A DNA stretch of 64,000 nucleotides, from NCBI RefSeq assembly GCF_001438845.1, contig NZ_JQCL01000103.1, forward strand, positions 62,001 through 126,000, written 5' to 3'. This stretch comes from Lactiplantibacillus xiangfangensis (GTDB lineage: Bacteria; Bacillota; Bacilli; Lactobacillales; Lactobacillaceae). The notes under the pieces were generated by a model. That model was not told the DNA's origin. It did no database searches and saw nothing but the letters and a program-made list of their open reading frames with translations. Shown here piece by piece: positions 1 to 64,000 of this stretch (its first letter is position 1; every line of letters starts with the position of its first letter). The translations under genes were made by a program, and so were the position numbers.

Positions 1-251
1 ACGGGCCGAATTTGCTGCCGAACATCTTGACGCCTTAAGTAGTCCGTCATCCCACTGTCTTCTCGTAACAACGTATCTAGCGACAACTCATAAAAATCAC
101 TCAACCGTAATAAGCTATCAATATCTGGATAACTATTCTCAGTTTCCCAACTAGAAATTGTTTGGCGGGAAACGTGTAGTTGTTCCGCGACGGCTTTTTG
201 CGTCAAATGTTTCGCCAGCCGCGCCTGTTTTAATCGCTCACCGAACCGCAT
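1..251 (-). CDS. XRE-family transcriptional regulator (partial, cut by window edge)
   Basis: The minus strand reads from an ATG at 251 straight off the left edge, giving 83 codons. Residues about 5-60 form a typical Cro/C1-type helix-turn-helix: GERLKQARLAKHLTQKAVAEQL, split here as GERLKQARL and LTQKAVAEQL, then the recognition-helix segment VSRQTISSWE. A stretch with PDIDSLLRLSDFYELSLDTLL follows, as is usual in short phage- or regulator-type XRE proteins. A GAGAGGG ribosome-binding site lies about 8 bases before the ATG. The C-terminal part is missing, so a membrane or effector domain cannot be excluded. The family call is firm; target genes are unknown. Confidence 0.85.
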   Translation of the reverse strand, partial: MRFGERLKQARLAKHLTQKAVAEQLHVSRQTISSWETENSYPDIDSLLRLSDFYELSLDTLLREDSGMTDYLRRQDVRQQIRP

Positions 252-408
252 CGCTATCACCCTCTCTTTGAATACTATGATTATAAGACGGTGACTCTCC
301 TAAACCTAGCTTAGAATCTTGGCACGTTGACTTAACGGTGTTTCACGGCACTGATCACGTTGGTTAGTTAGTCTTTATTCCACTAAATCATCAGCAATTT
401 AATGATCA

Positions 409-440
409 CAAAAAAAGCCCGAGACCCAGGTCTCAGACTT
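409..440 (-). terminator. Intrinsic terminator after rny
   Basis: Inverted repeat AAGCCCGAGA / TCTCAGACTT with a run of A on the plus strand (T on the minus strand) at 410-416, just beyond the rny stop codon. It fits a Rho-independent terminator for minus-strand transcription. Confidence 0.8.
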
Positions 441-449
441 GTTTTCTGT

Positions 450-2009
450 TTATTTAGCGTAGTCAACTGCTCGAACTTCCCGAATAACGGTAACTTTAAT
501 GTGTCCGGGATATTCAAGTTCATTTTCAATTTGCTTTTTGATATCGTGTGCCAAAACGGTTGCTTGTAAATCAGTAATCTCGTTTGGCTTAACGATAACC
601 CGAATTTCACGACCCGCTTGGATGGCGTAGCTCTTCTTGACACCCGTTTCATCATTCGCAATCGCTTCAAGTTTTTCAAGTCGGTGGATATAATTCTCCA
701 ACGATTCGCTCCGAGCTCCTGGTCGGGCAGCTGAAATCGAATCAGCCGTAGCAACCAGAACAGCAATAATCGATTTTGCCTCGACATCCCCATGATGGGA
801 CGCGATCGTATTGATTACAACTGGATTTTCTTTGTACTTCGTTGTTAATTCCACGCCAATTTCAACGTGTGATCCCTCGACCTCATGATCGACGGCCTTA
901 CCAATATCGTGTAATAATCCTGCGCGTTTCGCGAGTGTAACATCTTCACCAAGTTCGGCGGCCAAAACGCCCGTCAACTTCGCAACTTCAATTGAGTGAT
1001 TTAAAACATTTTGACCATAACTGGTCCGATAATTCAACCGACCGATTAACTTGATCAAGTCAGGATGCATCCCGTGCAATCCTAAATCGAAGACAGCTTG
1101 TTCACCGGTCTCACGGATTTTTTCGTCCATCTCTTTACGTGCTTTTTCAACCATTTCTTCAATCCGAGCTGGATGAATCCGCCCATCTTGAATAAGTTTT
1201 TCAAGCGCGATCTTTGCGATTTCACGACGAATCGGATCAAAACCACTGAGAACAACCGCTTCAGGAGTATCATCAATAATTAAATCAATCCCCGTCAACG
1301 TTTCTAACGTTCTGATGTTTCGACCTTCACGTCCAATAATCCGGCCTTTCATATCGTCATTTGGTAACGAAACCACTGAAACGGTGGTTTCTGAAACCAT
1401 ATCGGCCGCACTCTGTTGAATCGCCTGGACAATTAAGTTTTTGGCTTCTTTTTCAGACTGCGCTTTCACTTCGTCCGTATTTTCTTTAATCATTACGGCC
1501 CGTTCATGCGTTAATTGATCCCGCGTTTGGGTTAAGATCTGGTCACGTGCTTGGTCTTGCGACAATGCTGCGACCTTTTCTAACTCAGCTTGACGTTGCG
1601 TGATTAGTGAAGCTGCACTTTGTTGCTGTTGTTCAACGCGTTTCTGTTCGTTGGCAATCTTATCTTCCTTCTTGCCTAGCGCATCCTCGCGTTTTTCAAA
1701 AGTATTTTCTTTATGATCCAAAGTCTCTTCGCGCTGAAGCAAGCGATCCTCTTGCTTTTGTACCTCATTGCGTCGTTGCTTTAATTCATTTTCAACTTCA
1801 GTCCGGTAACGATGACTCTCCTCTTTTGCTTCGAGGACTTTTTCTTTCTTTTGAGTCTCCGCTGACCGTTTGGCCTCAGAAATAATACCTTCGGCGGTGT
1901 TCTTGGCTACGTTCAATTCTTTTTCGTGGATATTCTTACGAACATAGTAACCAATCCCATAACCGACAACAATTGCGATGACTGCGAGGATTATACCGAA
2001 AACATTCAT
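450..2009 (-). CDS. rny: Ribonuclease Y
   Basis: The 519-residue product is the membrane-anchored endoribonuclease that starts decay of many mRNAs in Firmicutes. Residues 3-22 form one N-terminal membrane helix. A long charged coiled coil rich in Glu, Lys and Gln runs from about 25 to 195. A KH domain follows with GRIIGREG at 222-229, and then an HD domain with HDIGKA at 367-372 for metal-dependent catalysis. Length and domain order match the family. GGAGGTGG sits 6 bases before the ATG. It lies downstream of recA but each gene has its own terminator, so it is probably transcribed separately. Very confident. Confidence 0.97.
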
Positions 2010-2182
2010 GTTTCCACCTCCGCATCACCAAAATCCAGTTAACATAAAATCAACTACAAATTTTCAGATGTTATATTTTGATTATTTACACACTTGTTAT
2101 TCTAATGTTTGCAGGGGGTAGTGTCAACTTAAAGTCCTATGTGAACGGCAAAGCGTCCCGTTTACGACGCTGTTTTTCCAAC

Positions 2183-2216
2183 AAAAAAACGCCTAAAGCC
2201 ACCGCTTTAGACGTTT
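2183..2216 (-). terminator. Intrinsic terminator after recA
   Basis: Stem CTAAAGC / GCTTTAG, extended by ACG/CGT pairs, ends in seven T on the minus strand (A-run 2183-2189). It lies immediately after the recA stop. Confidence 0.88.
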
Positions 2217-2222
2217 CTAAAT

Positions 2223-3296
2223 TTATTTATCAGTTTGATCGTCACCGAGGTCTAATTCGGTTGGGTCAGTCTGCTTATCAGCTGCTTCTTCCTCATCTTC
2301 AGGAGACGCGTCCATGCCATAAGCATCCCGGACTTTCTGACGAATTTCCGCCATCACGTCAGGATGTTCTGCCAAGTACTTCTTCGCATTTTCACGACCT
2401 TGACCAATCCGGTCCTCGCCGTAAGAATACCATGAACCACTCTTCTTAACGATGTCCTTATCAGCCGCCATGTCGACAATTTCACCCGTTTGTGAGATTC
2501 CATAGCCGTACATGATATCGACTTCGGCCCGCTTAAATGGCGGCGCAACCTTGTTCTTGACGACTTTGATTCGGACACGGTTCCCAATAATATCGGTCCC
2601 GTCCTTGATCTGTTCCGCCCGACGTACTTCAAGCCGAATCGTTGCGTAGAACTTAAGCGCCCGACCACCAGGAGTCGTTTCAGGGTTACCGAACATCACA
2701 CCGACTTTTTCACGAATTTGGTTAATAAATAACGCAATCGTCTTAGTCTTATTCAACGTCCCGGATAACTTCCGCAACGCTTGTGACATTAACCGGGCTT
2801 GCAGCCCAACGTGCGCGTCACCCATCTCACCTTCGATTTCAGCCCGTGGCACTAATGCCGCCACAGAGTCGATAACCAAGATATCAACCGCCCCACTGGA
2901 AACTAAGGCATCTGCAATTTCAAGACCTTGTTCACCAGTATCGGGTTGTGACAATAGGAGATCATCAATGTTAACGCCTAAATGTTCCGCATAAACCGGA
3001 TCCAGTGCGTTTTCAGCATCAATATACGCCGCCGTTCCGCCCTGCTTTTGAACTTCCGCAACGGCATGTAGCGCCACGGTCGTTTTACCAGAACTTTCAG
3101 GACCGTAGATTTCAACGATTCGGCCACGGGGATAACCACCTACACCTAACGCATCGTCTAAGGCTAATGATCCACTTGAAACGGTCGAAATTTGGGTATT
3201 CGCCGCATCGCCCATTCGCATAATGGACCCTTTACCGAAGTTCTTTTCAATCTTTTTTAAGGCAGCATCTAATGCTGCTTGCCGTGCATCAGCCAA
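2223..3296 (-). CDS. recA: Recombinase RecA
   Basis: This is the ATP-dependent strand-exchange protein for homologous recombination and SOS induction, 357 residues from the chosen start. The Walker A motif GPESSGKTT is at about residues 65-73. The conserved blocks [43 protein letters not shown] and the acidic C-terminal tail are all present. The start is set at a TTG (3296) because AAGGAGG ends 7 bases upstream, and translation from there gives the usual RecA N-terminus ([21 protein letters not shown]). A longer frame to 3338 would run into the −10 element. It has its own promoter with an SOS box and lies after cinA, as in many Firmicutes. Confidence 0.98.
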
Positions 3297-3333
3297 ATTA
3301 TTTCCTCCTTTGGTGCTCGTTTTCACTCTTAAT

Positions 3334-3362
3334 ATCATAACGGTTAAAAATCAGAAATGCAA
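3334..3362 (-). promoter_or_regulatory. recA promoter
   Basis: On the minus strand −35 TTGCAT (3357-3362) and −10 TATGAT (3334-3339) are separated by 17 bases. About 38 bases separate the −10 element from the TTG start of recA. The spacing is ideal for a housekeeping sigma factor. Confidence 0.8.
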
Positions 3363-3370
3363 GCAAAAAG

Positions 3371-3384
3371 CGAACAAAAGTTCG
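3371..3384 (-). promoter_or_regulatory. SOS (LexA/DinR) box upstream of recA
   Basis: CGAACAAAAGTTCG matches the Gram-positive SOS consensus CGAAC-N4-GTTCG at every fixed position. It begins 9 bases upstream of the recA −35 hexamer, where a bound LexA could hinder polymerase. The motif is seen in the sequence; repression by LexA is inferred from the Bacillus system. Confidence 0.88.
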
Positions 3385-3392
3385 TATTATTT

Positions 3393-4649
3393 TTAGAGCT
3401 GGTGATCAGCCAATAAAGCGTGTCGTAACAGGTCCAGACCAACCATGACACTGCGTTGCCGAATCTTTTGGCGATCCCCAACAAAGTGATATAACTTCCC
3501 AACGGTCGGCTGGTCACGGTAAGCTAAACCGATCCAGACCGTTCCAGCGGGTTGCCCCTCCAAACTGTCAGGACCCGCAACCCCCGTAAAGCTGAGCGCG
3601 GTATCCGTGCCTAATCGAACCCGTGCACCATCAGCCATGGCGATCGCAGCTGCTTCAGAAACGACCCCATCTTGGTCAATGACCGTTTGTGGAACGTTAA
3701 CGAGTTGGTGTTTAGCCGCGTTAGCATAAGTCACGAAGCCACCTGGAAAAATAGCGGAAACCCCGGCGACCCCACCGATCGTACTTTGGAATTCACCAGC
3801 CGTTAAACTCTCCGCCGCCGTAATACTTAAATTAGCCTTAATCATCGCTTGAACAACGACCTGGGCCAAGGAATTGTCATCCCCGTAGCCATAAAAATAG
3901 TCGCCAACCTTAGCTTTGATTTTTTGCTCAACCGCATCTAACGCACTGTCGGCCGCCCGTTGCGTATCAGCCTGTGCACTGAGCCTAAGAGTGACCTCAT
4001 TGGTCTTCGCGTAAGGCGCAATTGTCACGTCGTGTTGTGACGCAATCATCGCTTGCAATTCGGTCACTAGCCGTGATTCTCCAATACCGAAGAATCGAAG
4101 CACCCGCGAATAGATCTGGGCTTGCTGACCATACGCCGCCTGTAGTTTGGGCTTGGCTTCGGTATCAAACATTTTTGTCATTTCGCGTGGTGGCCCGGGG
4201 AGTAGTAAGAAATCCGCGGAATCTGGTGACTGGTAAAACGCCCCTACGGCTAACCCGTTATGGTTCGTCAACGGCGTCGCACCCTTTGGATATAACGCCT
4301 GCAACCGATTGTTTTCAGTCATGACCTTACCCGTTTGCTCAAACCGGTCCGTAATCACTTGCATGGCCGCAGCGTCTTCCACTAACGGCACGTTCAAGTA
4401 CTTAGCTAACGTTTGCTTGGTCAGATCATCCTTAGTGGGACCTAAGCCCCCAGAAAGAATTACTAAGTCGTTGCGTTGAGCCGCAATTTCAAGGACGGCC
4501 GCTAACCGCTTCGGATTATCGCCCACGACCGTTTGGTAATAACTATCGATGCCCAGTTCTGCTAAACCCTGAGCAATGTGTGTACTATTGGTATTTGTGA
4601 TTTGGCCGAGTAAAATCTCAGTCCCGACCGCAATTATTTCAGCTTGCAT
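3393..4649 (-). CDS. cinA: CinA family protein (competence/damage-inducible; NMN deamidase-type)
   Basis: The 418-residue protein has two domains. The N-terminal molybdopterin-binding-like domain (about 1-170) carries SGGLGPTKDD at 66-75. The C-terminal CinA domain (about 255-415) carries AESLTAGEF and GVVSEAAAIAMADGAR. In characterised relatives the C-terminal domain deamidates nicotinamide mononucleotide and the N-terminal one can act on ADP-ribose; CinA is also co-regulated with recA during competence. Which role dominates here is not visible. AGGAGG lies before the ATG. The pgsA-cinA-recA order is the classical Firmicute arrangement, although a 485-base gap holding a repeat remnant separates it from pgsA. 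Confidence 0.94.
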   Translation of the reverse strand: MQAEIIAVGTEILLGQITNTNSTHIAQGLAELGIDSYYQTVVGDNPKRLAAVLEIAAQRNDLVILSGGLGPTKDDLTKQTLAKYLNVPLVEDAAAMQVITDRFEQTGKVMTENNRLQALYPKGATPLTNHNGLAVGAFYQSPDSADFLLLPGPPREMTKMFDTEAKPKLQAAYGQQAQIYSRVLRFFGIGESRLVTELQAMIASQHDVTIAPYAKTNEVTLRLSAQADTQRAADSALDAVEQKIKAKVGDYFYGYGDDNSLAQVVVQAMIKANLSITAAESLTAGEFQSTIGGVAGVSAIFPGGFVTYANAAKHQLVNVPQTVIDQDGVVSEAAAIAMADGARVRLGTDTALSFTGVAGPDSLEGQPAGTVWIGLAYRDQPTVGKLYHFVGDRQKIRQRSVMVGLDLLRHALLADHQL

Positions 4650-4799
4650 CTAAAAAGCCTCCTGATAGCCTTTGTCAGACTATGTTCAGTATCAGCATTA
4701 GTCGCTCAATCAGCGATCAACGCCCACACTCAGTATATACGAAAAAAACGGCGTGCACATTCAAAAGGTTGCAAGGATTTTCTACGTTTGATCCTAACT

Positions 4800-4995
4800 G
4801 CTAAAGATTGAAAGTGCTAAAACTAGTTCAAGCGTTACCATAGCACTACTTATCATTAGAAAATTAGTATTTTTCGGCGCTTCGCTAGCAGAATCAGTGG
4901 GCTGGCGGCTTTGTAGTGAGGTTCCAGACCGTCCTTTGGCTGGGACCGCCCCCCATAGCACTCAAGGCTACCCGATGGAGCGGCTAATTTTAGGA
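4800..4995. repeat. Rearranged remnant of the double-cloverleaf repeat (between pgsA and cinA)
   Basis: The 485-base gap 4650-5134 has no convincing gene. Bases about 4800-4898 match, in inverted orientation, the 3' end and flank of the large repeat family: TTTTTCGGCGCTTCG followed by GCAGAATCAG. Bases about 4899-4995 match, in direct orientation, the 3' end of the 19-kb copy (GGGACCGCCCCCCATAGCAC, then CTACCCGATGGAGCG, CTAATTT). The element is therefore a fusion of two inverted end fragments with its interior lost. The 4800-4870 segment is shared with 24550-24616. Bases 4650-4799 and 4996-5089 show nothing I can name. Confidence 0.7.
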
Positions 4996-5089
4996 ATAAT
5001 AATTATTGCTGTTACAACGTTACCAGCCATTTTGGGACTTTCAATCTTTAGTTAACTGCACTACACCCTTCGTGTCATTTTTTTCTCGT

Positions 5090-5124
5090 CAAAAAAAGTC
5101 CGAGACACGAGGTCTCGAACTTTT
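5090..5124 (-). terminator. Intrinsic terminator after pgsA
   Basis: Stem AAAGTCCGAGAC / GTCTCGAACTTT, with the plus-strand A-run 5091-5097 giving a T-tract on the minus strand. It is close in sequence to the rny terminator at 409-440. Confidence 0.85.
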
Positions 5125-5134
5125 ATGATTTGAT

Positions 5135-5719
5135 TTATTTAAACCCATCTGAGAAAACGTCGCGATTCTGAACAAAGTAATCAATGCCAGAGTAAATCAC
5201 GAAGAAGAGGCAGACGTACAGCATAATCGCTGCAAATGGGACGTGGATGGCTGCAAAAAAGACGTTGTTTAGTAATAAGAAGATAATCGCAATCATCTGC
5301 GTCGTTGTCTTGATTTTACCAGGCATTGCCGCTGCCATAACTTTTCCATTATTTTCAACAATCAATAACCGTAACCCGGTGACTGCCAATTCCCGACACA
5401 TAATAATCGCCACGACCCAGTCCGGTGCAGCATTCATCCGTACCAGTACAATAAAGGCCGTCATCACCAGCATCTTGTCCGCCAACGGATCGGCAAATTT
5501 ACCGAAGTTAGTGACTAAGTGCTGTGAACGGGCAATCTTCCCATCTGCTAAATCCGTCAAAGAAGCGACGGCAAAGATGATGGTTGCGATAACCTGCGTT
5601 ACGGGGATCGTCGTTCCTGCCCAGACAACCTGGCCCCAGCTCAATGGCAGGACCATGATTAGTAAGAAAACAGGAATCAGGATAATACGAAAAACAGTTA
5701 GCTTATTAGGTAAATTCAC
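5135..5719 (-). CDS. pgsA: CDP-diacylglycerol--glycerol-3-phosphate 3-phosphatidyltransferase
   Basis: This integral membrane enzyme makes phosphatidylglycerol phosphate, the committed step to phosphatidylglycerol and cardiolipin. The 194 residues contain the CDP-alcohol phosphotransferase signature with D-G-(x2)-A-R at 59-64, followed by G and two Asp to about residue 81 (FGKFADPLADK). Several hydrophobic segments fit a six-helix fold. The start is a GTG at 5719 with GGAGGAG 7 bases before it. It sits directly downstream of the RodZ-like gene with a 22-base gap, so the two are likely co-transcribed. Confidence 0.96.
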   Translation of the reverse strand: MNLPNKLTVFRIILIPVFLLIMVLPLSWGQVVWAGTTIPVTQVIATIIFAVASLTDLADGKIARSQHLVTNFGKFADPLADKMLVMTAFIVLVRMNAAPDWVVAIIMCRELAVTGLRLLIVENNGKVMAAAMPGKIKTTTQMIAIIFLLLNNVFFAAIHVPFAAIMLYVCLFFVIYSGIDYFVQNRDVFSDGFK

Positions 5720-5741
5720 AATGATACTCCTCCGTCACAGA

Positions 5742-6626
5742 CTATTTAATGGTCAAGGTAATCGTCCGCACTTGCGACGTGCTGTTCTTCGGATTGAAGT
5801 CAAACTTCTTACCATTGATCGTTACGGACGTTGCAACGGCGTTACCAAATTGGAATTTGACCGTTGACGCATTGCTTGGCAACGTCACGTCGTGTGACCC
5901 ATTGGCCGTTAACGTTCCTTGCCAAGTCTGACTGCCGTTAGTCGTGATTGACGTCCAGGCGGCCTTAGTCGACTTAACAACCACTTTGTTCTTCTTGGCG
6001 CCGTTAGTCATCGTATAGGCTGTATCACTGTCGCCATCAGCCTTAATTGCTTGCTTAGTGCTATCCGCTTTTTTCTTAGTCGTCTTCTTAGCAGAACTGC
6101 TGCTAGTCTTAGAACTAGCTTTGCTGCTAGACTTCTTCGAACTCGAAACTTCAACTGAGGAACTTGAAGTGGCCGACGACGAGCTCGAACTCGTGTGTGT
6201 CCGAACTGCCATGAACCAGATAAACAACAGGATCAATACCACGACTCCCGTTACGATAATCGTTGGTAAATAGTTGCGTACCCGGCCGGCTGGAGTGGTC
6301 GGCGATTCACGACTTGCACTGCGCGTTGGTTGAACTTCGTCTACATTTTGGACGTAAGTTTCCGCGTGCGTTGCTGGTAATTCGTCACTGTATTCTTCCA
6401 GCAACTCATTGCCATCCAAATCAACGGTGTCAGCGTACTGCTTAACAAACGCCCGAACGTAAAAGTCTCCCGGTAATTTATCAAACTGTTCGTCTTCAAT
6501 TGCAATCAAATACCGCTTTTGAATCTTCGTAATTTGTTGCAAATCGTCGATTGTTAACCCTTTGGCGATTCGGGCAGCTTTTAGCCGTGCCCCAATCGTG
6601 CTTTTTTCTTCACTATTTTCACTCAT
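5742..6626 (-). CDS. RodZ/YmfM-like membrane protein with N-terminal HTH
   Basis: The protein has 294 residues from the ATG at 6626 (a GTG at 6641 is possible but less well placed). Residues 10-75 form an HTH_25/XRE-like domain (GARLKAARIAKGLTIDDLQQ). One membrane helix covers about 121-142. A serine/lysine-rich linker runs from 145 to 190, and a DUF4115-like extracytoplasmic domain fills the C-terminus. This layout matches RodZ, which links MreB filaments to the elongation machinery, and the Bacillus homologue YmfM in the same position before pgsA. The linker is low-complexity and probably crosses the wall-facing space. MreB partners are encoded at 17.0 and 53.6 kb. Confidence 0.88.
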   Translation of the reverse strand: MSENSEEKSTIGARLKAARIAKGLTIDDLQQITKIQKRYLIAIEDEQFDKLPGDFYVRAFVKQYADTVDLDGNELLEEYSDELPATHAETYVQNVDEVQPTRSASRESPTTPAGRVRNYLPTIIVTGVVVLILLFIWFMAVRTHTSSSSSSATSSSSVEVSSSKKSSSKASSKTSSSSAKKTTKKKADSTKQAIKADGDSDTAYTMTNGAKKNKVVVKSTKAAWTSITTNGSQTWQGTLTANGSHDVTLPSNASTVKFQFGNAVATSVTINGKKFDFNPKNSTSQVRTITLTIK

Positions 6627-6712
6627 TGACCTTTTCTCCACCCTAAGTCTATTTTCATAATCTTACGAATCTTAGTATATCACAGCCACTTTCCTAAACT
6701 GCAACCCCATTA

Positions 6713-8032
6713 CTAATTTTCAGATTTCTTTAACTCTTCTGGTTGAGGACGAATCTGATACTCACTAATCGCTTGCGACTTGAGTAGTTGTCCCGCAACG
6801 GCTTGTACGTCTGCCAAGGTTAACTGATTAATGACATCTGGTTCGTCAAATAAAGTTACCGAACCAAATAACTGTTGATCATAACGGTTGGCAATCGCTT
6901 CGAGTGAGTTCGCCATGAAGACGATCCGCCCAATCATTTCTTTTTTGACTAAGGCCAATAATTCAGACTGGTCGTCCACGGCGTCTTGCCAATGTTCAAT
7001 CACCTCAATAATTGCCGCGTCAAATTTGGCCGGATCATCACTTTCCCCACTAAACGTTAGGAAGTTGAAGCCGTTTTGTAATTCGAAGTCATAACCGAAC
7101 GTATCGTCAATGACCCCTTCGTCGTAAAGTCGCAAATAATTTTTGGACGTATCGCCAAACAACATTTCGAGTAAGACGTTTACAGCCGCACGGTATTTCA
7201 AAGCAGGCATCCCGGATTCAATCGGCGTTAGTCCCTTGACCCCGACGATGGATTTGGCCCGGTTCACTGGCATATCAATGACCCGGTAAGGAATAATATC
7301 ATGCCCATCTTCCGCCGTTGCTGGAATCTTACGTTCAATTGGTTTAAAGCTTGCAAACGTCTTATTGGCTTGGTTAGCTTCAATCCAGCCCAAAACTTCA
7401 TCTGGGTCCAGTTTACCAACCACAAATAAAGTCATGTTCTCTGGGTGATAGAACGTCTTATACGCCGCGTAAAGGTCCTCTGCGGTAATCTTAGCAATCG
7501 ACTGGGTCGTTCCCGCAATGTCATATTGCAACGGGTGGTTAGGATACAGGTTCCCAATCATCCCAAAGTACAACCGCCAGCTCGGATCATCGTCGTACAT
7601 TTCGATTTCCTGGCCAATGATTCCCTTTTCCTTGTCCACGGTCTGCGCCGTAAAATACGGGTCCTGAACAAAGTCGAGTAAGGTCTCTAGGTTTTCTTTC
7701 AGATTACGTGTTGCGGAGAACAAGTAACTCGTCTTCGTAAAACTCGTAAACGCGTTCGCGCTGGCGCCGTATTCACCAAACGTTTGAAAGGCATCGTGGT
7801 CCGCCTTCTCAAACATTTTATGTTCAAGAAAATGGGCAATGCCATCTGGGAAACGGTGTAGCTCGTCGCTACCGGCTGGTACAAACGTGTTGTCGATCGA
7901 CCCGTAGTTGGTTGTAAACGTTGCGTACGTTTTATGAAACCCAGCTTTGGGTAACATCGTCACCGTCAAACCGTTTGGGAGCTTAGTTTGATAGCAGGTC
8001 TCGTTAAATTGCTCATATTTTTTTACTTGCAT
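6713..8032 (-). CDS. M16-family zinc metallopeptidase-like protein YmfH
   Basis: The 439-residue product belongs to the insulinase/pitrilysin-like M16 family. The inverted zinc motif HFLEH is intact at 67-71, so this subunit should be the catalytic one. It overlaps the upstream ymfF frame by 10 bases, suggesting translational coupling. In M16B peptidases an active and an inactive subunit often pair as a heterodimer, which fits the YmfH/YmfF pair. The substrate is unknown; peptide processing or degradation is inferred. Confidence 0.9.
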   Translation of the reverse strand: MQVKKYEQFNETCYQTKLPNGLTVTMLPKAGFHKTYATFTTNYGSIDNTFVPAGSDELHRFPDGIAHFLEHKMFEKADHDAFQTFGEYGASANAFTSFTKTSYLFSATRNLKENLETLLDFVQDPYFTAQTVDKEKGIIGQEIEMYDDDPSWRLYFGMIGNLYPNHPLQYDIAGTTQSIAKITAEDLYAAYKTFYHPENMTLFVVGKLDPDEVLGWIEANQANKTFASFKPIERKIPATAEDGHDIIPYRVIDMPVNRAKSIVGVKGLTPIESGMPALKYRAAVNVLLEMLFGDTSKNYLRLYDEGVIDDTFGYDFELQNGFNFLTFSGESDDPAKFDAAIIEVIEHWQDAVDDQSELLALVKKEMIGRIVFMANSLEAIANRYDQQLFGSVTLFDEPDVINQLTLADVQAVAGQLLKSQAISEYQIRPQPEELKKSEN

Positions 8033-9291
8033 GCTTGCGCCCCACTCAAGAAGAACCCGTCATTCAGGGTCACCATCTTTGATACTTCAATAATCTGTTC
8101 CCGCGTTACGGCCTGGATGCGTTGCAGCCAGTCGGCATCCGTCACATTCTGTTGCGTCAAATCATCGATCAACGCTTGAATGGCAAACGTCCGCTGACTG
8201 TCCAAACTGGATTCAAAATCATTGATTAACCCAAGTTTTAATTGTTCAATCAGTTCATCCGTGAAATCACCATTCTGAATCGCCGTCAACTGTTCGGCAA
8301 TAATTGCCAAAACTTGATCATGCTTGGCGCCATCGATCCCGGCCTGAACTTTCATAACACCCCTAAAGGTATCCAGTGAGCTACTTGCGTAGTAGGCAAG
8401 ACTGGCCTTCTCACGCACGTTCATGAACAGCTTGGATAGTGGTGAACCACCGAACAATTCGTTGAACACGAGGGCCGCGTAGTAATGTTCACCGCGATAA
8501 AAGACGGGCAAGTCGTAACCTAAGTTCAACTTAGCCTGACTCAGGGTTTGGGTCTCACTAGTCTCGACATAGTGCTGCGTATTGCGATGACGATAAAACG
8601 GCTTAGGCCGTGACGTTGGGCGGTCAGTAAAATGAACCGCCTGCCACTGTGCTAACACGGCCGCCTCATCAACATCCCCAACAACAATAATGTCAATTTG
8701 GTCGTCTTTTAAAAGTGACTCATAATAGGTAAACAAATCTTTTGACGTAATCGTTTCCAAGTCAGCAACCGTCCCGTAACTCGGCACCTGCTGAGCGGGA
8801 TCGTCTTTGAACAACGCAGCGTTTAACCGTTGCGCCGCGTAGTACTGTTTATCATCCGCAACCGACTGAATGGCCGCCTTCAGGTTTGTGACTTGGCGAT
8901 CAAAAGTAGGTTGGTCAAACTGTTGATTGGTCACCAACGGCTTGAACAAAACGTTTTGTAAAAATTGAGTGGCTTCACGTGTTAACGGCTGATCCGTCGC
9001 TAAATATTGTTCATTTGCGACCGTTAATGCCAAACGTAAATTATGAGTCGGTCCCTTGCGACCAACTCCCGCACCATAAGCAGCCCCATACATCTTTGCT
9101 AGAGCATTGGCTAGTGCCCGCTGATCAGGATAGTCTGCGGAACTAGTTTCTAATAAGTTGGACAATAACGCACGCTTCGTGATAATGTCTCGGCGTAACG
9201 GTGCCCGAAAATTCACGATAATTTGATTGGTTTTAAATTGATGACTGACAACCGTCGTCAATTGAACCCCTTTTGCTAACTGAGTTTGCAA
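8023..9291 (-). CDS. Inactive M16-like peptidase subunit YmfF
   Basis: This 422-residue M16-family protein lacks the HxxEH zinc motif: the matching N-terminal helix reads RALLSNLLETSS. It is probably the non-catalytic partner of YmfH, whose gene overlaps its end by 10 bases. The C-terminal half keeps the family's second-domain features (LNLGYDLP, NELFGGSPLSKLFMNVREKASLAYYASS). The start is a TTG at 9291, backed by AGGAGG at 9301-9306; no better ATG lies near. It is the first gene of a ymfF-ymfH-rodZ-like-pgsA run. Confidence 0.88.
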   Translation of the reverse strand: MQTQLAKGVQLTTVVSHQFKTNQIIVNFRAPLRRDIITKRALLSNLLETSSADYPDQRALANALAKMYGAAYGAGVGRKGPTHNLRLALTVANEQYLATDQPLTREATQFLQNVLFKPLVTNQQFDQPTFDRQVTNLKAAIQSVADDKQYYAAQRLNAALFKDDPAQQVPSYGTVADLETITSKDLFTYYESLLKDDQIDIIVVGDVDEAAVLAQWQAVHFTDRPTSRPKPFYRHRNTQHYVETSETQTLSQAKLNLGYDLPVFYRGEHYYAALVFNELFGGSPLSKLFMNVREKASLAYYASSSLDTFRGVMKVQAGIDGAKHDQVLAIIAEQLTAIQNGDFTDELIEQLKLGLINDFESSLDSQRTFAIQALIDDLTQQNVTDADWLQRIQAVTREQIIEVSKMVTLNDGFFLSGAQACK

Positions 9292-9432
9292 TAAAAGAAT
9301 CCTCCTTGCATATGTAATAAATAATAAGCGAAAGCCCGATTTGACGCAACTTTCCGTCCTAGCAATTAGAAAATTTAATAATTTAAGCGATTTTAAAAAT
9401 AAAAATTAGATTCCGGTGAGGTGCGGTTAACG

Positions 9433-9461
9433 TTGCAAACTCGCGGGTTGTCTGCTATTCT
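9433..9461 (+). promoter_or_regulatory. Promoter of the aspartate kinase gene
   Basis: −35 TTGCAA (9433-9438) and an extended −10 TGC-TATTCT (9456-9461) are spaced by 17 bases and lie 33 bases upstream of the GTG start. No terminator hairpin or lysine-riboswitch core is visible in the short leader. Confidence 0.7.
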
Positions 9462-9494
9462 TTTCAGTATTGATAAATTTAGGAGCGATTTAAT

Positions 9495-10850
9495 GTGAAA
9501 GTAATTAAATTTGGTGGCAGTTCATTAGCCAGCAGTACCCAACTGCAAAAAGTCCTGTCGATCGTCGAAGCTGATGACCAGCGCAGATATGTGATTGTCT
9601 CGGCACCCGGTAAACGTTTCGATGGCGATACCAAAGTCACTGATTTGCTTATCCAGTATGCTCGCCAGACGATTCACCGTCAAGATGCGACGGCAACCGT
9701 TCAGGCCATTATTGACCGCTACGCAGAAATCGGACACGGATTTAACGTCCCTGAAGACCAGTTGACGCCCATTTTTGATACTATCCGCAACTTACCAAAC
9801 CAAACCTACGCGGATAACACGTATTTAATGGCCACGTTTAAAGCCCACGGGGAACGCCTTAACGCACAACTCGTTGCGGCCGTTTTCAAACAGTCCGGCT
9901 TAAACGCGCGTTACTTAGATCCTAAAGATGCGGGGATGGTGGTTACCGACGTTCCCGACGATGCCCAAATCATTGATAGTAGTTATACCCAATTAGCGCA
10001 ATGGGCAGACAGCAAACAGATCCTCGTGATTCCAGGCTTCTTCGCTTATAATCGCAACGGACAGATCTGTACGTTCTCACGCGGTGGCTCAGATATCACC
10101 GGGGCCATTATCGCTCGCGGTGTCCACGCTGACCTCTACGAAAACTTTACCGACGTTGACGCCATCTACTCAGTGAACCCGTCATTAGTTGACCAACCGG
10201 CCGCCATTTCCGAAATGACGTTCCGCGAAATGCGTGAATTATCCTACGCTGGCTTCTCCGTCTTCCACGATGAAGCGTTAATTCCTGCGATTCAAGGAAA
10301 CATCACGGTGAACGTTAAAAACACGAACCATCCAACGGCACCCGGAACGCTGATCAAGTCGACGCGCGAACCAAGCTCGCACTACCCCGTGACTGGGATT
10401 GCCAGTTCATCCAGCTTCTGTTCACTTTATTTACGGAAGTACTTGTTGAACAAGGAAGTCGGGTTAGGCCGCAAGATCTTAACCATCTTAGAAACGCATC
10501 ACATCAGTTATGAGCACATGCCTTCTGGGATCGATGACTTAACGATTATCTTCGATGAGCATCAACTGACCCCAGAACTTGAAAAAACATTGGTTGCTGA
10601 AATTTCAGCCGCCATTAATCCCGATGAAATCTACTTTACACACGACTATTCAATCCTAATGTTAGTCGGTGAAAGCATGCGTAACCGGGTCGGGATCATG
10701 TCCCGGGCCGCGACCGCACTGGCCGACCACAACATCAAGCTAATCATGGTCAACCAAGGCGCTAGTGAGATCTCCATCATGTTTGGGATTCACGACCGCG
10801 ATGCCGATCAAGCCGTCATCGCCTTGTACGATGAATTCTTTAAAAAATAA
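9495..10850 (+). CDS. Aspartate kinase
   Basis: This 451-residue enzyme phosphorylates aspartate in the first step toward lysine, diaminopimelate, threonine and methionine. The amino-acid kinase domain starts with KFGGSS at 5-10. It includes the loop FSRGGSDITGAIIARG and ends before two ACT-type regulatory segments in the last 150 residues (one around RKILTILETHHISYEH, one around RVGIMSRAATALADHNI). The layout resembles monofunctional YclM/LysC-III types. A GTG at 9495 follows AGGAG by 9 bases. It is a single-gene plus-strand unit amid minus-strand operons, with its own promoter and terminator. Which amino acid feeds back on it cannot be read from the sequence. Confidence 0.95.
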   Translation: MKVIKFGGSSLASSTQLQKVLSIVEADDQRRYVIVSAPGKRFDGDTKVTDLLIQYARQTIHRQDATATVQAIIDRYAEIGHGFNVPEDQLTPIFDTIRNLPNQTYADNTYLMATFKAHGERLNAQLVAAVFKQSGLNARYLDPKDAGMVVTDVPDDAQIIDSSYTQLAQWADSKQILVIPGFFAYNRNGQICTFSRGGSDITGAIIARGVHADLYENFTDVDAIYSVNPSLVDQPAAISEMTFREMRELSYAGFSVFHDEALIPAIQGNITVNVKNTNHPTAPGTLIKSTREPSSHYPVTGIASSSSFCSLYLRKYLLNKEVGLGRKILTILETHHISYEHMPSGIDDLTIIFDEHQLTPELEKTLVAEISAAINPDEIYFTHDYSILMLVGESMRNRVGIMSRAATALADHNIKLIMVNQGASEISIMFGIHDRDADQAVIALYDEFFKK

Positions 10851-10866
10851 ATGATTTAAATCCAGT

Positions 10867-10917
10867 TAAAAAAATGAACTTCAAGAAACAAATGATTTCT
10901 TGAAGTTCATTTTTTTG
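10867..10917. terminator. Bidirectional intrinsic terminator
   Basis: Stem ATGAACTTCAAGAAA / TTTCTTGAAGTTCAT (15 bp, perfect), flanked by A-runs on the left and T-runs on the right. It sits just after the aspartate kinase stop and can serve both strands. Confidence 0.92.
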
Positions 10918-10942
10918 TTTAAGTCTAAAGGCTGGAAAGTCA

Positions 10943-11400
10943 TAGAAACTGATACCAATGTTAATACTAACAAAATCGATAAACTTGTCGCTTCCGGCCG
11001 CCCATGATTTCATCTGCTGCGGCGACCGGACTAAGCCTGAAAAGCGGTCTTAGTCCTCGCTTGCAAGCCGCAAAACCACGTCTCGCAAGACGTCGGTGGC
11101 GTAAACCGGAAGTACACCGGTCAACGCCACTTTCGCGGCAGATTCATCATGGTCAACCTCCAGCTAAAGCGATCATTCTCTCAAAATTGATTTAGCTTGC
11201 TTTTAACCAGTCCTAGCGCAGCCGGCAGAACCAGCGGGCCGTGTCGGCACTGTTAGCTGGCGTTGTTTGCCAGGTTACAGTGCGGGGCGACTTGAAAGAC
11301 TCGTTCTTTGAGGCTTTCAAGCGAGGCGGAAGACCGTTCTTTGTCTGCAGCCGACCCCATGGCCCACTGATTCTGCCGGCGAAGCGATGAAAAATCCTAT
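10943..11400. repeat. Double-cloverleaf repeat, copy A
   Basis: Full copy of a dispersed structured element, in the convergent gap between the kinase and transporter genes. Left domain: closing helix CCATGAT 11002-11008 / ATCATGG 11146-11152 and ATCTGCTGCG 11012-11021 / CGCGGCAGAT 11134-11143. Its arms are GGACTAAG / CTTAGTCC (11028-11056), CTTGCAAG / CTCGCAAG (11060-11089) and GTGGCGT / ACGCCAC (11096-11130). Right domain: closing helix GCCGGCAGAA 11221-11230 / TTCTGCCGGC 11371-11380. Its arms are GCACTGT / ACAGTGC (11247-11283), CTTGAAAG / CTTTCAAG (11291-11321) and AGAC / GTCT (11331-11346). A hairpin AGCTAA…TTAGCT lies between the domains. No protein is encoded. Identity unknown to me. 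Confidence 0.85.
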
Positions 11401-11467
11401 TTTTGATATGACAACATCGGAATAAGTTAATTATCAGTAACTAATTGTATGACACAAAACTACTGAC

Positions 11468-12313
11468 CTAGTTTTCAACCTTCTGATTACCAAACCACTT
11501 ACGGTTAATTTTATCCAACGTTCCGTTAGCTTTTAACGTCTTCAGGCCATCGTTGATTTTGCGTTTCATGGTCTTATCACCCTTACGCATCCCAACCGCG
11601 AAGTCTTCCGTTTGGAAAGTCCCCGGCGTCTCGTTGTAGTCGGCTGAATTAGCTTCGTGCTTGATGTAGTAGTTGGCATAAACGCTATCGATTAACAACC
11701 CTTGAATCCGCCCCGCGTTCAAATCTAAAAACGCGTTGGTAAACGTATCGTATTGGATCGGCGTCTTCTTCGCAATCTTATCCTTCAACACTTTAGGATT
11801 ATTTTCGAGCGACTCGTAACCAGAAGAACCTGATTGCGCGCCTAACGTCTTACCCGTCATATCATTGAAAGAATTGATCTTATTCTTCTTTAACGAAACC
11901 AGAATCTGCTTATTCTTCAAGTACGTATTGCTAAAGGCAACGACCTTTTCACGTTGCGGGTTCTTGGTATACCCGTTCCAGATTAGGTCGATCGTCCCAT
12001 TACGCAATTCCGTTGCATTCATTGACCAATCAATCGTTTGAAAGCTGATTTTAATGCCGTATAGCTTGAAGACTGCCCGGGCAAGGTCAATATCATAACC
12101 TTCAAGTTTCCCGGATTTTTCACGGAAGCCCATCGGAACAAAGCTGTCGTCTAAGCCAACGACAACCGTGCCGCGCTTCTTAATTTTTGACCAGGTATCC
12201 TGCGTGTCAGCCCGCTTCGTGACGCTTTCGCCACAACCACTGAGTGTGCCGGCCACCCCAATTAACATCACTAAAAGTAAACTAAGTGAAATAAGTCGTT
12301 TCTTTAATTTCAA
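11468..12313 (-). CDS. Amino-acid ABC transporter substrate-binding lipoprotein (probable histidine uptake)
   Basis: This 281-residue extracellular solute-binding protein of the polar amino-acid family has a signal peptide with the lipobox LSGC near residues 24-27, so it should be lipid-anchored. Family blocks include VVVGLDDSFVPMGFREKSGKLEGYDIDLARAV (given here as VVVGLDDSF and GYDIDLARA) and the C-terminal LKANGTLDKINRKWFG. The start is set at a TTG (12313) because AGGGGGTG lies 6 bases before it; a GTG at 12322 is in frame but overlaps that site. It is the last gene of the permease-ATPase-binding protein operon. Histidine is suggested only by the T-box specifier in the leader. Confidence 0.88.
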   Translation of the reverse strand: MKLKKRLISLSLLLVMLIGVAGTLSGCGESVTKRADTQDTWSKIKKRGTVVVGLDDSFVPMGFREKSGKLEGYDIDLARAVFKLYGIKISFQTIDWSMNATELRNGTIDLIWNGYTKNPQREKVVAFSNTYLKNKQILVSLKKNKINSFNDMTGKTLGAQSGSSGYESLENNPKVLKDKIAKKTPIQYDTFTNAFLDLNAGRIQGLLIDSVYANYYIKHEANSADYNETPGTFQTEDFAVGMRKGDKTMKRKINDGLKTLKANGTLDKINRKWFGNQKVEN

Positions 12314-12325
12314 TCGCCGCACCCC

Positions 12326-12964
12326 CTACGCTTTGTTTGGTTCAACGTGGAACATTTCATCCGCAATGTTTTCTGCAAACGTCAAATCATGAGTCACGAC
12401 GATTTGCGTCATACCATCTGCCTTTAAGCCCATAATCAACTTTTCAACTTCTTGACGAAGGTTCGGGTCTAATGCGGACGTCGGTTCGTCGTAGCATAAG
12501 ACGTTTGGTTTCATGGCAAGGGCCCGTGCAATTGCGACCCGTTGCTTTTGCCCACCCGATAGTTCGTATGGGTATTGGTCAGCGTGATCGGCCAAGTTCA
12601 ACCGGGTTAGTAAGGCCATGGCCTGCTTTTGAGCTTCGTCCGCGGACTGCTTTAAAACCATGGTTGGCGCTAACGTAATGTTTTGCATCACCGTCAAATT
12701 AGGGAATAATTCAAAGTTCTGGAAAACGACCCCGATGACACTCTCATTGGTCCGGTTCGTGTACGGATCAAAGGGCTGTCCGTCAATGAAGAATTCGCCC
12801 GCGTTGACCTTTTCCAAACCGGTAATACAACGTAATAACGTCGTCTTACCAGCCCCGGAAGGTCCAACGATACTCAGAACTTCGCCATCTTTAACTTTTA
12901 AATTCAGCTGATCAATAATCGTCTTGTTTCCAAAACGCTTGGTAATATTTTTAAGTTCTAACAT
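12326..12964 (-). CDS. Amino-acid ABC transporter ATP-binding protein
   Basis: This 212-residue cytoplasmic ATPase drives the adjacent permease. Walker A GPSGAGKTT is near residue 34, the Q-loop lies in VFQNFELF, the signature is LSGGQKQR, Walker B VLCYDEPTSALDP follows, and the switch His is in VTHDL. It is slightly shorter than the usual 240 residues at the C-terminus but keeps all catalytic motifs. It lies 12 bases after the permease gene and 12 bases before the binding-protein gene, giving a tight three-gene operon. Confidence 0.95.
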   Translation of the reverse strand: MLELKNITKRFGNKTIIDQLNLKVKDGEVLSIVGPSGAGKTTLLRCITGLEKVNAGEFFIDGQPFDPYTNRTNESVIGVVFQNFELFPNLTVMQNITLAPTMVLKQSADEAQKQAMALLTRLNLADHADQYPYELSGGQKQRVAIARALAMKPNVLCYDEPTSALDPNLRQEVEKLIMGLKADGMTQIVVTHDLTFAENIADEMFHVEPNKA

Positions 12965-12976
12965 ATTGCGACCTCC

Positions 12977-13618
12977 CTATTTCCAGTAACTGTAGTGTTT
13001 TTCGATTCGGCCAAGCACAAACGTGGTCACGGCCGTTAGTAGCAAGTAGATAACCCCAACTAAGACCAGTGGGACTAACGTGACGTCACGCGCTGTCGCG
13101 ACGTTTCCGGCACGAAGCAGGTCGCCCAACCCAATCACGTAAACCAACGAGGAATCTTTAACCAAGTTAATGACTTCGTTCCCAACTGAAGGTAACACAA
13201 TCTTGATCACTTGCGGAATCACGATTTTACGAATCGTCTGACCGTAACTTAACCGTAAGACCCGGGCACTTTCGTACTGACCATTATCGATCGATTGCAG
13301 GCCGCCCCGGAAGATTTCGGCAAAGTAAGCAGCGTAGTTTAAGATAAACGCAAACAACGCGGCGTAGTAACGGGGAAAAACAATGCCAATTAATGGTAGT
13401 CCGTAGAAGACGAAGATTAATTGAAGTAATAATGGGGTCCCCCGCATCAACCAAACGTAGAAATGCAACAGCCACTGAAGCGGCTTAATGTTTGAAATCA
13501 ATCCTAGACCAACGACCAGTCCTAACGGTAGTGATCCAATCAACGTCCAAATGAAAATCTTTAGCGTCATGCCGGCGCCTGATACTAATGATGGCAAAAT
13601 CTCTAAAATATAGTGCAT
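12977..13618 (-). CDS. Amino-acid ABC transporter permease
   Basis: The 213-residue membrane protein has about five helices. The cytoplasmic EAA loop is clear (EIFRGGLQSIDNGQYESARVL), which docks on the ATPase. The N-terminal TLKIFIWTLIGSLPLGLVVG segment is typical of the HisM/GlnP permease family. It is the first gene after the T-box leader, with AGGAGG 7 bases before the ATG. The operon is therefore switched by uncharged tRNA, most likely tRNA-His. Confidence 0.94.
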   Translation of the reverse strand: MHYILEILPSLVSGAGMTLKIFIWTLIGSLPLGLVVGLGLISNIKPLQWLLHFYVWLMRGTPLLLQLIFVFYGLPLIGIVFPRYYAALFAFILNYAAYFAEIFRGGLQSIDNGQYESARVLRLSYGQTIRKIVIPQVIKIVLPSVGNEVINLVKDSSLVYVIGLGDLLRAGNVATARDVTLVPLVLVGVIYLLLTAVTTFVLGRIEKHYSYWK

Positions 13619-13644
13619 ATGCTTTCCCTCCTAATTTTAAGCAA

Positions 13645-13751
13645 CAAAAAAGTCCCCTCAAGATCCAATGATCTTAAGAGGACGTCTACGCGCGGTTCCA
13701 CCTCACTTCGCAGCAACTTCACAGTCACTGCCTCAGGGAGTTTAGTGATAA
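13645..13751 (-). promoter_or_regulatory. Second T-box antiterminator/terminator module (no Stem I of its own)
   Basis: Directly downstream of the first T-box terminator the leader carries another conserved T-box core (AGGTGGAACCGCG on the minus strand, 13691-13703). A second terminator follows (stem GATCTTAAGAGGAC / GTCCCCTCAAGATC-like arms, T-tract at 13646-13651). Only about 48 bases separate terminator 1 from this core, too few for a specifier stem, so both modules must use the single Stem I upstream. Bases 13737-13751 are perfectly complementary to 13849-13863. Confidence 0.85.
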
Positions 13752-14005
13752 TAAAAAAATCGTCCTTAGGCCAACAGCCTAAGAGGACGATTTCATCGCG
13801 GTTCCACCTCATGTTCATCAGTGGCTCACACCACTGAACTCAACGAGTTTATCACTAAACTCCGCCGCTAACGAGGCCACCCGGGATAGCTTACTAACTT
13901 CAGCTACCCAACTCGCAGATGTGTTTCGTTTACGTTAAGGATCGTCTTTCCACCACCGACGACTCGCTGGACATCTCAACGTCAACTACTCTTCTGTTCT
14001 TTGTT
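13752..14005 (-). promoter_or_regulatory. T-box leader of the amino-acid transporter operon, probable His specifier
   Basis: This is a full T-box riboswitch on the minus strand. Stem I has lower helix CAGA/TCTG, the AGAGTA motif on the 5' side of the specifier loop, and GAAACACA on its 3' side. The apical loop is GGTGGTGGAAA. The antiterminator core AGGTGGAACCGCG lies at 13797-13809 and a strong terminator at 13752-13792. Aligning the loop with the Val and Met T-boxes in this window (codon, one purine, then lower helix) gives CAC, a His codon. Reading AAC (Asn) is the main alternative. Binding of uncharged tRNA should allow readthrough. Confidence 0.85.
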
Positions 14006-14021
14006 TTTTAATGTTGCTCTC

Positions 14022-14050
14022 ATAATAATCGAATTCATGACAGCCGTCAA
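14022..14050 (-). promoter_or_regulatory. Promoter of the T-box-controlled transporter operon
   Basis: −35 TTGACG (14045-14050) and −10 TATTAT (14022-14027) with a 17-base spacer on the minus strand. It lies just past the minD stop and upstream of Stem I. Confidence 0.82.
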
Positions 14051-14057
14051 GTCTTTT

Positions 14058-14864
14058 TTACTTGTTACGGTGAAAAATCCCCGTAATCCGTGACCACATG
14101 CCAGGCTTTTGCACCTCAATGTTCATCAACGGGACCGTCTCGCCTTCCAAACGACGGGCAATGTTTCGATACCCTTGTGACGCCGAATTCTTCGGATCTA
14201 AAACGATGGGTTCACCGTTGTTAGAAGTCCGAATAACCGCATCATCATCAAAAACAATCCCTAAAAGATCGATTGACAGATGGTGGGTAATTTCGTCGAT
14301 ATCCATCGTTTCGCCATCCTGCATCATCCGCCGGCGAATCCGGTTAATGACTAAGCGCGGCGCTTCTGCCAATGGGTATTGTTCCAAAAGCCCAACGACC
14401 CGGTCAGCATCGCGAATCGCTGAAATTTCTGGCGTTGACACAATAATCGCTGCGTCGGCACCCGCAATCGCGTTCATAAACCCTTGCTCAATTCCGGCTG
14501 GACAATCCAGTAAGACGTAGTCAAAGTCGGGCTTCAATTCATCAACGATTGAACGCACTTGATCAGGATTCAACGCGTCTTTATCCGCATTTTGTGCTGC
14601 TGGTAATAGGAATAATAAATCATCGAACCGTTTATCCTTAACTAGGGCTTGCCGCAATTGCGCCCGGCCACCAGCAACATCAACGATATCGTAGAGAATC
14701 CGATTATCCAATCCTAAGATGACATCTAAGTTACGCAAACCAATATCTAAGTCTACGAGACAAACCTTTTTGCCCATTAAGGCTAAGGCCGTCCCCAAAT
14801 TGGCCGTGGTCGTTGTTTTACCAACACCACCCTTGCCAGAAGTAATGACAATAGCTTTTCCCAT
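14058..14864 (-). CDS. minD: Septum site-determining ATPase MinD
   Basis: This 268-residue ParA-type ATPase binds the membrane and MinC to keep FtsZ rings away from wrong sites. The deviant Walker A motif GKGGVGKTT is at about 10-18. The block DCPAGIEQGFMNAI and the C-terminal amphipathic helix (SRITGIFHRNK) for membrane attachment are visible. The ATG at 14864 is preferred over a TTG three bases earlier because of GGAGGA spacing. Its A is shared with the minC TGA stop (TGATG), which implies translational coupling. Confidence 0.97.
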   Translation of the reverse strand: MGKAIVITSGKGGVGKTTTTANLGTALALMGKKVCLVDLDIGLRNLDVILGLDNRILYDIVDVAGGRAQLRQALVKDKRFDDLLFLLPAAQNADKDALNPDQVRSIVDELKPDFDYVLLDCPAGIEQGFMNAIAGADAAIIVSTPEISAIRDADRVVGLLEQYPLAEAPRLVINRIRRRMMQDGETMDIDEITHHLSIDLLGIVFDDDAVIRTSNNGEPIVLDPKNSASQGYRNIARRLEGETVPLMNIEVQKPGMWSRITGIFHRNK

Positions 14865-15532
14865 CAAATATGTCCTCCATTCCGAGTAAATAACTTCGGT
14901 CGTACCCGTTTCAATTGATCTAACGGCTGGTAATCTAAAGCCTGAATGTCATTAATATAAACAACGTTCGTACCGGCGACGATTTTATCGGGATCCACGA
15001 GTTCTAACAATTCGCCGACCCGTACACGGGGAACCGTGGTCAACGCACTAACAATAACGGCATCATTATGATCAGGATAACCAGCTTCCATAATTCCAGA
15101 AACTTCCCCCATCACAAAGATACTACCAGTTGCGCGCAAAACGCCACCTTCGTGAATTTTACCGAAGAATAACACGTCTCCGGTAATCGAAACCACCTGA
15201 CCATTACGAATAATCTGATTGACTAAGTGAACCGTGTTGCGTTCAACCATCGCCAGCGCATCGGACGTTAAAATCACGTCAGCCGTCAGCTTATGAATGC
15301 TGAACAATGGGTAACGCTGTACCAATTGGGTGACCTGCTGATTTTGCTCAGCAGTCAACAGTCGGCCTTCCGTACCCATATCAAACGAAATCCGCTCATC
15401 AGTCGTGTTATCCACCTGTAACCGGTCAAGCAAAGTTTTGAGATCAATCATGATGGTATCAAAACTGGCTGCTTGTCGAAAAATCAACTCGTAACCGTCA
15501 TTACTAGCTTTTAAAACCACACTTTGCTGCAT
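14864..15532 (-). CDS. minC: Septum site-determining protein MinC
   Basis: This 222-residue FtsZ-assembly inhibitor acts with MinD. The N-terminal domain (about 1-95) is variable. The C-terminal beta-helix (about 105-205) has the family repeats NGQVVSITGDVLFFGKIHEGG (seen as GDVLFFGKIHEGG), RATGSIFVMGEVSGI and AGYPDHNDAVI. It follows mreD in the mreBCD-minCD block found in many bacilli, and its stop overlaps the minD start by one base. Confidence 0.95.
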   Translation of the reverse strand: MQQSVVLKASNDGYELIFRQAASFDTIMIDLKTLLDRLQVDNTTDERISFDMGTEGRLLTAEQNQQVTQLVQRYPLFSIHKLTADVILTSDALAMVERNTVHLVNQIIRNGQVVSITGDVLFFGKIHEGGVLRATGSIFVMGEVSGIMEAGYPDHNDAVIVSALTTVPRVRVGELLELVDPDKIVAGTNVVYINDIQALDYQPLDQLKRVRPKLFTRNGGHI

Positions 15533-15553
15533 GTTAGAATTCCTTTCTGCCGA

Positions 15554-16072
15554 CTAATTTACGCTAAGGTACAACCGGCGCATCGGGTAATACGCAATGA
15601 CAAAAATGGCCAGGTTGACCGCAATTGTCGGTCCTAAAGTGAAGACCGCAAAGTCAGCTAAATTACTATTGATCACGTGACCCATGCTATACCAAATGTA
15701 CGCGAAGGCCTCAACAATTGTCAAATTAATAATGTAAACCATTAGAAGTGTCAGAAAGTTCAGATCCAACCATGGTTTAATTTGCCGACAGAGGTAAACC
15801 ACTAATGGTAATGCAATCATGTAGACGCCAATGATACCGGTATAGTACCAGTCAAAGACTAATCCCACAAACGTCGACCAAATTCCAATGGCTAAGTCGT
15901 CACGATCGTCCAAAAAGATCGCAAAAATCAACCACAATAAGACGAGGTGTAAAACGCTCGTGTAGGGATACGAAAATAAGTGACCCGCAAATACATTGGA
16001 CAGCGAGCCATCCAAGAACAGGGCAATAAATAACCCAATTGGAAAAATGATTTTTAAACGTGAGTATCGCAA
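15554..16072 (-). CDS. mreD: Rod shape-determining protein MreD
   Basis: This polytopic membrane protein of 172 residues belongs to the elongasome and partners MreC and RodA. About five hydrophobic segments are seen, with the family motif D-W-Y-Y-T-G-I-I-G near the middle. The start is a TTG at 16072 because GGGAGG lies 7 bases before it. A longer frame to 16099 would overlap the end of mreC and lacks a ribosome-binding site. The gap after the mreC stop is 13 bases. Confidence 0.9.
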   Translation of the reverse strand: MRYSRLKIIFPIGLFIALFLDGSLSNVFAGHLFSYPYTSVLHLVLLWLIFAIFLDDRDDLAIGIWSTFVGLVFDWYYTGIIGVYMIALPLVVYLCRQIKPWLDLNFLTLLMVYIINLTIVEAFAYIWYSMGHVINSNLADFAVFTLGPTIAVNLAIFVIAYYPMRRLYLSVN

Positions 16073-16085
16073 CGTCGTGCCTCCC

Positions 16086-16931
16086 TTACTGTTCGGCAAC
16101 CGTCACGACGGTTAAATCGCTCAAGTCAGCCGCAGGTGTAATTTCAACTTCAGAAGCCAAGCCGTAATCGTCCTGCTTAACACTTGCGACGGTCCCAACA
16201 TACAAGCCCTTAGGTGTCGTTCCGCCTAACCCAGAAGTGACCACTTTGTCGCCCTTCTTGATTTTAACGTTCGACGTCACAGAACCCATTTCAAGCAAAT
16301 CGTTGCTCTTGTCATAGCCTGAAATAATCCCGTTAACTGACTTGCCAGATTTATTAGTAATCTGAACAGCAAATTTATTAGCCGTTGAACTCGTATTAGA
16401 AACTAGTTCAACCTTGGCATTCGTCTGGTTAACTTCAGCAACCCGACCAATCAAGCCAGACTGCGACATGACGGGCATGTTCTTTTTGATCCCAGCAGTG
16501 GCCCCTTTTGAAATGACCAACTGATTCATCCAAGAAGAAGGTGTCCGGGTCAAAACGTTCGCCGTGACACTCGTATAGTCTGACAACGAATTATTTAACT
16601 TGAGTTCCTTACGCAGTTGCTTGTTTTCTGCACTAGTTGTTTGCGCATTAACTTTAGCTTGCGCAAGCTGATCCACTTGTTTCTTTAACTTTTGATTTTC
16701 TTGGTAAGTATTCAAGAGATCCGAAACCGAATTAGTCGCGCCTTGTAACCCGTTAACGGGTAACGCAACGACCCGGTCAACCGCCCCCGCCACGTCGTTC
16801 CCAAATTGTTGGATCAACGGTGGCGTAGACTTCCGATCACGAATGGCTACCGACACACTCATCAAACCGAAACTGATAATCAACACAATAATGGCGATAA
16901 CCAGTTTACGGTTAGAGAAAAACTTTTGCAT
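16086..16931 (-). CDS. mreC: Rod shape-determining protein MreC
   Basis: The 281-residue protein has one N-terminal membrane helix (about 10-30), a coiled coil (about 70-110; NQKLKKQVDQLAQAKVN) and a C-terminal extracellular beta-rich domain (GLIGRVAEVN, GDKVVTSGLGGTTPKGL). MreC scaffolds cell-wall elongation enzymes outside the membrane. It lies between mreB and mreD in one operon. GGGGG precedes the ATG. Confidence 0.96.
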   Translation of the reverse strand: MQKFFSNRKLVIAIIVLIISFGLMSVSVAIRDRKSTPPLIQQFGNDVAGAVDRVVALPVNGLQGATNSVSDLLNTYQENQKLKKQVDQLAQAKVNAQTTSAENKQLRKELKLNNSLSDYTSVTANVLTRTPSSWMNQLVISKGATAGIKKNMPVMSQSGLIGRVAEVNQTNAKVELVSNTSSTANKFAVQITNKSGKSVNGIISGYDKSNDLLEMGSVTSNVKIKKGDKVVTSGLGGTTPKGLYVGTVASVKQDDYGLASEVEITPAADLSDLTVVTVAEQ

Positions 16932-17001
16932 AATGAACCCCCGGTCGAAAATTCAAATATTTAACAATAAATAAGCGGGAAGATGTCTTCCCGCTCACCT
17001 G

Positions 17002-18015
17002 TTATCGCTTTTTCATAACATCGATGCTCTTAAGTGATTCGCCTGTCCCAACGGCCACACAATCAAGGGGTTCGTTAGCGATGAAAACTGGAACTTTAGT
17101 TTCATCCGCAATCACTTCGGAAAGATTCTTCAATAAGGCGCCACCACCGGTTAAAACAATCCCGTGGTCAATGACGTCAGAGGCAATTTCTGGCGAAGTT
17201 TCTTCAAGCGTTTCCTTAATTGCTGAAATGATTTCTGAGACAATTTCTTGAATCGCTTCAGCGACATCAACCGCTGAAATTTCAACTGTTTTTGGCAATC
17301 CTGATAAGAGGTCACGGCCCCGAATCGTTGAACCTTCAATATCTTCAGCTGCTTCAAGTGAAGCAGAACCAACATCGATCTTCAACTGTTCAGCAGTCCG
17401 TTCCCCAATCAAGAGATTGAATTTTTGACGAACGTGATAAATGATCGAATCATCGATCTTGTCACCAGCCATCCGAATCGAACGACTTGAGACGATCCCA
17501 CCTAAGGAGATGGTCGCAACATCCGTCGTCCCACCACCAATGTCTACAACCATGCTACCGGTTGGATCCATAACTGGTAAACCGGCACCAATTGCTGCAG
17601 CAAATGGTTCTTCAATAACGTAAGCGTCACGTGCACCCGCAACCCGCGTTGCATCGATCACGGCCCGCTTTTCAACTTCAGTTACACCGCTTGGCACACA
17701 AACCATGACGTATGGCTTACCGTTTGAACGGCCCAAAGTCTTTTGAATAAAGTACTTCATCATAGCAACAGTGGTGTCGTAATCGGCAATAACCCCATCC
17801 TTCATTGGCCGAATCGCCACAATACTTGCTGGTGTACGTCCAATCATATCCCGAGCCTCTGACCCAACGGATACGATTTCACCAGTCTTCGTGTTCTTCG
17901 CAACCACGGATGGTTCTCGTAATACGATGCCCTTGCCGTCAACGTAAACTATCGTGTTGGCTGTACCGAGATCGATCCCGATATTCTTTGTCCCAAATCC
18001 GAACACTACATTCAT
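17002..18015 (-). CDS. mreB: Rod shape-determining actin homologue MreB
   Basis: This 337-residue bacterial actin polymerises under the membrane and directs side-wall synthesis. The ATP-binding phosphate-1 motif GIDLGTANT lies near the N-terminus, the phosphate-2 motif [10 protein letters not shown] in the middle, and the adenosine motif [11 protein letters not shown] near the end. A paralogue, Mbl, is encoded at 53.6 kb. It is the first gene of mreB-mreC-mreD-minC-minD. An AAGGG site precedes the ATG. Confidence 0.97.
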
Positions 18016-18223
18016 CCCTTCATTAATTACAAATTTAATTTTTTATTAGTCATAATAGTAAGTATTATAGCATAATCACACGGCATTAAAAATCCTGCCT
18101 GAATCATAGCATACCGTAATTTGTTAAAAAATACAGTCCCACTATTTAACTTAGATAAAATTTAACAAAAAACGTGGTCAAGCCGGATAAACATCCGCCC
18201 TAACCCCGTTATTTTACCACATT

Positions 18224-18862
18224 CTAATGAGAATCCGTATTACAATTTACCAACCCTTGTTCCGCAAAGCTAAAGTAATCGTTTACACCGATAACAAAAC
18301 TATCTAACAAAGGTAATCCCATGATTTCACCGGCCAATTGGAGCCGTTTTGTAAACTCAACGTCCTTTTTACTAGGGTTCACATCACCGCTTGGATGATT
18401 ATGCGCAATCACGATTCTTGCGGTGGCTACGGTCAAAGCCGTCTGCATAATTTCACGCGGATGGGCCGGACAACTATTGAGCGTCCCTTGAAAAATGACC
18501 TGCCGTTTAACAATTTGATTTTTCGTATCTAAACACAATAATAATAATCTTTCCTGCTCCCAATTAGCGAAGTCATGGGCCAACTGCGCCCCCATTTGTT
18601 GGCTACCATATACTTGGCCCAAGACTACCTGATGCGGATGCGGTAGTAACTGCCCACACCGTAATGCGATTAGCAGGCCGTTCCATAAGGGATCCTGTGA
18701 CGATTGATTGAGCCACGTCACGGCGCTCCCCGGTGGAAACGTTTGTTCAAACGCTTGGGTCGCCTTGTCCACCGTGTTTGCCGCCAAAAAAGTCGCAAAA
18801 TATTGCTCAATTAGCTCATGAATCTGCGTCAGCGGCAAATTCTGCTCACCTAGACTCGTCAT
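18224..18862 (-). CDS. radC: RadC-family JAB-domain protein
   Basis: This 212-residue protein has the JAMM/MPN(+)-type metal motif HNHPSGD at 154-160 and a conserved upstream Glu, so a zinc-dependent hydrolase fold is likely. Despite its name RadC is not established as a repair enzyme, and its true function is unclear. The N-terminal helix-hairpin-helix part is degenerate. It precedes mreB as in Bacillus. No terminator is seen between radC and mreB. Confidence 0.92.
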   Translation of the reverse strand: MTSLGEQNLPLTQIHELIEQYFATFLAANTVDKATQAFEQTFPPGSAVTWLNQSSQDPLWNGLLIALRCGQLLPHPHQVVLGQVYGSQQMGAQLAHDFANWEQERLLLLCLDTKNQIVKRQVIFQGTLNSCPAHPREIMQTALTVATARIVIAHNHPSGDVNPSKKDVEFTKRLQLAGEIMGLPLLDSFVIGVNDYFSFAEQGLVNCNTDSH

Positions 18863-18943
18863 TCAACCACCCCTTCACTTAGTAGTTACGCCAAGTCTGG
18901 GACATCTCATTTACAGATCTCTTAAAATTCAGGGCACCTAAAC

Positions 18944-18991
18944 ACAAAAATCCTTGTGACTACCGCGGCGTACACGCTAGTCACAAGGATA
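18944..18991 (-). terminator. Intrinsic terminator downstream of folC and repeat copy C
   Basis: Stem ATCCTTGTGACTA / TAGTCACAAGGAT (13 bp) with TTTTTG on the minus-strand exit. Minus-strand transcripts leaving folC would pass through repeat copy C and end here. Confidence 0.75.
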
Positions 18992-19032
18992 ATTTGATTT
19001 CATTGAAATTTCAGTCAAATAGTAAAAAACTA

Positions 19033-19480
19033 AGCGTCACTGTACCAGTATTAATACTGATGAAAATCAATCACCTACTATTTAGTCCGGATGGCACTGA
19101 TAACATGCGGTCGTGGGACCGGGTTAAGCCTGAAAAGCGGTCTTAACCCTCGCCCGGAACAGTTGCAAAAACCGCAACTGTCCCGGACCGTCCGTGGTGT
19201 ACGGGCCGGAAATCCCACCGTCCCAACACCACCTTCACGACCGATGCTATCAGTGCCATCCTCCGAGTATTCCATAAATTGGGATCACACACCACGTTTA
19301 GCGAAGGCGGGTAGAATCGGTGTGCTGTGTCGGCAACAAGAGCCGGCGCCACTTGCCGACTCTTGTTGCGGGGCAATTCAAAGACGTGATTTATCGGCTT
19401 TGAATTGAGGACTCAGACCGCTCCTCGGCTGAGTCCGTCCCCCATAGCACACCGGTTCTACCCGACGAAGCGACTAATTT
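19033..19480. repeat. Double-cloverleaf repeat, copy C
   Basis: This is the most diverged full copy and the best test of the fold. Left closing helix: GGATGGCACTGAT 19089-19101 / ATCAGTGCCATCC 19249-19261 plus CGGTCGTG 19108-19115 / CACGACCG 19236-19243. Left arms: GGGTTAAG / CTTAACCC, CCGGAACAGTTGC / GCAACTGTCCCGG and GTGGTGT / ACACCAC. Right closing helix: CGGTGTG 19318-19324 / CACACCG 19448-19454 and GGGTAGAA / TTCTACCC. Right arms: GCAACAAGAG / CTCTTGTTGC, ATTCAAAG / CTTTGAAT and GACTCAG / CTGAGTC. Loops such as CCTGAAAAGCGGT match copy A exactly while the stems differ. The upstream flank has a palindrome CAGTATTAATACTG. Confidence 0.87.
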
Positions 19481-19485
19481 AAAAA

Positions 19486-20808
19486 CTAGTCTCCGCTCTG
19501 TTTAAAGTACGCCCGGACATCGGAAATAAAATACAATGAACCGGTCAGTAGTAAGACATCCTCACTCGACATTTCTTGAGTTGCCTGCAATAACGCTGCT
19601 TGCCAATTATCAAACACCTCTGCAGACCGACCATCTGGGAGCTCTGATTCGAGTTCACTCGGCGTCGTTGCGTGCCGTTTCGGGTTCGGCCCTGCGAACT
19701 GCGTTAATAGTAGGTGCACGTTGTTTAATTTTCCCAAAGTCTGAATCATTTGAGCGTGCTGTTTATCAGCGAGTACCGCAAAGATCACGTACACGTTTTG
19801 CCGGCCAAACCGCTCTTTGATCGTCGCGGCTAGTTCCGTCACCGCTGGTTCATTATGCGCACCGTCAATCATAATTAGGGGCATATCGTTCAAACGTTCA
19901 AAGCGGCCCGGCCACTGAACGTGTGCCAACGCCGTTTTAACATCCCGCACTTGTACTGGGACGTTCGTCTGGCGATGATAGTCTAAATAAGCCGCCAGTG
20001 CCACCGCGGCGTTATCAACTTGATAATCGCCTAAGAGTGGCGTCGTCAAATCTTTAAAATACTGACCACCGCCAGTAAAATTGAACCGTTCTTGCCAGCC
20101 CCGCGGTGTTAATAACGTCGTCGTAAAGTCAGTTCCTAACGTCTGCAACGGTGCATCGTGGTCAGCTGCCGTTTGGACCATTACTGTCTGCGCTTCTTCA
20201 GGCAATTTTCCAACGATGACCGGAACGTTGGTCTTAATAATGCCAGCCTTTTGACCGGCAATTGCGGTCAACGTATCACCTAGAATCTGCATGTGGTCGT
20301 AACCAATGGTCGTGATGACACTGACCCGTGGCGTCCAGACATTCGTGGAATCGTACAACCCACCCAAGCCGACTTCGACAATCGCTAAGTCAATTGGCTG
20401 TTCCGCAAAATACAAAAACATCATGGCCGTGATAATTTCAAACTCGGTGGGACCACCCTCGGGTAACTCAGCATCTAGCTTCGCCACAACCGGTTGGATT
20501 CGCTGAACAAGGTCCAACAAATCTGCGTCACTAATCGGTTGCCCGTCGACGCTGATACGTTCGTTAAAGCGCACAATGAATGGTGACGTAAACGTCCCCA
20601 CCGTCAACCCGTCAGCCATAAACAGGTCCCGTAAGTTTGCCACCGTCGAGCCCTTACCATTCGTACCCGCAACGTGGATGCCTTGAACCCGCTCTTGCGG
20701 ATCACCCAGTTCACTTAAAAACCGGCGCATCCGTTTCAACGTGGGGATTTTTTTGAATTTGGTCCGGCCATGAATGAAGGCGAGCGCCTCTTCATAATTA
20801 GTAATCAA
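19486..20808 (-). CDS. folC: Folylpolyglutamate synthase / dihydrofolate synthase
   Basis: The 440-residue Mur-ligase-family enzyme adds glutamate to folates (and possibly to dihydropteroate). The P-loop GTNGKGS is at about 48-54, the second motif is TSPFIVRFNERI and the C-terminal domain has MIDGAHNEPAV. The start is a TTG at 20808 with AAGGAGG 7 bases upstream. It follows valS as in Bacillus, with a terminator in the gap. Confidence 0.95.
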   Translation of the reverse strand: MITNYEEALAFIHGRTKFKKIPTLKRMRRFLSELGDPQERVQGIHVAGTNGKGSTVANLRDLFMADGLTVGTFTSPFIVRFNERISVDGQPISDADLLDLVQRIQPVVAKLDAELPEGGPTEFEIITAMMFLYFAEQPIDLAIVEVGLGGLYDSTNVWTPRVSVITTIGYDHMQILGDTLTAIAGQKAGIIKTNVPVIVGKLPEEAQTVMVQTAADHDAPLQTLGTDFTTTLLTPRGWQERFNFTGGGQYFKDLTTPLLGDYQVDNAAVALAAYLDYHRQTNVPVQVRDVKTALAHVQWPGRFERLNDMPLIMIDGAHNEPAVTELAATIKERFGRQNVYVIFAVLADKQHAQMIQTLGKLNNVHLLLTQFAGPNPKRHATTPSELESELPDGRSAEVFDNWQAALLQATQEMSSEDVLLLTGSLYFISDVRAYFKQSGD

Positions 20809-20857
20809 CTTTTGTCCTCCTTACGCCTAGTCGTTATAAAGGGCTAGTATTATCATT

Positions 20858-20904
20858 CAAAAAAGGTACTTCAGAAAATCAAAAATTTCTGAAGCACCTT
20901 TTAA
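20858..20904 (-). terminator. Intrinsic terminator after valS
   Basis: Stem AGGTACTTCAGAAA / TTTCTGAAGCACCT with a T-tract on the minus strand (A-run 20859-20864). Confidence 0.85.
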
Positions 20905-20914
20905 ATCAGCTTAA

Positions 20915-23584
20915 TTAAGCTTGTGCCTTAATGTCAGCTAGTCGCTGCTTAGTTGCAGCCAACTTATTTTCATTATCGGCTAATTTTTCTTTTTCGCTGT
21001 TAACAACGTCTTCCGGCGCGTTAGCTACGAATCGTTCGTTACCAAGCTTCTTAGTTGCCCGGGTAACTTCACTTTCGAATTTAGCTTGTTCTTTTTCCAA
21101 CTTCTGAATTTCTTCGTTTAAGTCAACCAGTTCAGCTAATGGAATGTAAATTTCTGCATCACTGATCACTTGCGTCATTGATAACTTCGGCGCAACGACA
21201 TCGGCCCCAATGGATAAGGTCTTTGGATGTGCAAAGCGTTGAATGTAGTCTTCGTTAGTCTTGAAGACCGTCTGCAAGCGTTGGTTGTCCGTCTTGATCA
21301 ACAGATCAACGGCTGAAGACATCTTAGCATTGGCTTCGGCACGAATACTCCGTACCGCCGTGATCAATTCGATCAAGGACGCCATGTCATCTTCAGCGGA
21401 CGCGTCATCAAACTCAGGATGGTCAACTGGGTAAGCCGCAACCACTAAGGATTTGCCAACGTGTGGCATTGATAACCAGATTTTTTCCGTCACGAATGGC
21501 ATGATTGGGTGTAATAACCGTAAGATTTGGTCCAAGACATAGGCTAACACGTTTTGCGTGTTTTCCTTAGCATGGGCGTCGTCACCGGTCAAGACTTCCT
21601 TACTCATTTCAATGTACCAGTCACAGAAGTCGTTCCAGATAAAGTTATAGAGTGCCCGGCCAGCTTCACCAAAGTCAAACTTATCAAAGGTGGTCGTCAC
21701 TTGTTTAACCGTTTCATTTAAGCGACTAAGAATCCATTTATCAGCCAACGTCCATTCGGATTTTGCTGGTAAGGTTGGTTCGGTCATGTCACCTAAGTTC
21801 ATGATGACGTAACGACTAGCGTTCCAAATCTTGTTGATAAAGTTCCAAGCTGCGTCCATCTTCGTGTAACTGAAACGAACGTCTTGACCAGCCGTTGAAC
21901 CGTTTGACAAGAACCACCGCAACGCGTCAGCCCCGTACTTCTTAATCACGTCCATTGGATCGATCCCGTTACCAAGTGATTTACTCATCTTGACACCGTG
22001 TTCGTCACGAATCAGGCCGTGTAATAAGACGTTCTTAAATGGTCGCCGTCCAGTAAATTCTAGGCTTTGGAAAATCATCCGTGAAACCCAGAACGGTAAA
22101 ATATCGTAACCCGTAACTAACGTGTTAGTTGGGAAATACCGTTTGAAATCAGCGGCATTTTCATCAGGCCAACCCATCGTTGAAAATGGCCATAAAGCAC
22201 TTGAGAACCAGGTATCCAAAACATCGGGGTCTTGTTCCCAGTTTTCAGGGTCCTTCGGCGCATCAACACCAACGTAGGTTTCGCCGGTCGTCTTGTTATA
22301 CCAAGCTGGAATCCGGTGTCCCCACCAAAGTTGCCGTGAAATAACCCAATCATGGATGTTTTCCATCCATTGCTTGAAGGCATCTTCGAACCGCTTAGGC
22401 ACAAAGTTAACGGCGTCATCGCCTTCTTGATTCTTCAAAGCTTGTTCAGCTAGCGGCTTCATTTTAACGAACCACTGGGTTGATAGCCGGGCTTCGACTT
22501 GAACATCGGTCCGTTCAGAATGCCCAACACTGTGGACGATTGGGTCAATCTTAATCATTAAACCTTGGTCTTGTAAATCTTTAACCATGGCTTTCCGAGC
22601 TTCAAAGCGATCCATACCTTCATACTTACCAGCGTTGGCATTCATGGAGGCATCGTCGTTCATCGTGTTGATTCGCTTCAAGTTATGACGGTTACCAACT
22701 TGGAAGTCATTAGGGTCGTGGGCTGGCGTAATTTTAACCATCCCAGTCCCAAATTCAGGGTCAACGTATTGGTCCGCGATAATCGGAATCTCACGGTCAG
22801 CCAACGGTAAGATCACCTTTTGGCCCACTAATTCTTTATAACGTTCGTCACTTGGGTTAACGGCAACGGCAGTATCACCCATCATCGTTTCTGGACGCGT
22901 CGTTGCAATTTCGATGTAATTTTTACCATTAAAGGTGTAGTTCTTATCAGCAAATGGGTACTTCACATGGTAGAACGCACCCTTGTCATCCTTATGAATC
23001 ACTTCAATATCAGACAACGCGGTCCGGGCTTGAGGATCCCAGTTAATAATGTATTCGCCACGATAAATGAGGCCCTTGTTATATAGGTCAACAAACACCT
23101 TTTTAACGGCATCGGATAACCCTTCATCCATCGTAAAGCGTTCACGGGAGTAGTCTAATGACAAGCCCATCTTGGCCCATTGTTGCTTAATAATGGACGC
23201 GTACTCGTCTTTCCAATCCCAAACTTGTTTAATGAATTTCTCGCGTCCCAAGTCGTAACGGCTAATGCCTTGTTCACGTAACTTGGCTTCAACCTTAGCC
23301 TGCGTTGCAATTCCGGCATGGTCCATCCCTGGTAACCAGAGCGTATCAAACCCTTGCATCCGCTTCTGGCGAATAATAATATCTTGTAACGTGGTGTCCC
23401 AAGCGTGACCCAAGTGTAACTTACCCGTAACGTTAGGCGGTGGAATCACGATGGAATACGGTTTAGCTTTTTTGTCGCCCGAAGGCTTAAATAAATCTTC
23501 GTCTAACCAAGTTTGGTACCGACCCTTTTCAACAGCGGTCGGATCATATTTGGTTGGCATATCAGTCGTTGGTTCTTCTGACAT
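20915..23584 (-). CDS. valS: Valyl-tRNA synthetase
   Basis: This class I aminoacyl-tRNA synthetase of 889 residues charges tRNA-Val and edits mischarged threonine. The HIGH-type motif HLGH lies in [16 protein letters not shown], the KMSKS motif is intact ([12 protein letters not shown]), and the C-terminal coiled-coil tail ([21 protein letters not shown]) is present. The start is the ATG at 23584. An upstream in-frame ATG at 23623 falls inside the T-box terminator hairpin and cannot be the normal start. Expression is controlled by the Val T-box leader. Confidence 0.97.
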
Positions 23585-23611
23585 ATGGGGCACATCCTTT
23601 CCCTTGGCACT

Positions 23612-23866
23612 AAAAAAATCCATTCATCCTATAGACTAGGACGAATGGATTTCGCGGTACCACCTAATTTTAAAGCACGGTTAAAACCGGCTTTACAACT
23701 TAAACATAATTGTTAACGAACGGTGTATCCCGTCCGGCTACCCCTACTACTTTCAGGGCAACAGCTCGCAAGCTACCTTCACTTAAAACTGCCGAAAACT
23801 TCCAGTCCCGTTTTCTTCCTGTAGACAGTGGTCTAAGCTACTCTCTTGCTCATTGCTGGATGACAC
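23612..23866 (-). promoter_or_regulatory. T-box leader of valS (Val specifier GTA)
   Basis: On the minus strand Stem I has lower helix GCAAG/CTTGC, the AGAGTA motif, and the specifier codon GTA followed by G. The antiterminator core AGGTGGTACCGCG is at 23653-23665. The terminator at 23612-23652 has stem ATCCATTCATCCTA paired with TAGGACGAATGGAT and a T7 tract. The codon agrees with the gene it controls, so this leader calibrates the specifier-loop layout used for the other two T-boxes here. Confidence 0.95.
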
Positions 23867-23867
23867 T

Positions 23868-23896
23868 ATTGTAATGAATTTATGCAAGTACGTCAA
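23868..23896 (-). promoter_or_regulatory. valS promoter
   Basis: −35 TTGACG (23891-23896), 17-base spacer, −10 TACAAT (23868-23873) on the minus strand, just before Stem I. It abuts the tpx stop at 23900. Confidence 0.85.
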
Positions 23897-23899
23897 TCC

Positions 23900-24394
23900 T
23901 TATTCGAATTGTTTCAAGGCATCTAACGCGGCCACGTAATTTGGTTCATGGCTCACATCCGGCACAATTTCATGATAGACAATCTTACCGGCTGCATCGG
24001 CTACGTAAATGGCACGCGTTAACGTCCCGTTATTTGGCAAGTACAAGTTCGTTGCGTAACCAAAGGACAATTCTTCATCGGAAACAACCGTCAAATTTTT
24101 GACACCTTCCTTAGCACACCAGCCGGCTTGATCTGCAATTGAATTGTTAGAAACGGCCAAAAACTGAACGTGTGGATACTGATCCGCCTGTTGGTTAAAC
24201 TTGCGGGTTTGAATCGAGCAGACCCGGGTGTCAATATCGGGCATTACACTGATCAGAACGGGCTTACCTAGTAAGTCCTTGGTCTTTAGTTTTTCATCAT
24301 GCGTTGTAAAAACTTTGAACTTGGGTAACACGTCGCCATCTTTAAGCGGTTCCCCAACTAAATCTAACTTTTGATCATGAAATAATACTTGCAC
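23900..24394 (-). CDS. tpx: Thiol peroxidase
   Basis: The 164-residue peroxiredoxin of the Tpx class reduces peroxides using thioredoxin. The peroxidatic Cys is at about 59 (DTRVCSIQT) and the resolving Cys at about 93 (GWCAKEG). Length is typical. The GTG at 24394 is chosen because AAGGGG lies 8 bases before it; a GTG three codons upstream overlaps that site. It lies upstream of valS and is separated from thiI by a 557-base gap. Confidence 0.95.
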   Translation of the reverse strand: MQVLFHDQKLDLVGEPLKDGDVLPKFKVFTTHDEKLKTKDLLGKPVLISVMPDIDTRVCSIQTRKFNQQADQYPHVQFLAVSNNSIADQAGWCAKEGVKNLTVVSDEELSFGYATNLYLPNNGTLTRAIYVADAAGKIVYHEIVPDVSHEPNYVAALDALKQFE

Positions 24395-24549
24395 AGCAAA
24401 CACCCCTTCGAAATCTTAATGTCGCAAACAAACTATTCAAACTAGTATGCTTTAAACTTACCGCAAACTAACCTAACTCGCAAATGTTAGCCTTAAAGTT
24501 TTTCGGGTTTCGTGGGTAAATAACTGAATACTAGTCTTTTTCAATCCAC

Positions 24550-24720
24550 TAAAGGTTGAAAGTAATAAAACTAGGTCACTTGTTGCCATCGCACTGCTTA
24601 TCGTTAAAAACTCAATATTTTTCGGCGCTTCGCCGGCAGAATTATTTTAAACAAACCGGTCAAGTTTGATATATAGCTGGAGGGCGCCACGACAGATGAA
24701 ATCACGAGCAACCGGAAGCA
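24550..24720 (-). repeat. Internally deleted remnant of the double-cloverleaf repeat
   Basis: Read on the minus strand, this segment keeps the 5' end (GCTTCCGG, GTGATTTCATCTGTCGTGGC), the linker CCTCCAGCT, and the 3' end ATTCTGCCGGCGAAGCG. The arm regions of both domains are gone. It keeps a 3' flank of about 65 bases that is shared with the remnant at 4800-4870. In the 557-base gap 24395-24951 I see no gene; 24721-24895 holds nothing I can name. Confidence 0.75.
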
Positions 24721-24895
24721 GGAAGCTTAATAATTTTATTAGTACCTTGCCCCACCAGACTGTAATGTAAGACTAATCAAAAAATACTATTGATTCCATC
24801 AACGATAATAGAATGAGTTATTGAATCAAGTTCATTTTAGCGAAAGCGGATCATATAGATACTTCAGCTTTTAGTGTCTTATTAAAGAACAACTA

Positions 24896-24942
24896 TAAAA
24901 AGGATTCGGAAATTTTAAAATAATTTCCGAATCCTTTTTTGC
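24896..24942 (-). terminator. Intrinsic terminator after thiI
   Basis: Stem AAAGGATTCGGAAATT / AATTTCCGAATCCTTT-type arms with A- and T-runs on both sides. It sits 10 bases past the thiI stop and is symmetrical enough to work in both directions. Confidence 0.88.
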
Positions 24943-24951
24943 CTCACTCTT

Positions 24952-26169
24952 TTAGAGTAATTCTGCAAACACGTCTTCTTGCGCGTTCATGTAGTTTTCG
25001 CCCGGTTTGATTTCACTGATGACAATGCCATCCAGTGCACGTTGCATCAAGCCTTCAACGTCGATCCGTTCTTCGTAAGACCGTGACCGGTCTAACTTTG
25101 GATGGGTCTTCGGTGCTGGCGGTGCAAAAATCGTACAACAGTCTTCAAATGGCATGATTGACAAGTTATACGTGTCGATTTCTTCAGCAACCTTAATGAT
25201 TTCGGTCTTATCCATTGAAATCACGGGCCGTAAAACTGGTAACGTCGTCACGTCGTTAATGGCAATCATACTGTCCATCGTTTGTGACGCAACTTGACCT
25301 AAAGACTCACCGTTAAAAATGGCCTTACCGTTCCGCTTACGCGTAATGGCGTCCATTAAGCGCATCATTAATCGACGTTGAACCGTCATCAAATAGCCTT
25401 CTGGGACCTTTTCCTTAATTTCTTCTTGGATTTCAGTGAATGGAATTTGAATAAACTTAACGCTCCCAGAGTAACTGGCCAACGTTGAGGCTAACTGCTT
25501 CGCTTTCGCTAACGCTTGTTCACTCGTGTATGGCGGACTAAAGAAATGAACCATTTCCATATTAACGCCACGCTTCATACCAAGGTACCCGGCAACTGGT
25601 GAGTCAATCCCACCAGATAGCATTAGCATCCCTTTACCAGCGGTCCCAACGGGTAACCCACCGGCACCTTGAATCGTTTCTGATGACAAGAAGATCCCGT
25701 TCAAACGAACTTCTACTCGTAAAACGATGTCTGGTTGCTTCATTTTAACTTGAATACCGTCAACGTGGTCTAAAATTTGACCACCCAACATGTCATTAAT
25801 TTCATTCGTATCGTATTCAAACTGATGATCCGAACGCCGAGTATTGATCTTAAACGTCATCCCAGGTTGGTATTGTGCTTTTACCATTTCAATGGCCGTC
25901 TTATAAACGGCGTCCATATCTTGGTCAACACGAATACTTGGTGAAAAGTTTTGAATACCAAATACCAGCTTTAAGCGTGCCATGACCTTGGTCGAATCTT
26001 CACCATTTAACATGATGTGCATTCGGTCGCGGTTGGCGTGCACCTTTAGCTCGGGAAAATCGTGCAAAGCTTTGCGGACGTTACGACCTAAACTGTCAAT
26101 GAAGTTCCGCCGGTTTTTACCTTTGGTCGACAGTTCCCCGTAACGCACCATAATTTCAGTGTATTGCAT
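24952..26169 (-). CDS. thiI: tRNA 4-thiouridine synthetase ThiI
   Basis: The protein has 405 residues from the ATG at 26169 (a longer frame to 26226 has no better ribosome-binding site). It adenylates tRNA U8 for 4-thiouridine formation using sulfur from the neighbouring desulfurase. An N-terminal ferredoxin-like/THUMP region is followed by the PP-loop SGGIDSPVA and a C-terminal AANH-type domain. The rhodanese extension of enterobacterial ThiI is absent, as usual in Gram-positives. The nifS-thiI pairing supports the sulfur-relay role. Confidence 0.95.
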
Positions 26170-26242
26170 GAAATGAGAGTCCTTCTTTCCTTTGAGTCTA
26201 ACAAGCTTAACCCTTGTTAGTGGCAACCATGATTAACACGAT

Positions 26243-27397
26243 TTAGGCATCCGCATTAATTTTAGAAAACTTTTGATATAACTTATCGAAGACTTTGATA
26301 AACTCATCTGCTTCAGCCAACGTGTTGTTTTCGTCTAAACTAATTCGTACGGCACTTGTAGCGACATTTTCTTGAATATGCATCGCCATTAACGTGCTGG
26401 ACGCCAAGTGCTTCTTAGATGAACAAGCACTCGTTGTTGAAATAAAGATATCCTGATCTTCAAACGCGTGCACGATGGTCTCACCACGAACCCCGTTAAT
26501 GGTAAAACACAGGATATGGGGGGCAAAACCGTCCGTTGGCTGACTGAAGATGGTGACTTTAGGGAACGTCTTAATGTGGTCGTAGATCCGTTGCTTGATG
26601 GCACGTTCACGGGCCACTTTTCCATCTTCATCGGTCAATAATAACCGTAACGCTTTGGCCATTCCGGCAATGGCGGGCAAGTTTTCAGTTCCTGAACGCC
26701 AGTTACTTTCCTGACCACCACCGGTCATGAGCGGCGAGAGTTTACGGCCTTGACGCGCATAAATGAAGCCAACGCCCCGTGGTGCGTGAAATTTATGACC
26801 AGAGAACGTCACAAAGTCAACCCGGTCATTCATAATCATGTCCTGGATGCCCTTACCAATGCCTTGCACAGCATCAATGTGGAAGTGGATCTTGGGGTAA
26901 GCTTTCAAGACGTCCGCCACTTCTAACAAGGGTTGAATCGTCCCGATTTCGTTGTTCACAGCCATCGTCGAAACTAAAATCGTGTCCGGACGAATCGCAG
27001 CCTTTAAGTCCGCCGCGCTAATTCGGCCTTCCGCGTCAACGGGCAGGTAGGTAACGTCAAAGCCCAATTCTTCCAACTGTTCCATTGAATTATGAATCGC
27101 TGGGTGTTCAACCGCCGTGGTAATCAAGTGTTTCCCAAACGACCGCTTCTCCATCGCCGTCCCCTTAACGACCCAATTGTCGCCTTCAGTTCCACCGGAC
27201 GTGAAGAAAATCTCATTCGGTTTGGCCCCAATCAACGTTGCAATCTGCTGCCGTGATTGTTCCAATAAATGGAATGCGTTTTCGCCAAACCGGTGCAAAC
27301 TAGAAGGATTCCCCCAAATCTGTTGGGAAACCTTCGTATAAGTATCTAGTACGGCTGGTGCCGCCTGAGTCGTCGCACTATTATCAAAATAAATCAT
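26243..27397 (-). CDS. Cysteine desulfurase (NifS/IscS-like, NifZ/YrvO type)
   Basis: This PLP-dependent enzyme of 384 residues releases sulfur from cysteine for tRNA thiolation. The PLP lysine is in TFSGHKFHAPRGVGF, and the flexible active-site Cys is in STTSACSSKK. The ATG at 27397 follows GAAGG by 7 bases; a longer upstream frame is not supported. It is directly upstream of thiI (73-base gap) and is probably its dedicated sulfur donor, as in Bacillus. Confident on the reaction, less so on the exact paralogue name. Confidence 0.94.
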   Translation of the reverse strand: MIYFDNSATTQAAPAVLDTYTKVSQQIWGNPSSLHRFGENAFHLLEQSRQQIATLIGAKPNEIFFTSGGTEGDNWVVKGTAMEKRSFGKHLITTAVEHPAIHNSMEQLEELGFDVTYLPVDAEGRISAADLKAAIRPDTILVSTMAVNNEIGTIQPLLEVADVLKAYPKIHFHIDAVQGIGKGIQDMIMNDRVDFVTFSGHKFHAPRGVGFIYARQGRKLSPLMTGGGQESNWRSGTENLPAIAGMAKALRLLLTDEDGKVARERAIKQRIYDHIKTFPKVTIFSQPTDGFAPHILCFTINGVRGETIVHAFEDQDIFISTTSACSSKKHLASSTLMAMHIQENVATSAVRISLDENNTLAEADEFIKVFDKLYQKFSKINADA

Positions 27398-27572
27398 GTT
27401 TGAGCCTTCACTTTCTAATAAAGCAGTGCCACGCACTTACTTTCGATAAGAATTCTTTGCAATTATACCAAATAATCACGTTGAAACAAGTCCTTTTGTC
27501 CGTCGAGCTAGTCGTAACCACTAAAAAACGATTCGAATCAACGTGATTCGAATCGCCGTGATTGACCGCAAC

Positions 27573-29294
27573 CTAACCTTCAGTTTCGGACCGGTCAGCC
27601 TGTTTTTGACCATAGTAACTATCTTCGATCCGTTTGTAAGCCCCCGGATCAACTTTATCGACCGCCGTCGCAATGATTTCCAAGCTCCGTGCGTAGTCGT
27701 ATTCTTCATTGAATAAGCGTTGTGATTCTTCACTAGCCGCCTGTACTTCGTCATGATTGGTCTTATAACGGTTGGCGTACTGTAATAATTGTTCCGCCAT
27801 CATGGCAGCGTCCATTAAGTCGCTCGTCTTTTCCTTTAAAGTTGCCATATCTGCTTGGATGACGATCAACTGTTTCGTAATGTCATCCATATTAATGACT
27901 AACTTATTGATGTCATGATCCAGCCGTTCGATTTCTTTTGAAACCACTTGGAAGTAGTCGAGGTAATCTTTCGGCAAACCAGGCAAATTGACATTTTCGA
28001 CCTGCCGCTTAACCGCGTGAATCTCAAAGTCAAAGCGTTGTAAGGTTTCATGTGCCTTAGATTCTTCAGCCGTTAAATTAGCAACCCCATCATTGATGGC
28101 GACCTGTTCTTCTTCGATCCCTTTTAGCTGCTTATCTTGCTCTTCATAGTGCGCTGCAATTTGACTATAAACCGCCTGTTTGCTAGTTAGCGCCGTCATG
28201 TCGGCTTGATAAATCGATTCAATTCCCTTGAGTTGTTCGTTCAATTCACGGGTCCGTTCAACTTCGTGATTATTCAAGGTATAACTCTGTGCGAGTCGAT
28301 CCAATTCAATTTGCAAGCGGTGGTTTTGATTCATCGCGTGCGTCAAGAACTTGCTGATTTCGCCCTGTTGCTTATCAACAACTTCCTTCGCATCAATTTC
28401 GACCTGCATCACATCGTATAAGTGATCAATGCGTTTCTCGATAGCATGGTTGCCGTTTTCAGCATCGGAAACTTTTAGGTCGCCCAGTAACGCGGTATTG
28501 TCATCAATCGCTTGTTTCAACGCGTTCAATTCAGGTTCAATCGTCGCCACTTCAAAATGAAAATGTTGATCAACCAGTTGGTGATAACCCGTTGCTAATT
28601 CAGCTAACTGATCAGGAAAACCACTCACTAAATCCTTGTAGATTGGTGGAATCCGGTCAATATCCATTTCCAAAGCACTCGTGTCATGACGTAACTGGTC
28701 TAACACCTTTTCCGCCGCCTCGTGGTCACCCGACTTAGCTAACTCGGAAAAGCGGTCGAAGTCGCTTTCCAGGTTGGATAAACGATCTTCCAACTTATCA
28801 ATGCTCGGCCCAAACGAAAAGTTTTGTGACAATAACGTCTTACGTAAACCCTGGTACTTCTTTTCAAGGCTAGCAACGGCTTCTCGGTGCGCTTCATCAG
28901 CGTCATCAAGTGCCTGCAGTCCTTTGCGAATCTCGGAACCCTGCTTTTCAATGGCATCAAGCTGTTCGTTCACGGCTTTAACACCCTGCTTTGCCTCTAA
29001 AAACTTAACACTGCGTGCGAGTTCGGTGATTTTGGTCAACTGTTCGCTTACGGCGGGTAATTGGTCATCGACTACTTTTTGACCTTCACTTTGCAATGCT
29101 TCCAGCTTGGCTAACGAACCACCCGTCAAACCTAACTGCTCAATTTTTTCGAAATCCGTTGTCTGCGCTTGCTCGACCAACGCCCGTTGTCGAACGGTCA
29201 ATTGTTGGACTTGTTTATCTATGTATACTTGGAAGCCCTTAACCGCAGCGTAGATCACAATCGCGACAACGACAATGCCGATTGCTACTTGCAT
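27573..29294 (-). CDS. ezrA: Septation ring formation regulator EzrA
   Basis: The 573-residue protein has one N-terminal membrane helix (about 3-20) and a long spectrin-like coiled coil rich in Glu, Gln, Leu and Asp. It binds FtsZ and coordinates division and peptidoglycan synthesis. The ATG at 29294 is chosen because AGGGG lies 7 bases before it. Length and one-helix topology match the family. A perfect TATAAT with an extended TG element lies upstream on the minus strand. Confidence 0.95.
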   Translation of the reverse strand: MQVAIGIVVVAIVIYAAVKGFQVYIDKQVQQLTVRQRALVEQAQTTDFEKIEQLGLTGGSLAKLEALQSEGQKVVDDQLPAVSEQLTKITELARSVKFLEAKQGVKAVNEQLDAIEKQGSEIRKGLQALDDADEAHREAVASLEKKYQGLRKTLLSQNFSFGPSIDKLEDRLSNLESDFDRFSELAKSGDHEAAEKVLDQLRHDTSALEMDIDRIPPIYKDLVSGFPDQLAELATGYHQLVDQHFHFEVATIEPELNALKQAIDDNTALLGDLKVSDAENGNHAIEKRIDHLYDVMQVEIDAKEVVDKQQGEISKFLTHAMNQNHRLQIELDRLAQSYTLNNHEVERTRELNEQLKGIESIYQADMTALTSKQAVYSQIAAHYEEQDKQLKGIEEEQVAINDGVANLTAEESKAHETLQRFDFEIHAVKRQVENVNLPGLPKDYLDYFQVVSKEIERLDHDINKLVINMDDITKQLIVIQADMATLKEKTSDLMDAAMMAEQLLQYANRYKTNHDEVQAASEESQRLFNEEYDYARSLEIIATAVDKVDPGAYKRIEDSYYGQKQADRSETEG

Positions 29295-29363
29295 ATGAAT
29301 ACCCCTCACATAAATTTATTCCGTTTTAATTGCAGTTGCGCCTCACCCTGTTGAACCGTAACC

Positions 29364-29392
29364 TTGCTTTTTTCTGAAAATCCAATTAAAAT
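29364..29392 (+). promoter_or_regulatory. Candidate promoter of the GAF-domain gene
   Basis: −35 TTGCTT (29364-29369), 17-base spacer, −10 TAAAAT (29387-29392) on the plus strand. It is divergent from ezrA. Confidence 0.5.
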
Positions 29393-29464
29393 CTACCTTA
29401 AATTATAACATAGTCATAACTGTCAAACAGTATGAATTTATGAACTTTCAGGAGGGATTTTTAC

Positions 29465-29926
29465 ATGTCTACCACCGAAACATCACTTATGAATCAACAG
29501 TTAGACGCACTTCTTTTTCAAGAAACTAACTTAGTGGCCAACTTGGCAAATGCCAGCGCGTTACTAAATAGTACTTACGATGATCTTAACTGGGCCGGTT
29601 TTTACTTATTCAACCAAACCACGGGTGAACTCGACCTAGGACCATTCCAAGGCAAAGTTGCCTGCATGCACATTAAGGTTGGCGCCGGTGTCGTCGGGAC
29701 CGCTTTTAAGACCCAGACGAACCAACGCATTAAAAACGTTCATGAATTTCCAGGCCACATCGCTTGTGACAGCGCCAGCAACTCTGAAATCGTTGTTCCA
29801 ATTACGAAGGATGGCCATCAAATCGGTGTTTTAGACGTTGACTCTCCATCACTCGACCGTTTTACCGCAGAAAACGAGGCCGAACTGACTGAATTCGTCA
29901 ACATTCTGGTGCAACACATTGACTAA
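29465..29926 (+). CDS. GAF-domain protein, free methionine-(R)-sulfoxide reductase type (YtsP)
   Basis: The 153-residue single GAF domain matches the fRMsr family, which reduces free methionine sulfoxide. Two of the family's Cys are present: Cys67 in KVACMHI and Cys101 in GHIACDSASNSEIV. The position that holds a third Cys in the yeast enzyme (in GVCG) is Val here (GAGVVG at about 74-78). A two-Cys catalytic cycle is therefore expected if the enzyme is active. AGGAGG lies before the ATG. Its last codons overlap the −35 element of the rpsD promoter. Confidence 0.87.
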   Translation: MSTTETSLMNQQLDALLFQETNLVANLANASALLNSTYDDLNWAGFYLFNQTTGELDLGPFQGKVACMHIKVGAGVVGTAFKTQTNQRIKNVHEFPGHIACDSASNSEIVVPITKDGHQIGVLDVDSPSLDRFTAENEAELTEFVNILVQHID

Positions 29927-29948
29927 GTTAGGTCAAACATGCTATGCT
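29919..29948 (+). promoter_or_regulatory. rpsD promoter
   Basis: −35 TTGACT (29919-29924, overlapping the previous gene's stop), 18-base spacer, −10 TATGCT (29943-29948). Confidence 0.72.
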
Positions 29949-29957
29949 ACTCTTTGT

Positions 29958-30092
29958 GTAAAATAACGCAGCAGTGAGTGGTAAGCTCGTCAACAGACTG
30001 GTGCCTTGATGGTCAGTTAGTAACCTGCGGCTGCAATGGTGAAACCTGCAGTCCGGTCTGAACGAATATCGAACTCACATCGGCTTATTTTA
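29958..30092 (+). promoter_or_regulatory. Candidate structured rpsD leader (S4 autoregulation site)
   Basis: The 5' region folds into nested helices: AAAATAA 29960-29966 / TTATTTT 30085-30091, GTGAGT 29974-29979 / ACTCAC 30073-30078, CAGAC 29994-29998 / GTCTG 30056-30060, and a hairpin CTGCA / TGCAG inside. No terminator follows, and the ribosome-binding site GGAGGA lies about 20 bases downstream, so control would be at translation. S4 represses its own mRNA in Bacillus; that it does so here is inference. Confidence 0.65.
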
Positions 30093-30123
30093 CTCCAACT
30101 AAAATTATTGGAGGAAACAATTT

Positions 30124-30732
30124 ATGTCTCGTTATACAGGTCCAAGTTGGAAAATTTCCCGTCGTTTGGGAATGTCCCTTTCAGGTACTGGTAAAGAATT
30201 AGCACGTCGCCCATACGCACCTGGTGATCATGGCCAAGGTCGTCGCGGTAAGATGTCAGAATACGGTACCCAATTACGTGAAAAGCAAAAGTTACGGATG
30301 ATGTACGGTTTAACTGAACGTCAATTCTCTAACTTATTCCTTAAAGCCGGCAAGATCCGCGAAGGTAAGCATGGTGTTAACTTCATGATCTTACTCGAAC
30401 GTCGTTTAGATAACATGGTTTACCGTTTAGGTTTGGCTACGACTCGTCGTCAAGCTCGTCAATTAGTAAACCATGGTCACATCACTGTTGATGGCAAACG
30501 CGTTGACATTCCTTCATACGAAGTAAGTGTTGGCCAAGTGGTCTCTGTTCGCGAAAAGTCTAAGAAGTTAACTGTCATCACCGGCGCTGTTGAAGCCGTT
30601 GTTGCACGTCCTAACTTCGTTCAATTTGACGCTGACAAGCTTGAAGGTTCATTAACTCGTTTACCAGAACGTGAAGAACTTGAAGCAGATATCGACGAAT
30701 CATTAATCGTTGAATACTACAACAAACTTTAA
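30124..30732 (+). CDS. rpsD: 30S ribosomal protein S4
   Basis: This primary 16S rRNA-binding assembly protein has 202 residues. The family N-terminus [19 protein letters not shown] and the S4 RNA-binding domain ([27 protein letters not shown], seen as [10 protein letters not shown] and [13 protein letters not shown]) are intact. GGAGG precedes the ATG. The codon choice is strongly biased, as expected for a highly expressed gene. A monocistronic unit with its own promoter, leader and terminator. Confidence 0.98.
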
Positions 30733-30750
30733 TTTCCGGTTTACGGAAGC

Positions 30751-30780
30751 GAAAGCACTGCTACGGCGGTGCTTTTTTTG
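30751..30780 (+). terminator. rpsD terminator
   Basis: Stem AAAGCAC / GTGCTTT, extended by a partial TGC/GCG pair set, then seven T (30773-30779). Confidence 0.9.
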
Positions 30781-30801
30781 TATGACCATAAAAAATAGTT
30801 T

Positions 30802-30990
30802 TGGACAAAACTCAAAAACCAGTCAGAAGTATCAAATACTTCTGACTGGTTTTCCCTATTATTACGGCCGAAACGTGGGACAAAAGGCAGTTTATTCCGC
30901 TTAACCCGAAATCAGCGACCATTCCAAGCCCAGGAATAATCGCTGATTTCACGTTAATGCTCACAAACTAACCGCCTTTTGCCCCACTCT
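30802..30990 (-). repeat. Terminator-bearing nested-hairpin repeat (family 2), copy 1
   Basis: Outer stem GTGGGACAAAAGGC 30875-30888 / GCCTTTTGCCCCAC 30974-30987. Inner stem AAATCAGCGA 30909-30918 / TCGCTGATTT 30940-30949. A conserved strip ATTACGGCCGAAACG separates this from a 17-bp hairpin AAAACCAGTCAGAAGTA 30815-30831 / TACTTCTGACTGGTTTT 30837-30853. The hairpin ends in T5 on the minus strand. Related copies lie at 48.5 and 57.1 kb in the same order. On the minus strand the element begins 9 bases after the DUF1054 stop, so it may be that gene's 3' UTR or a small RNA. Confidence 0.78.
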
Positions 30991-30998
30991 TCAAAATA

Positions 30999-31616
30999 TT
31001 ATGAACGCGCCACCGCCGTCATAATTGGCTGGTAATACTTCATCAATTGCTTAAACGTTTCAATGATGGTCGTCGTCAATGCTTCAGGCTGATCAAACAA
31101 CGGATCATCCACCAGAATCTGCCGCCCCACGACCAGCTCACTGTGCTTGTACTGCGCAAACTTAGTTAACATTTTAGCAACGCTTTCCGCCGTAGCTGGT
31201 TGCGTCGGTGCCGCTCCATGGTTATTGCTGATAACAAAATCCGTGGGAACGTCCACAAAAATCTTAGTCAACTCCGCGGCCGACAAACTCGTTTGCACCT
31301 GGGCCTTCCCCTCATCCAATACATCAAAGTAAATAAACAAGGAATCTGGCCATAAGCCTAACTCAAAATGCGGCCACGCTTTGTAGCTCCGCTTGTTCTG
31401 GCTAAACGCCACCCACGTATCAACCGGTGGATTTTTAAACCGGCGCAAGTGCTTCGCCACGTGGGCGTAAAATGGTTGTTCGACTGGTACGGGTAACGCT
31501 GCCATAATTGTGGGTGCCAGCGCTTCAAACTTCGGATCGATTACTGTTTTAATTAAATTCATTCGACCGGCTAGAGTTGGGTCGTCAAAAATCTCGAAAT
31601 CTTTGCGGGTAAACAT
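30999..31616 (-). CDS. DUF1054 family protein (UPF0637)
   Basis: The 205-residue protein starts MFTRKDFEIFDD and matches the UPF0637/DUF1054 family of small cytoplasmic proteins, function unknown. The ATG at 31616 follows AGGAGG by about 10 bases; a longer upstream frame lacks any site. No membrane segment or known catalytic motif is seen. Divergent from the yueI-like gene. Its transcript should run into the family 2 repeat. Confidence 0.85.
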   Translation of the reverse strand: MFTRKDFEIFDDPTLAGRMNLIKTVIDPKFEALAPTIMAALPVPVEQPFYAHVAKHLRRFKNPPVDTWVAFSQNKRSYKAWPHFELGLWPDSLFIYFDVLDEGKAQVQTSLSAAELTKIFVDVPTDFVISNNHGAAPTQPATAESVAKMLTKFAQYKHSELVVGRQILVDDPLFDQPEALTTTIIETFKQLMKYYQPIMTAVARS

Positions 31617-31767
31617 TTCATATTGCCTCCTTGTACGTTGCCTTAACCATACCTTATTTTGCGTACGACCGCAAAAGCCTACTACCACCCTAGTTCACGG
31701 ATATTCATCGCTATTCATTTGGGAACATGCTACAATTAATGGATAATCTAAGAAAGGATGTTAGACA

Positions 31768-32226
31768 ATGGCTGATATAGAAAAAGAACCGGTTGATCGT
31801 ATTCAGACCGCTATGCACGGGACGCCAAAGCTGCATCCCGACGAACAGCGTAAGTACCTCGGGACTTTCCGTGAACGCGTCGACGTTGCCGTGACGGTTT
31901 ACCAGTTAAAACGGGCCCATTACGTTGATGAGATGGTGCAAGCTTTCACTGCCCACCCTGATTATAAGTTATACATTAACGGAAACCTTGACCAGGACTT
32001 CATTGGACCGTACATTAAGGCGGCCAGCCAGGCCAATATTCAATTTACGATCAAAACCGACGACATCTACCGTACCGGCGACGATGATTACGCCCTTGTA
32101 TTCACGGCTAGTACGGCAATCAATCAGGATGTGATTGATGTACAACAACGCTACCAACCCGCAGCGCGTGACACCCAAACAAATGAACCACACGGGCTAC
32201 TTGGAAAATTAAAACGATTATTTTAA
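31768..32226 (+). CDS. YueI family protein (DUF1694)
   Basis: The 152-residue cytoplasmic protein has the family block EQRKYLGTFRERVDVAVTV and the region YKLYINGNLDQDFIGPYIKAA (seen as YKLYINGNLD). Its function is unknown across the family. AAAGGATG lies 9 bases before the ATG, and an extended −10 TGC-TACAAT lies just upstream. Monocistronic with a terminator right after the stop. Confidence 0.85.
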   Translation: MADIEKEPVDRIQTAMHGTPKLHPDEQRKYLGTFRERVDVAVTVYQLKRAHYVDEMVQAFTAHPDYKLYINGNLDQDFIGPYIKAASQANIQFTIKTDDIYRTGDDDYALVFTASTAINQDVIDVQQRYQPAARDTQTNEPHGLLGKLKRLF

Positions 32227-32229
32227 AAC

Positions 32230-32265
32230 AAAAAGGTTTGAGGCACTAGTCTCAAACCTTTTTTA
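32230..32265. terminator. Bidirectional intrinsic terminator
   Basis: Stem AAAAGGTTTGAG / CTCAAACCTTTT with A- and T-runs on either side. It serves the convergent yueI-like and sdpI-like genes. Confidence 0.9.
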
Positions 32266-32289
32266 GATTTACTCAAAAATTAGTTGTCG

Positions 32290-32913
32290 TTAAACACGCT
32301 GGCGCATCCCATAAATCGACATCACTAACATCGCTACTACGGTCACCCCAAGAATAACACCCGCAACTAGCGGAACCGTGAATAAACTCAGCAGCAGTAA
32401 TATCCCACTCCCCACAAGTAGGTAACCATACCAGTACTTTAAACGATGCCAGGCAGCCGGCCGGGGCTGAAACCCGCGGTGCATTTGTTGATACTGGCTA
32501 GCACTAATGGTCGGTAGGTAGTTCCCCATCGCTATAAAAATCACGGCCACCAAACTAATCGCGATGCGCCAAATATCAACCGCATGCCCCAAGTTGTACG
32601 CAATCGTTGCGACGTACGCCACGACCGTCACTAATGGAATAATCCACGTCACCACCCGTTCAAATCGTGGGGCGGTCCCCTTATGTTGGCTGTTCAACCG
32701 GGTCACGGTCAAACAAAAGAATTGTAACGCCAGCATCAATAAAGGCATGCCAAAGACCATCCACGGCTTGGTCATATACCCATCCGGGTGCGCGTTCGCA
32801 CCACTAAAATGCGTCGCCATCGTGGCTGGTAGCGCCCCATAATTCAGCAATCCATAACTGATTGGTAAAATAATGACCAAGTAACTGAGCCACGTTTGTC
32901 CTTTGATCTTCAT
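32290..32913 (-). CDS. SdpI/DUF1648-type membrane protein
   Basis: The 207-residue polytopic protein has about six membrane helices. The N-terminal half has the DUF1648 features NYGALPATMATHFSGANAHPDGYMTKPW (seen as LPATMATHFS and HPDGYMTKPW). The C-terminal half resembles the SdpI signal-transducing/immunity family. Its start overlaps the upstream ArsR-type gene by 4 bases (ATGA), as in the Bacillus sdpRI operon, where SdpI gives immunity and inactivates the repressor. No SdpC-like toxin is seen nearby, so the inducer is unknown. Confidence 0.82.
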   Translation of the reverse strand: MKIKGQTWLSYLVIILPISYGLLNYGALPATMATHFSGANAHPDGYMTKPWMVFGMPLLMLALQFFCLTVTRLNSQHKGTAPRFERVVTWIIPLVTVVAYVATIAYNLGHAVDIWRIAISLVAVIFIAMGNYLPTISASQYQQMHRGFQPRPAAWHRLKYWYGYLLVGSGILLLLSLFTVPLVAGVILGVTVVAMLVMSIYGMRQRV

Positions 32914-33188
32914 TTTGATTCCCCCTCGCCTTTACGCATTCCGTATAACCACGTTAGCATTTCCTCAAACACACTCGCGTTAAGTTCATAGTAAATAAAA
33001 TTCTTTTCTTTGGTCACACTGACTAACCCGGCCTGACGCAATAGTTTCAAGTGGTAAGAAACCGTTGCTTGGCTGAGATTAAACGCCGCCGCAATCTCAC
33101 CAGCAGATTGGCGGTGGGTCCGTAGCCCTTCCAAAATTTGCCGCCGAACTGGATCTGCAATTGCTTTAAACGTCTGATTAAGTGCCAT
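32910..33188 (-). CDS. ArsR/SdpR-family winged-helix repressor
   Basis: The 92-residue regulator starts at the ATG 33188 (AAGGTG 8 bases before). The winged HTH spans about residues 15-80: IADPVRRQILEGL, SAGEIAAAFNLSQATVSYHLKLL (seen as FNLSQATVSYHLKLL), and the wing with EKNFIYYEL. The metal-binding Cys of arsenic sensors are absent, as in SdpR. A 22-bp palindrome overlapping its own promoter region suggests autorepression. Coupled to the SdpI-like gene. Confidence 0.88.
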   Translation of the reverse strand: MALNQTFKAIADPVRRQILEGLRTHRQSAGEIAAAFNLSQATVSYHLKLLRQAGLVSVTKEKNFIYYELNASVFEEMLTWLYGMRKGEGESK

Positions 33189-33206
33189 GGTATTCACCTT
33201 CAAAGT

Positions 33207-33228
33207 TATTTAGAGATATCTCTAAATA
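33207..33228. promoter_or_regulatory. Palindromic operator of the sdpRI-like operon
   Basis: The perfect 22-bp palindrome TATTTAGAGATATCTCTAAATA lies directly downstream of the −10 hexamer and 18 bases before the regulator's ATG. This is where a bound dimer would block transcription. The site is seen; the binding protein is inferred from position. Confidence 0.8.
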
Positions 33229-33229
33229 G

Positions 33230-33257
33230 ATTATAGCAAACTTCGGTCGATTCACAA
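33230..33257 (-). promoter_or_regulatory. Promoter of the sdpRI-like operon
   Basis: −10 TATAAT (33230-33235) and −35 TTGTGA (33252-33257) with a 16-base spacer on the minus strand. Confidence 0.72.
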
Positions 33258-33297
33258 TACCTATTTAGAAAATGTTCAAAATAGATCATGTTCATAA

Positions 33298-33348
33298 GAA
33301 AACGCCAGCGTGACGGGAAAATAAATCCCATCGCACTGGCGTTATTAA
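33298..33348 (-). terminator. Intrinsic terminator after gshF
   Basis: Stem AACGCCAG / CTGGCGTT with an inner GGGA/TCCC pairing, then TTTTCTT on the minus strand. Confidence 0.8.
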
Positions 33349-33350
33349 TT

Positions 33351-35600
33351 TTAATCTTTAAATAGTTCGTCTAATAATTGACCAGCAACTGGCTGACGAT
33401 CCCCAAACATTGGGAATAAGTGTGGGTATAGAAATGGTGCCGCGTGAATACCAAGATAAACGGCCATTTCAGGGTGTTCCGGTGTCAGTTCCGCATACAA
33501 GTTAGGAATCATCACGTCGACGCCCGCCACGTTCAAGTGTAAGTCGGCAACCAATTTTTCAACTGCTTGGACGTACGAAGCGTGCATATCAGTGGTGGCG
33601 TCCAAGACGTCAGAACCATTCCCGAAAGTGGCGTCTTCTCGCAACAGAATTTGCGTCCCCCGCCCGACTACTGAATCTAAATCGAGATGGTATGAGTCTA
33701 AGCGGTAACGTTCGACCGTCCCCAACTTAACGGCCGACTGTGGGTAAGCAAACGCTGCACCCCGCAACGGACGCGCATTTTTACGGTCTAGTAAGGTCTG
33801 AACGGTTGATCGCCCATCCCCCACAATGTTAGCGGGAATCCGCTCAACGATGGCCTTGACCCGACCGCCAATGACGAGGAACCGGTAGCTGGACGCAACG
33901 ACCAGTTCTTCGGCCATCACCGTCTGGGTTTGCTCAAAGAGTTGCCGAACCACTTGTTCAAACAATTCGCGTTTAGGCATAATCCGAAAGGCAACCACTT
34001 TGTGATCCTGGTCAGTGGCCTTCAAAACGATGCCACCTTCACTCACAAAGCGGTCATAGTCATCAATTAACTGATTGGCCGAATGATACGTCTGTGAGGC
34101 CGGTACCTGTACCCCGTGTTCGGCCATAATTTGCTTAGCAGCGACTTTATGCGTCAAAACCGTTGTGAGTGCTTGGGGATTTAAGTCCGTCCCGCTCCCA
34201 TTAACGACTAATTGTGCTTGTCCTTGCTGGGTCAACCGTAAAATATTGGCTTTTTTGTCCACAACGTTGACTTGGATGCCCCGTGCTAACGCCTGTTCCG
34301 TCAATAACTGGCTCGATAAATCTAAGTCCGTAAACCCGGGGAGTTCAAACGGACGGTCAATGGCAACCGCCTGATAGTCCCGTGCGCACTGGTTCGCCCA
34401 CGCTAACGGATCTTTTTGCACGGCAACTTGGGCACTGGGTGTTAGTTTAGGATTAGCAACCCGTTCCTTCAAGTGATCTAACAACACGGCATCACTATTA
34501 GGTAACCCGTTCTTAGTCACAAAATGACGTAACGCATCTAAAACTTGGGTTGCCGGTACGGCTTGCGCACTGGCCGTCGTCGGGTTCTCACCCGTCACTT
34601 GATCGACCAACTGATCCGCCTGTTCACTCACTTGAGCCACCATGGCAGCCGGTAACGCCGGCATCATCACAAAGTAGCTAGCCAATAGCCGCAAGAATTC
34701 AACCGCATTTTGATCCACACCGATCGGACTAGTTGGGTCGAGATCTAAGCCACGAAATTCCAAATAATAGACCCCTTGGCGTGCCAGCGTACTTAACTGG
34801 CCGGTGCTCCGAAAACGCACGGGACCGTCAAAATCACTGACTGATAACAGGTCCTTTTTCCGTACGTCAGCTTGTAATTTTGCGACGTACCGGTCAATCG
34901 AGGTGTAATCGCCCTTGACCTGACTGTACCGGTTGGCCGAGTGGTGCACACTACTCCGTTGCCGCTTAGTGGCTTGGTCAGTAACGTCCAACGTTGGCGT
35001 TGCGCCGAAGAGGTATTGAATCAGCCAGTTCATACGAACAAAGCCTTGGGCCACCTTCAGATAGACCGCATTCCGAAAATCAACATAGCTATCAAACTGT
35101 TGGTGGAACGTTTCTGAATACAAGCGCGTAAATAACTGTTCGTTAAAACTCAAGTTAACGTGCGTCCCGGTTGTCATTAACCGGCGCACGTCATATTTTT
35201 GGGCTAATGCTTGGCGGCGCTTAAACCCAACCGCATCATTGTCGGCTAACGGAATCTCCGTCAGTTTTGCGGGTAAGATCGGGTTACTTGATAACGGCCA
35301 TAAATAGTCGTCTTCTGCCAGCGCCCGGCGAACCGTGGTATTTAGGCCAGCCAAGTAAGCCATTAACGCATCGACATCGGCCGTAGCTGGGGTCACCAAC
35401 TTCAACTGCGTCTGTGCAAACTCATTATGAATTTGATGATTTTGGCGCGTCTTTTCTAGTGCTTCAGGCATCGGTTGCGTTGACAGCTTGCCGCTACCAT
35501 CCACTCGCTGCATCGTGACTTCCAAGCCCATATTTGAATGGCTCACGAGCGGAACCAAGTGGTACTCCGTGATTGCTTTACCAATGGCATCTAATTCCAT
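33351..35600 (-). CDS. gshF: Bifunctional glutamate-cysteine ligase / glutathione synthetase
   Basis: This fused enzyme of 749 residues makes glutathione from Glu, Cys and Gly in the cytoplasm. The N-terminal half (about 1-450) is a gamma-glutamylcysteine ligase domain with conserved LSFNEQLF, YLEFRGLDLDP and HHSANRYSQV segments. The C-terminal half (about 480-749) is an ATP-grasp domain (GGIVLKATDQDHKVVAFRI seen as GIVLKATDQ; VAGVDVMIPN). The length matches GshF of streptococci and lactobacilli (about 750). It is transcribed divergently from rarA, each with a clear −10. Confidence 0.95.
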   Translation of the reverse strand: MELDAIGKAITEYHLVPLVSHSNMGLEVTMQRVDGSGKLSTQPMPEALEKTRQNHQIHNEFAQTQLKLVTPATADVDALMAYLAGLNTTVRRALAEDDYLWPLSSNPILPAKLTEIPLADNDAVGFKRRQALAQKYDVRRLMTTGTHVNLSFNEQLFTRLYSETFHQQFDSYVDFRNAVYLKVAQGFVRMNWLIQYLFGATPTLDVTDQATKRQRSSVHHSANRYSQVKGDYTSIDRYVAKLQADVRKKDLLSVSDFDGPVRFRSTGQLSTLARQGVYYLEFRGLDLDPTSPIGVDQNAVEFLRLLASYFVMMPALPAAMVAQVSEQADQLVDQVTGENPTTASAQAVPATQVLDALRHFVTKNGLPNSDAVLLDHLKERVANPKLTPSAQVAVQKDPLAWANQCARDYQAVAIDRPFELPGFTDLDLSSQLLTEQALARGIQVNVVDKKANILRLTQQGQAQLVVNGSGTDLNPQALTTVLTHKVAAKQIMAEHGVQVPASQTYHSANQLIDDYDRFVSEGGIVLKATDQDHKVVAFRIMPKRELFEQVVRQLFEQTQTVMAEELVVASSYRFLVIGGRVKAIVERIPANIVGDGRSTVQTLLDRKNARPLRGAAFAYPQSAVKLGTVERYRLDSYHLDLDSVVGRGTQILLREDATFGNGSDVLDATTDMHASYVQAVEKLVADLHLNVAGVDVMIPNLYAELTPEHPEMAVYLGIHAAPFLYPHLFPMFGDRQPVAGQLLDELFKD

Positions 35601-35627
35601 CTAAATCAATCCTATCATTTTTAAGTT

Positions 35628-35687
35628 ATTATACCGTACTGGGTCCTGAACCAATCGTTCGGTGTCCGTCTTCCTAAATGCTATAAT
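35628..35687. promoter_or_regulatory. Divergent −10 elements for gshF and rarA
   Basis: A minus-strand TATAAT at 35628-35633 reads toward gshF. A plus-strand extended −10 TGC-TATAAT at 35682-35687 reads toward rarA. Neither has a strong −35 at the best spacing. Confidence 0.6.
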
Positions 35688-35722
35688 AATTAGGACTACT
35701 TTTGCAAGGGAGATTTTAAAGG

Positions 35723-37003
35723 ATGCAACAGCCACTAGCTTATCGGATGCGACCCCAAACCATCGAAGACGTCGTTGGTCAACAACAACTCGTCGGTCCC
35801 GGTAAGATCATTGCCCGAATGGTCACGGCCAAACGCCTGTCCTCAATGATTTTATACGGTCCCCCGGGTACTGGTAAAACTAGCATTGCAAGTGCGATTG
35901 CTGGTTCAACCAAGTACGCCTTTCGCATGCTGAACGCCGCAACTGATAGTAAAAAACAATTACAAATCGTCGCTGAAGAAGCCAAAATGAGTGGGACCGT
36001 TATTCTCTTACTAGATGAAATCCACCGTTTGGATAAAACCAAGCAAGACTTCTTACTACCGCACCTAGAAAGCGGCCGCATTATTTTGATTGGGGCTACG
36101 ACTGAGAATCCCTATATTAGTATTAATCCAGCGATTCGCAGTCGGACCCAAATCTTTCAAGTCTTCCCACTAACGGCGACTGACATTCAAACGGCCATTG
36201 AACGGGCTTTAAAAGATAAAACTAACGGGCTCGGCGACCACCACGTTGACTTAGCGGACGGTGCCATGCACCACTTGTGCACCGCAACGAACGGTGATTT
36301 ACGTAGCGCACTCAACGGACTGGAACTAGCCGTTTTGTCTTCCACACCGGACGACCAGGGCGTTATTCACGTGACACAAGCCATTATCGAAGAATGCTTA
36401 CAAAAAAAGGCCCTGTCCGCTGACAAGGACGGAGATGCCCACTACGACGTGATTTCCGCGTTTCAAAAATCGATTCGGGGTTCCGACGTTAACGCGGCGT
36501 TACACTATCTCGCCCGCTTAGTCGAAGCCGGTGACCTGAAGAGTATCATGCGGCGCTTAATGGTCATTGCGTATGAAGACATTGGAATGGCGAATCCACC
36601 CGCCTGCGCCCATACGGTCATGGCCGTGCAAGCAGCCGACCAGCTCGGTTTCCCTGAGGCCCGCATTCCGTTAGCCGACGCGGTGATTGAACTCGCTTTG
36701 TCGCCTAAATCAAATTCAGGTATCAACGCTATGGACGCTGCTTTGACCACGGTCAGGAAGGGCCATTACGGGGACATCCCCGCCGATTTGAAGGATGCGC
36801 ATTACCAAGGCGCTGCTAAACTAGGTCACGGCGTCGGTTACGACTTTCCACACGATCACCCCGGTGACTGGGTCGCGCAACAGTATTTACCAGACGCCAT
36901 TAAAGGGGCCGAATACTACCAACCTAAGACGAACGGTCGGTACGAAACCGCCCTCGCCGAACAATATCAAAAATTATTAAAAGCCAATGCTAGAAACCGC
37001 TAA
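35723..37003 (+). CDS. rarA: Replication-associated recombination protein A (RarA/MgsA, YrvN)
   Basis: The 426-residue AAA+ ATPase acts at stalled forks and clamp-loader-like steps. Walker A GPPGTGKTS is at about 47-55, Walker B LLLDEIHRLDK is near 92, and sensor 1 lies in GATTENPY. The C-terminal tetramerisation region (ALHYLARLVEAGDLKSIMRRL seen as HYLARLVEAGDLKS) is complete. Two plausible bases for GGGAG precede the ATG. The 6S RNA candidate follows, an arrangement similar to Bacillus, where the rarA homologue is near bsrA. Confidence 0.95.
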   Translation: MQQPLAYRMRPQTIEDVVGQQQLVGPGKIIARMVTAKRLSSMILYGPPGTGKTSIASAIAGSTKYAFRMLNAATDSKKQLQIVAEEAKMSGTVILLLDEIHRLDKTKQDFLLPHLESGRIILIGATTENPYISINPAIRSRTQIFQVFPLTATDIQTAIERALKDKTNGLGDHHVDLADGAMHHLCTATNGDLRSALNGLELAVLSSTPDDQGVIHVTQAIIEECLQKKALSADKDGDAHYDVISAFQKSIRGSDVNAALHYLARLVEAGDLKSIMRRLMVIAYEDIGMANPPACAHTVMAVQAADQLGFPEARIPLADAVIELALSPKSNSGINAMDAALTTVRKGHYGDIPADLKDAHYQGAAKLGHGVGYDFPHDHPGDWVAQQYLPDAIKGAEYYQPKTNGRYETALAEQYQKLLKANARNR

Positions 37004-37026
37004 CAACATTGCCCTATTGCGAATCA

Positions 37027-37055
37027 TTGCAACTTTTATTTTTATATGCTAGACT
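37027..37055 (+). promoter_or_regulatory. Promoter of the 6S RNA candidate
   Basis: −35 TTGCAA (37027-37032), 17-base spacer, extended −10 TGC-TAGACT (37050-37055). Transcription would start near 37062. Confidence 0.75.
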
Positions 37056-37061
37056 ATAAGT

Positions 37062-37298
37062 CGAAATTACTAAGGTGTGCGCATTGCCCTAAACAAAGTG
37101 TTGCCGAACAAGTAATTTAACTTTGGGAAGAGTGTTAGCTAGTTATCATAACATGCCTTATCCTTTGGTAGTTAGAGGATTAGTCAGCTCATCCCACCTG
37201 CGTTGAAGCGGGTCAATACTGAAGGGCGGTTAACGGCACCACTAGTTTTTCCGGAAGTTTACTTCCGTTGGTCAGGACTCCGGTTCTGGCCTTTTTTG
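37062..37298 (+). ncRNA. ssrS: Candidate 6S RNA (Lacto-usp type)
   Basis: A non-coding unit with its own promoter lies between rarA and a universal stress gene, the known location of the lactobacillar Lacto-usp RNA, later regarded as 6S RNA. The two ends pair as an interrupted rod: ACTA 37069-37072 / TAGT 37243-37246, GGTG / CACC, and GCCC 37086-37089 / GGGC 37224-37227. The centre has a small hairpin ATCCT…AGGAT and a largely open region. A hairpin CGGAAGT / ACTTCCG and a terminator GGTCAG / CTGGCC with T6 (37293-37298) follow. The call rests on position and fold; no covariance model was run. The 3' end could be near 37252. Confidence 0.62.
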
Positions 37299-37355
37299 TT
37301 GCGATTCAAAATTACTTTTAGAAAACTAAAAGTTAAAAGACGAAAACGATTACTA

Positions 37356-37805
37356 ATTAACTGATATAGCAACGTTAGGACCACTAAAATTATTAATTTT
37401 CCCGCTTCCGGCCGTCCGTGATTTCATCTGCCGTGGCGACCGGTTCATGCCAAAAAGCGGTCATGAACCTCACTTGAGAGCCGAAAAAACGTGTCTCTCA
37501 AGATGTCGGTGGCGTAAAATCGGGAAATCACCGATTAACGCCACCCTCACGGCAAATTCATCATGGACGACCTCCAGCTACGTTGAGGTTACTACCTTGT
37601 TTTTAAAAAAATCTCAGCGTAGCCGGCAAAACCAGTGGGCCGTGTCGGCACTGTTAGCTGGTGTTTTTTACCAGGTTACAGTGCGGGGCGACTTGAAAGA
37701 CTCGTCCTTTGAGGCTTTCAAGCGAGGTGGAAGACCGTTTCTTGTCTGTAGGCGACCCCATGGCCCACTGATTCTGCAGGCGAAGCGCTGAAAAATGCTA
37801 ATTTT
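37356..37805. repeat. Double-cloverleaf repeat, copy B
   Basis: Full copy between the 6S candidate and a small membrane gene. Left arms: GGTTCATG 37442-37449 / CATGAACC 37462-37469, TTGAGAG 37474-37480 / CTCTCAA 37495-37501, GGTGGCGT 37508-37515 / ACGCCACC 37538-37545 with inner ATCGG / CCGAT. Linker helix: CTACG / CGTAG and TGAG / CTCA. Right domain: GCCGGCA…TGCAGGC closing helix, then GCACTGT / ACAGTGC and CTTGAAAG / CTTTCAAG. Compared with copies A and C the stem bases change in pairs. The rest of the 878-base gap 37004-37881 is the 6S unit and short AT-rich spacers. Confidence 0.86.
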
Positions 37806-37881
37806 CTAGTTCAATCTTTAATTATAAAATCAAACACCGCACACACATCAAGTGTGTTACCATTTGAAAAGCGTTAATTAA

Positions 37882-38202
37882 ATGTCAAAATATAAGTTAC
37901 GAAAGGACGATATCGCCTTGATCACCCTAATGCTCATTATCTACACCCTGATTGCTGGCTGGATTGGCTACTACCTTGTCAGTCACCAGTCCCGCCCCTT
38001 TCTCACGTTTGATCCTAATCAAACCCCAACGGTCAAGCACGTCGCGCGTTACGGCGGTAGCTTAATGCTACTAGTTGCCGTCGCTAGTGCCGTCACCGTC
38101 TTCTTTCAAAGTACCGTCTGGATTGCAATCGTCCTCGCTAGTGGTTGTTTGATCATGATGGCCGTTGGCTTGCTTTTGGTCAGTTTTATGCAATTCCAGT
38201 AG
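37882..38202 (+). CDS. Small membrane protein of unknown function
   Basis: I do not recognise this 106-residue protein. Three hydrophobic segments are seen, at about 12-34, 53-73 and 78-103. A polar loop (SHQSRPFLTFDPNQTPTVKH) lies between the first two, and the short N-terminus is basic. No strong ribosome-binding site precedes the ATG, so expression may be low or the start imperfect. It lies between repeat copy B and the usp gene, on the same strand. Frame integrity and composition favour a real gene, but this is not certain. Confidence 0.6.
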   Translation: MSKYKLRKDDIALITLMLIIYTLIAGWIGYYLVSHQSRPFLTFDPNQTPTVKHVARYGGSLMLLVAVASAVTVFFQSTVWIAIVLASGCLIMMAVGLLLVSFMQFQ

Positions 38203-38268
38203 AAAACGCTTTTTATTTATTACGAAAACCTTTACAATATAGGTATAAAGTATTGAGGGGTGAGAATC

Positions 38269-38751
38269 ATGTTACAACAATACCAACACATTTTAGTTCC
38301 CGTTGACGGTTCTTATGAAGCGGAATTAGCATTTAAGAAAGCGGTCGCTGTCGCCAAGCGTAACGGTCCTAAAGCGTCCGTGCACATGGTGCATGTCGTG
38401 GATACCCGAGCATTCCAAAACATTTCGAGTTTTGACACCACGATGGTTGAACAAGTGACGGATACCGCCCAAAAGACTTTGGATAAATACGTTGCCGAAG
38501 CCAAGGCGGACGGCTTGGAAAACGTCGACTATTCGATCGAATACGGCGCACCCAAGACGATCATCGCACGCGACGTTCCTAAAGATTTGGACATTGATTT
38601 AATCATGATTGGCGCTACCGGGCTTAACGCGGTAGAACGCTTATTGATTGGATCCGTAACCGAATACGTCACCCGTATGGCGGTATGCGACGTGCTCGTT
38701 GTCCGGACTGACTTGGAAAACAAGCCTGCACCTAAACCTAAGAAAAAATAA
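38269..38751 (+). CDS. Universal stress protein UspA family
   Basis: The 160-residue cytoplasmic protein has the UspA fold. The ATP-binding signature G-x2-G-x9-G-S/T is present (GATGLNAVERLLIGSVTEY), so nucleotide binding is likely. The ATG at 38269 follows AGGGG by 8 bases; a GTG at 38260 overlaps that site. Roles in stress endurance are known for the family, but the specific signal is unknown. It ends with a charged tail (KPAPKPKKK). A weak cre-like sequence lies about 55 bases upstream. Confidence 0.9.
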   Translation: MLQQYQHILVPVDGSYEAELAFKKAVAVAKRNGPKASVHMVHVVDTRAFQNISSFDTTMVEQVTDTAQKTLDKYVAEAKADGLENVDYSIEYGAPKTIIARDVPKDLDIDLIMIGATGLNAVERLLIGSVTEYVTRMAVCDVLVVRTDLENKPAPKPKKK

Positions 38752-38762
38752 TTTGTCCCACT

Positions 38763-38796
38763 AAAAAAGGTCACCGTAATGGTGGCCTTTTTTAGT
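38763..38796 (+). terminator. Intrinsic terminator after usp
   Basis: Stem CTAAAAAAGGTCACC / GGTGGCCTTTTTTAG, symmetrical with A- and T-runs. Confidence 0.9.
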
Positions 38797-39052
38797 CCCC
38801 TTAAGGTTTGCTAAAAGACTATAATTTATCTCTCAATCTTTAATAGCGTTGTTGATTCCAAAAGTTAACTATCCTTTTAGAAATTTTTGATTTAAAAGGC
38901 TTTTCAGCGCCCACTACTTACATATTGACTATAACTGAGTCCATATATTGATTTAGATTTTTAAAGTATTACAATCAGCACTATCTTATTCAAAGGGGCG
39001 ACTATACCTAGACTAACGGCGGTAACGACTAGATGATACAGTGAGTTAACCT
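38797..39052. other. Non-coding AT-rich spacer
   Basis: With the usp terminator this makes a gap of about 300 bases (38752-39052). It is AT-rich. I see no gene, repeat match or convincing promoter in it. A short stretch near 38839 (TCTCAATCTTTAAT) resembles part of the flank of the large repeat family but is too short to call. Confidence 0.4.
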
Positions 39053-39487
39053 ATGAAAATCATAAAAAACATTCTGATTTCATACGCACATGGTATGGTG
39101 ATTTTCGCATCGGTGTTCTATTTTATGACAGCCAAACCTAACGGTACCATGCCTTTACATTGGTATTTCTTGAACACTTTATGGTCATTATCCTATTTGG
39201 TTGCTTTTCCAGCGCTAAGATTGTTAGCGCCAAATTTTAGCAAAGTACGCGTTAAAATGACGTCACTGACGACTAAATCTTTAAACCTTGATGATACTAC
39301 GAGAAAAAACAAATCTAGGCTATATCATGAATCCATCAGTCCCGTGATGAACCAACTAGACATAAAGGGTCATAGTAACAATCGGGATGACGGTACCAGT
39401 TTAGCCGCTGATATGCTACTCAGCGGCGTTTTCATTGCCGTCTCAATACCAGCATTACTGGTGGTGTTGATCAAGAAAGTCAGCTGA
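39053..39487 (+). CDS. Hypothetical membrane protein
   Basis: This 144-residue protein is not one I recognise. Two hydrophobic segments lie at about 8-27 and 41-60, and one at about 117-139. Between them lies a polar region of some 50 residues (SLTTKSLNLDDTTRKNKSRL and so on), which would be cytoplasmic or external as a single loop. The ribosome-binding site is weak (GTGAG about 10 bases before the ATG). Base composition is more AT-rich than neighbouring genes, which may mean recent acquisition. Confidence that it is a real gene is moderate. Confidence 0.6.
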   Translation: MKIIKNILISYAHGMVIFASVFYFMTAKPNGTMPLHWYFLNTLWSLSYLVAFPALRLLAPNFSKVRVKMTSLTTKSLNLDDTTRKNKSRLYHESISPVMNQLDIKGHSNNRDDGTSLAADMLLSGVFIAVSIPALLVVLIKKVS

Positions 39488-39538
39488 TTTTTGCACCTGG
39501 TAAATAAAACTGGGAGACTGTGACATAAGTCCCTCAAT

Positions 39539-39586
39539 TAAAAGCTGACCATAGAAAATCCAAAGACTTTCTATGGTCAGCTTTTT
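39539..39586. terminator. Bidirectional intrinsic terminator
   Basis: Stem AAAGCTGACCATAGAAA / TTTCTATGGTCAGCTTT (17 bp, perfect), between convergent genes. Just upstream, GACTGTGACATAAGTC resembles the entry of the family 2 repeats but lacks their nested stem. Confidence 0.9.
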
Positions 39587-39615
39587 GATATCACAAGACT
39601 CTGGTCTTCATTGCC

Positions 39616-40797
39616 CTATTTTTCTAAAATGGTCTGATAAAGCGATAACCCCAACTTGTTCATTGCGGCCACCTGCGTCTGTTCCTTACCATCCTGTGAC
39701 AAGACAACGACCACGAACGCACCGTGCCGATTTTTGATGATGGCCGCGTCGTTTTGAACGCCGTACTGATTGTATTCTCCGGTTTTATTATAAACGATGG
39801 CGTCACTTGGTAAGTCATGCGGTAACTTAGTGTGGTTGACGTTTTGCTTTAAAATTGCCAGCATTTGCTTATCAGCTTGTTTGGAGACCAGCTGGTGATT
39901 ATACATCTGCTTCAAAAGCTTCGCGACATCTTCAACCGAAGTATAGTTATCCTTACCCGCCTGTAACGCGTTCGTATCCATTAGATGCCGCCCAAGCTTA
40001 GTTTGAGATAATCCCAACCGTGAAATTTCTTGATTAACGACCCGCAACCCACCAACGGTATCAATCATAATATTGGCCGCGGTATTGTCACTTTCGTCGA
40101 TCATTCGCTTCGTGATTTCCTTGTAAGTTAAATCACTGCCGTTCGGTAAAGTTTGCAACGTCCCCGTGCCACCGACTTTATCGCTAGACTTTAATTGATA
40201 AGTGTTGTCTAAATTCAACTTCTTGTCAGCCACTTGTTGGTAGACGGTTGTTAGGATAAAGAGCTTGATGACACTGGCGGCCCGCTGTGACCGGTTATGG
40301 CTAACGACAGCCCCATTTCCCGTCACTGGTTCAACGGCGACTGAACTGGTCCCGCCTAACGCGACCATTTGCTGGTCAACGACTTGTTTGACAGCCGCCT
40401 TAGGAAACGACGACTTGGCCGGCGTACTAGGTTTAGGGGCTTTGGTCGTTTTAACAGATTGGGAGATTTGATTCTTCTTCGCCACCGTCGCTTTGCTAGT
40501 GGCTCGCGATGACTTGGTCGACGGTGCTGCTTGTTGTTCCGATTGACCATTTTGATAGTAAACGTAACCGCCAATTGCCACGATCAGGACCACCGCCCCA
40601 ATAATAAACGGCCACGGGCCCCGCTTCTTGGGCTGCCGTGCGCCCCCACTACGATGTTGGTCTGAACGAGTTTGCGTCACCTTTTGCTGATCCGGTTGCG
40701 ATTCAGCGGTCGTCCGTGATTGCGTTAATGGCTGACCACAGTTTTTACAAAAAGCTGCGTTTGGTACGTTTTTAGCGCCACAAAATTTACAATACAA
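39616..40797 (-). CDS. Zinc-ribbon, single-pass membrane serine hydrolase (class A beta-lactamase-like)
   Basis: This 393-residue protein has three parts. An N-terminal zinc ribbon has Cys pairs at 3/6 and 16/19 (CKFCG…CKNCG). One membrane helix spans about 61-81. A Ser/Lys/Ala-rich linker leads to an extracytoplasmic beta-lactamase-like domain with SVIK at 175-178, SDN at 236-238 and KTG near 335. All three catalytic motifs of class A enzymes are intact. Such domains in lactobacilli more often act on peptidoglycan than on antibiotics; that is an inference. The start is a TTG at 40797 with AAGGGGA 7 bases before it. Confidence 0.85.
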   Translation of the reverse strand: MYCKFCGAKNVPNAAFCKNCGQPLTQSRTTAESQPDQQKVTQTRSDQHRSGGARQPKKRGPWPFIIGAVVLIVAIGGYVYYQNGQSEQQAAPSTKSSRATSKATVAKKNQISQSVKTTKAPKPSTPAKSSFPKAAVKQVVDQQMVALGGTSSVAVEPVTGNGAVVSHNRSQRAASVIKLFILTTVYQQVADKKLNLDNTYQLKSSDKVGGTGTLQTLPNGSDLTYKEITKRMIDESDNTAANIMIDTVGGLRVVNQEISRLGLSQTKLGRHLMDTNALQAGKDNYTSVEDVAKLLKQMYNHQLVSKQADKQMLAILKQNVNHTKLPHDLPSDAIVYNKTGEYNQYGVQNDAAIIKNRHGAFVVVVLSQDGKEQTQVAAMNKLGLSLYQTILEK

Positions 40798-40896
40798 ATT
40801 ATTTTCCCCTTTTGAGTTGATCATCCGAACTATCTTTTCAGATTATAAACTTAGATTCGCGGACCACGCAAGTAAAACCAGGTGTCCAACTTGCCC

Positions 40897-40936
40897 AAAA
40901 TAAAAGACTGTGACAATTTATCACAGCCTTTTATTG
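40897..40936 (-). terminator. Intrinsic terminator after the TPR regulator
   Basis: Stem AATAAAAGACTGTGA / TATCACAGCCTTTTATT-type arms, with T-rich exit on the minus strand. Confidence 0.8.
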
Positions 40937-40960
40937 ATGTTCGAACCGTATTTTTAACTC

Positions 40961-41857
40961 CTACGCTTCGTTAGCGATTTTTAGTGGCGCAATGTGGTAC
41001 TCGGCCATCTCTTTAATAATTTTTTGTGTCAGTAATTCATTATGTGTGACTAAGCTCAACGCGTAAGCCACGTAATAATGGTCATGGGCCGCTTGAACAT
41101 TGTTCAATACAACTTCATTGGCCGCCTTTTGAGCGTACAACCGGTCCAACAAGTACAATGATTGACTATCCTGGGCTTTCTTTAAAGCCAAGTCAATGAG
41201 TTCCAAGGCTTCTTCAGGGAAGTTAATCTTGGCATATAATTGGGCCGCCGAAGCGTAAATCAAGATTTCATTTTGTAAGTAATCGTCATCACCGATTGGT
41301 GCAGCCTGCGCATCCATGGTGTGCAACGTTGCAACCGCCTGTTTAACAAAAATTTCTGCCTTGTCGTAAGACTGCTTGCGTTCGTATGCCAACCCAGTGC
41401 CAAGGGTCGCCAAGATTGCAAACATGTCGTGGCTCGACTTGACGAACTGATTCAGTAACATCCCAAAATTGAAAATGGCTTCATCAGCGTTATCGTTCAA
41501 AACTAGTTGTAAGTAGCCTTCATAATAGTAATACTGCTTCTTATCACTATTACTGCGTAACTGCTTAGGCCGAATCTTGGTAAAGACTTCCTGCGCCTCT
41601 TCCAACTTCGTATGTCGAATCAATAAATCAATTTTTTTGAAAGTCCGGTATAATTGGTCGTCATTTTCAATAATGACTTCGGACAAACGAATTCCTAATC
41701 GATTACAAATTTTCATCATAATTTTCATACTTGGAATTTTGCTCTTTTTTTCAATCAAACTAATCGTTGCCTGCGTACAAATCCCTTCAGCTAGTTCCTT
41801 TTGGGACATCCCCTTGCGCTTCCTGAATTGACGAACTTTTTCTCCCAATATTCTCAT
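40961..41857 (-). CDS. Helix-turn-helix regulator with TPR-like C-terminus (Rgg/PlcR-like)
   Basis: In this 298-residue protein residues 5-60 form an XRE-type HTH (VRQFRKRKGMSQKELAEGI, TQATISLIEKK). The remaining 230 residues are helical repeats of TPR type, as in the RRNPP family (Rgg, PlcR, PrgX), which bind short peptides. No cognate peptide gene is evident next to it, so peptide sensing is only a possibility. AGAGGGG lies before the ATG. The 448-base gap upstream could hold its promoter. Confidence 0.82.
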   Translation of the reverse strand: MRILGEKVRQFRKRKGMSQKELAEGICTQATISLIEKKSKIPSMKIMMKICNRLGIRLSEVIIENDDQLYRTFKKIDLLIRHTKLEEAQEVFTKIRPKQLRSNSDKKQYYYYEGYLQLVLNDNADEAIFNFGMLLNQFVKSSHDMFAILATLGTGLAYERKQSYDKAEIFVKQAVATLHTMDAQAAPIGDDDYLQNEILIYASAAQLYAKINFPEEALELIDLALKKAQDSQSLYLLDRLYAQKAANEVVLNNVQAAHDHYYVAYALSLVTHNELLTQKIIKEMAEYHIAPLKIANEA

Positions 41858-42305
41858 GATAAACCCCTCTTTTATATTGCCTAAACACTAACTCTATCTG
41901 ATCATCCGCTTTGCCCGACCCCACTCGCAAGCAAACCGTCGCTTAACACCGAATCAATCCTCAAGTAACATGTTCAAATAGTTGGACACCATTTAATTGG
42001 GCCATACCAATTACACATATAATTATATTCAGATAATACATTATAAGCAAGAAATAAGAGTAATTCTTATTTAATATTAAGTTATACCATGCTTTATAGG
42101 GCGGGTCATTTATTAATTATCACGTTTTATGGTTCGTTAACCAACTTATATTAAGTGACGTAAATTGACTGTCGGGTACAAAATAGGTGATGAAATCAAG
42201 TCAGCGTCCCTTTCAATTGCTGCAAGGATTCCTCAGATAAAACTTAGTTATTCATCACTTAAAGACTTAATAACAAACTCAAGATCTCATGTCATTCACA
42301 CCGTT
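41858..42305. other. Non-coding region upstream of the TPR regulator
   Basis: This gap of 448 bases lies between two minus-strand genes. It contains no open frame with a ribosome-binding site, no match to either repeat family, and no clear terminator for the GDPD gene's upstream side. The middle part (about 41990-42130) is very AT-rich. A regulator-binding region or small peptide gene could be here, but I cannot support either. Confidence 0.4.
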
Positions 42306-43853
42306 TTATAACCATCCCACTAACCAATTAATTAATTGATAAAAATAGTAATGGGTCGGTTTTGCTTGCAATTGCCGCAACTTTCCGGGCCGATTGGTAA
42401 TCAAACCATCCGCGCCCATCGCTGATAGCCGTTGCATCGCTAAGGGGTGATCAACCGTCCAAAAATAGACTTGGTGACCGTCACGATGCATGGCATTGAC
42501 TTGCTCGCGGGTCGCCGTTAGCGCCTGTAGGGAGTAAAAATCAGCGACACTGTGGCTAAAGTTGGTGAGATAAAACGGCGTGATCAAACCGAGTCGTATC
42601 TGGCTTTGACGTTGCCGTAACCGCTCAATCACTTGGTAATCCAATGAATGGACCGCACCGTGAGCCCGGTTTAAACGCTGACCGTAGTCCTCCGCAAACG
42701 GGCCCATGAGCTGAGCAGCGTCTCCGAGGGCTTTCACCTCAACTAGCAACGGCTGACGGAGCTTTTCAGCAACCGTCAAGTACTGTTTAAAGGAACTGAG
42801 CTGCCCACGTTGCCCGTTTTCCGATAACGTGATGCCGTCCAACTGCTTTAATTTGTAATGCTGAACAGGCCCCGGACGGTCAGCCAAATGCCGTAAGTCC
42901 GGATCGTGCATCACGACCCAATGGTGATCATCCGTGGGCTGAATATCCATTTCGACCAGGTTGGGCTGGGTCTGCTTAACTGTCTGTCGCAACGCACTGA
43001 TGGTGTTTTGCACCCCGTCCGGTCCATTGACCCCGCGGTGTGCGATTACAGCTGGTAGCGGCCCTGAGACTGGTTGTAACCACCAACCCGCATAACTGAC
43101 CGCCATAATGACCAAGATCAGCTGGACCCACCGACTCGCACCCGTGATGACTCGTTGTGGCCAGTAGCGACGCCATAGTTGCCAGACACCCCACCAAGCG
43201 AGTAGTTGTAAGAACGCTTCACTAAGCACGGCCATTAAATAGCCCCAACTTGGTTGGATTAACTCGATTAACCAAACACTGCCGGCTAGTACAGCCCCAA
43301 TTCCAAACCAAGCAGCCACCCACGGGAGGAGTCGTAGCACCTGCTTAACCGCTGCCCACCAAGACGCGTGCCAGCCCGTTAGCCAATACTCACGGCAACT
43401 CGTTGGGCGTTGTAACTGCCGCCGCAAACTCGGTAGCCATTTAATCGACCACAGCCAAACAACTCCCCAGAGTGGCCCTACAACGGGTAACCACTCGTAC
43501 CGCGTGTTAAAAATGCCATTTTGCAAACTGGCCGGCAATTGCACACTGGCCTGTAGCGTTGCTAAATAACCGCCCCAACCGAGCGGCAACCAGAGCACAC
43601 CCGTCAGGACAACTAGCACCCACGTTAGGCCGCGTTGGCGCCAGGACCACCTTGCTTGTCCACTCACTTCGGCTAAACCGGGCAACCAGACGCTCATCAA
43701 AACTAGCCCCAAGGCACTGAGCCAGCCACCAACCATTAACCCAGCTACTTTCACTAATAACATTAACGTTAAGCCAGCGCCCCACCAGAGTGTTGGTCGT
43801 ATTGATAGGTGCGTTACTTTTTTATTAGGTCCAAAGATTTTTACACCTCCCAA
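42306..43853 (-). CDS. Membrane-anchored glycerophosphodiester phosphodiesterase
   Basis: In this 515-residue protein the N-terminal half (about 15-255) is hydrophobic, with about six to eight helices, matching the GDPD membrane domain. The C-terminal half (about 265-490) is a GDPD TIM barrel with HRG, EMDIQPT and MHDPDLRHL, which bind metal and substrate, plus LVEVKA. It should hydrolyse glycerophosphodiesters or teichoic-acid-like polymers at the membrane. The start is uncertain. The TTG at 43853 has no ribosome-binding site, while GGGAGG (about 43844-43849) lies 7 bases before an ATC codon in frame. Confidence 0.87.
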   Translation of the reverse strand: MGGVKIFGPNKKVTHLSIRPTLWWGAGLTLMLLVKVAGLMVGGWLSALGLVLMSVWLPGLAEVSGQARWSWRQRGLTWVLVVLTGVLWLPLGWGGYLATLQASVQLPASLQNGIFNTRYEWLPVVGPLWGVVWLWSIKWLPSLRRQLQRPTSCREYWLTGWHASWWAAVKQVLRLLPWVAAWFGIGAVLAGSVWLIELIQPSWGYLMAVLSEAFLQLLAWWGVWQLWRRYWPQRVITGASRWVQLILVIMAVSYAGWWLQPVSGPLPAVIAHRGVNGPDGVQNTISALRQTVKQTQPNLVEMDIQPTDDHHWVVMHDPDLRHLADRPGPVQHYKLKQLDGITLSENGQRGQLSSFKQYLTVAEKLRQPLLVEVKALGDAAQLMGPFAEDYGQRLNRAHGAVHSLDYQVIERLRQRQSQIRLGLITPFYLTNFSHSVADFYSLQALTATREQVNAMHRDGHQVYFWTVDHPLAMQRLSAMGADGLITNRPGKLRQLQAKPTHYYFYQLINWLVGWL

Positions 43854-43854
43854 C

Positions 43855-43901
43855 TAAAAATGGTGGCCACGATGAAAGGACTTCATCCCGGCCACCACAA
43901 A
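43855..43901 (-). terminator. Intrinsic terminator after ddl
   Basis: Stem TGGTGGCC / GGCCACCA extended by GATGAAGT-type inner pairing, then TTTTTAG on the minus strand. It is directly abutted by the GDPD gene, whose start region begins at the end of the T-tract. Confidence 0.87.
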
Positions 43902-43913
43902 CTCGTGATCTAT

Positions 43914-45026
43914 TTATTCAGCATCCAACGCGACAAAGTCGTAATGGATTTCTGACTGATGCTTAAATTCATCAAACCCTAATTGAATTAACTGGTCGAT
44001 CAGGTCAGTGTAGCTAATCCCTGAAACTTCCCATAGTTTTGGATACAGGCTGATGTTCGTAAACCCAGGCAACGTGTTGATTTCACCCAAGTAAGGTTCG
44101 CCATCTTCTGAAACTAAGAAGTCGACCCGAGCCATCCCTTTGAGACCCAACGCTTTGAACGCCGCTAAGGACATGTCTTGAATCCGTTTGGTTAAGTCAG
44201 CTGGTAATTCAACTGGCAATTCGAAGCTCACGCCACTGGCATCAACAAACTTGTTGTTGTAGTCATAGAACGTATCGCTCTTGGGAACGTCGATTGCACC
44301 TAGCTTAGAAGCTTTGGCATCCTCGTTTCCTAAGATCGAACATTCCACTTCACGCGGGTTGTCGATTGATTCTTCAACTAAGATCTTGTAATCATATTTG
44401 AAGGCATCGTCCAAACCATCCACGTATTCCTGTTCATTTTCAGCCTTATGAATCCCAACCGATGAACCTTGGTTAGCCGGCTTGATGAAGAGGTGGGCCC
44501 CCACCTTTTCACGTAAATAGTCGTAAGTCATTTGGTCCCGGTTTTCCGGTGTAACAACGACGTACTTCGTATTTTGAATGTGATGATGCGTCAAAATTTG
44601 CTTAGTAATATCCTTATCAAAACTGGCAGCGGAAGCTAATACACCACTCCCGACGTAGGGTTTCTTCAATAATTTAAAGAGTCCTTGTAGCGTCCCGTCT
44701 TCACCCAAATTTCCGTGAACGACTGGGTAAAAGATATCAATGTCTTTGGCCAACGCCAAATTCTTGATGGGCGCCAATGGATCACTCATATCCAATTTTG
44801 GCATTTCGGTAGCCACAACGTCATCTTCAGGCTCGCCAGCAAAGACCCGGCGAGTTGCCGCGTCACTCAAGACGATCCCATCCTTCGTCAACAAGAAGAG
44901 GTCAATGTCATACTTTGTTTTATCCATGGCATCGTAAATGTTATGCGCTGAACGCTTTGAAACGTCGTGTTCCGAAGAGTTACCGCCAAACAGTAAGCCA
45001 ACGTGGATCTTTTTTTGTGTCTCCAT
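43914..45026 (-). CDS. ddl: D-Ala--D-X ligase (probable D-alanine--D-lactate type)
   Basis: This ATP-grasp ligase of 370 residues makes the terminal dipeptide or depsipeptide of peptidoglycan precursors. Seen features are the N-terminal GGNSSEHDVS block, the ATP-grasp segment KPANQGSSVGI, and the C-terminal EINTLPGFT. In the omega loop the residue that is Tyr in D-Ala-D-Ala ligases (Y216 of E. coli DdlB) is Phe260 here (FYDYNNKFVD). In Leuconostoc and lactobacilli this Phe marks D-Ala-D-lactate formation and intrinsic vancomycin resistance. The substrate preference is inferred from that residue. Confidence 0.95.
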   Translation of the reverse strand: METQKKIHVGLLFGGNSSEHDVSKRSAHNIYDAMDKTKYDIDLFLLTKDGIVLSDAATRRVFAGEPEDDVVATEMPKLDMSDPLAPIKNLALAKDIDIFYPVVHGNLGEDGTLQGLFKLLKKPYVGSGVLASAASFDKDITKQILTHHHIQNTKYVVVTPENRDQMTYDYLREKVGAHLFIKPANQGSSVGIHKAENEQEYVDGLDDAFKYDYKILVEESIDNPREVECSILGNEDAKASKLGAIDVPKSDTFYDYNNKFVDASGVSFELPVELPADLTKRIQDMSLAAFKALGLKGMARVDFLVSEDGEPYLGEINTLPGFTNISLYPKLWEVSGISYTDLIDQLIQLGFDEFKHQSEIHYDFVALDAE

Positions 45027-45122
45027 AATTTATGTTCATCCTATCAAGATTTATTTCATACTACGGCTTAGTCAATTCTACAATAAGTCGCGCCAATTGA
45101 AAACATTTTTGCAATCAATAAT

Positions 45123-46160
45123 TTAGTTATTAGCCGCATCAAACGGTGCAGTCAGTACAAGCTTACCTAACATCTGTCCAGATTCAACGACCGCGTGAGC
45201 CTTCTTCAAGTTCGTCGCGTTGATGCCTTCAAGCACACGCTTGGTCGTGGGTTGCAACACCCCTTGATCCACTAACTCAGCGACCCGTGCCAAGATCATC
45301 CCCTGCGTCGCCATGGCAGTGAGCTGGTAATTTGCTTTGGTGAACATGAATTCCCACGCAAAGTTCAAGCTCTTGGGCTTCAATAGGTCCATTGGCAACG
45401 GCTGCTGGTTCGTCACCACGGCAACGATCGTTCCTAAGGGGCGAACTAACGGAGCGACAAGTGGTAAATAAAGGTCGGTTGAATGCAAAATAATTGCGTG
45501 ATCGACACTGTCGTACCCCGCTGCCTGTAATTGCTTGGCTAAGTCATCATGATAATCCAGCACAACGTCGGCGCCTAACTGCTTGACCCACGCTGTCGTT
45601 GCTGGTTTACCAGTCGTCGTAATCACGGTCAAACCGGCCCATTTGGCTAACTGAATCGCAATCGAGCCGACACCACCAGCACCGTTAACGATCAAGACGG
45701 TCTTGCCAAGATTGGCTTGTTTTTCCGCTTTTAACGGTAACTTTTCAAACAACGCTTCCCAAGCCGTCAGCGTGGTCAACGGTAAACCCGCCGTCTGTGC
45801 GACCGACCAATTTTTGGGTGCCAAGGCAACTAACCGTTCATCAACCAATTGATACTGCGCGTCGCTGCCTGGTCGATCGACCGCACCAGCGTAATAAACC
45901 AAGTCATCGGTCATAATCGACGTGACCCGGTCACCCACGGCAAGCACCTTACCCACAGCATCAAATCCAAGAATCCGCGGGTCGCTAGTCGCTACCTGCC
46001 CCTGACGTTGTTTAGTGTCGATTGGATTAACCGCAGTTGCGAGTACTTCAACCAACAGATCACGTCCCTGCGGCTGTGCAACTTCAACCTTGATATCTTG
46101 AAAACTAGCCGGATCACTAATGGGTAATCCTTGATATAGACCGACCGCTTTTGCTTGCAT
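45123..46160 (-). CDS. Zinc-type alcohol dehydrogenase-like / quinone oxidoreductase (MDR superfamily)
   Basis: The 345-residue protein of the medium-chain dehydrogenase/reductase superfamily has the NAD(P)-binding motif NGAGGVGSIAIQLAKW near residue 160 and the N-terminal GroES-like domain (AVNPIDTKQRQG). The catalytic zinc ligands of true alcohol dehydrogenases are not evident, so it is more likely an NADPH quinone/enone reductase of the YogA-like family. The substrate is unknown. It lies 21 bases downstream of the DUF2785 gene and could be co-transcribed with it. Confidence 0.85.
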   Translation of the reverse strand: MQAKAVGLYQGLPISDPASFQDIKVEVAQPQGRDLLVEVLATAVNPIDTKQRQGQVATSDPRILGFDAVGKVLAVGDRVTSIMTDDLVYYAGAVDRPGSDAQYQLVDERLVALAPKNWSVAQTAGLPLTTLTAWEALFEKLPLKAEKQANLGKTVLIVNGAGGVGSIAIQLAKWAGLTVITTTGKPATTAWVKQLGADVVLDYHDDLAKQLQAAGYDSVDHAIILHSTDLYLPLVAPLVRPLGTIVAVVTNQQPLPMDLLKPKSLNFAWEFMFTKANYQLTAMATQGMILARVAELVDQGVLQPTTKRVLEGINATNLKKAHAVVESGQMLGKLVLTAPFDAANN

Positions 46161-46181
46161 CCCTGTGACTTCCTTCCAAAC

Positions 46182-47153
46182 TTATCCTAAAAATTCCAAT
46201 TCATCATCCAAATAATCGACCACGGCAGTTGGAAAATCATCGTGCAACGCCATGGCTTCGAGTAACCGATTCCGGTTGAAGACGCGTGTCCACGCCGCTT
46301 CCGTACTTGGTGCTGGCTGCATCACCATCGAGCGGTGCCAGCCCTTCATCGCCATCAACAAGTAGTCGCTGTATAACTCATCCTTATTCGTGATGAGTGC
46401 TAAATATGTTGATAGCCGTTCCGGCTCACCGTAGATCAAAGGCGTACTCAACCGTTGGTAACGGCTAATGATTGCGGCCAACATCAATAGTTTATCCGCG
46501 CGCGCCAATTGTGCTTCGTCCGCTAGTTCGTCTAACAAGTTCCCGATGTGCGTATAGGCGTGGGCCCAACCGTGGGTCCCAACAAATCCCCGCGTATCAT
46601 TTTCCAATAAGACGTAGACCGTGAACTGGCTGACTAACTGTTGGAGTCGCGCATCGGTCATAAACGTCACGCCAGCGTGATCGGCGTATAACAATACGGA
46701 CAGGAGCAACACGGAAAAGGACCGCGCGAAAACCGCGTCATTTTCTGGCTCATTGATGTGGGCGAATAGTTGATCATCTTGAACTAACCAATCAAAAATG
46801 GTGCCGAGTTGATCAGCCGTCAGCAGTTGTTGTTGCAGCGCTTCGTTCAGTAGGTAGTAACACCCCCGGTCGCGAATAGCTGGGTTCACTGAACCAACGT
46901 GACTGAGCAACTGTTCAAGCTGTTGATCCGTAATTTCGGTCAACGTCCCCGCATCCAAACCAGTACGCAATTCCTGAACTAAATCCAGAATATCGTCTTC
47001 AGGCGTGCTGACCGTCGTTGCCGGCGTTGGCTCTAGCTGATCAATCACCGTTCCCAAGCGTTGTGGTAGTGACTGGTATAACTTGCCAGCTCGTAATTCT
47101 TGTCTAATTTCTAATACTGAAGCTTTTACTTGCGCTAATTTTTCTGCTTGCAT
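46182..47153 (-). CDS. DUF2785 family protein
   Basis: The 323-residue cytoplasmic protein is mainly helical. Blocks such as AIRDRGCYYLLNEALQQ, FARSFSVLLLSVLLYAD and GFVGTHGWAHAYTHIGNLLDELA (seen as GTHGWAHAYTH) match DUF2785, whose function is unknown. No signal peptide or membrane helix. It starts an apparent two-gene unit with the MDR oxidoreductase. The 190 bases upstream (47154-47343) hold no clear promoter. Confidence 0.82.
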   Translation of the reverse strand: MQAEKLAQVKASVLEIRQELRAGKLYQSLPQRLGTVIDQLEPTPATTVSTPEDDILDLVQELRTGLDAGTLTEITDQQLEQLLSHVGSVNPAIRDRGCYYLLNEALQQQLLTADQLGTIFDWLVQDDQLFAHINEPENDAVFARSFSVLLLSVLLYADHAGVTFMTDARLQQLVSQFTVYVLLENDTRGFVGTHGWAHAYTHIGNLLDELADEAQLARADKLLMLAAIISRYQRLSTPLIYGEPERLSTYLALITNKDELYSDYLLMAMKGWHRSMVMQPAPSTEAAWTRVFNRNRLLEAMALHDDFPTAVVDYLDDELEFLG

Positions 47154-47343
47154 AATGACCTCGTAATATCCAATTTAAGTTCTATTTTAGCATGTTGACC
47201 AAGTGCTTGCCCATGGAAGACGACTGATTCTAACAGAAACGCTAGGATTTTCTTAGATGAAAGGGGCGCGTTACTGATCATAGCAATTATGCCATCCAGT
47301 AACCCGCCCATGGTGGTCTCCACCCGTTCAATTGTGTTCTAAT

Positions 47344-48273
47344 TTAATTTTTGACCGTTGGTTGGGGCAAGATATCCACTTGCGACTTGATGAACTTAGC
47401 CGATGCACTCAATTGTTGGCGTTCGTCCGCAGTTAAATCAAGTTTAATCAAGGACTCAATCCCGTTCTTCCCAATGACCGCTGGCATCCCCACGTACGTC
47501 CCAAAGTCTGGGTCGTATGCTGAAACGGGGCAAGCTAACTGCGCATCCGCGCTGACGGCTTCAGCTAAACGAACCCCGCAGGTCGCAATCGCAAAGTTCG
47601 TGTAATGTTTCCCAGCCATCACGGCAAACGCCCCCTGCCGTGCATCCTCTTCAAGCGCCTTTAAATCTAAGCCTTCAAAGTTTTGAATTGGTTGACCGTT
47701 AACACTAACCGTTGACCACGCAACGAACTGAGAGTTCCCGTGTTCACCGTAAACGTAGCCCGACACGTTTTTCCCATTCGTATGCACCGCTTGACCAACG
47801 TACTTTTGCATCCGTGCCGTATCCAAGAACGTCCCCGTTCCGAATACCCGGTTACGTGGAAAGCCCGTCATGCGTTGCAAATAATCCGTCATAACATCGC
47901 ACGGGTTCATGATATCAATCAAAATTCCTTTGAAACCAGACGCCACGATTTTGGGCGCAATGTCACGCACAATGGCTTGGTTAGAGTCATACTCGCCAAA
48001 GCGACCCTTGCTACTAGTCATATCGATTGCCTTAATATTCCCCGAAGCAATAATTAAAACTTCCGCATCAGCCAACGCCGAGTAGTCGTTTAAAATAATC
48101 TTCGTGGTTGAACTTAGTCGTGCCGAAGCATCATCTAAATCAAGTTTTTGAGCAGTCGCTAACGCTTCGTTCTTATCGATTAAAACTAATTCGTCAACGG
48201 TCCCTTGTTGGACCAACGTATAAGCAACGGTCGCACCGACTTGTCCTAACCCGATTACACCATATTTACGCAT
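47344..48273 (-). CDS. L-2-hydroxyisocaproate / L-lactate-type dehydrogenase
   Basis: This NAD-dependent L-2-hydroxyacid dehydrogenase of 309 residues belongs to the LDH/MDH superfamily. The dinucleotide motif GLGQVGATVAY is at 8-18. The substrate Arg is in FLDTARMQ and the catalytic His in GEHGNSQFVAWSTV. Similarity in this and other blocks is to L-HicDH of Lactobacillus/Weissella rather than to the main L-LDH, so branched 2-oxoacids (from Leu, Ile, Val) are likely substrates. It has its own promoter upstream. Confidence 0.88.
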   Translation of the reverse strand: MRKYGVIGLGQVGATVAYTLVQQGTVDELVLIDKNEALATAQKLDLDDASARLSSTTKIILNDYSALADAEVLIIASGNIKAIDMTSSKGRFGEYDSNQAIVRDIAPKIVASGFKGILIDIMNPCDVMTDYLQRMTGFPRNRVFGTGTFLDTARMQKYVGQAVHTNGKNVSGYVYGEHGNSQFVAWSTVSVNGQPIQNFEGLDLKALEEDARQGAFAVMAGKHYTNFAIATCGVRLAEAVSADAQLACPVSAYDPDFGTYVGMPAVIGKNGIESLIKLDLTADERQQLSASAKFIKSQVDILPQPTVKN

Positions 48274-48312
48274 TGTGCAAACCCCAATTCTGTAGTTTAT
48301 TTTACTCCGTTT

Positions 48313-48341
48313 AGCGTACCTTGAAGGACGCTCAAAGTCAA
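48313..48341 (-). promoter_or_regulatory. Promoter of the hydroxyacid dehydrogenase gene
   Basis: −35 TTGACT (48336-48341), 17-base spacer, −10 TACGCT (48313-48318) on the minus strand. Confidence 0.75.
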
Positions 48342-48453
48342 GCAGGGCGCGGTCTCATGCGATTTTAATAAATTAATCTTTCTAGCCAATTTACTTGTTT
48401 TTCGTAAGTTAAGATTCCGCTAGCAGGTGTCGCTCGGGCGGGACCAAAAATCT

Positions 48454-48578
48454 GGCACAAAAACTCAAAAAAGCCGTTCAGAAATATTTCTGAACAGCTT
48501 TACGATTATTACGGTCGAAACGTGTGACAACAGGCAGTTTGCTCCGCTTAACGTGAAATCAGCGACTGTTGTCACACT
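48454..48578 (-). repeat. Terminator-bearing nested-hairpin repeat (family 2), copy 2 (compact)
   Basis: Outer stem GTGTGACAACA 48522-48532 / TGTTGTCACAC 48567-48577 is perfect, but the inner arm seen in copies 1 and 3 is reduced to a single AAATCAGCGA strand. The shared strip ATTATTACGGTCGAAACG and the terminator hairpin (GCCGTTCAGAAAT / ATTTCTGAACAGC, T6 on the minus strand at 48466-48471) are kept. It overlaps the metQ stop by nothing but touches it, so it forms the 3' end of the met operon transcript. Confidence 0.78.
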
Positions 48579-49397
48579 CTAATTATTAGATACGGGCATG
48601 ATGGCACCCTTGTACTTCGTCTTAATCCATTGTTGGGTACTCTTAGACGTCAACGCCTTCATCAACTTCTTGATGGCTGGCTTGTTTTGATCGCCTTTTC
48701 GAACGGCCACAATGTTTGCGTATGGTGAATCTGATTTTTCCAACGCAATGGCGTCCTTAGTTGGGTTCAAACCGGCTTGCACCGCGTAGTTCGCGTTGAT
48801 GACGACCGCGTCACCCTCGTTGTTCTTGTAGAACTGCGCCATTAACTTAGGTTCGTACGAATGCTTGAACTTCAGGTGGCGTTTGTTCGTTTTAATATCA
48901 TTGAAACTAGCTGACGTTAAGTCCGTTCCGGGCTTTAAAGTGATTAACCCAGCGTCTCTAAACAACGTTAAGACCCGGCCGTAATCGGCAACGTTGCTGC
49001 TGACCAGGACGGTTGCGCCGTTCTTCAAGTCTTTTAAGTTCTTGACCTTCTTAGAAAAGACACCGATTGGTTCCAAATGCACGGCCCCTGCGGAAACGAG
49101 GGTCCCATTATTTTCCTTGTTCCAATTCTTTAAAAATGGCACGTGTTGGAAATAGTTAGCATCCAATTCCTTTGATGCCAATGCCTTATTTGGTAATACG
49201 TAGTCTTGGAAGACTTTGATCTTTAAATCAACGCCCTCTTTTTTAAGTTGCGGCTGAATGTGCTTTAAAATTTCAGCGTGTGGGACTGAGGAAGCCCCAA
49301 TTGTAATGGTATTGCTTGACGATGATTTACCGCATCCCACTAATAGAAAGGCGGTTGCTGCAACTGCTAATAATCCTAAAATTCCCTTTTTTTTCAT
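48579..49397 (-). CDS. metQ: Methionine ABC transporter substrate-binding lipoprotein
   Basis: The 272-residue NlpA/MetQ-family lipoprotein has a signal peptide with the lipobox LVGC (about 19-22) followed by a Ser-rich spacer. Family blocks are ASSVPHAEILKHIQPQLKKEG (seen as PHAEILKHIQ), ANYFQHVPFL and YANIVAVRKGD. It binds methionine outside the cell for the MetN/MetI complex. Last gene of metN-metI-metQ, whose leader is a Met T-box. Confidence 0.94.
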   Translation of the reverse strand: MKKKGILGLLAVAATAFLLVGCGKSSSSNTITIGASSVPHAEILKHIQPQLKKEGVDLKIKVFQDYVLPNKALASKELDANYFQHVPFLKNWNKENNGTLVSAGAVHLEPIGVFSKKVKNLKDLKNGATVLVSSNVADYGRVLTLFRDAGLITLKPGTDLTSASFNDIKTNKRHLKFKHSYEPKLMAQFYKNNEGDAVVINANYAVQAGLNPTKDAIALEKSDSPYANIVAVRKGDQNKPAIKKLMKALTSKSTQQWIKTKYKGAIMPVSNN

Positions 49398-49423
49398 CTC
49401 AAATACCTCCTAAAAATTCGCTC

Positions 49424-50116
49424 TTAATTTGCCCGTTTATCGATTCGACGAACGGCCCAGTCCCCAATGAATTGGAAAATAAACACAATAATCACGATAA
49501 TCACCGTTGCGACTAACGTAATCGCATTATTGTTCGACTGGAACCCATCTTGATACGCAAGGGTTCCCAGCCCACCAGCACCGATCGCACCGGCCATGGC
49601 CGTATAACCAATCAAACTGATGGTCGTGACAGTAATTCCGGATACCAACGCTGGCATACTTTCTGGTAACAAGACCTTGCGAATAATCTGCCAACGCGTT
49701 GCACCCATGGATTCAGCCGCTTCCACGACCCCGTGATCGAGTTCATGAAAGGCTAATTCAACCATCCGAGCATAAAACGGTGCGGCAGAAATGATCAATG
49801 AAGGTAACGCTGCGCGTGGTCCGATAATCGTTCCGACCAATTTTTGGGTAATCGGCAATAATAGCACGATTAAAATGATAAACGGAATCGACCGGAAAAC
49901 GTTCACGAACAACGCAACTAGCCAGTTTAAAGCTTTGACCAACGGATTGTGACTATTCGTTGTTTCAAATAGTAGCAGTCCTAAGGCCAGTCCCAAGATT
50001 GCGACGATGATCATTGAACCAACGGTCATCCACACCGTTTCCCAAGTCGCGGAGAACATGTTCCCCCAATCAACGTTTGAGAATTGAAAATACGAACTTA
50101 ATCCCTGACTATTCAC
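49424..50116 (-). CDS. metI: Methionine ABC transporter permease
   Basis: The 230-residue MetI-family permease has about five helices and the cytoplasmic coupling loop VEAAESMGATRWQIIRKVLLPE (seen as AAESMGATRWQIIRKVLLPE). Together with MetN it forms the methionine importer. Its start overlaps the end of metN by 8 bases, suggesting coupled translation. Confidence 0.95.
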   Translation of the reverse strand: MNSQGLSSYFQFSNVDWGNMFSATWETVWMTVGSMIIVAILGLALGLLLFETTNSHNPLVKALNWLVALFVNVFRSIPFIILIVLLLPITQKLVGTIIGPRAALPSLIISAAPFYARMVELAFHELDHGVVEAAESMGATRWQIIRKVLLPESMPALVSGITVTTISLIGYTAMAGAIGAGGLGTLAYQDGFQSNNNAITLVATVIIVIIVFIFQFIGDWAVRRIDKRAN

Positions 50117-51140
50117 GGTTCAATACCTCCGTTTCTACACGCATCTTTTGTAAGTAGGCCAGTGCCCCATCAATTTGCACCTTGTCCCCCGTCAATTGGA
50201 GGTAGAGTGACCCGATGGCACCTTCTTGCGTTTGGTGAATCCCACCTTCGATAATGTTCAAGTCCAGTGGATACTGCTTCAACATTTCCGAAACAATTGG
50301 CAATTGGGCCTGGTCACCGTGGAACGTCAGCTTAACGATCGTCCCGTTTGGATACTTGGCTAACAACTGATCCACAACAACCGTGGTATCGTTTAAGGAC
50401 GGCGTCACTTCTTCATTAACGAAGCGTTTTGTAACCGCTTGTTTTGGCCGTTTAAAGACTTCTAAGACCGGCCCCTTTTCAACGATCTTACCATCCTCCA
50501 TCACGGCCACGTGGTCCGCAATTTTACGAATCACGTGCATCTCATGTGTGATCAGTATAATGGTTAAGTGTAATTTCTGGTTAATCGATAATAATAAATC
50601 TAAAACCTCATCCGTTGTTTGCGGGTCCAGCGCGCTGGTGGCTTCATCGGATAACAAGATCTGCGGATCATTCGCTAACGCCCGGGCAATTCCCACCCGC
50701 TGCTTTTGTCCACCGGATAATTCTGAAGGATAAGCCGTTTCCCGGCCAGCTAGTCCAACTAGCTCGGCTAAATGTTCAGCCTTTTGCTTCGCTTCAGCTT
50801 TACTTTTACCCGCAATCTCTAGTGGAAACATGATATTTTCTAAGACGGTCCGTGACCATAGTAAATTAAAATGTTGGAAAATCATGCCAATTTTGTGCCG
50901 TTGTTCCCGTAACGGTGCTCCACTCAACGCGGAAATCTCAACCCCGTCAATATTGACCGAACCGCTCGTTGGTGTTTCCAACCCGTTCAGCATCCGCATT
51001 AGCGTACTCTTCCCAGCACCAGAATAACCAACGATTCCATAAATATGTCCGTCCTCGATCTTTAAATTAACATCTTGGACCGCGTGGACACTCCCCTGTT
51101 TGGCATCAAAGGTTTTCGTCACATCTTTAAATTCAATCAA
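50109..51140 (-). CDS. metN: Methionine ABC transporter ATP-binding protein
   Basis: The 343-residue protein has an N-terminal ATPase domain with Walker A GYSGAGKST, signature LSGGQKQR, Walker B ILLSDEATSALDP and switch His ITHEMHV. A C-terminal NIL regulatory domain (about 260-340) in this family binds methionine and slows transport when the amino acid is plentiful. First gene of the operon, controlled by the T-box leader at 51161-51455. Confidence 0.96.
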   Translation of the reverse strand: MIEFKDVTKTFDAKQGSVHAVQDVNLKIEDGHIYGIVGYSGAGKSTLMRMLNGLETPTSGSVNIDGVEISALSGAPLREQRHKIGMIFQHFNLLWSRTVLENIMFPLEIAGKSKAEAKQKAEHLAELVGLAGRETAYPSELSGGQKQRVGIARALANDPQILLSDEATSALDPQTTDEVLDLLLSINQKLHLTIILITHEMHVIRKIADHVAVMEDGKIVEKGPVLEVFKRPKQAVTKRFVNEEVTPSLNDTTVVVDQLLAKYPNGTIVKLTFHGDQAQLPIVSEMLKQYPLDLNIIEGGIHQTQEGAIGSLYLQLTGDKVQIDGALAYLQKMRVETEVLNRE

Positions 51141-51160
51141 TTCAATTCCTCCTTACACAT

Positions 51161-51455
51161 AAAAAAAGCTTCCCGTTCTGCAGATAATTACAGTCATAAT
51201 TATCAACAGGACGAGAAGCTCGGTCTCGTGGTACCACCTATTTTTACAATTAGCTCACACTAATTGTCTCAAGAGTTCTAACAAACTCCGCACGATAATG
51301 GGTGCGACTCAAGCCTGACTTACGAATTCGCTCACCAGACTTCATTACTCCAAGACCATCTTCGGCTTCATGATCAATCCCTTTGCACCAACCGGGGACT
51401 CTCTAAGTGATCATAACCACGTACTCATCTTTTCAAAATGATAAATTTTTTAATC
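51161..51455 (-). promoter_or_regulatory. T-box leader of metNIQ (Met specifier ATG)
   Basis: On the minus strand Stem I has lower helix AAGA/TCTT, an AGTA motif, and the specifier ATG followed by G. The antiterminator core AGGTGGTACCACG is at 51227-51239. A long terminator follows (arms about 51167-51190 and 51197-51220, T7 at 51161-51167). The gene set it controls is the methionine importer, so codon and product agree. A T-box rather than an SAM riboswitch is typical of methionine genes in Lactobacillales. Confidence 0.93.
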
Positions 51456-51481
51456 AATTGTTAATGTTGCTCGATGTACTG

Positions 51482-51511
51482 AGTATACCCGACCAACATT
51501 CTGATTGTCAA
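51482..51511 (-). promoter_or_regulatory. Promoter of the metNIQ operon
   Basis: −35 TTGACA (51506-51511, consensus), 18-base spacer, −10 TATACT (51482-51487) on the minus strand, directly after the GcvH-like gene. Confidence 0.87.
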
Positions 51512-51521
51512 GAGTTCCAGA

Positions 51522-51830
51522 TTAGTCCACATCGATTAACCATGCAACCCCGTCTTCAACACTGTTTAACGCGTCGTAGTTAGCGGATAGCGCCGGATTT
51601 ACGGCAACGACCGTGCCATTGATCGGCGCGTTAAATTCAGAGACCGCCTTAGTTGCTTCAACACTTAGAAAAGCAGATTTCTGACTAATTTTGTCACCCA
51701 CAGCGGGTAACTCTGCGTATTTGATTTCACCCAAAGCTTCATGGGCCGCCTTAGTTAATCCTAACCGCGTCCGCCCATCAACATCCTTAGTCCAAAAGTA
51801 ATTTGCGTCTTCACTCATACTTAACACCAT
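51522..51830 (-). CDS. GcvH-like lipoyl carrier protein
   Basis: The 102-residue protein of the glycine-cleavage H family is shorter than the usual 125-130. The lipoylation segment is SVEATKAVSEFNAP with Lys61, and the GVAWLIDVD end matches the family. No other glycine cleavage genes are in the window. Many lactobacilli that lack the full system keep a lone GcvH-like protein as a lipoyl relay; that is a possibility here, not shown. The ATG at 51830 follows AGGAAAG by 5-6 bases. Downstream of rodA (20-base gap). Confidence 0.85.
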   Translation of the reverse strand: MVLSMSEDANYFWTKDVDGRTRLGLTKAAHEALGEIKYAELPAVGDKISQKSAFLSVEATKAVSEFNAPINGTVVAVNPALSANYDALNSVEDGVAWLIDVD

Positions 51831-51850
51831 GCTTTCCTAAAATTTTTTAA

Positions 51851-53053
51851 CTATTCAAACCGGTCATTACGACTAAACATGTATGACTTGTAATGGTACC
51901 GCATCGACATAATTAGTCCAATCCCGGCCATGTTAGCAATTAAAGCTGAGCCCCCTTGACTGATAAACGGCAATGGAATCCCGGTCATCGGTAACAGTCC
52001 GATACTCATCCCAACGTTTTCAAACACGTGGAACAAAATCATCATGATAACCCCAGTTGAGATGTAAGCATAAAATTCATTCTTAGTATCAAAAGTCACC
52101 CGGATCATTTGGTAAATCAACAAGAAATATAGCAAGATCACAACGGCCGCCCCAACAAACCCGAAGTTTTCACCAATCACGGAGAAAATCATATCAGATT
52201 CACGTACCGGTACGGTCACGTGGGACACGTTGAACCCGCGTCCCGTGATTTGTCCGGAACCAATGGCTTTCATACTTTGCCAAACTTGGTACGCGTTGTT
52301 GGACGTATCCGTCGATGGATTCAACCAAGTATCAATCCGTGCGAACTGGTACTGCTTGAAACCAAGTGCTTCCAAAATGTGACGACCACTATTCGAAATC
52401 ACTAAATATAAAGCCGTCGCAGCAACGACAAACACCACCGTAAACGTTGGTGCGAGTAACCGCCAAGAAATTCCTGAGACGAGGATGACCCCACCTAAGA
52501 TGGCAAAGAACACCAACATCGTCCCAAAGTCATTTTGTAACTTTAGTAGGACGGCAACTGGTACCATGTACGCGACCAGTTTCCCAATCAACTGCCAATC
52601 GCCGGCCGTGGTGTGCGTCGGATTTTCCGTATTATGCATCGTCACGACCCGCCCCATCATTAAGATGAAGGCCGGTTTCATGACTTCTGAAGGCTGGAAG
52701 GTCAGCGAGCCAACCCCAAACCAACTTTTGGCCCCGGTACTATTAAACATTGGCCGACTATAAAAGATCAAAACGGCCGCTAATAGAAATATCCCGAACC
52801 AATACGCAATCGGAGCGACCCGCCAGAGCTGTTCTGAATCAAACTGCATGATGATGACAGCCAACGCCGTCCCAATCACGAACCACATCAACTGTGAAAT
52901 AACCTGTTTCGTCACGTTCACAGAACTTGAGTCGTGTACGGCGGCAACGTAGATCGAGGCTAACCCGATCAAGCCTAGCATCATCACTGAAAATATGATA
53001 CCCCAGTCAATTCGTGAGTCTTCTTGACCACGGAGTCTAGATTGTTCTGCCAC
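51851..53053 (-). CDS. rodA: SEDS-family peptidoglycan polymerase RodA/FtsW
   Basis: The 400-residue protein has about ten membrane helices and the SEDS blocks STGAKSWFGVGSLTFQPSEVMK (seen as GAKSWFGV and FQPSEVMKPAF), NDFGTMLVF and GIPLPFISQGGSALI. It polymerises lipid II glycan strands with a class B PBP. The neighbours mbl and yidD and the absence of ftsZ nearby favour RodA (side wall) over FtsW (septum), but the sequence alone does not settle this. Confidence 0.9.
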   Translation of the reverse strand: MAEQSRLRGQEDSRIDWGIIFSVMMLGLIGLASIYVAAVHDSSSVNVTKQVISQLMWFVIGTALAVIIMQFDSEQLWRVAPIAYWFGIFLLAAVLIFYSRPMFNSTGAKSWFGVGSLTFQPSEVMKPAFILMMGRVVTMHNTENPTHTTAGDWQLIGKLVAYMVPVAVLLKLQNDFGTMLVFFAILGGVILVSGISWRLLAPTFTVVFVVAATALYLVISNSGRHILEALGFKQYQFARIDTWLNPSTDTSNNAYQVWQSMKAIGSGQITGRGFNVSHVTVPVRESDMIFSVIGENFGFVGAAVVILLYFLLIYQMIRVTFDTKNEFYAYISTGVIMMILFHVFENVGMSIGLLPMTGIPLPFISQGGSALIANMAGIGLIMSMRYHYKSYMFSRNDRFE

Positions 53054-53150
53054 AAATAACGCTCCTTAATTTTAATTCCTTTAAGATACGTTTAATTATA
53101 CAACAACCTGGCCCCGAGTAAACGGAACCAGGTTGAAGGTTTACTAAAAA

Positions 53151-53378
53151 TTAGCCTTTGTGTAAGTGATAGGCCGACAAAACTTCTTGTAAGCTTTCAT
53201 CAAACGACTTGCTGTGCGCAAATGGTTGATTATCACTCATCATTTCGGCTTCATAGCGGTCACCATTTTGGATGACCTGACCAATGATTTGTTTGCCAAT
53301 TAGGACTTCCGTTACCGTTTGGTCGTTGACCTTGGTTTCGTTTAAAGTCACAGAAATTGATTTATCTTTTTTTGACAC
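53151..53378 (-). CDS. DUF2969 family protein
   Basis: The 75-residue cytoplasmic protein ([38 protein letters not shown]) belongs to the DUF2969 family, found in lactobacilli, function unknown. It overlaps the end of yidD by 17 bases and precedes rodA, so it is likely translated from the same mRNA. Its place in the mbl-yidD-rodA run hints at a link with the envelope. Confidence 0.85.
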
Positions 53379-53634
53379 TCGTTTTATCCTCCCTAAATAG
53401 CGGGTTACGGCGCAACGTGAAATTGTCCGGAACCGGGTCTAATCCACCCTTAACTAACGGCTGACACCGTAAAACCCGGGCAATTCCCATGAGACTACCC
53501 TTGAACCAGCCAAACTTTTCAACTGCCCCTAACGCGTAGTTAGAACAAGTTGGCTGGTACCGGCAGTGGGCCGGTGAAAACGCAGAAAAGGCCCGTTGAT
53601 AAAAACGAATGCCTTTCATTAATAGCCGCTTCAT
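53362..53634 (-). CDS. yidD: Membrane protein insertion efficiency factor YidD
   Basis: This 90-residue, Cys-containing small protein has the family core [24 protein letters not shown] (seen as [15 protein letters not shown]) and the ending [14 protein letters not shown]. It peripherally associates with the membrane and helps YidC-dependent insertion. It lies 5 bases after mbl and overlaps the DUF2969 gene. No yidC lies in the window. Confidence 0.95.
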
Positions 53635-53639
53635 GGGTG

Positions 53640-54641
53640 TTACTTCTTGTTTTTAGCCGTTTTTTGCATGTGCTCGAGTAAAATCCCAGCACCTTGCGCA
53701 ACGTTGTTGAGTGGGTGTTCCGCAACCACAACCGGCACCTTCAAGTTTTCACTAATAAGCTGGTCTAAGCCGCTGAGTAACGCGCCACCACCAGTTAAGG
53801 TGATCCCACGATCAATGATGTCCGCTGCGATTTCTGGTGGCAACGTCTCCATGACGTGGTGCGCGGTACTGACGATTTGCATCAAAGTCTCGTGAATGGC
53901 TTCTTCGACCTGATTTGAATCGATATCAAGTGACCGTGGCATTCCAGTAACCGTGTCCCGGCCCCGAACTTGCATGACCTTATCGTCTTCATCGTCTTGT
54001 TTGAAGACTTGGGCGATTTGAATCTTAACTTGTTCAGCACTACGTTCACCAATCAACAAGTGATGGTTATCCTTCACATAGTTAACGATATCTTGGTTCA
54101 TGCGGTCTCCAGCCATCCGTAATGAGCTGCTGGCAACGATATCGCCCAATGATAAGACGGCGATATCACTCGTCCCACCACCAATATCAATAACCATGTT
54201 ACCGCGTGGTTGGAAGATATCCATGCCGGCACCAATGGCCGCCACTTTTGGTTCCACTTCCAAATAGACCTTGCTACCACCGGATTTTTCGGCAGCTTGC
54301 AAAATGGCCTTCCGTTCAATTTCAGTTGTGTTCGTTGGGGTACAGATCATGATGCTAGGACGCGACATGATTCCCCGAACGTTTAATTTTTTAATGAAAT
54401 ACGACAGCATTTCTTCCGTGACGTCAAAATCTGAGATCACACCGTCTTTTAACGGACGAATTGCGCGAATGTTGCTCGGTGTCTTCCCTACCATTTGATA
54501 GGCTTCGGACCCTACCGCTAAAACTTGATTCGTGTTGGTATCAATGGCAACTACGGACGGTTCGTTCAATACGATGCCCTTACCCGATACATAAATCAAA
54601 ACATTGGCAGTACCCAAATCAATACCAATATCTAAAGCCAT
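53640..54641 (-). CDS. mbl: MreB-like actin homologue Mbl
   Basis: The 333-residue actin-fold ATPase is a paralogue of the MreB at 17.0 kb. Phosphate-1 motif GIDLGTANV, phosphate-2 [10 protein letters not shown] and adenosine motif [11 protein letters not shown] are all intact. The ATG at 54641 follows GAGAGGAG by 6 bases; a longer frame to 54662 is less well supported. The mbl-yidD-DUF2969-rodA order groups elongasome parts. An MreB/Mbl pair is standard for rod-shaped Firmicutes. Confidence 0.94.
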
Positions 54642-54714
54642 GTTTTTGCTCCTCTCAAACATCCAATATACAACTTGTCATTATACCATACTCAATAGTT
54701 CATGAGAACACGCG

Positions 54715-55269
54715 CTAGTCGTCACGCCGTTTTGACCATTCATCGACCGTTAACGAATAGATCACTTCATCGTGATACTGTTCATTGACCAAAATGTTTT
54801 CGGGCAAGGTTGCATCTAAATGATACTGACGCCGTTCAGCGACCGCACGACTGGCCTTATTGGCTACCATGGCGCCCAATTGAATCTTATGAAGATCTAA
54901 TTCGGTAAATGCAATTTCTTCTAGGCGTTCGAGTGATTTAGTCATGACACCGCGGCCCGTAAAGGCTTGGCCTAACCAGTACCCGATTTCGCCACGGTGG
55001 TTCAGCGCGCTGATATTATGGATGTCAATGACCCCGGCAACTTCACCGTCCACGATAATGGTTGCTAAAAAGACGTCACCTTGCGCTTGTTTAGTTAGCA
55101 TGCCTTCGATGAATTGACGTTCGTCACTTGCCGTCGCCATTGCATCGACCCATGGTAGCCACGTCTTTAAGTACGCGCGGTTCTGCGCAACTAAGTCAAA
55201 TAATGGTTCGGCATCGGCAACTTCGGTTGGTTTCAAAGAAATGTGTTTGTCAATAATGTTAATGAACAT
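54715..55269 (-). CDS. GNAT family N-acetyltransferase (RimJ/RimL type)
   Basis: The 184-residue protein has the acetyl-CoA-binding core GYWLGQAFTGRGVMTKSL at about 105-122 and the RimJ/L-type N-terminus HISLKPTEVADAEPLFDLV. It would transfer acetyl groups to an amino terminus or small molecule; the substrate is unknown. The ATG at 55269 follows AGGAGG by about 7 bases. It lies between the murA terminator and mbl. Confidence 0.88.
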   Translation of the reverse strand: MFINIIDKHISLKPTEVADAEPLFDLVAQNRAYLKTWLPWVDAMATASDERQFIEGMLTKQAQGDVFLATIIVDGEVAGVIDIHNISALNHRGEIGYWLGQAFTGRGVMTKSLERLEEIAFTELDLHKIQLGAMVANKASRAVAERRQYHLDATLPENILVNEQYHDEVIYSLTVDEWSKRRDD

Positions 55270-55315
55270 TGGAGTCCTCCTGAATGAATTAACTGGTTTA
55301 CGTAGCTTCGTGTCA

Positions 55316-55358
55316 CAAAAAAAGCCCTCAAAAACGAGTTTATCGCATTTTGAAGGTT
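55316..55358 (-). terminator. Intrinsic terminator after murA
   Basis: Stem CCTTCAAAA / TTTTGAGGG with a 13-base loop and seven T (A-run 55317-55323 on the plus strand) on the minus-strand exit. Confidence 0.82.
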
Positions 55359-55380
55359 TTGTAAGCAATTATTATCTTTT

Positions 55381-56697
55381 TTATTCGGCCGCTTCGTTAG
55401 CAAAGTCGGGATTCAACGCGTAAACGGTCTCATCCGGAACGTTGATCCGTTCGATCTCCGCCCCTAGCTTTTCCAACTTACCGTGGAAATTAAAGTAGCC
55501 ACGGTCAAGGTATTTCAAATTAGTAATCTCGGTGTACCCATGGGCAACCAAGCCGGCAATTACTAAGGCTGCCGCTGCTCGTAAATCACTAGCAGCCACT
55601 TGCGCCCCGTTGAAGTCCGTTGGGCCGTATAAAATGACCGAACGTCCGTCAATCTTAAAGTCCGCGTTCATCCGGCGTAATTCCTCAAGGTGCATAAACC
55701 GGTTTTCAAAGACCGTTTCCGTCAACAAACTCGTCCCCTGCGCACAGAGCTGCAAGATCGTCATTTGAGGCTGCATATCGGTTGGAAAACCGGGGTGCGG
55801 TAACGTTTTAACTGAAGTTGGCTTCAACTTTTTCGGCCCAATGACCCGAATGCCAGCGTCTTCTTCAGTGACTTGAACACCCATTTCACGCATTTTGGAA
55901 ATCAACGGCTTATTATGCTCAGCAATCGCATCTTCAACTAAGACGTTCCCTTGAGTAACCGCCGCCGCAACCATGAACGTCCCGGCTTCAATTCGGTCTT
56001 GCACGACGCTGTGTTCACAGCCATGCATGGCCTTAACCCCTTCGATCCGCAACGTTTCCGTTCCGGCGCCGGTGATCTTGGCACCCATCTGGTTCAAGAT
56101 ATTCGCTAAGTCCACAATTTCTGGTTCACGAGCCACGTTTTCCATCGTCGTGGTCCCGTCAGCTAAAGTCGCTGCCATCATAATATTTTGCGTGGCCCCA
56201 ACACTTGGAAAGTCTAAGTAAATTTGGGCACCATGTAAATGGTCTGCCTGAGCTTCAACGTAGCCATCATGGCGTTCGATTTTAGCCCCTAAAGCACTTA
56301 AACCTTTCAAGTGAAGGTCAATTGGACGTGAACCAATTGCACAACCACCGGGCATCGCCACTTTAGCCCGCCCTAAGCGTGCCAAGAGTGGTCCCATCAC
56401 AACGATGGAAGCCCGCATCTTTGAAACGTATTGAAACGGTGCTTCAGAAGATAATTTCTGACTGGCATCGATATCAACCGTTTTATTAATTTCATCAAAA
56501 TCAACTCTGGTATTTAAGAACCGTAAGACGTTATTCATTGTAAAGACATCCGATAAAACGGGGACATTCGTTAAGTGAGTCTGACCGCTACTTGCAAGCA
56601 AACCCGCTGCCAAAATTGGTAATACCGCGTTTTTAGCCCCTTCAATATGAACATTTCCTGTCAAACGTTGACCGCCATGAACAACAATTTCTTCCAT
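55381..56697 (-). CDS. murA: UDP-N-acetylglucosamine 1-carboxyvinyltransferase
   Basis: This 438-residue enzyme makes the first committed step of peptidoglycan synthesis (EPSP-synthase fold). The catalytic Cys, target of fosfomycin, is Cys119 in [12 protein letters not shown]. The family start [20 protein letters not shown] is intact. Firmicutes often have two MurA paralogues; this one, next to the atp operon, corresponds to the MurAA type. GGAGGG precedes the ATG. Confidence 0.95.
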
Positions 56698-57128
56698 GGA
56701 TAACCCTCCATCATCAAGCGATTATAAACAAACAAGTTACGTGAGATTTCGGATTGCGTCAAAAAGAAGTTCGAAGAGCAACCTCATTGAATCGTTACTA
56801 AAACAAGTTACGATCATGGTACCGAAACAGTGCTAACACTGTCCAATAAGCAATCCAAATTTAAAGCAACAACCATGGGTGATGACTAACGTTCCTTTAC
56901 ACTAACCGAACGCTAGTCCCCAGCCGGTTCTTAATCATCATAACATAGAACCCTTCTGAATAAATATTACATTTTACATTTCTGTTACAATTTCATCACA
57001 AATATTGAAGGCTTATGATTGGTTAATTAATTACGTATCGTTACTCGTTTTTTCGCTTATTTTTACTCATTTCAGGGTGAAATCTTTGCATATCTATCAC
57101 AATTGTAGCTTTGTCAAATTTAGGCCGC
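56698..57128. other. Non-coding region upstream of murA
   Basis: About 430 bases between the murA start and the family 2 repeat. An inverted repeat ACAGTGCTAACACTGT at 56827-56842 may be an operator. A possible minus-strand −10 TATGAT lies near 56936-56941. The part near 56950-57110 is AT-rich and featureless. No gene is seen. Confidence 0.4.
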
Positions 57129-57305
57129 AAAAAAAGAGTTTGGGATAAAGCCCAAACTCTTTTTGTATCTCCGAATGCTAATAGTCGAAACGTGTGATAA
57201 AAGACTGCTCCCTCCGCTTAGCTACGAAATACGAACGATTGAAAATGCACAATCATTCGTATTCCTAGGCTATGCTCGGTAGCAAACCGTCTTTTGTCCC
57301 ACTCT
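57129..57305 (-). repeat. Terminator-bearing nested-hairpin repeat (family 2), copy 3
   Basis: Outer stem GTGTGATAAAAGAC 57192-57205 / GTCTTTTGTCCCAC 57289-57302. Inner stem AATACGAACGATTG / CAATCATTCGTATT differs from copy 1 yet pairs again. The strip GCTAATAGTCGAAACG and the terminator AAAGAGTTTGGG 57133-57144 / CCCAAACTCTTT 57151-57162 with T7 on the minus strand follow. It lies after the atp operon's own terminator, so transcription into it needs readthrough or a promoter of its own. Confidence 0.78.
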
Positions 57306-57308
57306 CAC

Positions 57309-57343
57309 AAAAAAAGCATCTGCACGAATGGCAGATGCTTTTG
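57309..57343 (-). terminator. Intrinsic terminator of the ATP synthase operon
   Basis: Stem AAAAGCATCTGC / GCAGATGCTTTT with seven T on the minus strand, 14 bases after the atpC stop. Confidence 0.92.
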
Positions 57344-57357
57344 CAGGATATTCACGA

Positions 57358-57786
57358 TTACCGGTGCGCAACGTGGAGTCGGTTCATCGCCCGCCGTAAT
57401 GCGACTTGCGCCCGCGCTAACTCAGCATCATCATGCTTTTGTTGCGCTTCTTGAATCCGGCTTTCCGCCCGCTTCCGCGCGTTTTCGGCCCGAGCAACGT
57501 CAATGTCATTTTGACGTTCAGCACTGTCCGCTACAATGGTTGCAACGTTCTCGCTGAACTCAACAAAACCACCGTTAACGGCAATTTCATCGTCTTCTTG
57601 ATCACTTTCGATTTGCTTGATTCGGACTTCATCGATTGCTAATGACGCAATCACGGGAATATGGTTCGGTAAAATCCCGAGTTCCCCGTTGATCGTACGT
57701 ACAATCAACATCGGGGTTTTGTTCTCATAGACCTGACCGTCTGGAGTTACGATGCTAACGGTTAATGATTTTCCATTGTCAGCCAT
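57358..57786 (-). CDS. atpC: ATP synthase F1 subunit epsilon
   Basis: The 142-residue epsilon subunit has an N-terminal beta-barrel (about 1-88; LTVSIVTPDGQVY, NGELGILPNHIPV) and a two-helix C-terminal hairpin (ENARKRAESRIQEAQQKHD). It couples gamma rotation to the Fo ring and can inhibit ATP hydrolysis. Last gene of atpBEFHAGDC, followed by a strong terminator. Confidence 0.96.
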   Translation of the reverse strand: MADNGKSLTVSIVTPDGQVYENKTPMLIVRTINGELGILPNHIPVIASLAIDEVRIKQIESDQEDDEIAVNGGFVEFSENVATIVADSAERQNDIDVARAENARKRAESRIQEAQQKHDDAELARAQVALRRAMNRLHVAHR

Positions 57787-57797
57787 AGAAACCCCTC

Positions 57798-59207
<1,410 letters not shown>

Positions 59208-59220
59208 TTAATTCCTCCCA

Positions 59221-60165
59221 CTATTCTTGCGCAACCAAGCCACCAGTGATTTCAGTAATTTCAGTGGTAATAGCAGCTTGACGCGCACGGTTATATTTCA
59301 GATTTAAGCGATCGATTAAATCGCCAGCGTTATCTGATGCGGCCTTCATCGCCGTTGACGATGAAGCGTGTTCAGCAGTCTTGGCATCCAAGATTGCCCC
59401 ATAAACCAGGCTTTCGGCGTATTGTGGCAACACGGCCGACAATATGGCTTCTTCCGATGGTTCCATCTCGTATTCAGGACCAACGTCTACCCGGCTGTCT
59501 TTGGCTTTACGGTTATCTTTTTCACTTTGTGCGAAGGTTTCTTCGGAAATCGGCAGCATTTTAACTGACCGGAACCCGGAAGAAAGCCGGTTGATAAAGT
59601 GGTTGTAGAAGACGTAAAGTTCATCGAACACTTCGTTATGGTACATCGAGGTGACTGTTTTAACGATTTCCCGCACTTCTTTAAAAGTTGGCACATCGGA
59701 GACGCCGCGGTATTCGTACGCCACGTTTAAGCCGTTCTTTTTAAAGAAGTCCGCACCAGTACCACCTACCGCCAAAACAACGGTATTATCAGCATTTAAG
59801 TCGTGGTTTTGCATAAAGTCATTCGTCTGTCGTAAGACGTTACTATTATAGCTTCCCACAAGCCCCCGGTCAGAGGTAATCACTAATAACCCGGTCTTTT
59901 TAACGGGACGTTGTGCCAACAATTCACTAACCGAAATGGTGTTGGAATTGCTGTTAGGCACACCGGCACTGGATGTCATCAGATGAGCTTTGGCAAGATG
60001 TGACACAATGCTTTCAACCTTTGAAGCGTACACTTGATACGTCGACGTATGCTTTTGAATCTGGTTCAACTTTGCAGTTGAGACCATCTGCATCGCGGAC
60101 GTAATTTGGTGGGTCTTCTTGGTTGAGTCAATGCGGCGCTTAACATCCATTAATGATTCTGCCAT
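59221..60165 (-). CDS. atpG: ATP synthase F1 subunit gamma
   Basis: The 314-residue rotor shaft has conserved termini: [19 protein letters not shown] at the start and [15 protein letters not shown] at the end form the coiled coil inside alpha3beta3. The middle domain is slightly longer than in E. coli (residues about 195-225 are an acidic insert), as in other lactobacilli. Located between atpA and atpD. Confidence 0.96.
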
Positions 60166-60195
60166 GCACTACTCACCATCCTTTTCAGCCATTAA

Positions 60196-62273
<2,078 letters not shown>

Positions 62274-62284
<11 letters not shown>

Positions 62285-62792
62285 GCTTTCCCAACCCTTC
62301 AATATACGAATTAATTAATGCCTGTTGGCCTTCCGGATCCAACTGCTTCTTGATAATCTTCGAAGCAATTTCAACCGAAATATCTGCCACGTCAGATTGG
62401 ACGTTCTTTAAGGCATCTTGACGCTCCTGTTCAATATCCTTGCGCGCGTTTTGCTTATACTGCGTTGCTTCGTTTTGAGCGTCAGCAACGATGGTTGCAC
62501 GTTGCTTTTCACCACTCTGCTTTGCGTCAGCCACAATTCCACTGGCCTCAGTTCGTGAGTGTGATAAAGCGTCGCGCCGTTGATCTGCTAAGTCATTGGC
62601 CTCTTGCCGTGACTTTTGTGCAGAGTCAATATCGTTTGCAATCTTGTCCGCCCGTTCGCCCATCATTTTCGTGATTGGGTTCCAAGCAACGACTGCAATT
62701 AACGCCATCAAAATAATGAAACTAATCGCAATAAATAGCATATCGCCAAGGTATAAACCGGATGATGCACCGAGAATTAAATGCGAGAGCAT
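62274..62792 (-). CDS. atpF: ATP synthase Fo subunit b
   Basis: The 172-residue stator protein has one N-terminal membrane helix (about 15-35, DMLFIAISFIILMALIAVVA) and a long charged helix that forms the peripheral stalk. Overlaps atpH by 11 bases. No second b-type gene is present, so it should form a homodimer. Confidence 0.95.
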
Positions 62793-62845
62793 CTAATGAC
62801 ACCTCCTTCTTTCATTTTCATTAAAATGAACTCGTTGACCAATGA

Positions 62846-63816
<971 letters not shown>

Positions 63817-63941
63817 TGAATTTCACCTCTTTCCTTTAATTTCAGGTGCACGATAACCTTAACCTGTAACGAACACAACGTCAATTTTATCGGAATCTGA
63901 AATGGTAGACTAGGGTCACCCCTAATCAAAATACAATGGTA

Positions 63942-63970
63942 ATAATACCACCACCGTCGAAAAATTTCAA
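63942..63970 (-). promoter_or_regulatory. Promoter of the ATP synthase operon
   Basis: −35 TTGAAA (63965-63970), 17-base spacer, extended −10 TGG-TATTAT (63942-63947) on the minus strand, about 125 bases before atpB. The leader between (63817-63941) has a small hairpin TAGGG / CCCTA near 63911-63924 and no other recognised element. Confidence 0.78.
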
Positions 63971-64000
63971 AACAATTTCACCTTTTCTTCACAACGTAAA

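What the first reader, a model, noticed from the sequence alone, without database searches (positions are those of the whole stretch)
19033..19480. Dispersed double-cloverleaf element with compensatory base changes in nearly every helix
Three full copies (10943-11400, 19033-19480, 37356-37805) keep two consecutive four-way-junction domains although the stem sequences differ. Paired changes are seen in the first left arm (GGACTAAG/CTTAGTCC, GGTTCATG/CATGAACC, GGGTTAAG/CTTAACCC), the second (CTTGCAAG, TTGAGAG, CAGTTGC and partners), the third (GTGGCGT vs GTGGTGT) and its inner pairs (ACCGG vs ATCGG). They also occur in the right-domain arms (GCACTGT vs GCAACAAGAG; CTTGAAAG vs ATTCAAAG) and the closing helices. 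Loop bases such as AAAAGCGGT stay constant. Selection on the fold, as RNA or as single-stranded DNA, is the simplest reading. No protein is encoded and I do not recognise the family. It could be a large structured RNA or a non-autonomous mobile element whose hairpins are recognised by a transposase.
Basis: seen in the sequence. Interest (0 to 1): 0.9.

Follow-up and report, generated by a model that had tools for sequence, protein, structure and literature searches.

The report
Folded repeat riding an IS4 transposon
Scattered through this lactic-acid bacterium are small protein-less jumping elements that use the end sequences of a known type of insertion sequence and carry two copies of a large cloverleaf-shaped fold; the fold itself belongs to an apparently undescribed family of chromosomal repeats in related bacteria, and its function is not known.

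Summary
Each window copy carries two ~175-187-nt four-way-junction domains that are inverted homologues of each other, and their helices covary (two-sided changes in 46 of 56 pairs of R, 41 of 44 of L; 0 of 500 shuffles reach this). Outside the domains lie terminal inverted repeats CTAAAGRTTGAAAG. Of MITE-sized elements bounded by them and carrying the domain, 20 of 35 have 7-8-bp target duplications (mismatched flanks: 0.1%). The same ends bound a 1.55-1.57-kb coding IS, IS4 family, ISPepr1 subgroup, in other Lactobacillaceae (7 of 12 with such duplications). So this is a MITE-type element probably moved by an IS4-family transposase, which was not found in its own draft genome.

The cloverleaf is not in that IS. 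In Levilactobacillus it is dispersed as a bare ~190-nt unit, mostly without those ends, so it looks like an older structured repeat captured by IS4-type ends. Wobble tolerance marks one strand of each domain as the folded one; in a pair these strands run outward from the centre, so it is not one RNA through both domains. RNA or single-stranded DNA, and how bare units spread, are open. No Rfam match; no description found in my searches.

The parts
10925..10939 (+). copy A, degenerate left terminal inverted repeat (3 mismatches to TAAAGRTTGAAAG); no convincing right repeat found
   Evidence: the right-end candidate is the 3' end of the neighbouring gene, because the gap without the element in G017 also has it
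10988..11164 (+). copy A, L-type cloverleaf domain
   Evidence: 159.6 bits
11214..11388 (-). copy A, R-type cloverleaf domain (inverted homologue of L)
   Evidence: 116.5 bits
19081..19267 (+). copy B, L-type cloverleaf domain; no clear terminal repeats found around copy B
   Evidence: 149.2 bits
19299..19474 (-). copy B, R-type cloverleaf domain; the same gap in G012 holds an element in the opposite orientation
   Evidence: 133.8 bits
37326..37339 (+). copy C, left terminal inverted repeat (2 mismatches)
37402..37578 (+). copy C, L-type cloverleaf domain
   Evidence: 156.2 bits
37614..37789 (-). copy C, R-type cloverleaf domain
   Evidence: 101.8 bits
37807..37820 (-). copy C, right terminal inverted repeat (2 mismatches in the 13-nt pattern); no exact target duplication seen
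4801..5051 (.). remnant element with both terminal repeats intact and most of the interior deleted; 6-bp flanking repeat; a longer copy (about 617-619 bp) sits at the same site in G012
   Evidence: (4800-4984, 37 bits)
24549..24744 (.). probable remnant: one terminal repeat (24549) and a weak domain fragment (24676-24721, 20.3 bits); right edge approximate

Best explanation
A MITE-type element of Lactiplantibacillus (about 500-600 bp when complete): terminal inverted repeats CTAAAGRTTGAAAG, about 85-nt outer arms, and two inverted cloverleaf domains (L-type and R-type) with a short spacer. Shown: the ends and 7-8-bp target duplications match a coding IS4-family (ISPepr1 subgroup) IS of other Lactobacillaceae; the domains covary strongly; pairs on one defined strand tolerate G-U; the same domain is dispersed alone in Levilactobacillus, mostly without those ends. 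Inferred: an IS4-family transposase moved the element in trans by cut-and-paste; the cloverleaf is an older structured repeat family captured between IS4-type ends; the fold is kept because the folded strand, more likely RNA from read-through transcription than single-stranded DNA, is bound by a host or element protein at arms 1 and 2, which share a conserved unpaired A; ectopic gene conversion and recombination between the inverted domains homogenise, swap and invert copies.
For: Target duplications of 7 bp or more in 30 of 54 spans bounded by these repeats, 0.1% of mismatched flanks; without 3 spurious or double spans: MITE-size with the domain 20 of 35, without it 3 of 4, IS-size 7 of 12. 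Coding IS: 8 of 15 loci examined have both ends with zero mismatches, spans 1552-1567 bp; Pfam DDE domains; NCBIfam IS4 family, 470 bits against a cut-off of 250; YREK signature in 15 of 15 loci; ISPepr1 features from PMC2266710 (passages). No cloverleaf in the 11 IS loci scanned: no hit below E 0.1. Gaps without the element at orthologous sites A, B and C. Covariation. Strand asymmetry: G-T 114 v A-C 43 in R (37 v 7 columns), 86 v 53 in L (29 v 14) with G-U forbidden in the prediction; the folded strand is lower in energy in 30 of 31 Levilactobacillus units. Bare units with sharp ends.
Against: The own draft genome has no match to the transposase at E 1e-30, so activity is past or lost. 15 of 35 MITE-size elements with the domain show no duplication of 7 bp or more; window copies A and C show none and copy B has no recognisable ends. 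Beyond the terminal repeat I saw no likeness of the MITE to the IS, so it is not a simple internal-deletion derivative. The IS4 story does not explain the bare units. Related rows inflate the strand test, and the L result is modest (sign p 0.032). I hold no transcription data. Palindrome-restoring replication errors could create covariation without function. The 0.72 is for the mobile origin and the captured fold under constraint; RNA over DNA alone is about even.
Confidence: 0.72

Rival explanations
1. The fold acts as single-stranded DNA: the cloverleaf strand, exposed at replication or excision, is recognised by a recombinase or replication protein, as the hairpins of REP or IS200/IS605 elements are, and this spreads the bare ~190-nt units; the IS4-type ends are a later addition. 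(Compatible with the mobile part of the best explanation.)
For: Bare units with sharp ends in Levilactobacillus; conserved unpaired A in two arms and strand-specific wobble tolerance; convergent pairs resembling inverted REP pairs (32 of 35 close pairs among the 150 scored matches of the own genome; 103 of 122 distinct close neighbours over the loci then held).
Against: No Y1 transposase (PF01797) in the own genome, with the search ringing in 5 of 14 control genomes; no match in plasmids, phages or viral contigs at the sensitivity used (blastn; one exact pattern), where a freely mobile unit might be expected; G-T tolerance is expected for RNA too.
Confidence: 0.3
2. The palindromes are kept by a mutational process (template switching in imperfect palindromes plus ectopic gene conversion) and the fold has no function.
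For: Site A in G012 holds the other R-type sequence inside otherwise conserved flanks; one pair of orthologous Levilactobacillus units has quite different but self-complementary flanking arms; 19 of 31 units have copy-specific complementary flanks above the 95th percentile of mismatched flanks (26 of 76 in a wider set with 30-nt flanks).
Against: Invariant unpaired bases across L, R and several genera and strand-biased wobble tolerance are not expected from a symmetric repair process.
Confidence: 0.15
3. One large structured RNA (ROOL- or GOLLD-like) transcribed through both domains.
For: Size, junctions and z-score -12.7.
Against: No Rfam match at gathering score in the window and no credible one at E up to 1 in three loci; the two domains are inverted homologues whose folded strands point in opposite directions; single-domain copies with the same terminal repeats exist (L366); bare single units in other genera.
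Confidence: 0.04

Closest known systems
IS4 family, ISPepr1 subgroup (PMC2266710, passages)
   Same: terminal sequence, 7-8-bp target duplication, AT-rich targets; the coding relatives are 1.55-1.57 kb with the YREK signature
   Different: the element has no transposase and shares the terminal repeat only; its interior is two cloverleaf domains
Bacterial MITEs in general
   Same: short, non-coding, high copy, terminal repeats with target duplications, in intergenic gaps at the sites looked at
   Different: two large covarying domains that also occur elsewhere without the terminal repeats
REP/BIME repeats with RAYT transposases (PMC2817692 and PMC3733652 seen as search listings only; the rest recalled)
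   Same: more than 100 copies per genome, palindromic, pairs in alternating orientation
   Different: about 175-194 nt with three arms instead of 20-40 nt; no Y1 transposase in the own genome
ROOL, GOLLD and OLE large RNAs (PMC12286853, search listing only)
   Same: large multi-helix fold, non-coding; GOLLD is named after Lactobacillales among others
   Different: no Rfam match, mobile and multicopy, two inverted domains

Membership tests
MITE of the IS4 family, ISPepr1 subgroup | terminal repeats shared with a coding IS of the family | tested here: met
   identical CTAAAGRTTGAAAG ends; 8 of 15 IS loci with zero mismatches at both ends
MITE of the IS4 family, ISPepr1 subgroup | 7-8-bp target duplication (PMC2266710 Table 1) | tested here: met
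   7-8 bp exact in 20 of 35 MITE-size elements with the domain and 7 of 12 IS-size; 0.1% for mismatched flanks. Not seen at window copies A and C
MITE of the IS4 family, ISPepr1 subgroup | parent of 1500-1600 bp with the YREK signature | tested here: met
   1552-1567 bp, YREK in 15 of 15, NCBIfam IS4 470 bits
MITE of the IS4 family, ISPepr1 subgroup | ends YT-AA-YTT---A (PMC2266710 Table 1, 'mostly conserved') | tested here: inconclusive
   7 of 8 specified bases agree in CTAAAGGTTGAAA; all 8 agree in the relatives with CTGAAACTTGAAA ends (L393, L395, L398, L400)
MITE of the IS4 family, ISPepr1 subgroup | interior derived from the parent IS | tested here: not met
   no cloverleaf in 11 IS loci; so an element with IS4-type ends, not an internal-deletion derivative as far as the domains go
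MITE of the IS4 family, ISPepr1 subgroup | movement by the transposase in trans | not testable with these tools
   needs a mobility assay
REP/BIME with RAYT | Y1 transposase (PF01797) in the genome | tested here: not met
   0 matches in the own genome; not tested in other genomes
REP/BIME with RAYT | 20-40-nt repeat | tested here: not met
   unit is about 175-194 nt
Known RNA family in Rfam 15 | match at or above gathering score | tested here: not met
   only two T-boxes elsewhere in the window; five sub-threshold matches in L137 alone at E up to 1, none at gathering score

The most novel reading that the evidence does not exclude
The cloverleaf is a new class of chromosomal repeat that spreads by itself as a folded single strand (RNA or DNA) without terminal repeats. 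It inserts at, or creates, copy-specific palindromes: in Levilactobacillus 19 of 31 bare units sit between flanks that are inverted repeats of each other although different from copy to copy, and at one orthologous site two species have different but self-complementary arms around the same core. IS4-type ends captured a pair of these repeats to make the window's element.
Probability: 0.28. Interest if true: 0.88.

Novelty: new variant of a known kind. Interest (0 to 1): 0.7.

Why it matters
It ties a high-copy repeat of food bacteria to a named transposase family and shows that the repeat carries a large fold under strong, strand-specific constraint. The covariation is about as clear as one could ask of an uncharacterised bacterial structure. 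The family's function and the spread of its bare units are now directly testable in harmless laboratory strains.

Tried and rejected
An autonomous copy with the cloverleaves flanking a gene: two wide-spaced pairs (L191, L213) hold ordinary chromosomal genes (named by my reading of the translations). Terminal repeats without a listed domain, in 20 own-genome stretches, were remnants or chance-like hits (I did not call genes there, but the own genome has no match to the transposase). All 26 terminal repeats (up to 1 mismatch) in loci L119-L228 lie within 450 nt of a domain; those loci were chosen for holding the domain.

A Y1/RAYT parent: absent in the own genome. Plasmid, phage and viral homes: no match by blastn or by one exact pattern; a 77-nt outer-arm query against plasmids gave 24 records with short matches, best E 0.2, none covering 80% of it.

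Pre-existing palindromes as targets: gaps without the element at one Levilactobacillus site (L315-L317, L319, L325, L332) show by eye no palindrome like the flanks, but the intergenic DNA there is too diverged to decide.

A gene-orientation bias of bare units is weak: outer gene toward the unit in 24 of 35. Terminators pointing at the element were found by a crude scanner in 66 of 257 outer flanks against 24 pointing away; there was no random intergenic control, so a preference for sites behind terminators is suggested only.

My first strand count, read on the strand of the first alignment, had more A-C than G-T; this is what identified the reverse strand as the folded one. It was then repeated on chosen alignments with G-U forbidden.

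One search (23 of 41 and 7 of 13) held two spurious or double MITE-size spans and one spurious IS-size span; one search sorts them out.

Literature searches without a description of this repeat: (open-licence PMC papers only; seen as listings). PMC2267715 was looked at by one passage, which names Lactobacillus johnsonii as its Lactobacillus; PMC2266710 by passages.

Rows dropped: A2 used 37 of 39 chosen domains, A4 41 of 44, A5 44 of 49, leaving out short or poorly fitting rows; one search covered 60 of 68 held sources, leaving out overlapping ones. One search ended with an error in its last loop; its earlier numbers stand.

Full report
WHAT IS THERE. The region of copy B folds 12.7 standard deviations better than shuffles. 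No Rfam family matches. The left (L) and right (R) domains are inverted homologues of each other. The own genome has 48 blastn pieces and 150 covariance-model matches, which is all that were scored. Among these 150, 32 of 35 pairs of neighbours within 1.2 kb are convergent, and 26 of the 32 have spacers of 16-49 nt; 80 stood alone in that capped list. Over the loci then held, 103 of 122 distinct close neighbours are convergent, and 75 of the 103 pair an L-type with an R-type.

THE FOLD. Separate alignments of the strand now called F (the reverse of the strand on which the domains were first aligned) give a closing stem and three arms. R-type: 44 sequences, 56 pairs, 95.4% of cells paired, 46 pairs with changes on both sides, covariation score 0.433 against 0.167 shuffled. 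L-type: 41 sequences, 44 pairs, 93.0%, 41 pairs, 0.624 against 0.188. 0 of 500 shuffles reach any of the five measures, and slid structures fall to 29-47% paired. Several pairs use all four Watson-Crick types. Arms 1 and 2 share a conserved unpaired A beside a G-C pair on strand F, a bulge in arm 1 and a bulge or A-G mismatch in arm 2 (my reading of the alignments). Rows are related, so the shuffles overstate independence; two-sided changes at this density are still hard to get otherwise.

WHICH STRAND. With G-U forbidden in the prediction the same pairs come out from either strand. At these pairs G-T outnumbers A-C on F: R 114 v 43 (37 v 7 columns, sign p 5e-6), L 86 v 53 (29 v 14, p 0.032). 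Strand F folds on average 9-10 kcal/mol better in 164 L and 79 R sequences (better in about 91% and 94% of them) and better in 30 of 31 Levilactobacillus units. In a pair, F of L is the minus strand and F of R the plus strand: both run from the spacer outward. One RNA through both domains would need the opposite sign in one of them.

THE MOBILE ELEMENT. Outside each domain, about 85 nt away in complete copies, lies CTAAAGRTTGAAAG. In the own genome a 16-nt version (up to 2 mismatches) occurs 37 + 37 times against 4 + 3 for the reversed pattern. Of 54 spans bounded by it, 30 have exact 7-8-bp flanking repeats, against 0.1% for flanks of different elements. Sorted, and without 3 spurious or double spans: MITE-size with the domain 20 of 35, MITE-size without it 3 of 4, IS-size 7 of 12. 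Window copies A and C have degenerate ends and no exact duplication; copy B's ends are not recognisable. At orthologous gaps site C is 53-155 nt wide in G006, G017, G015, G013 and G008 against 618 here; in G006 sites A and B, and in G017 site A, show no blastn likeness to the element; the gaps are too diverged to read a duplication. In G012 site A is shared but carries the other R-type sequence, and site B holds an element in the opposite orientation, 75.7% identical against 89.8-92.7% in the flanks: gene conversion, inversion or replacement.

THE PARENT. A search of 397 family genomes for the end pattern found 26 genomes. Beside some matches is a DDE transposase. In 15 loci examined the IS spans 1552-1567 bp; 8 of 15 have both ends without a mismatch. 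The protein is IS4 family by NCBIfam (470 bits, cut-off 250), and 15 of 15 loci have Y-2-R-3-E-6-K. PMC2266710 (passages) gives for subgroup ISPepr1: 1500-1600 bp, ends YT-AA-YTT---A, YREK, 7-8-bp duplications, AT-rich targets. Ours fits except one of the 8 bases of the end consensus; the relatives L393, L395, L398 and L400 fit all 8. The transposase is found at E 1e-30 in 50 of 397 genomes, including Lactiplantibacillus G004 with an open frame, but not in the own genome. The IS has no cloverleaf (11 loci), and elements with the same ends but no cloverleaf exist (L352, L359, L130 7064-7315, L237 1178-1500). So the ends are borrowed.

THE DOMAIN ELSEWHERE. With the covariance model, 27 of 151 family genomes (9 of 40 genera) have it, at most 17 candidates scored in each. 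Several Companilactobacillus copies have the IS4-type ends. In Levilactobacillus the repeat is mostly the bare unit with sharp ends (matches recur at the same ~182-193 nt). G035 has none of the end pattern; other Levilactobacillus genomes have a few (up to 7), and in L354-L356 such ends lie near a domain. Nothing was found in plasmids, phages or viral contigs at the sensitivity used.

UNEXPLAINED. In 19 of 31 Levilactobacillus units the left and right 45-nt flanks are inverted repeats of each other above the 95th percentile of mismatched flanks; in a wider set 26 of 76 with 30-nt flanks, while flanks of different copies are hardly more alike than shuffled ones (mean scores 12.5-12.7 against 11.8). 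At one orthologous locus G035 and G171 have quite different arms around the second unit, yet each pairs with itself. Insertion into hairpins, fold-back synthesis, nested replacement and rapid paired evolution all remain possible.

JUDGEMENT. What it works like and is: a MITE moved by an IS4-family (ISPepr1) transposase, supported by ends, duplications and a coding relative; movement itself was not observed. What is not settled is the passenger: a structured, strand-specific repeat family that I could not match to anything described. RNA is my first choice, single-stranded DNA a close second.

Noticed in passing
window 13780-14010(-) and 23634-23862(-): Two T-box leaders above Rfam's gathering score.
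   Followed up: no
window 4801-5051; L235 269-887: Internal deletion in the window copy: both terminal repeats are kept while a 617-619-bp copy sits at the same site in G012. L245 and L247 show extreme remnants of only about 30-40 bp between two terminal repeats.
   Followed up: partly
L352 1298-1521 and L359 1226-1521: Short elements with the same IS4-type ends and target duplications but no cloverleaf: other passengers of the same ends.
   Followed up: no
genome G354: 186 matches (88 + 98) to the end pattern in one genome of the family, a very large expansion; the 5 transposase matches listed there each cover only part of the protein (4 of 18 candidates scored).
   Followed up: no
L266 and L311: Orthologous bare units in two Levilactobacillus genomes with different but self-complementary flanking arms.
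   Followed up: partly
L277, query positions 7844-8031: A second unit subtype (starting CGCCTTACCGGG) lies next to the main type in Levilactobacillus intergenic regions, and the arrays differ between the close genomes G035 and G171.
   Followed up: no
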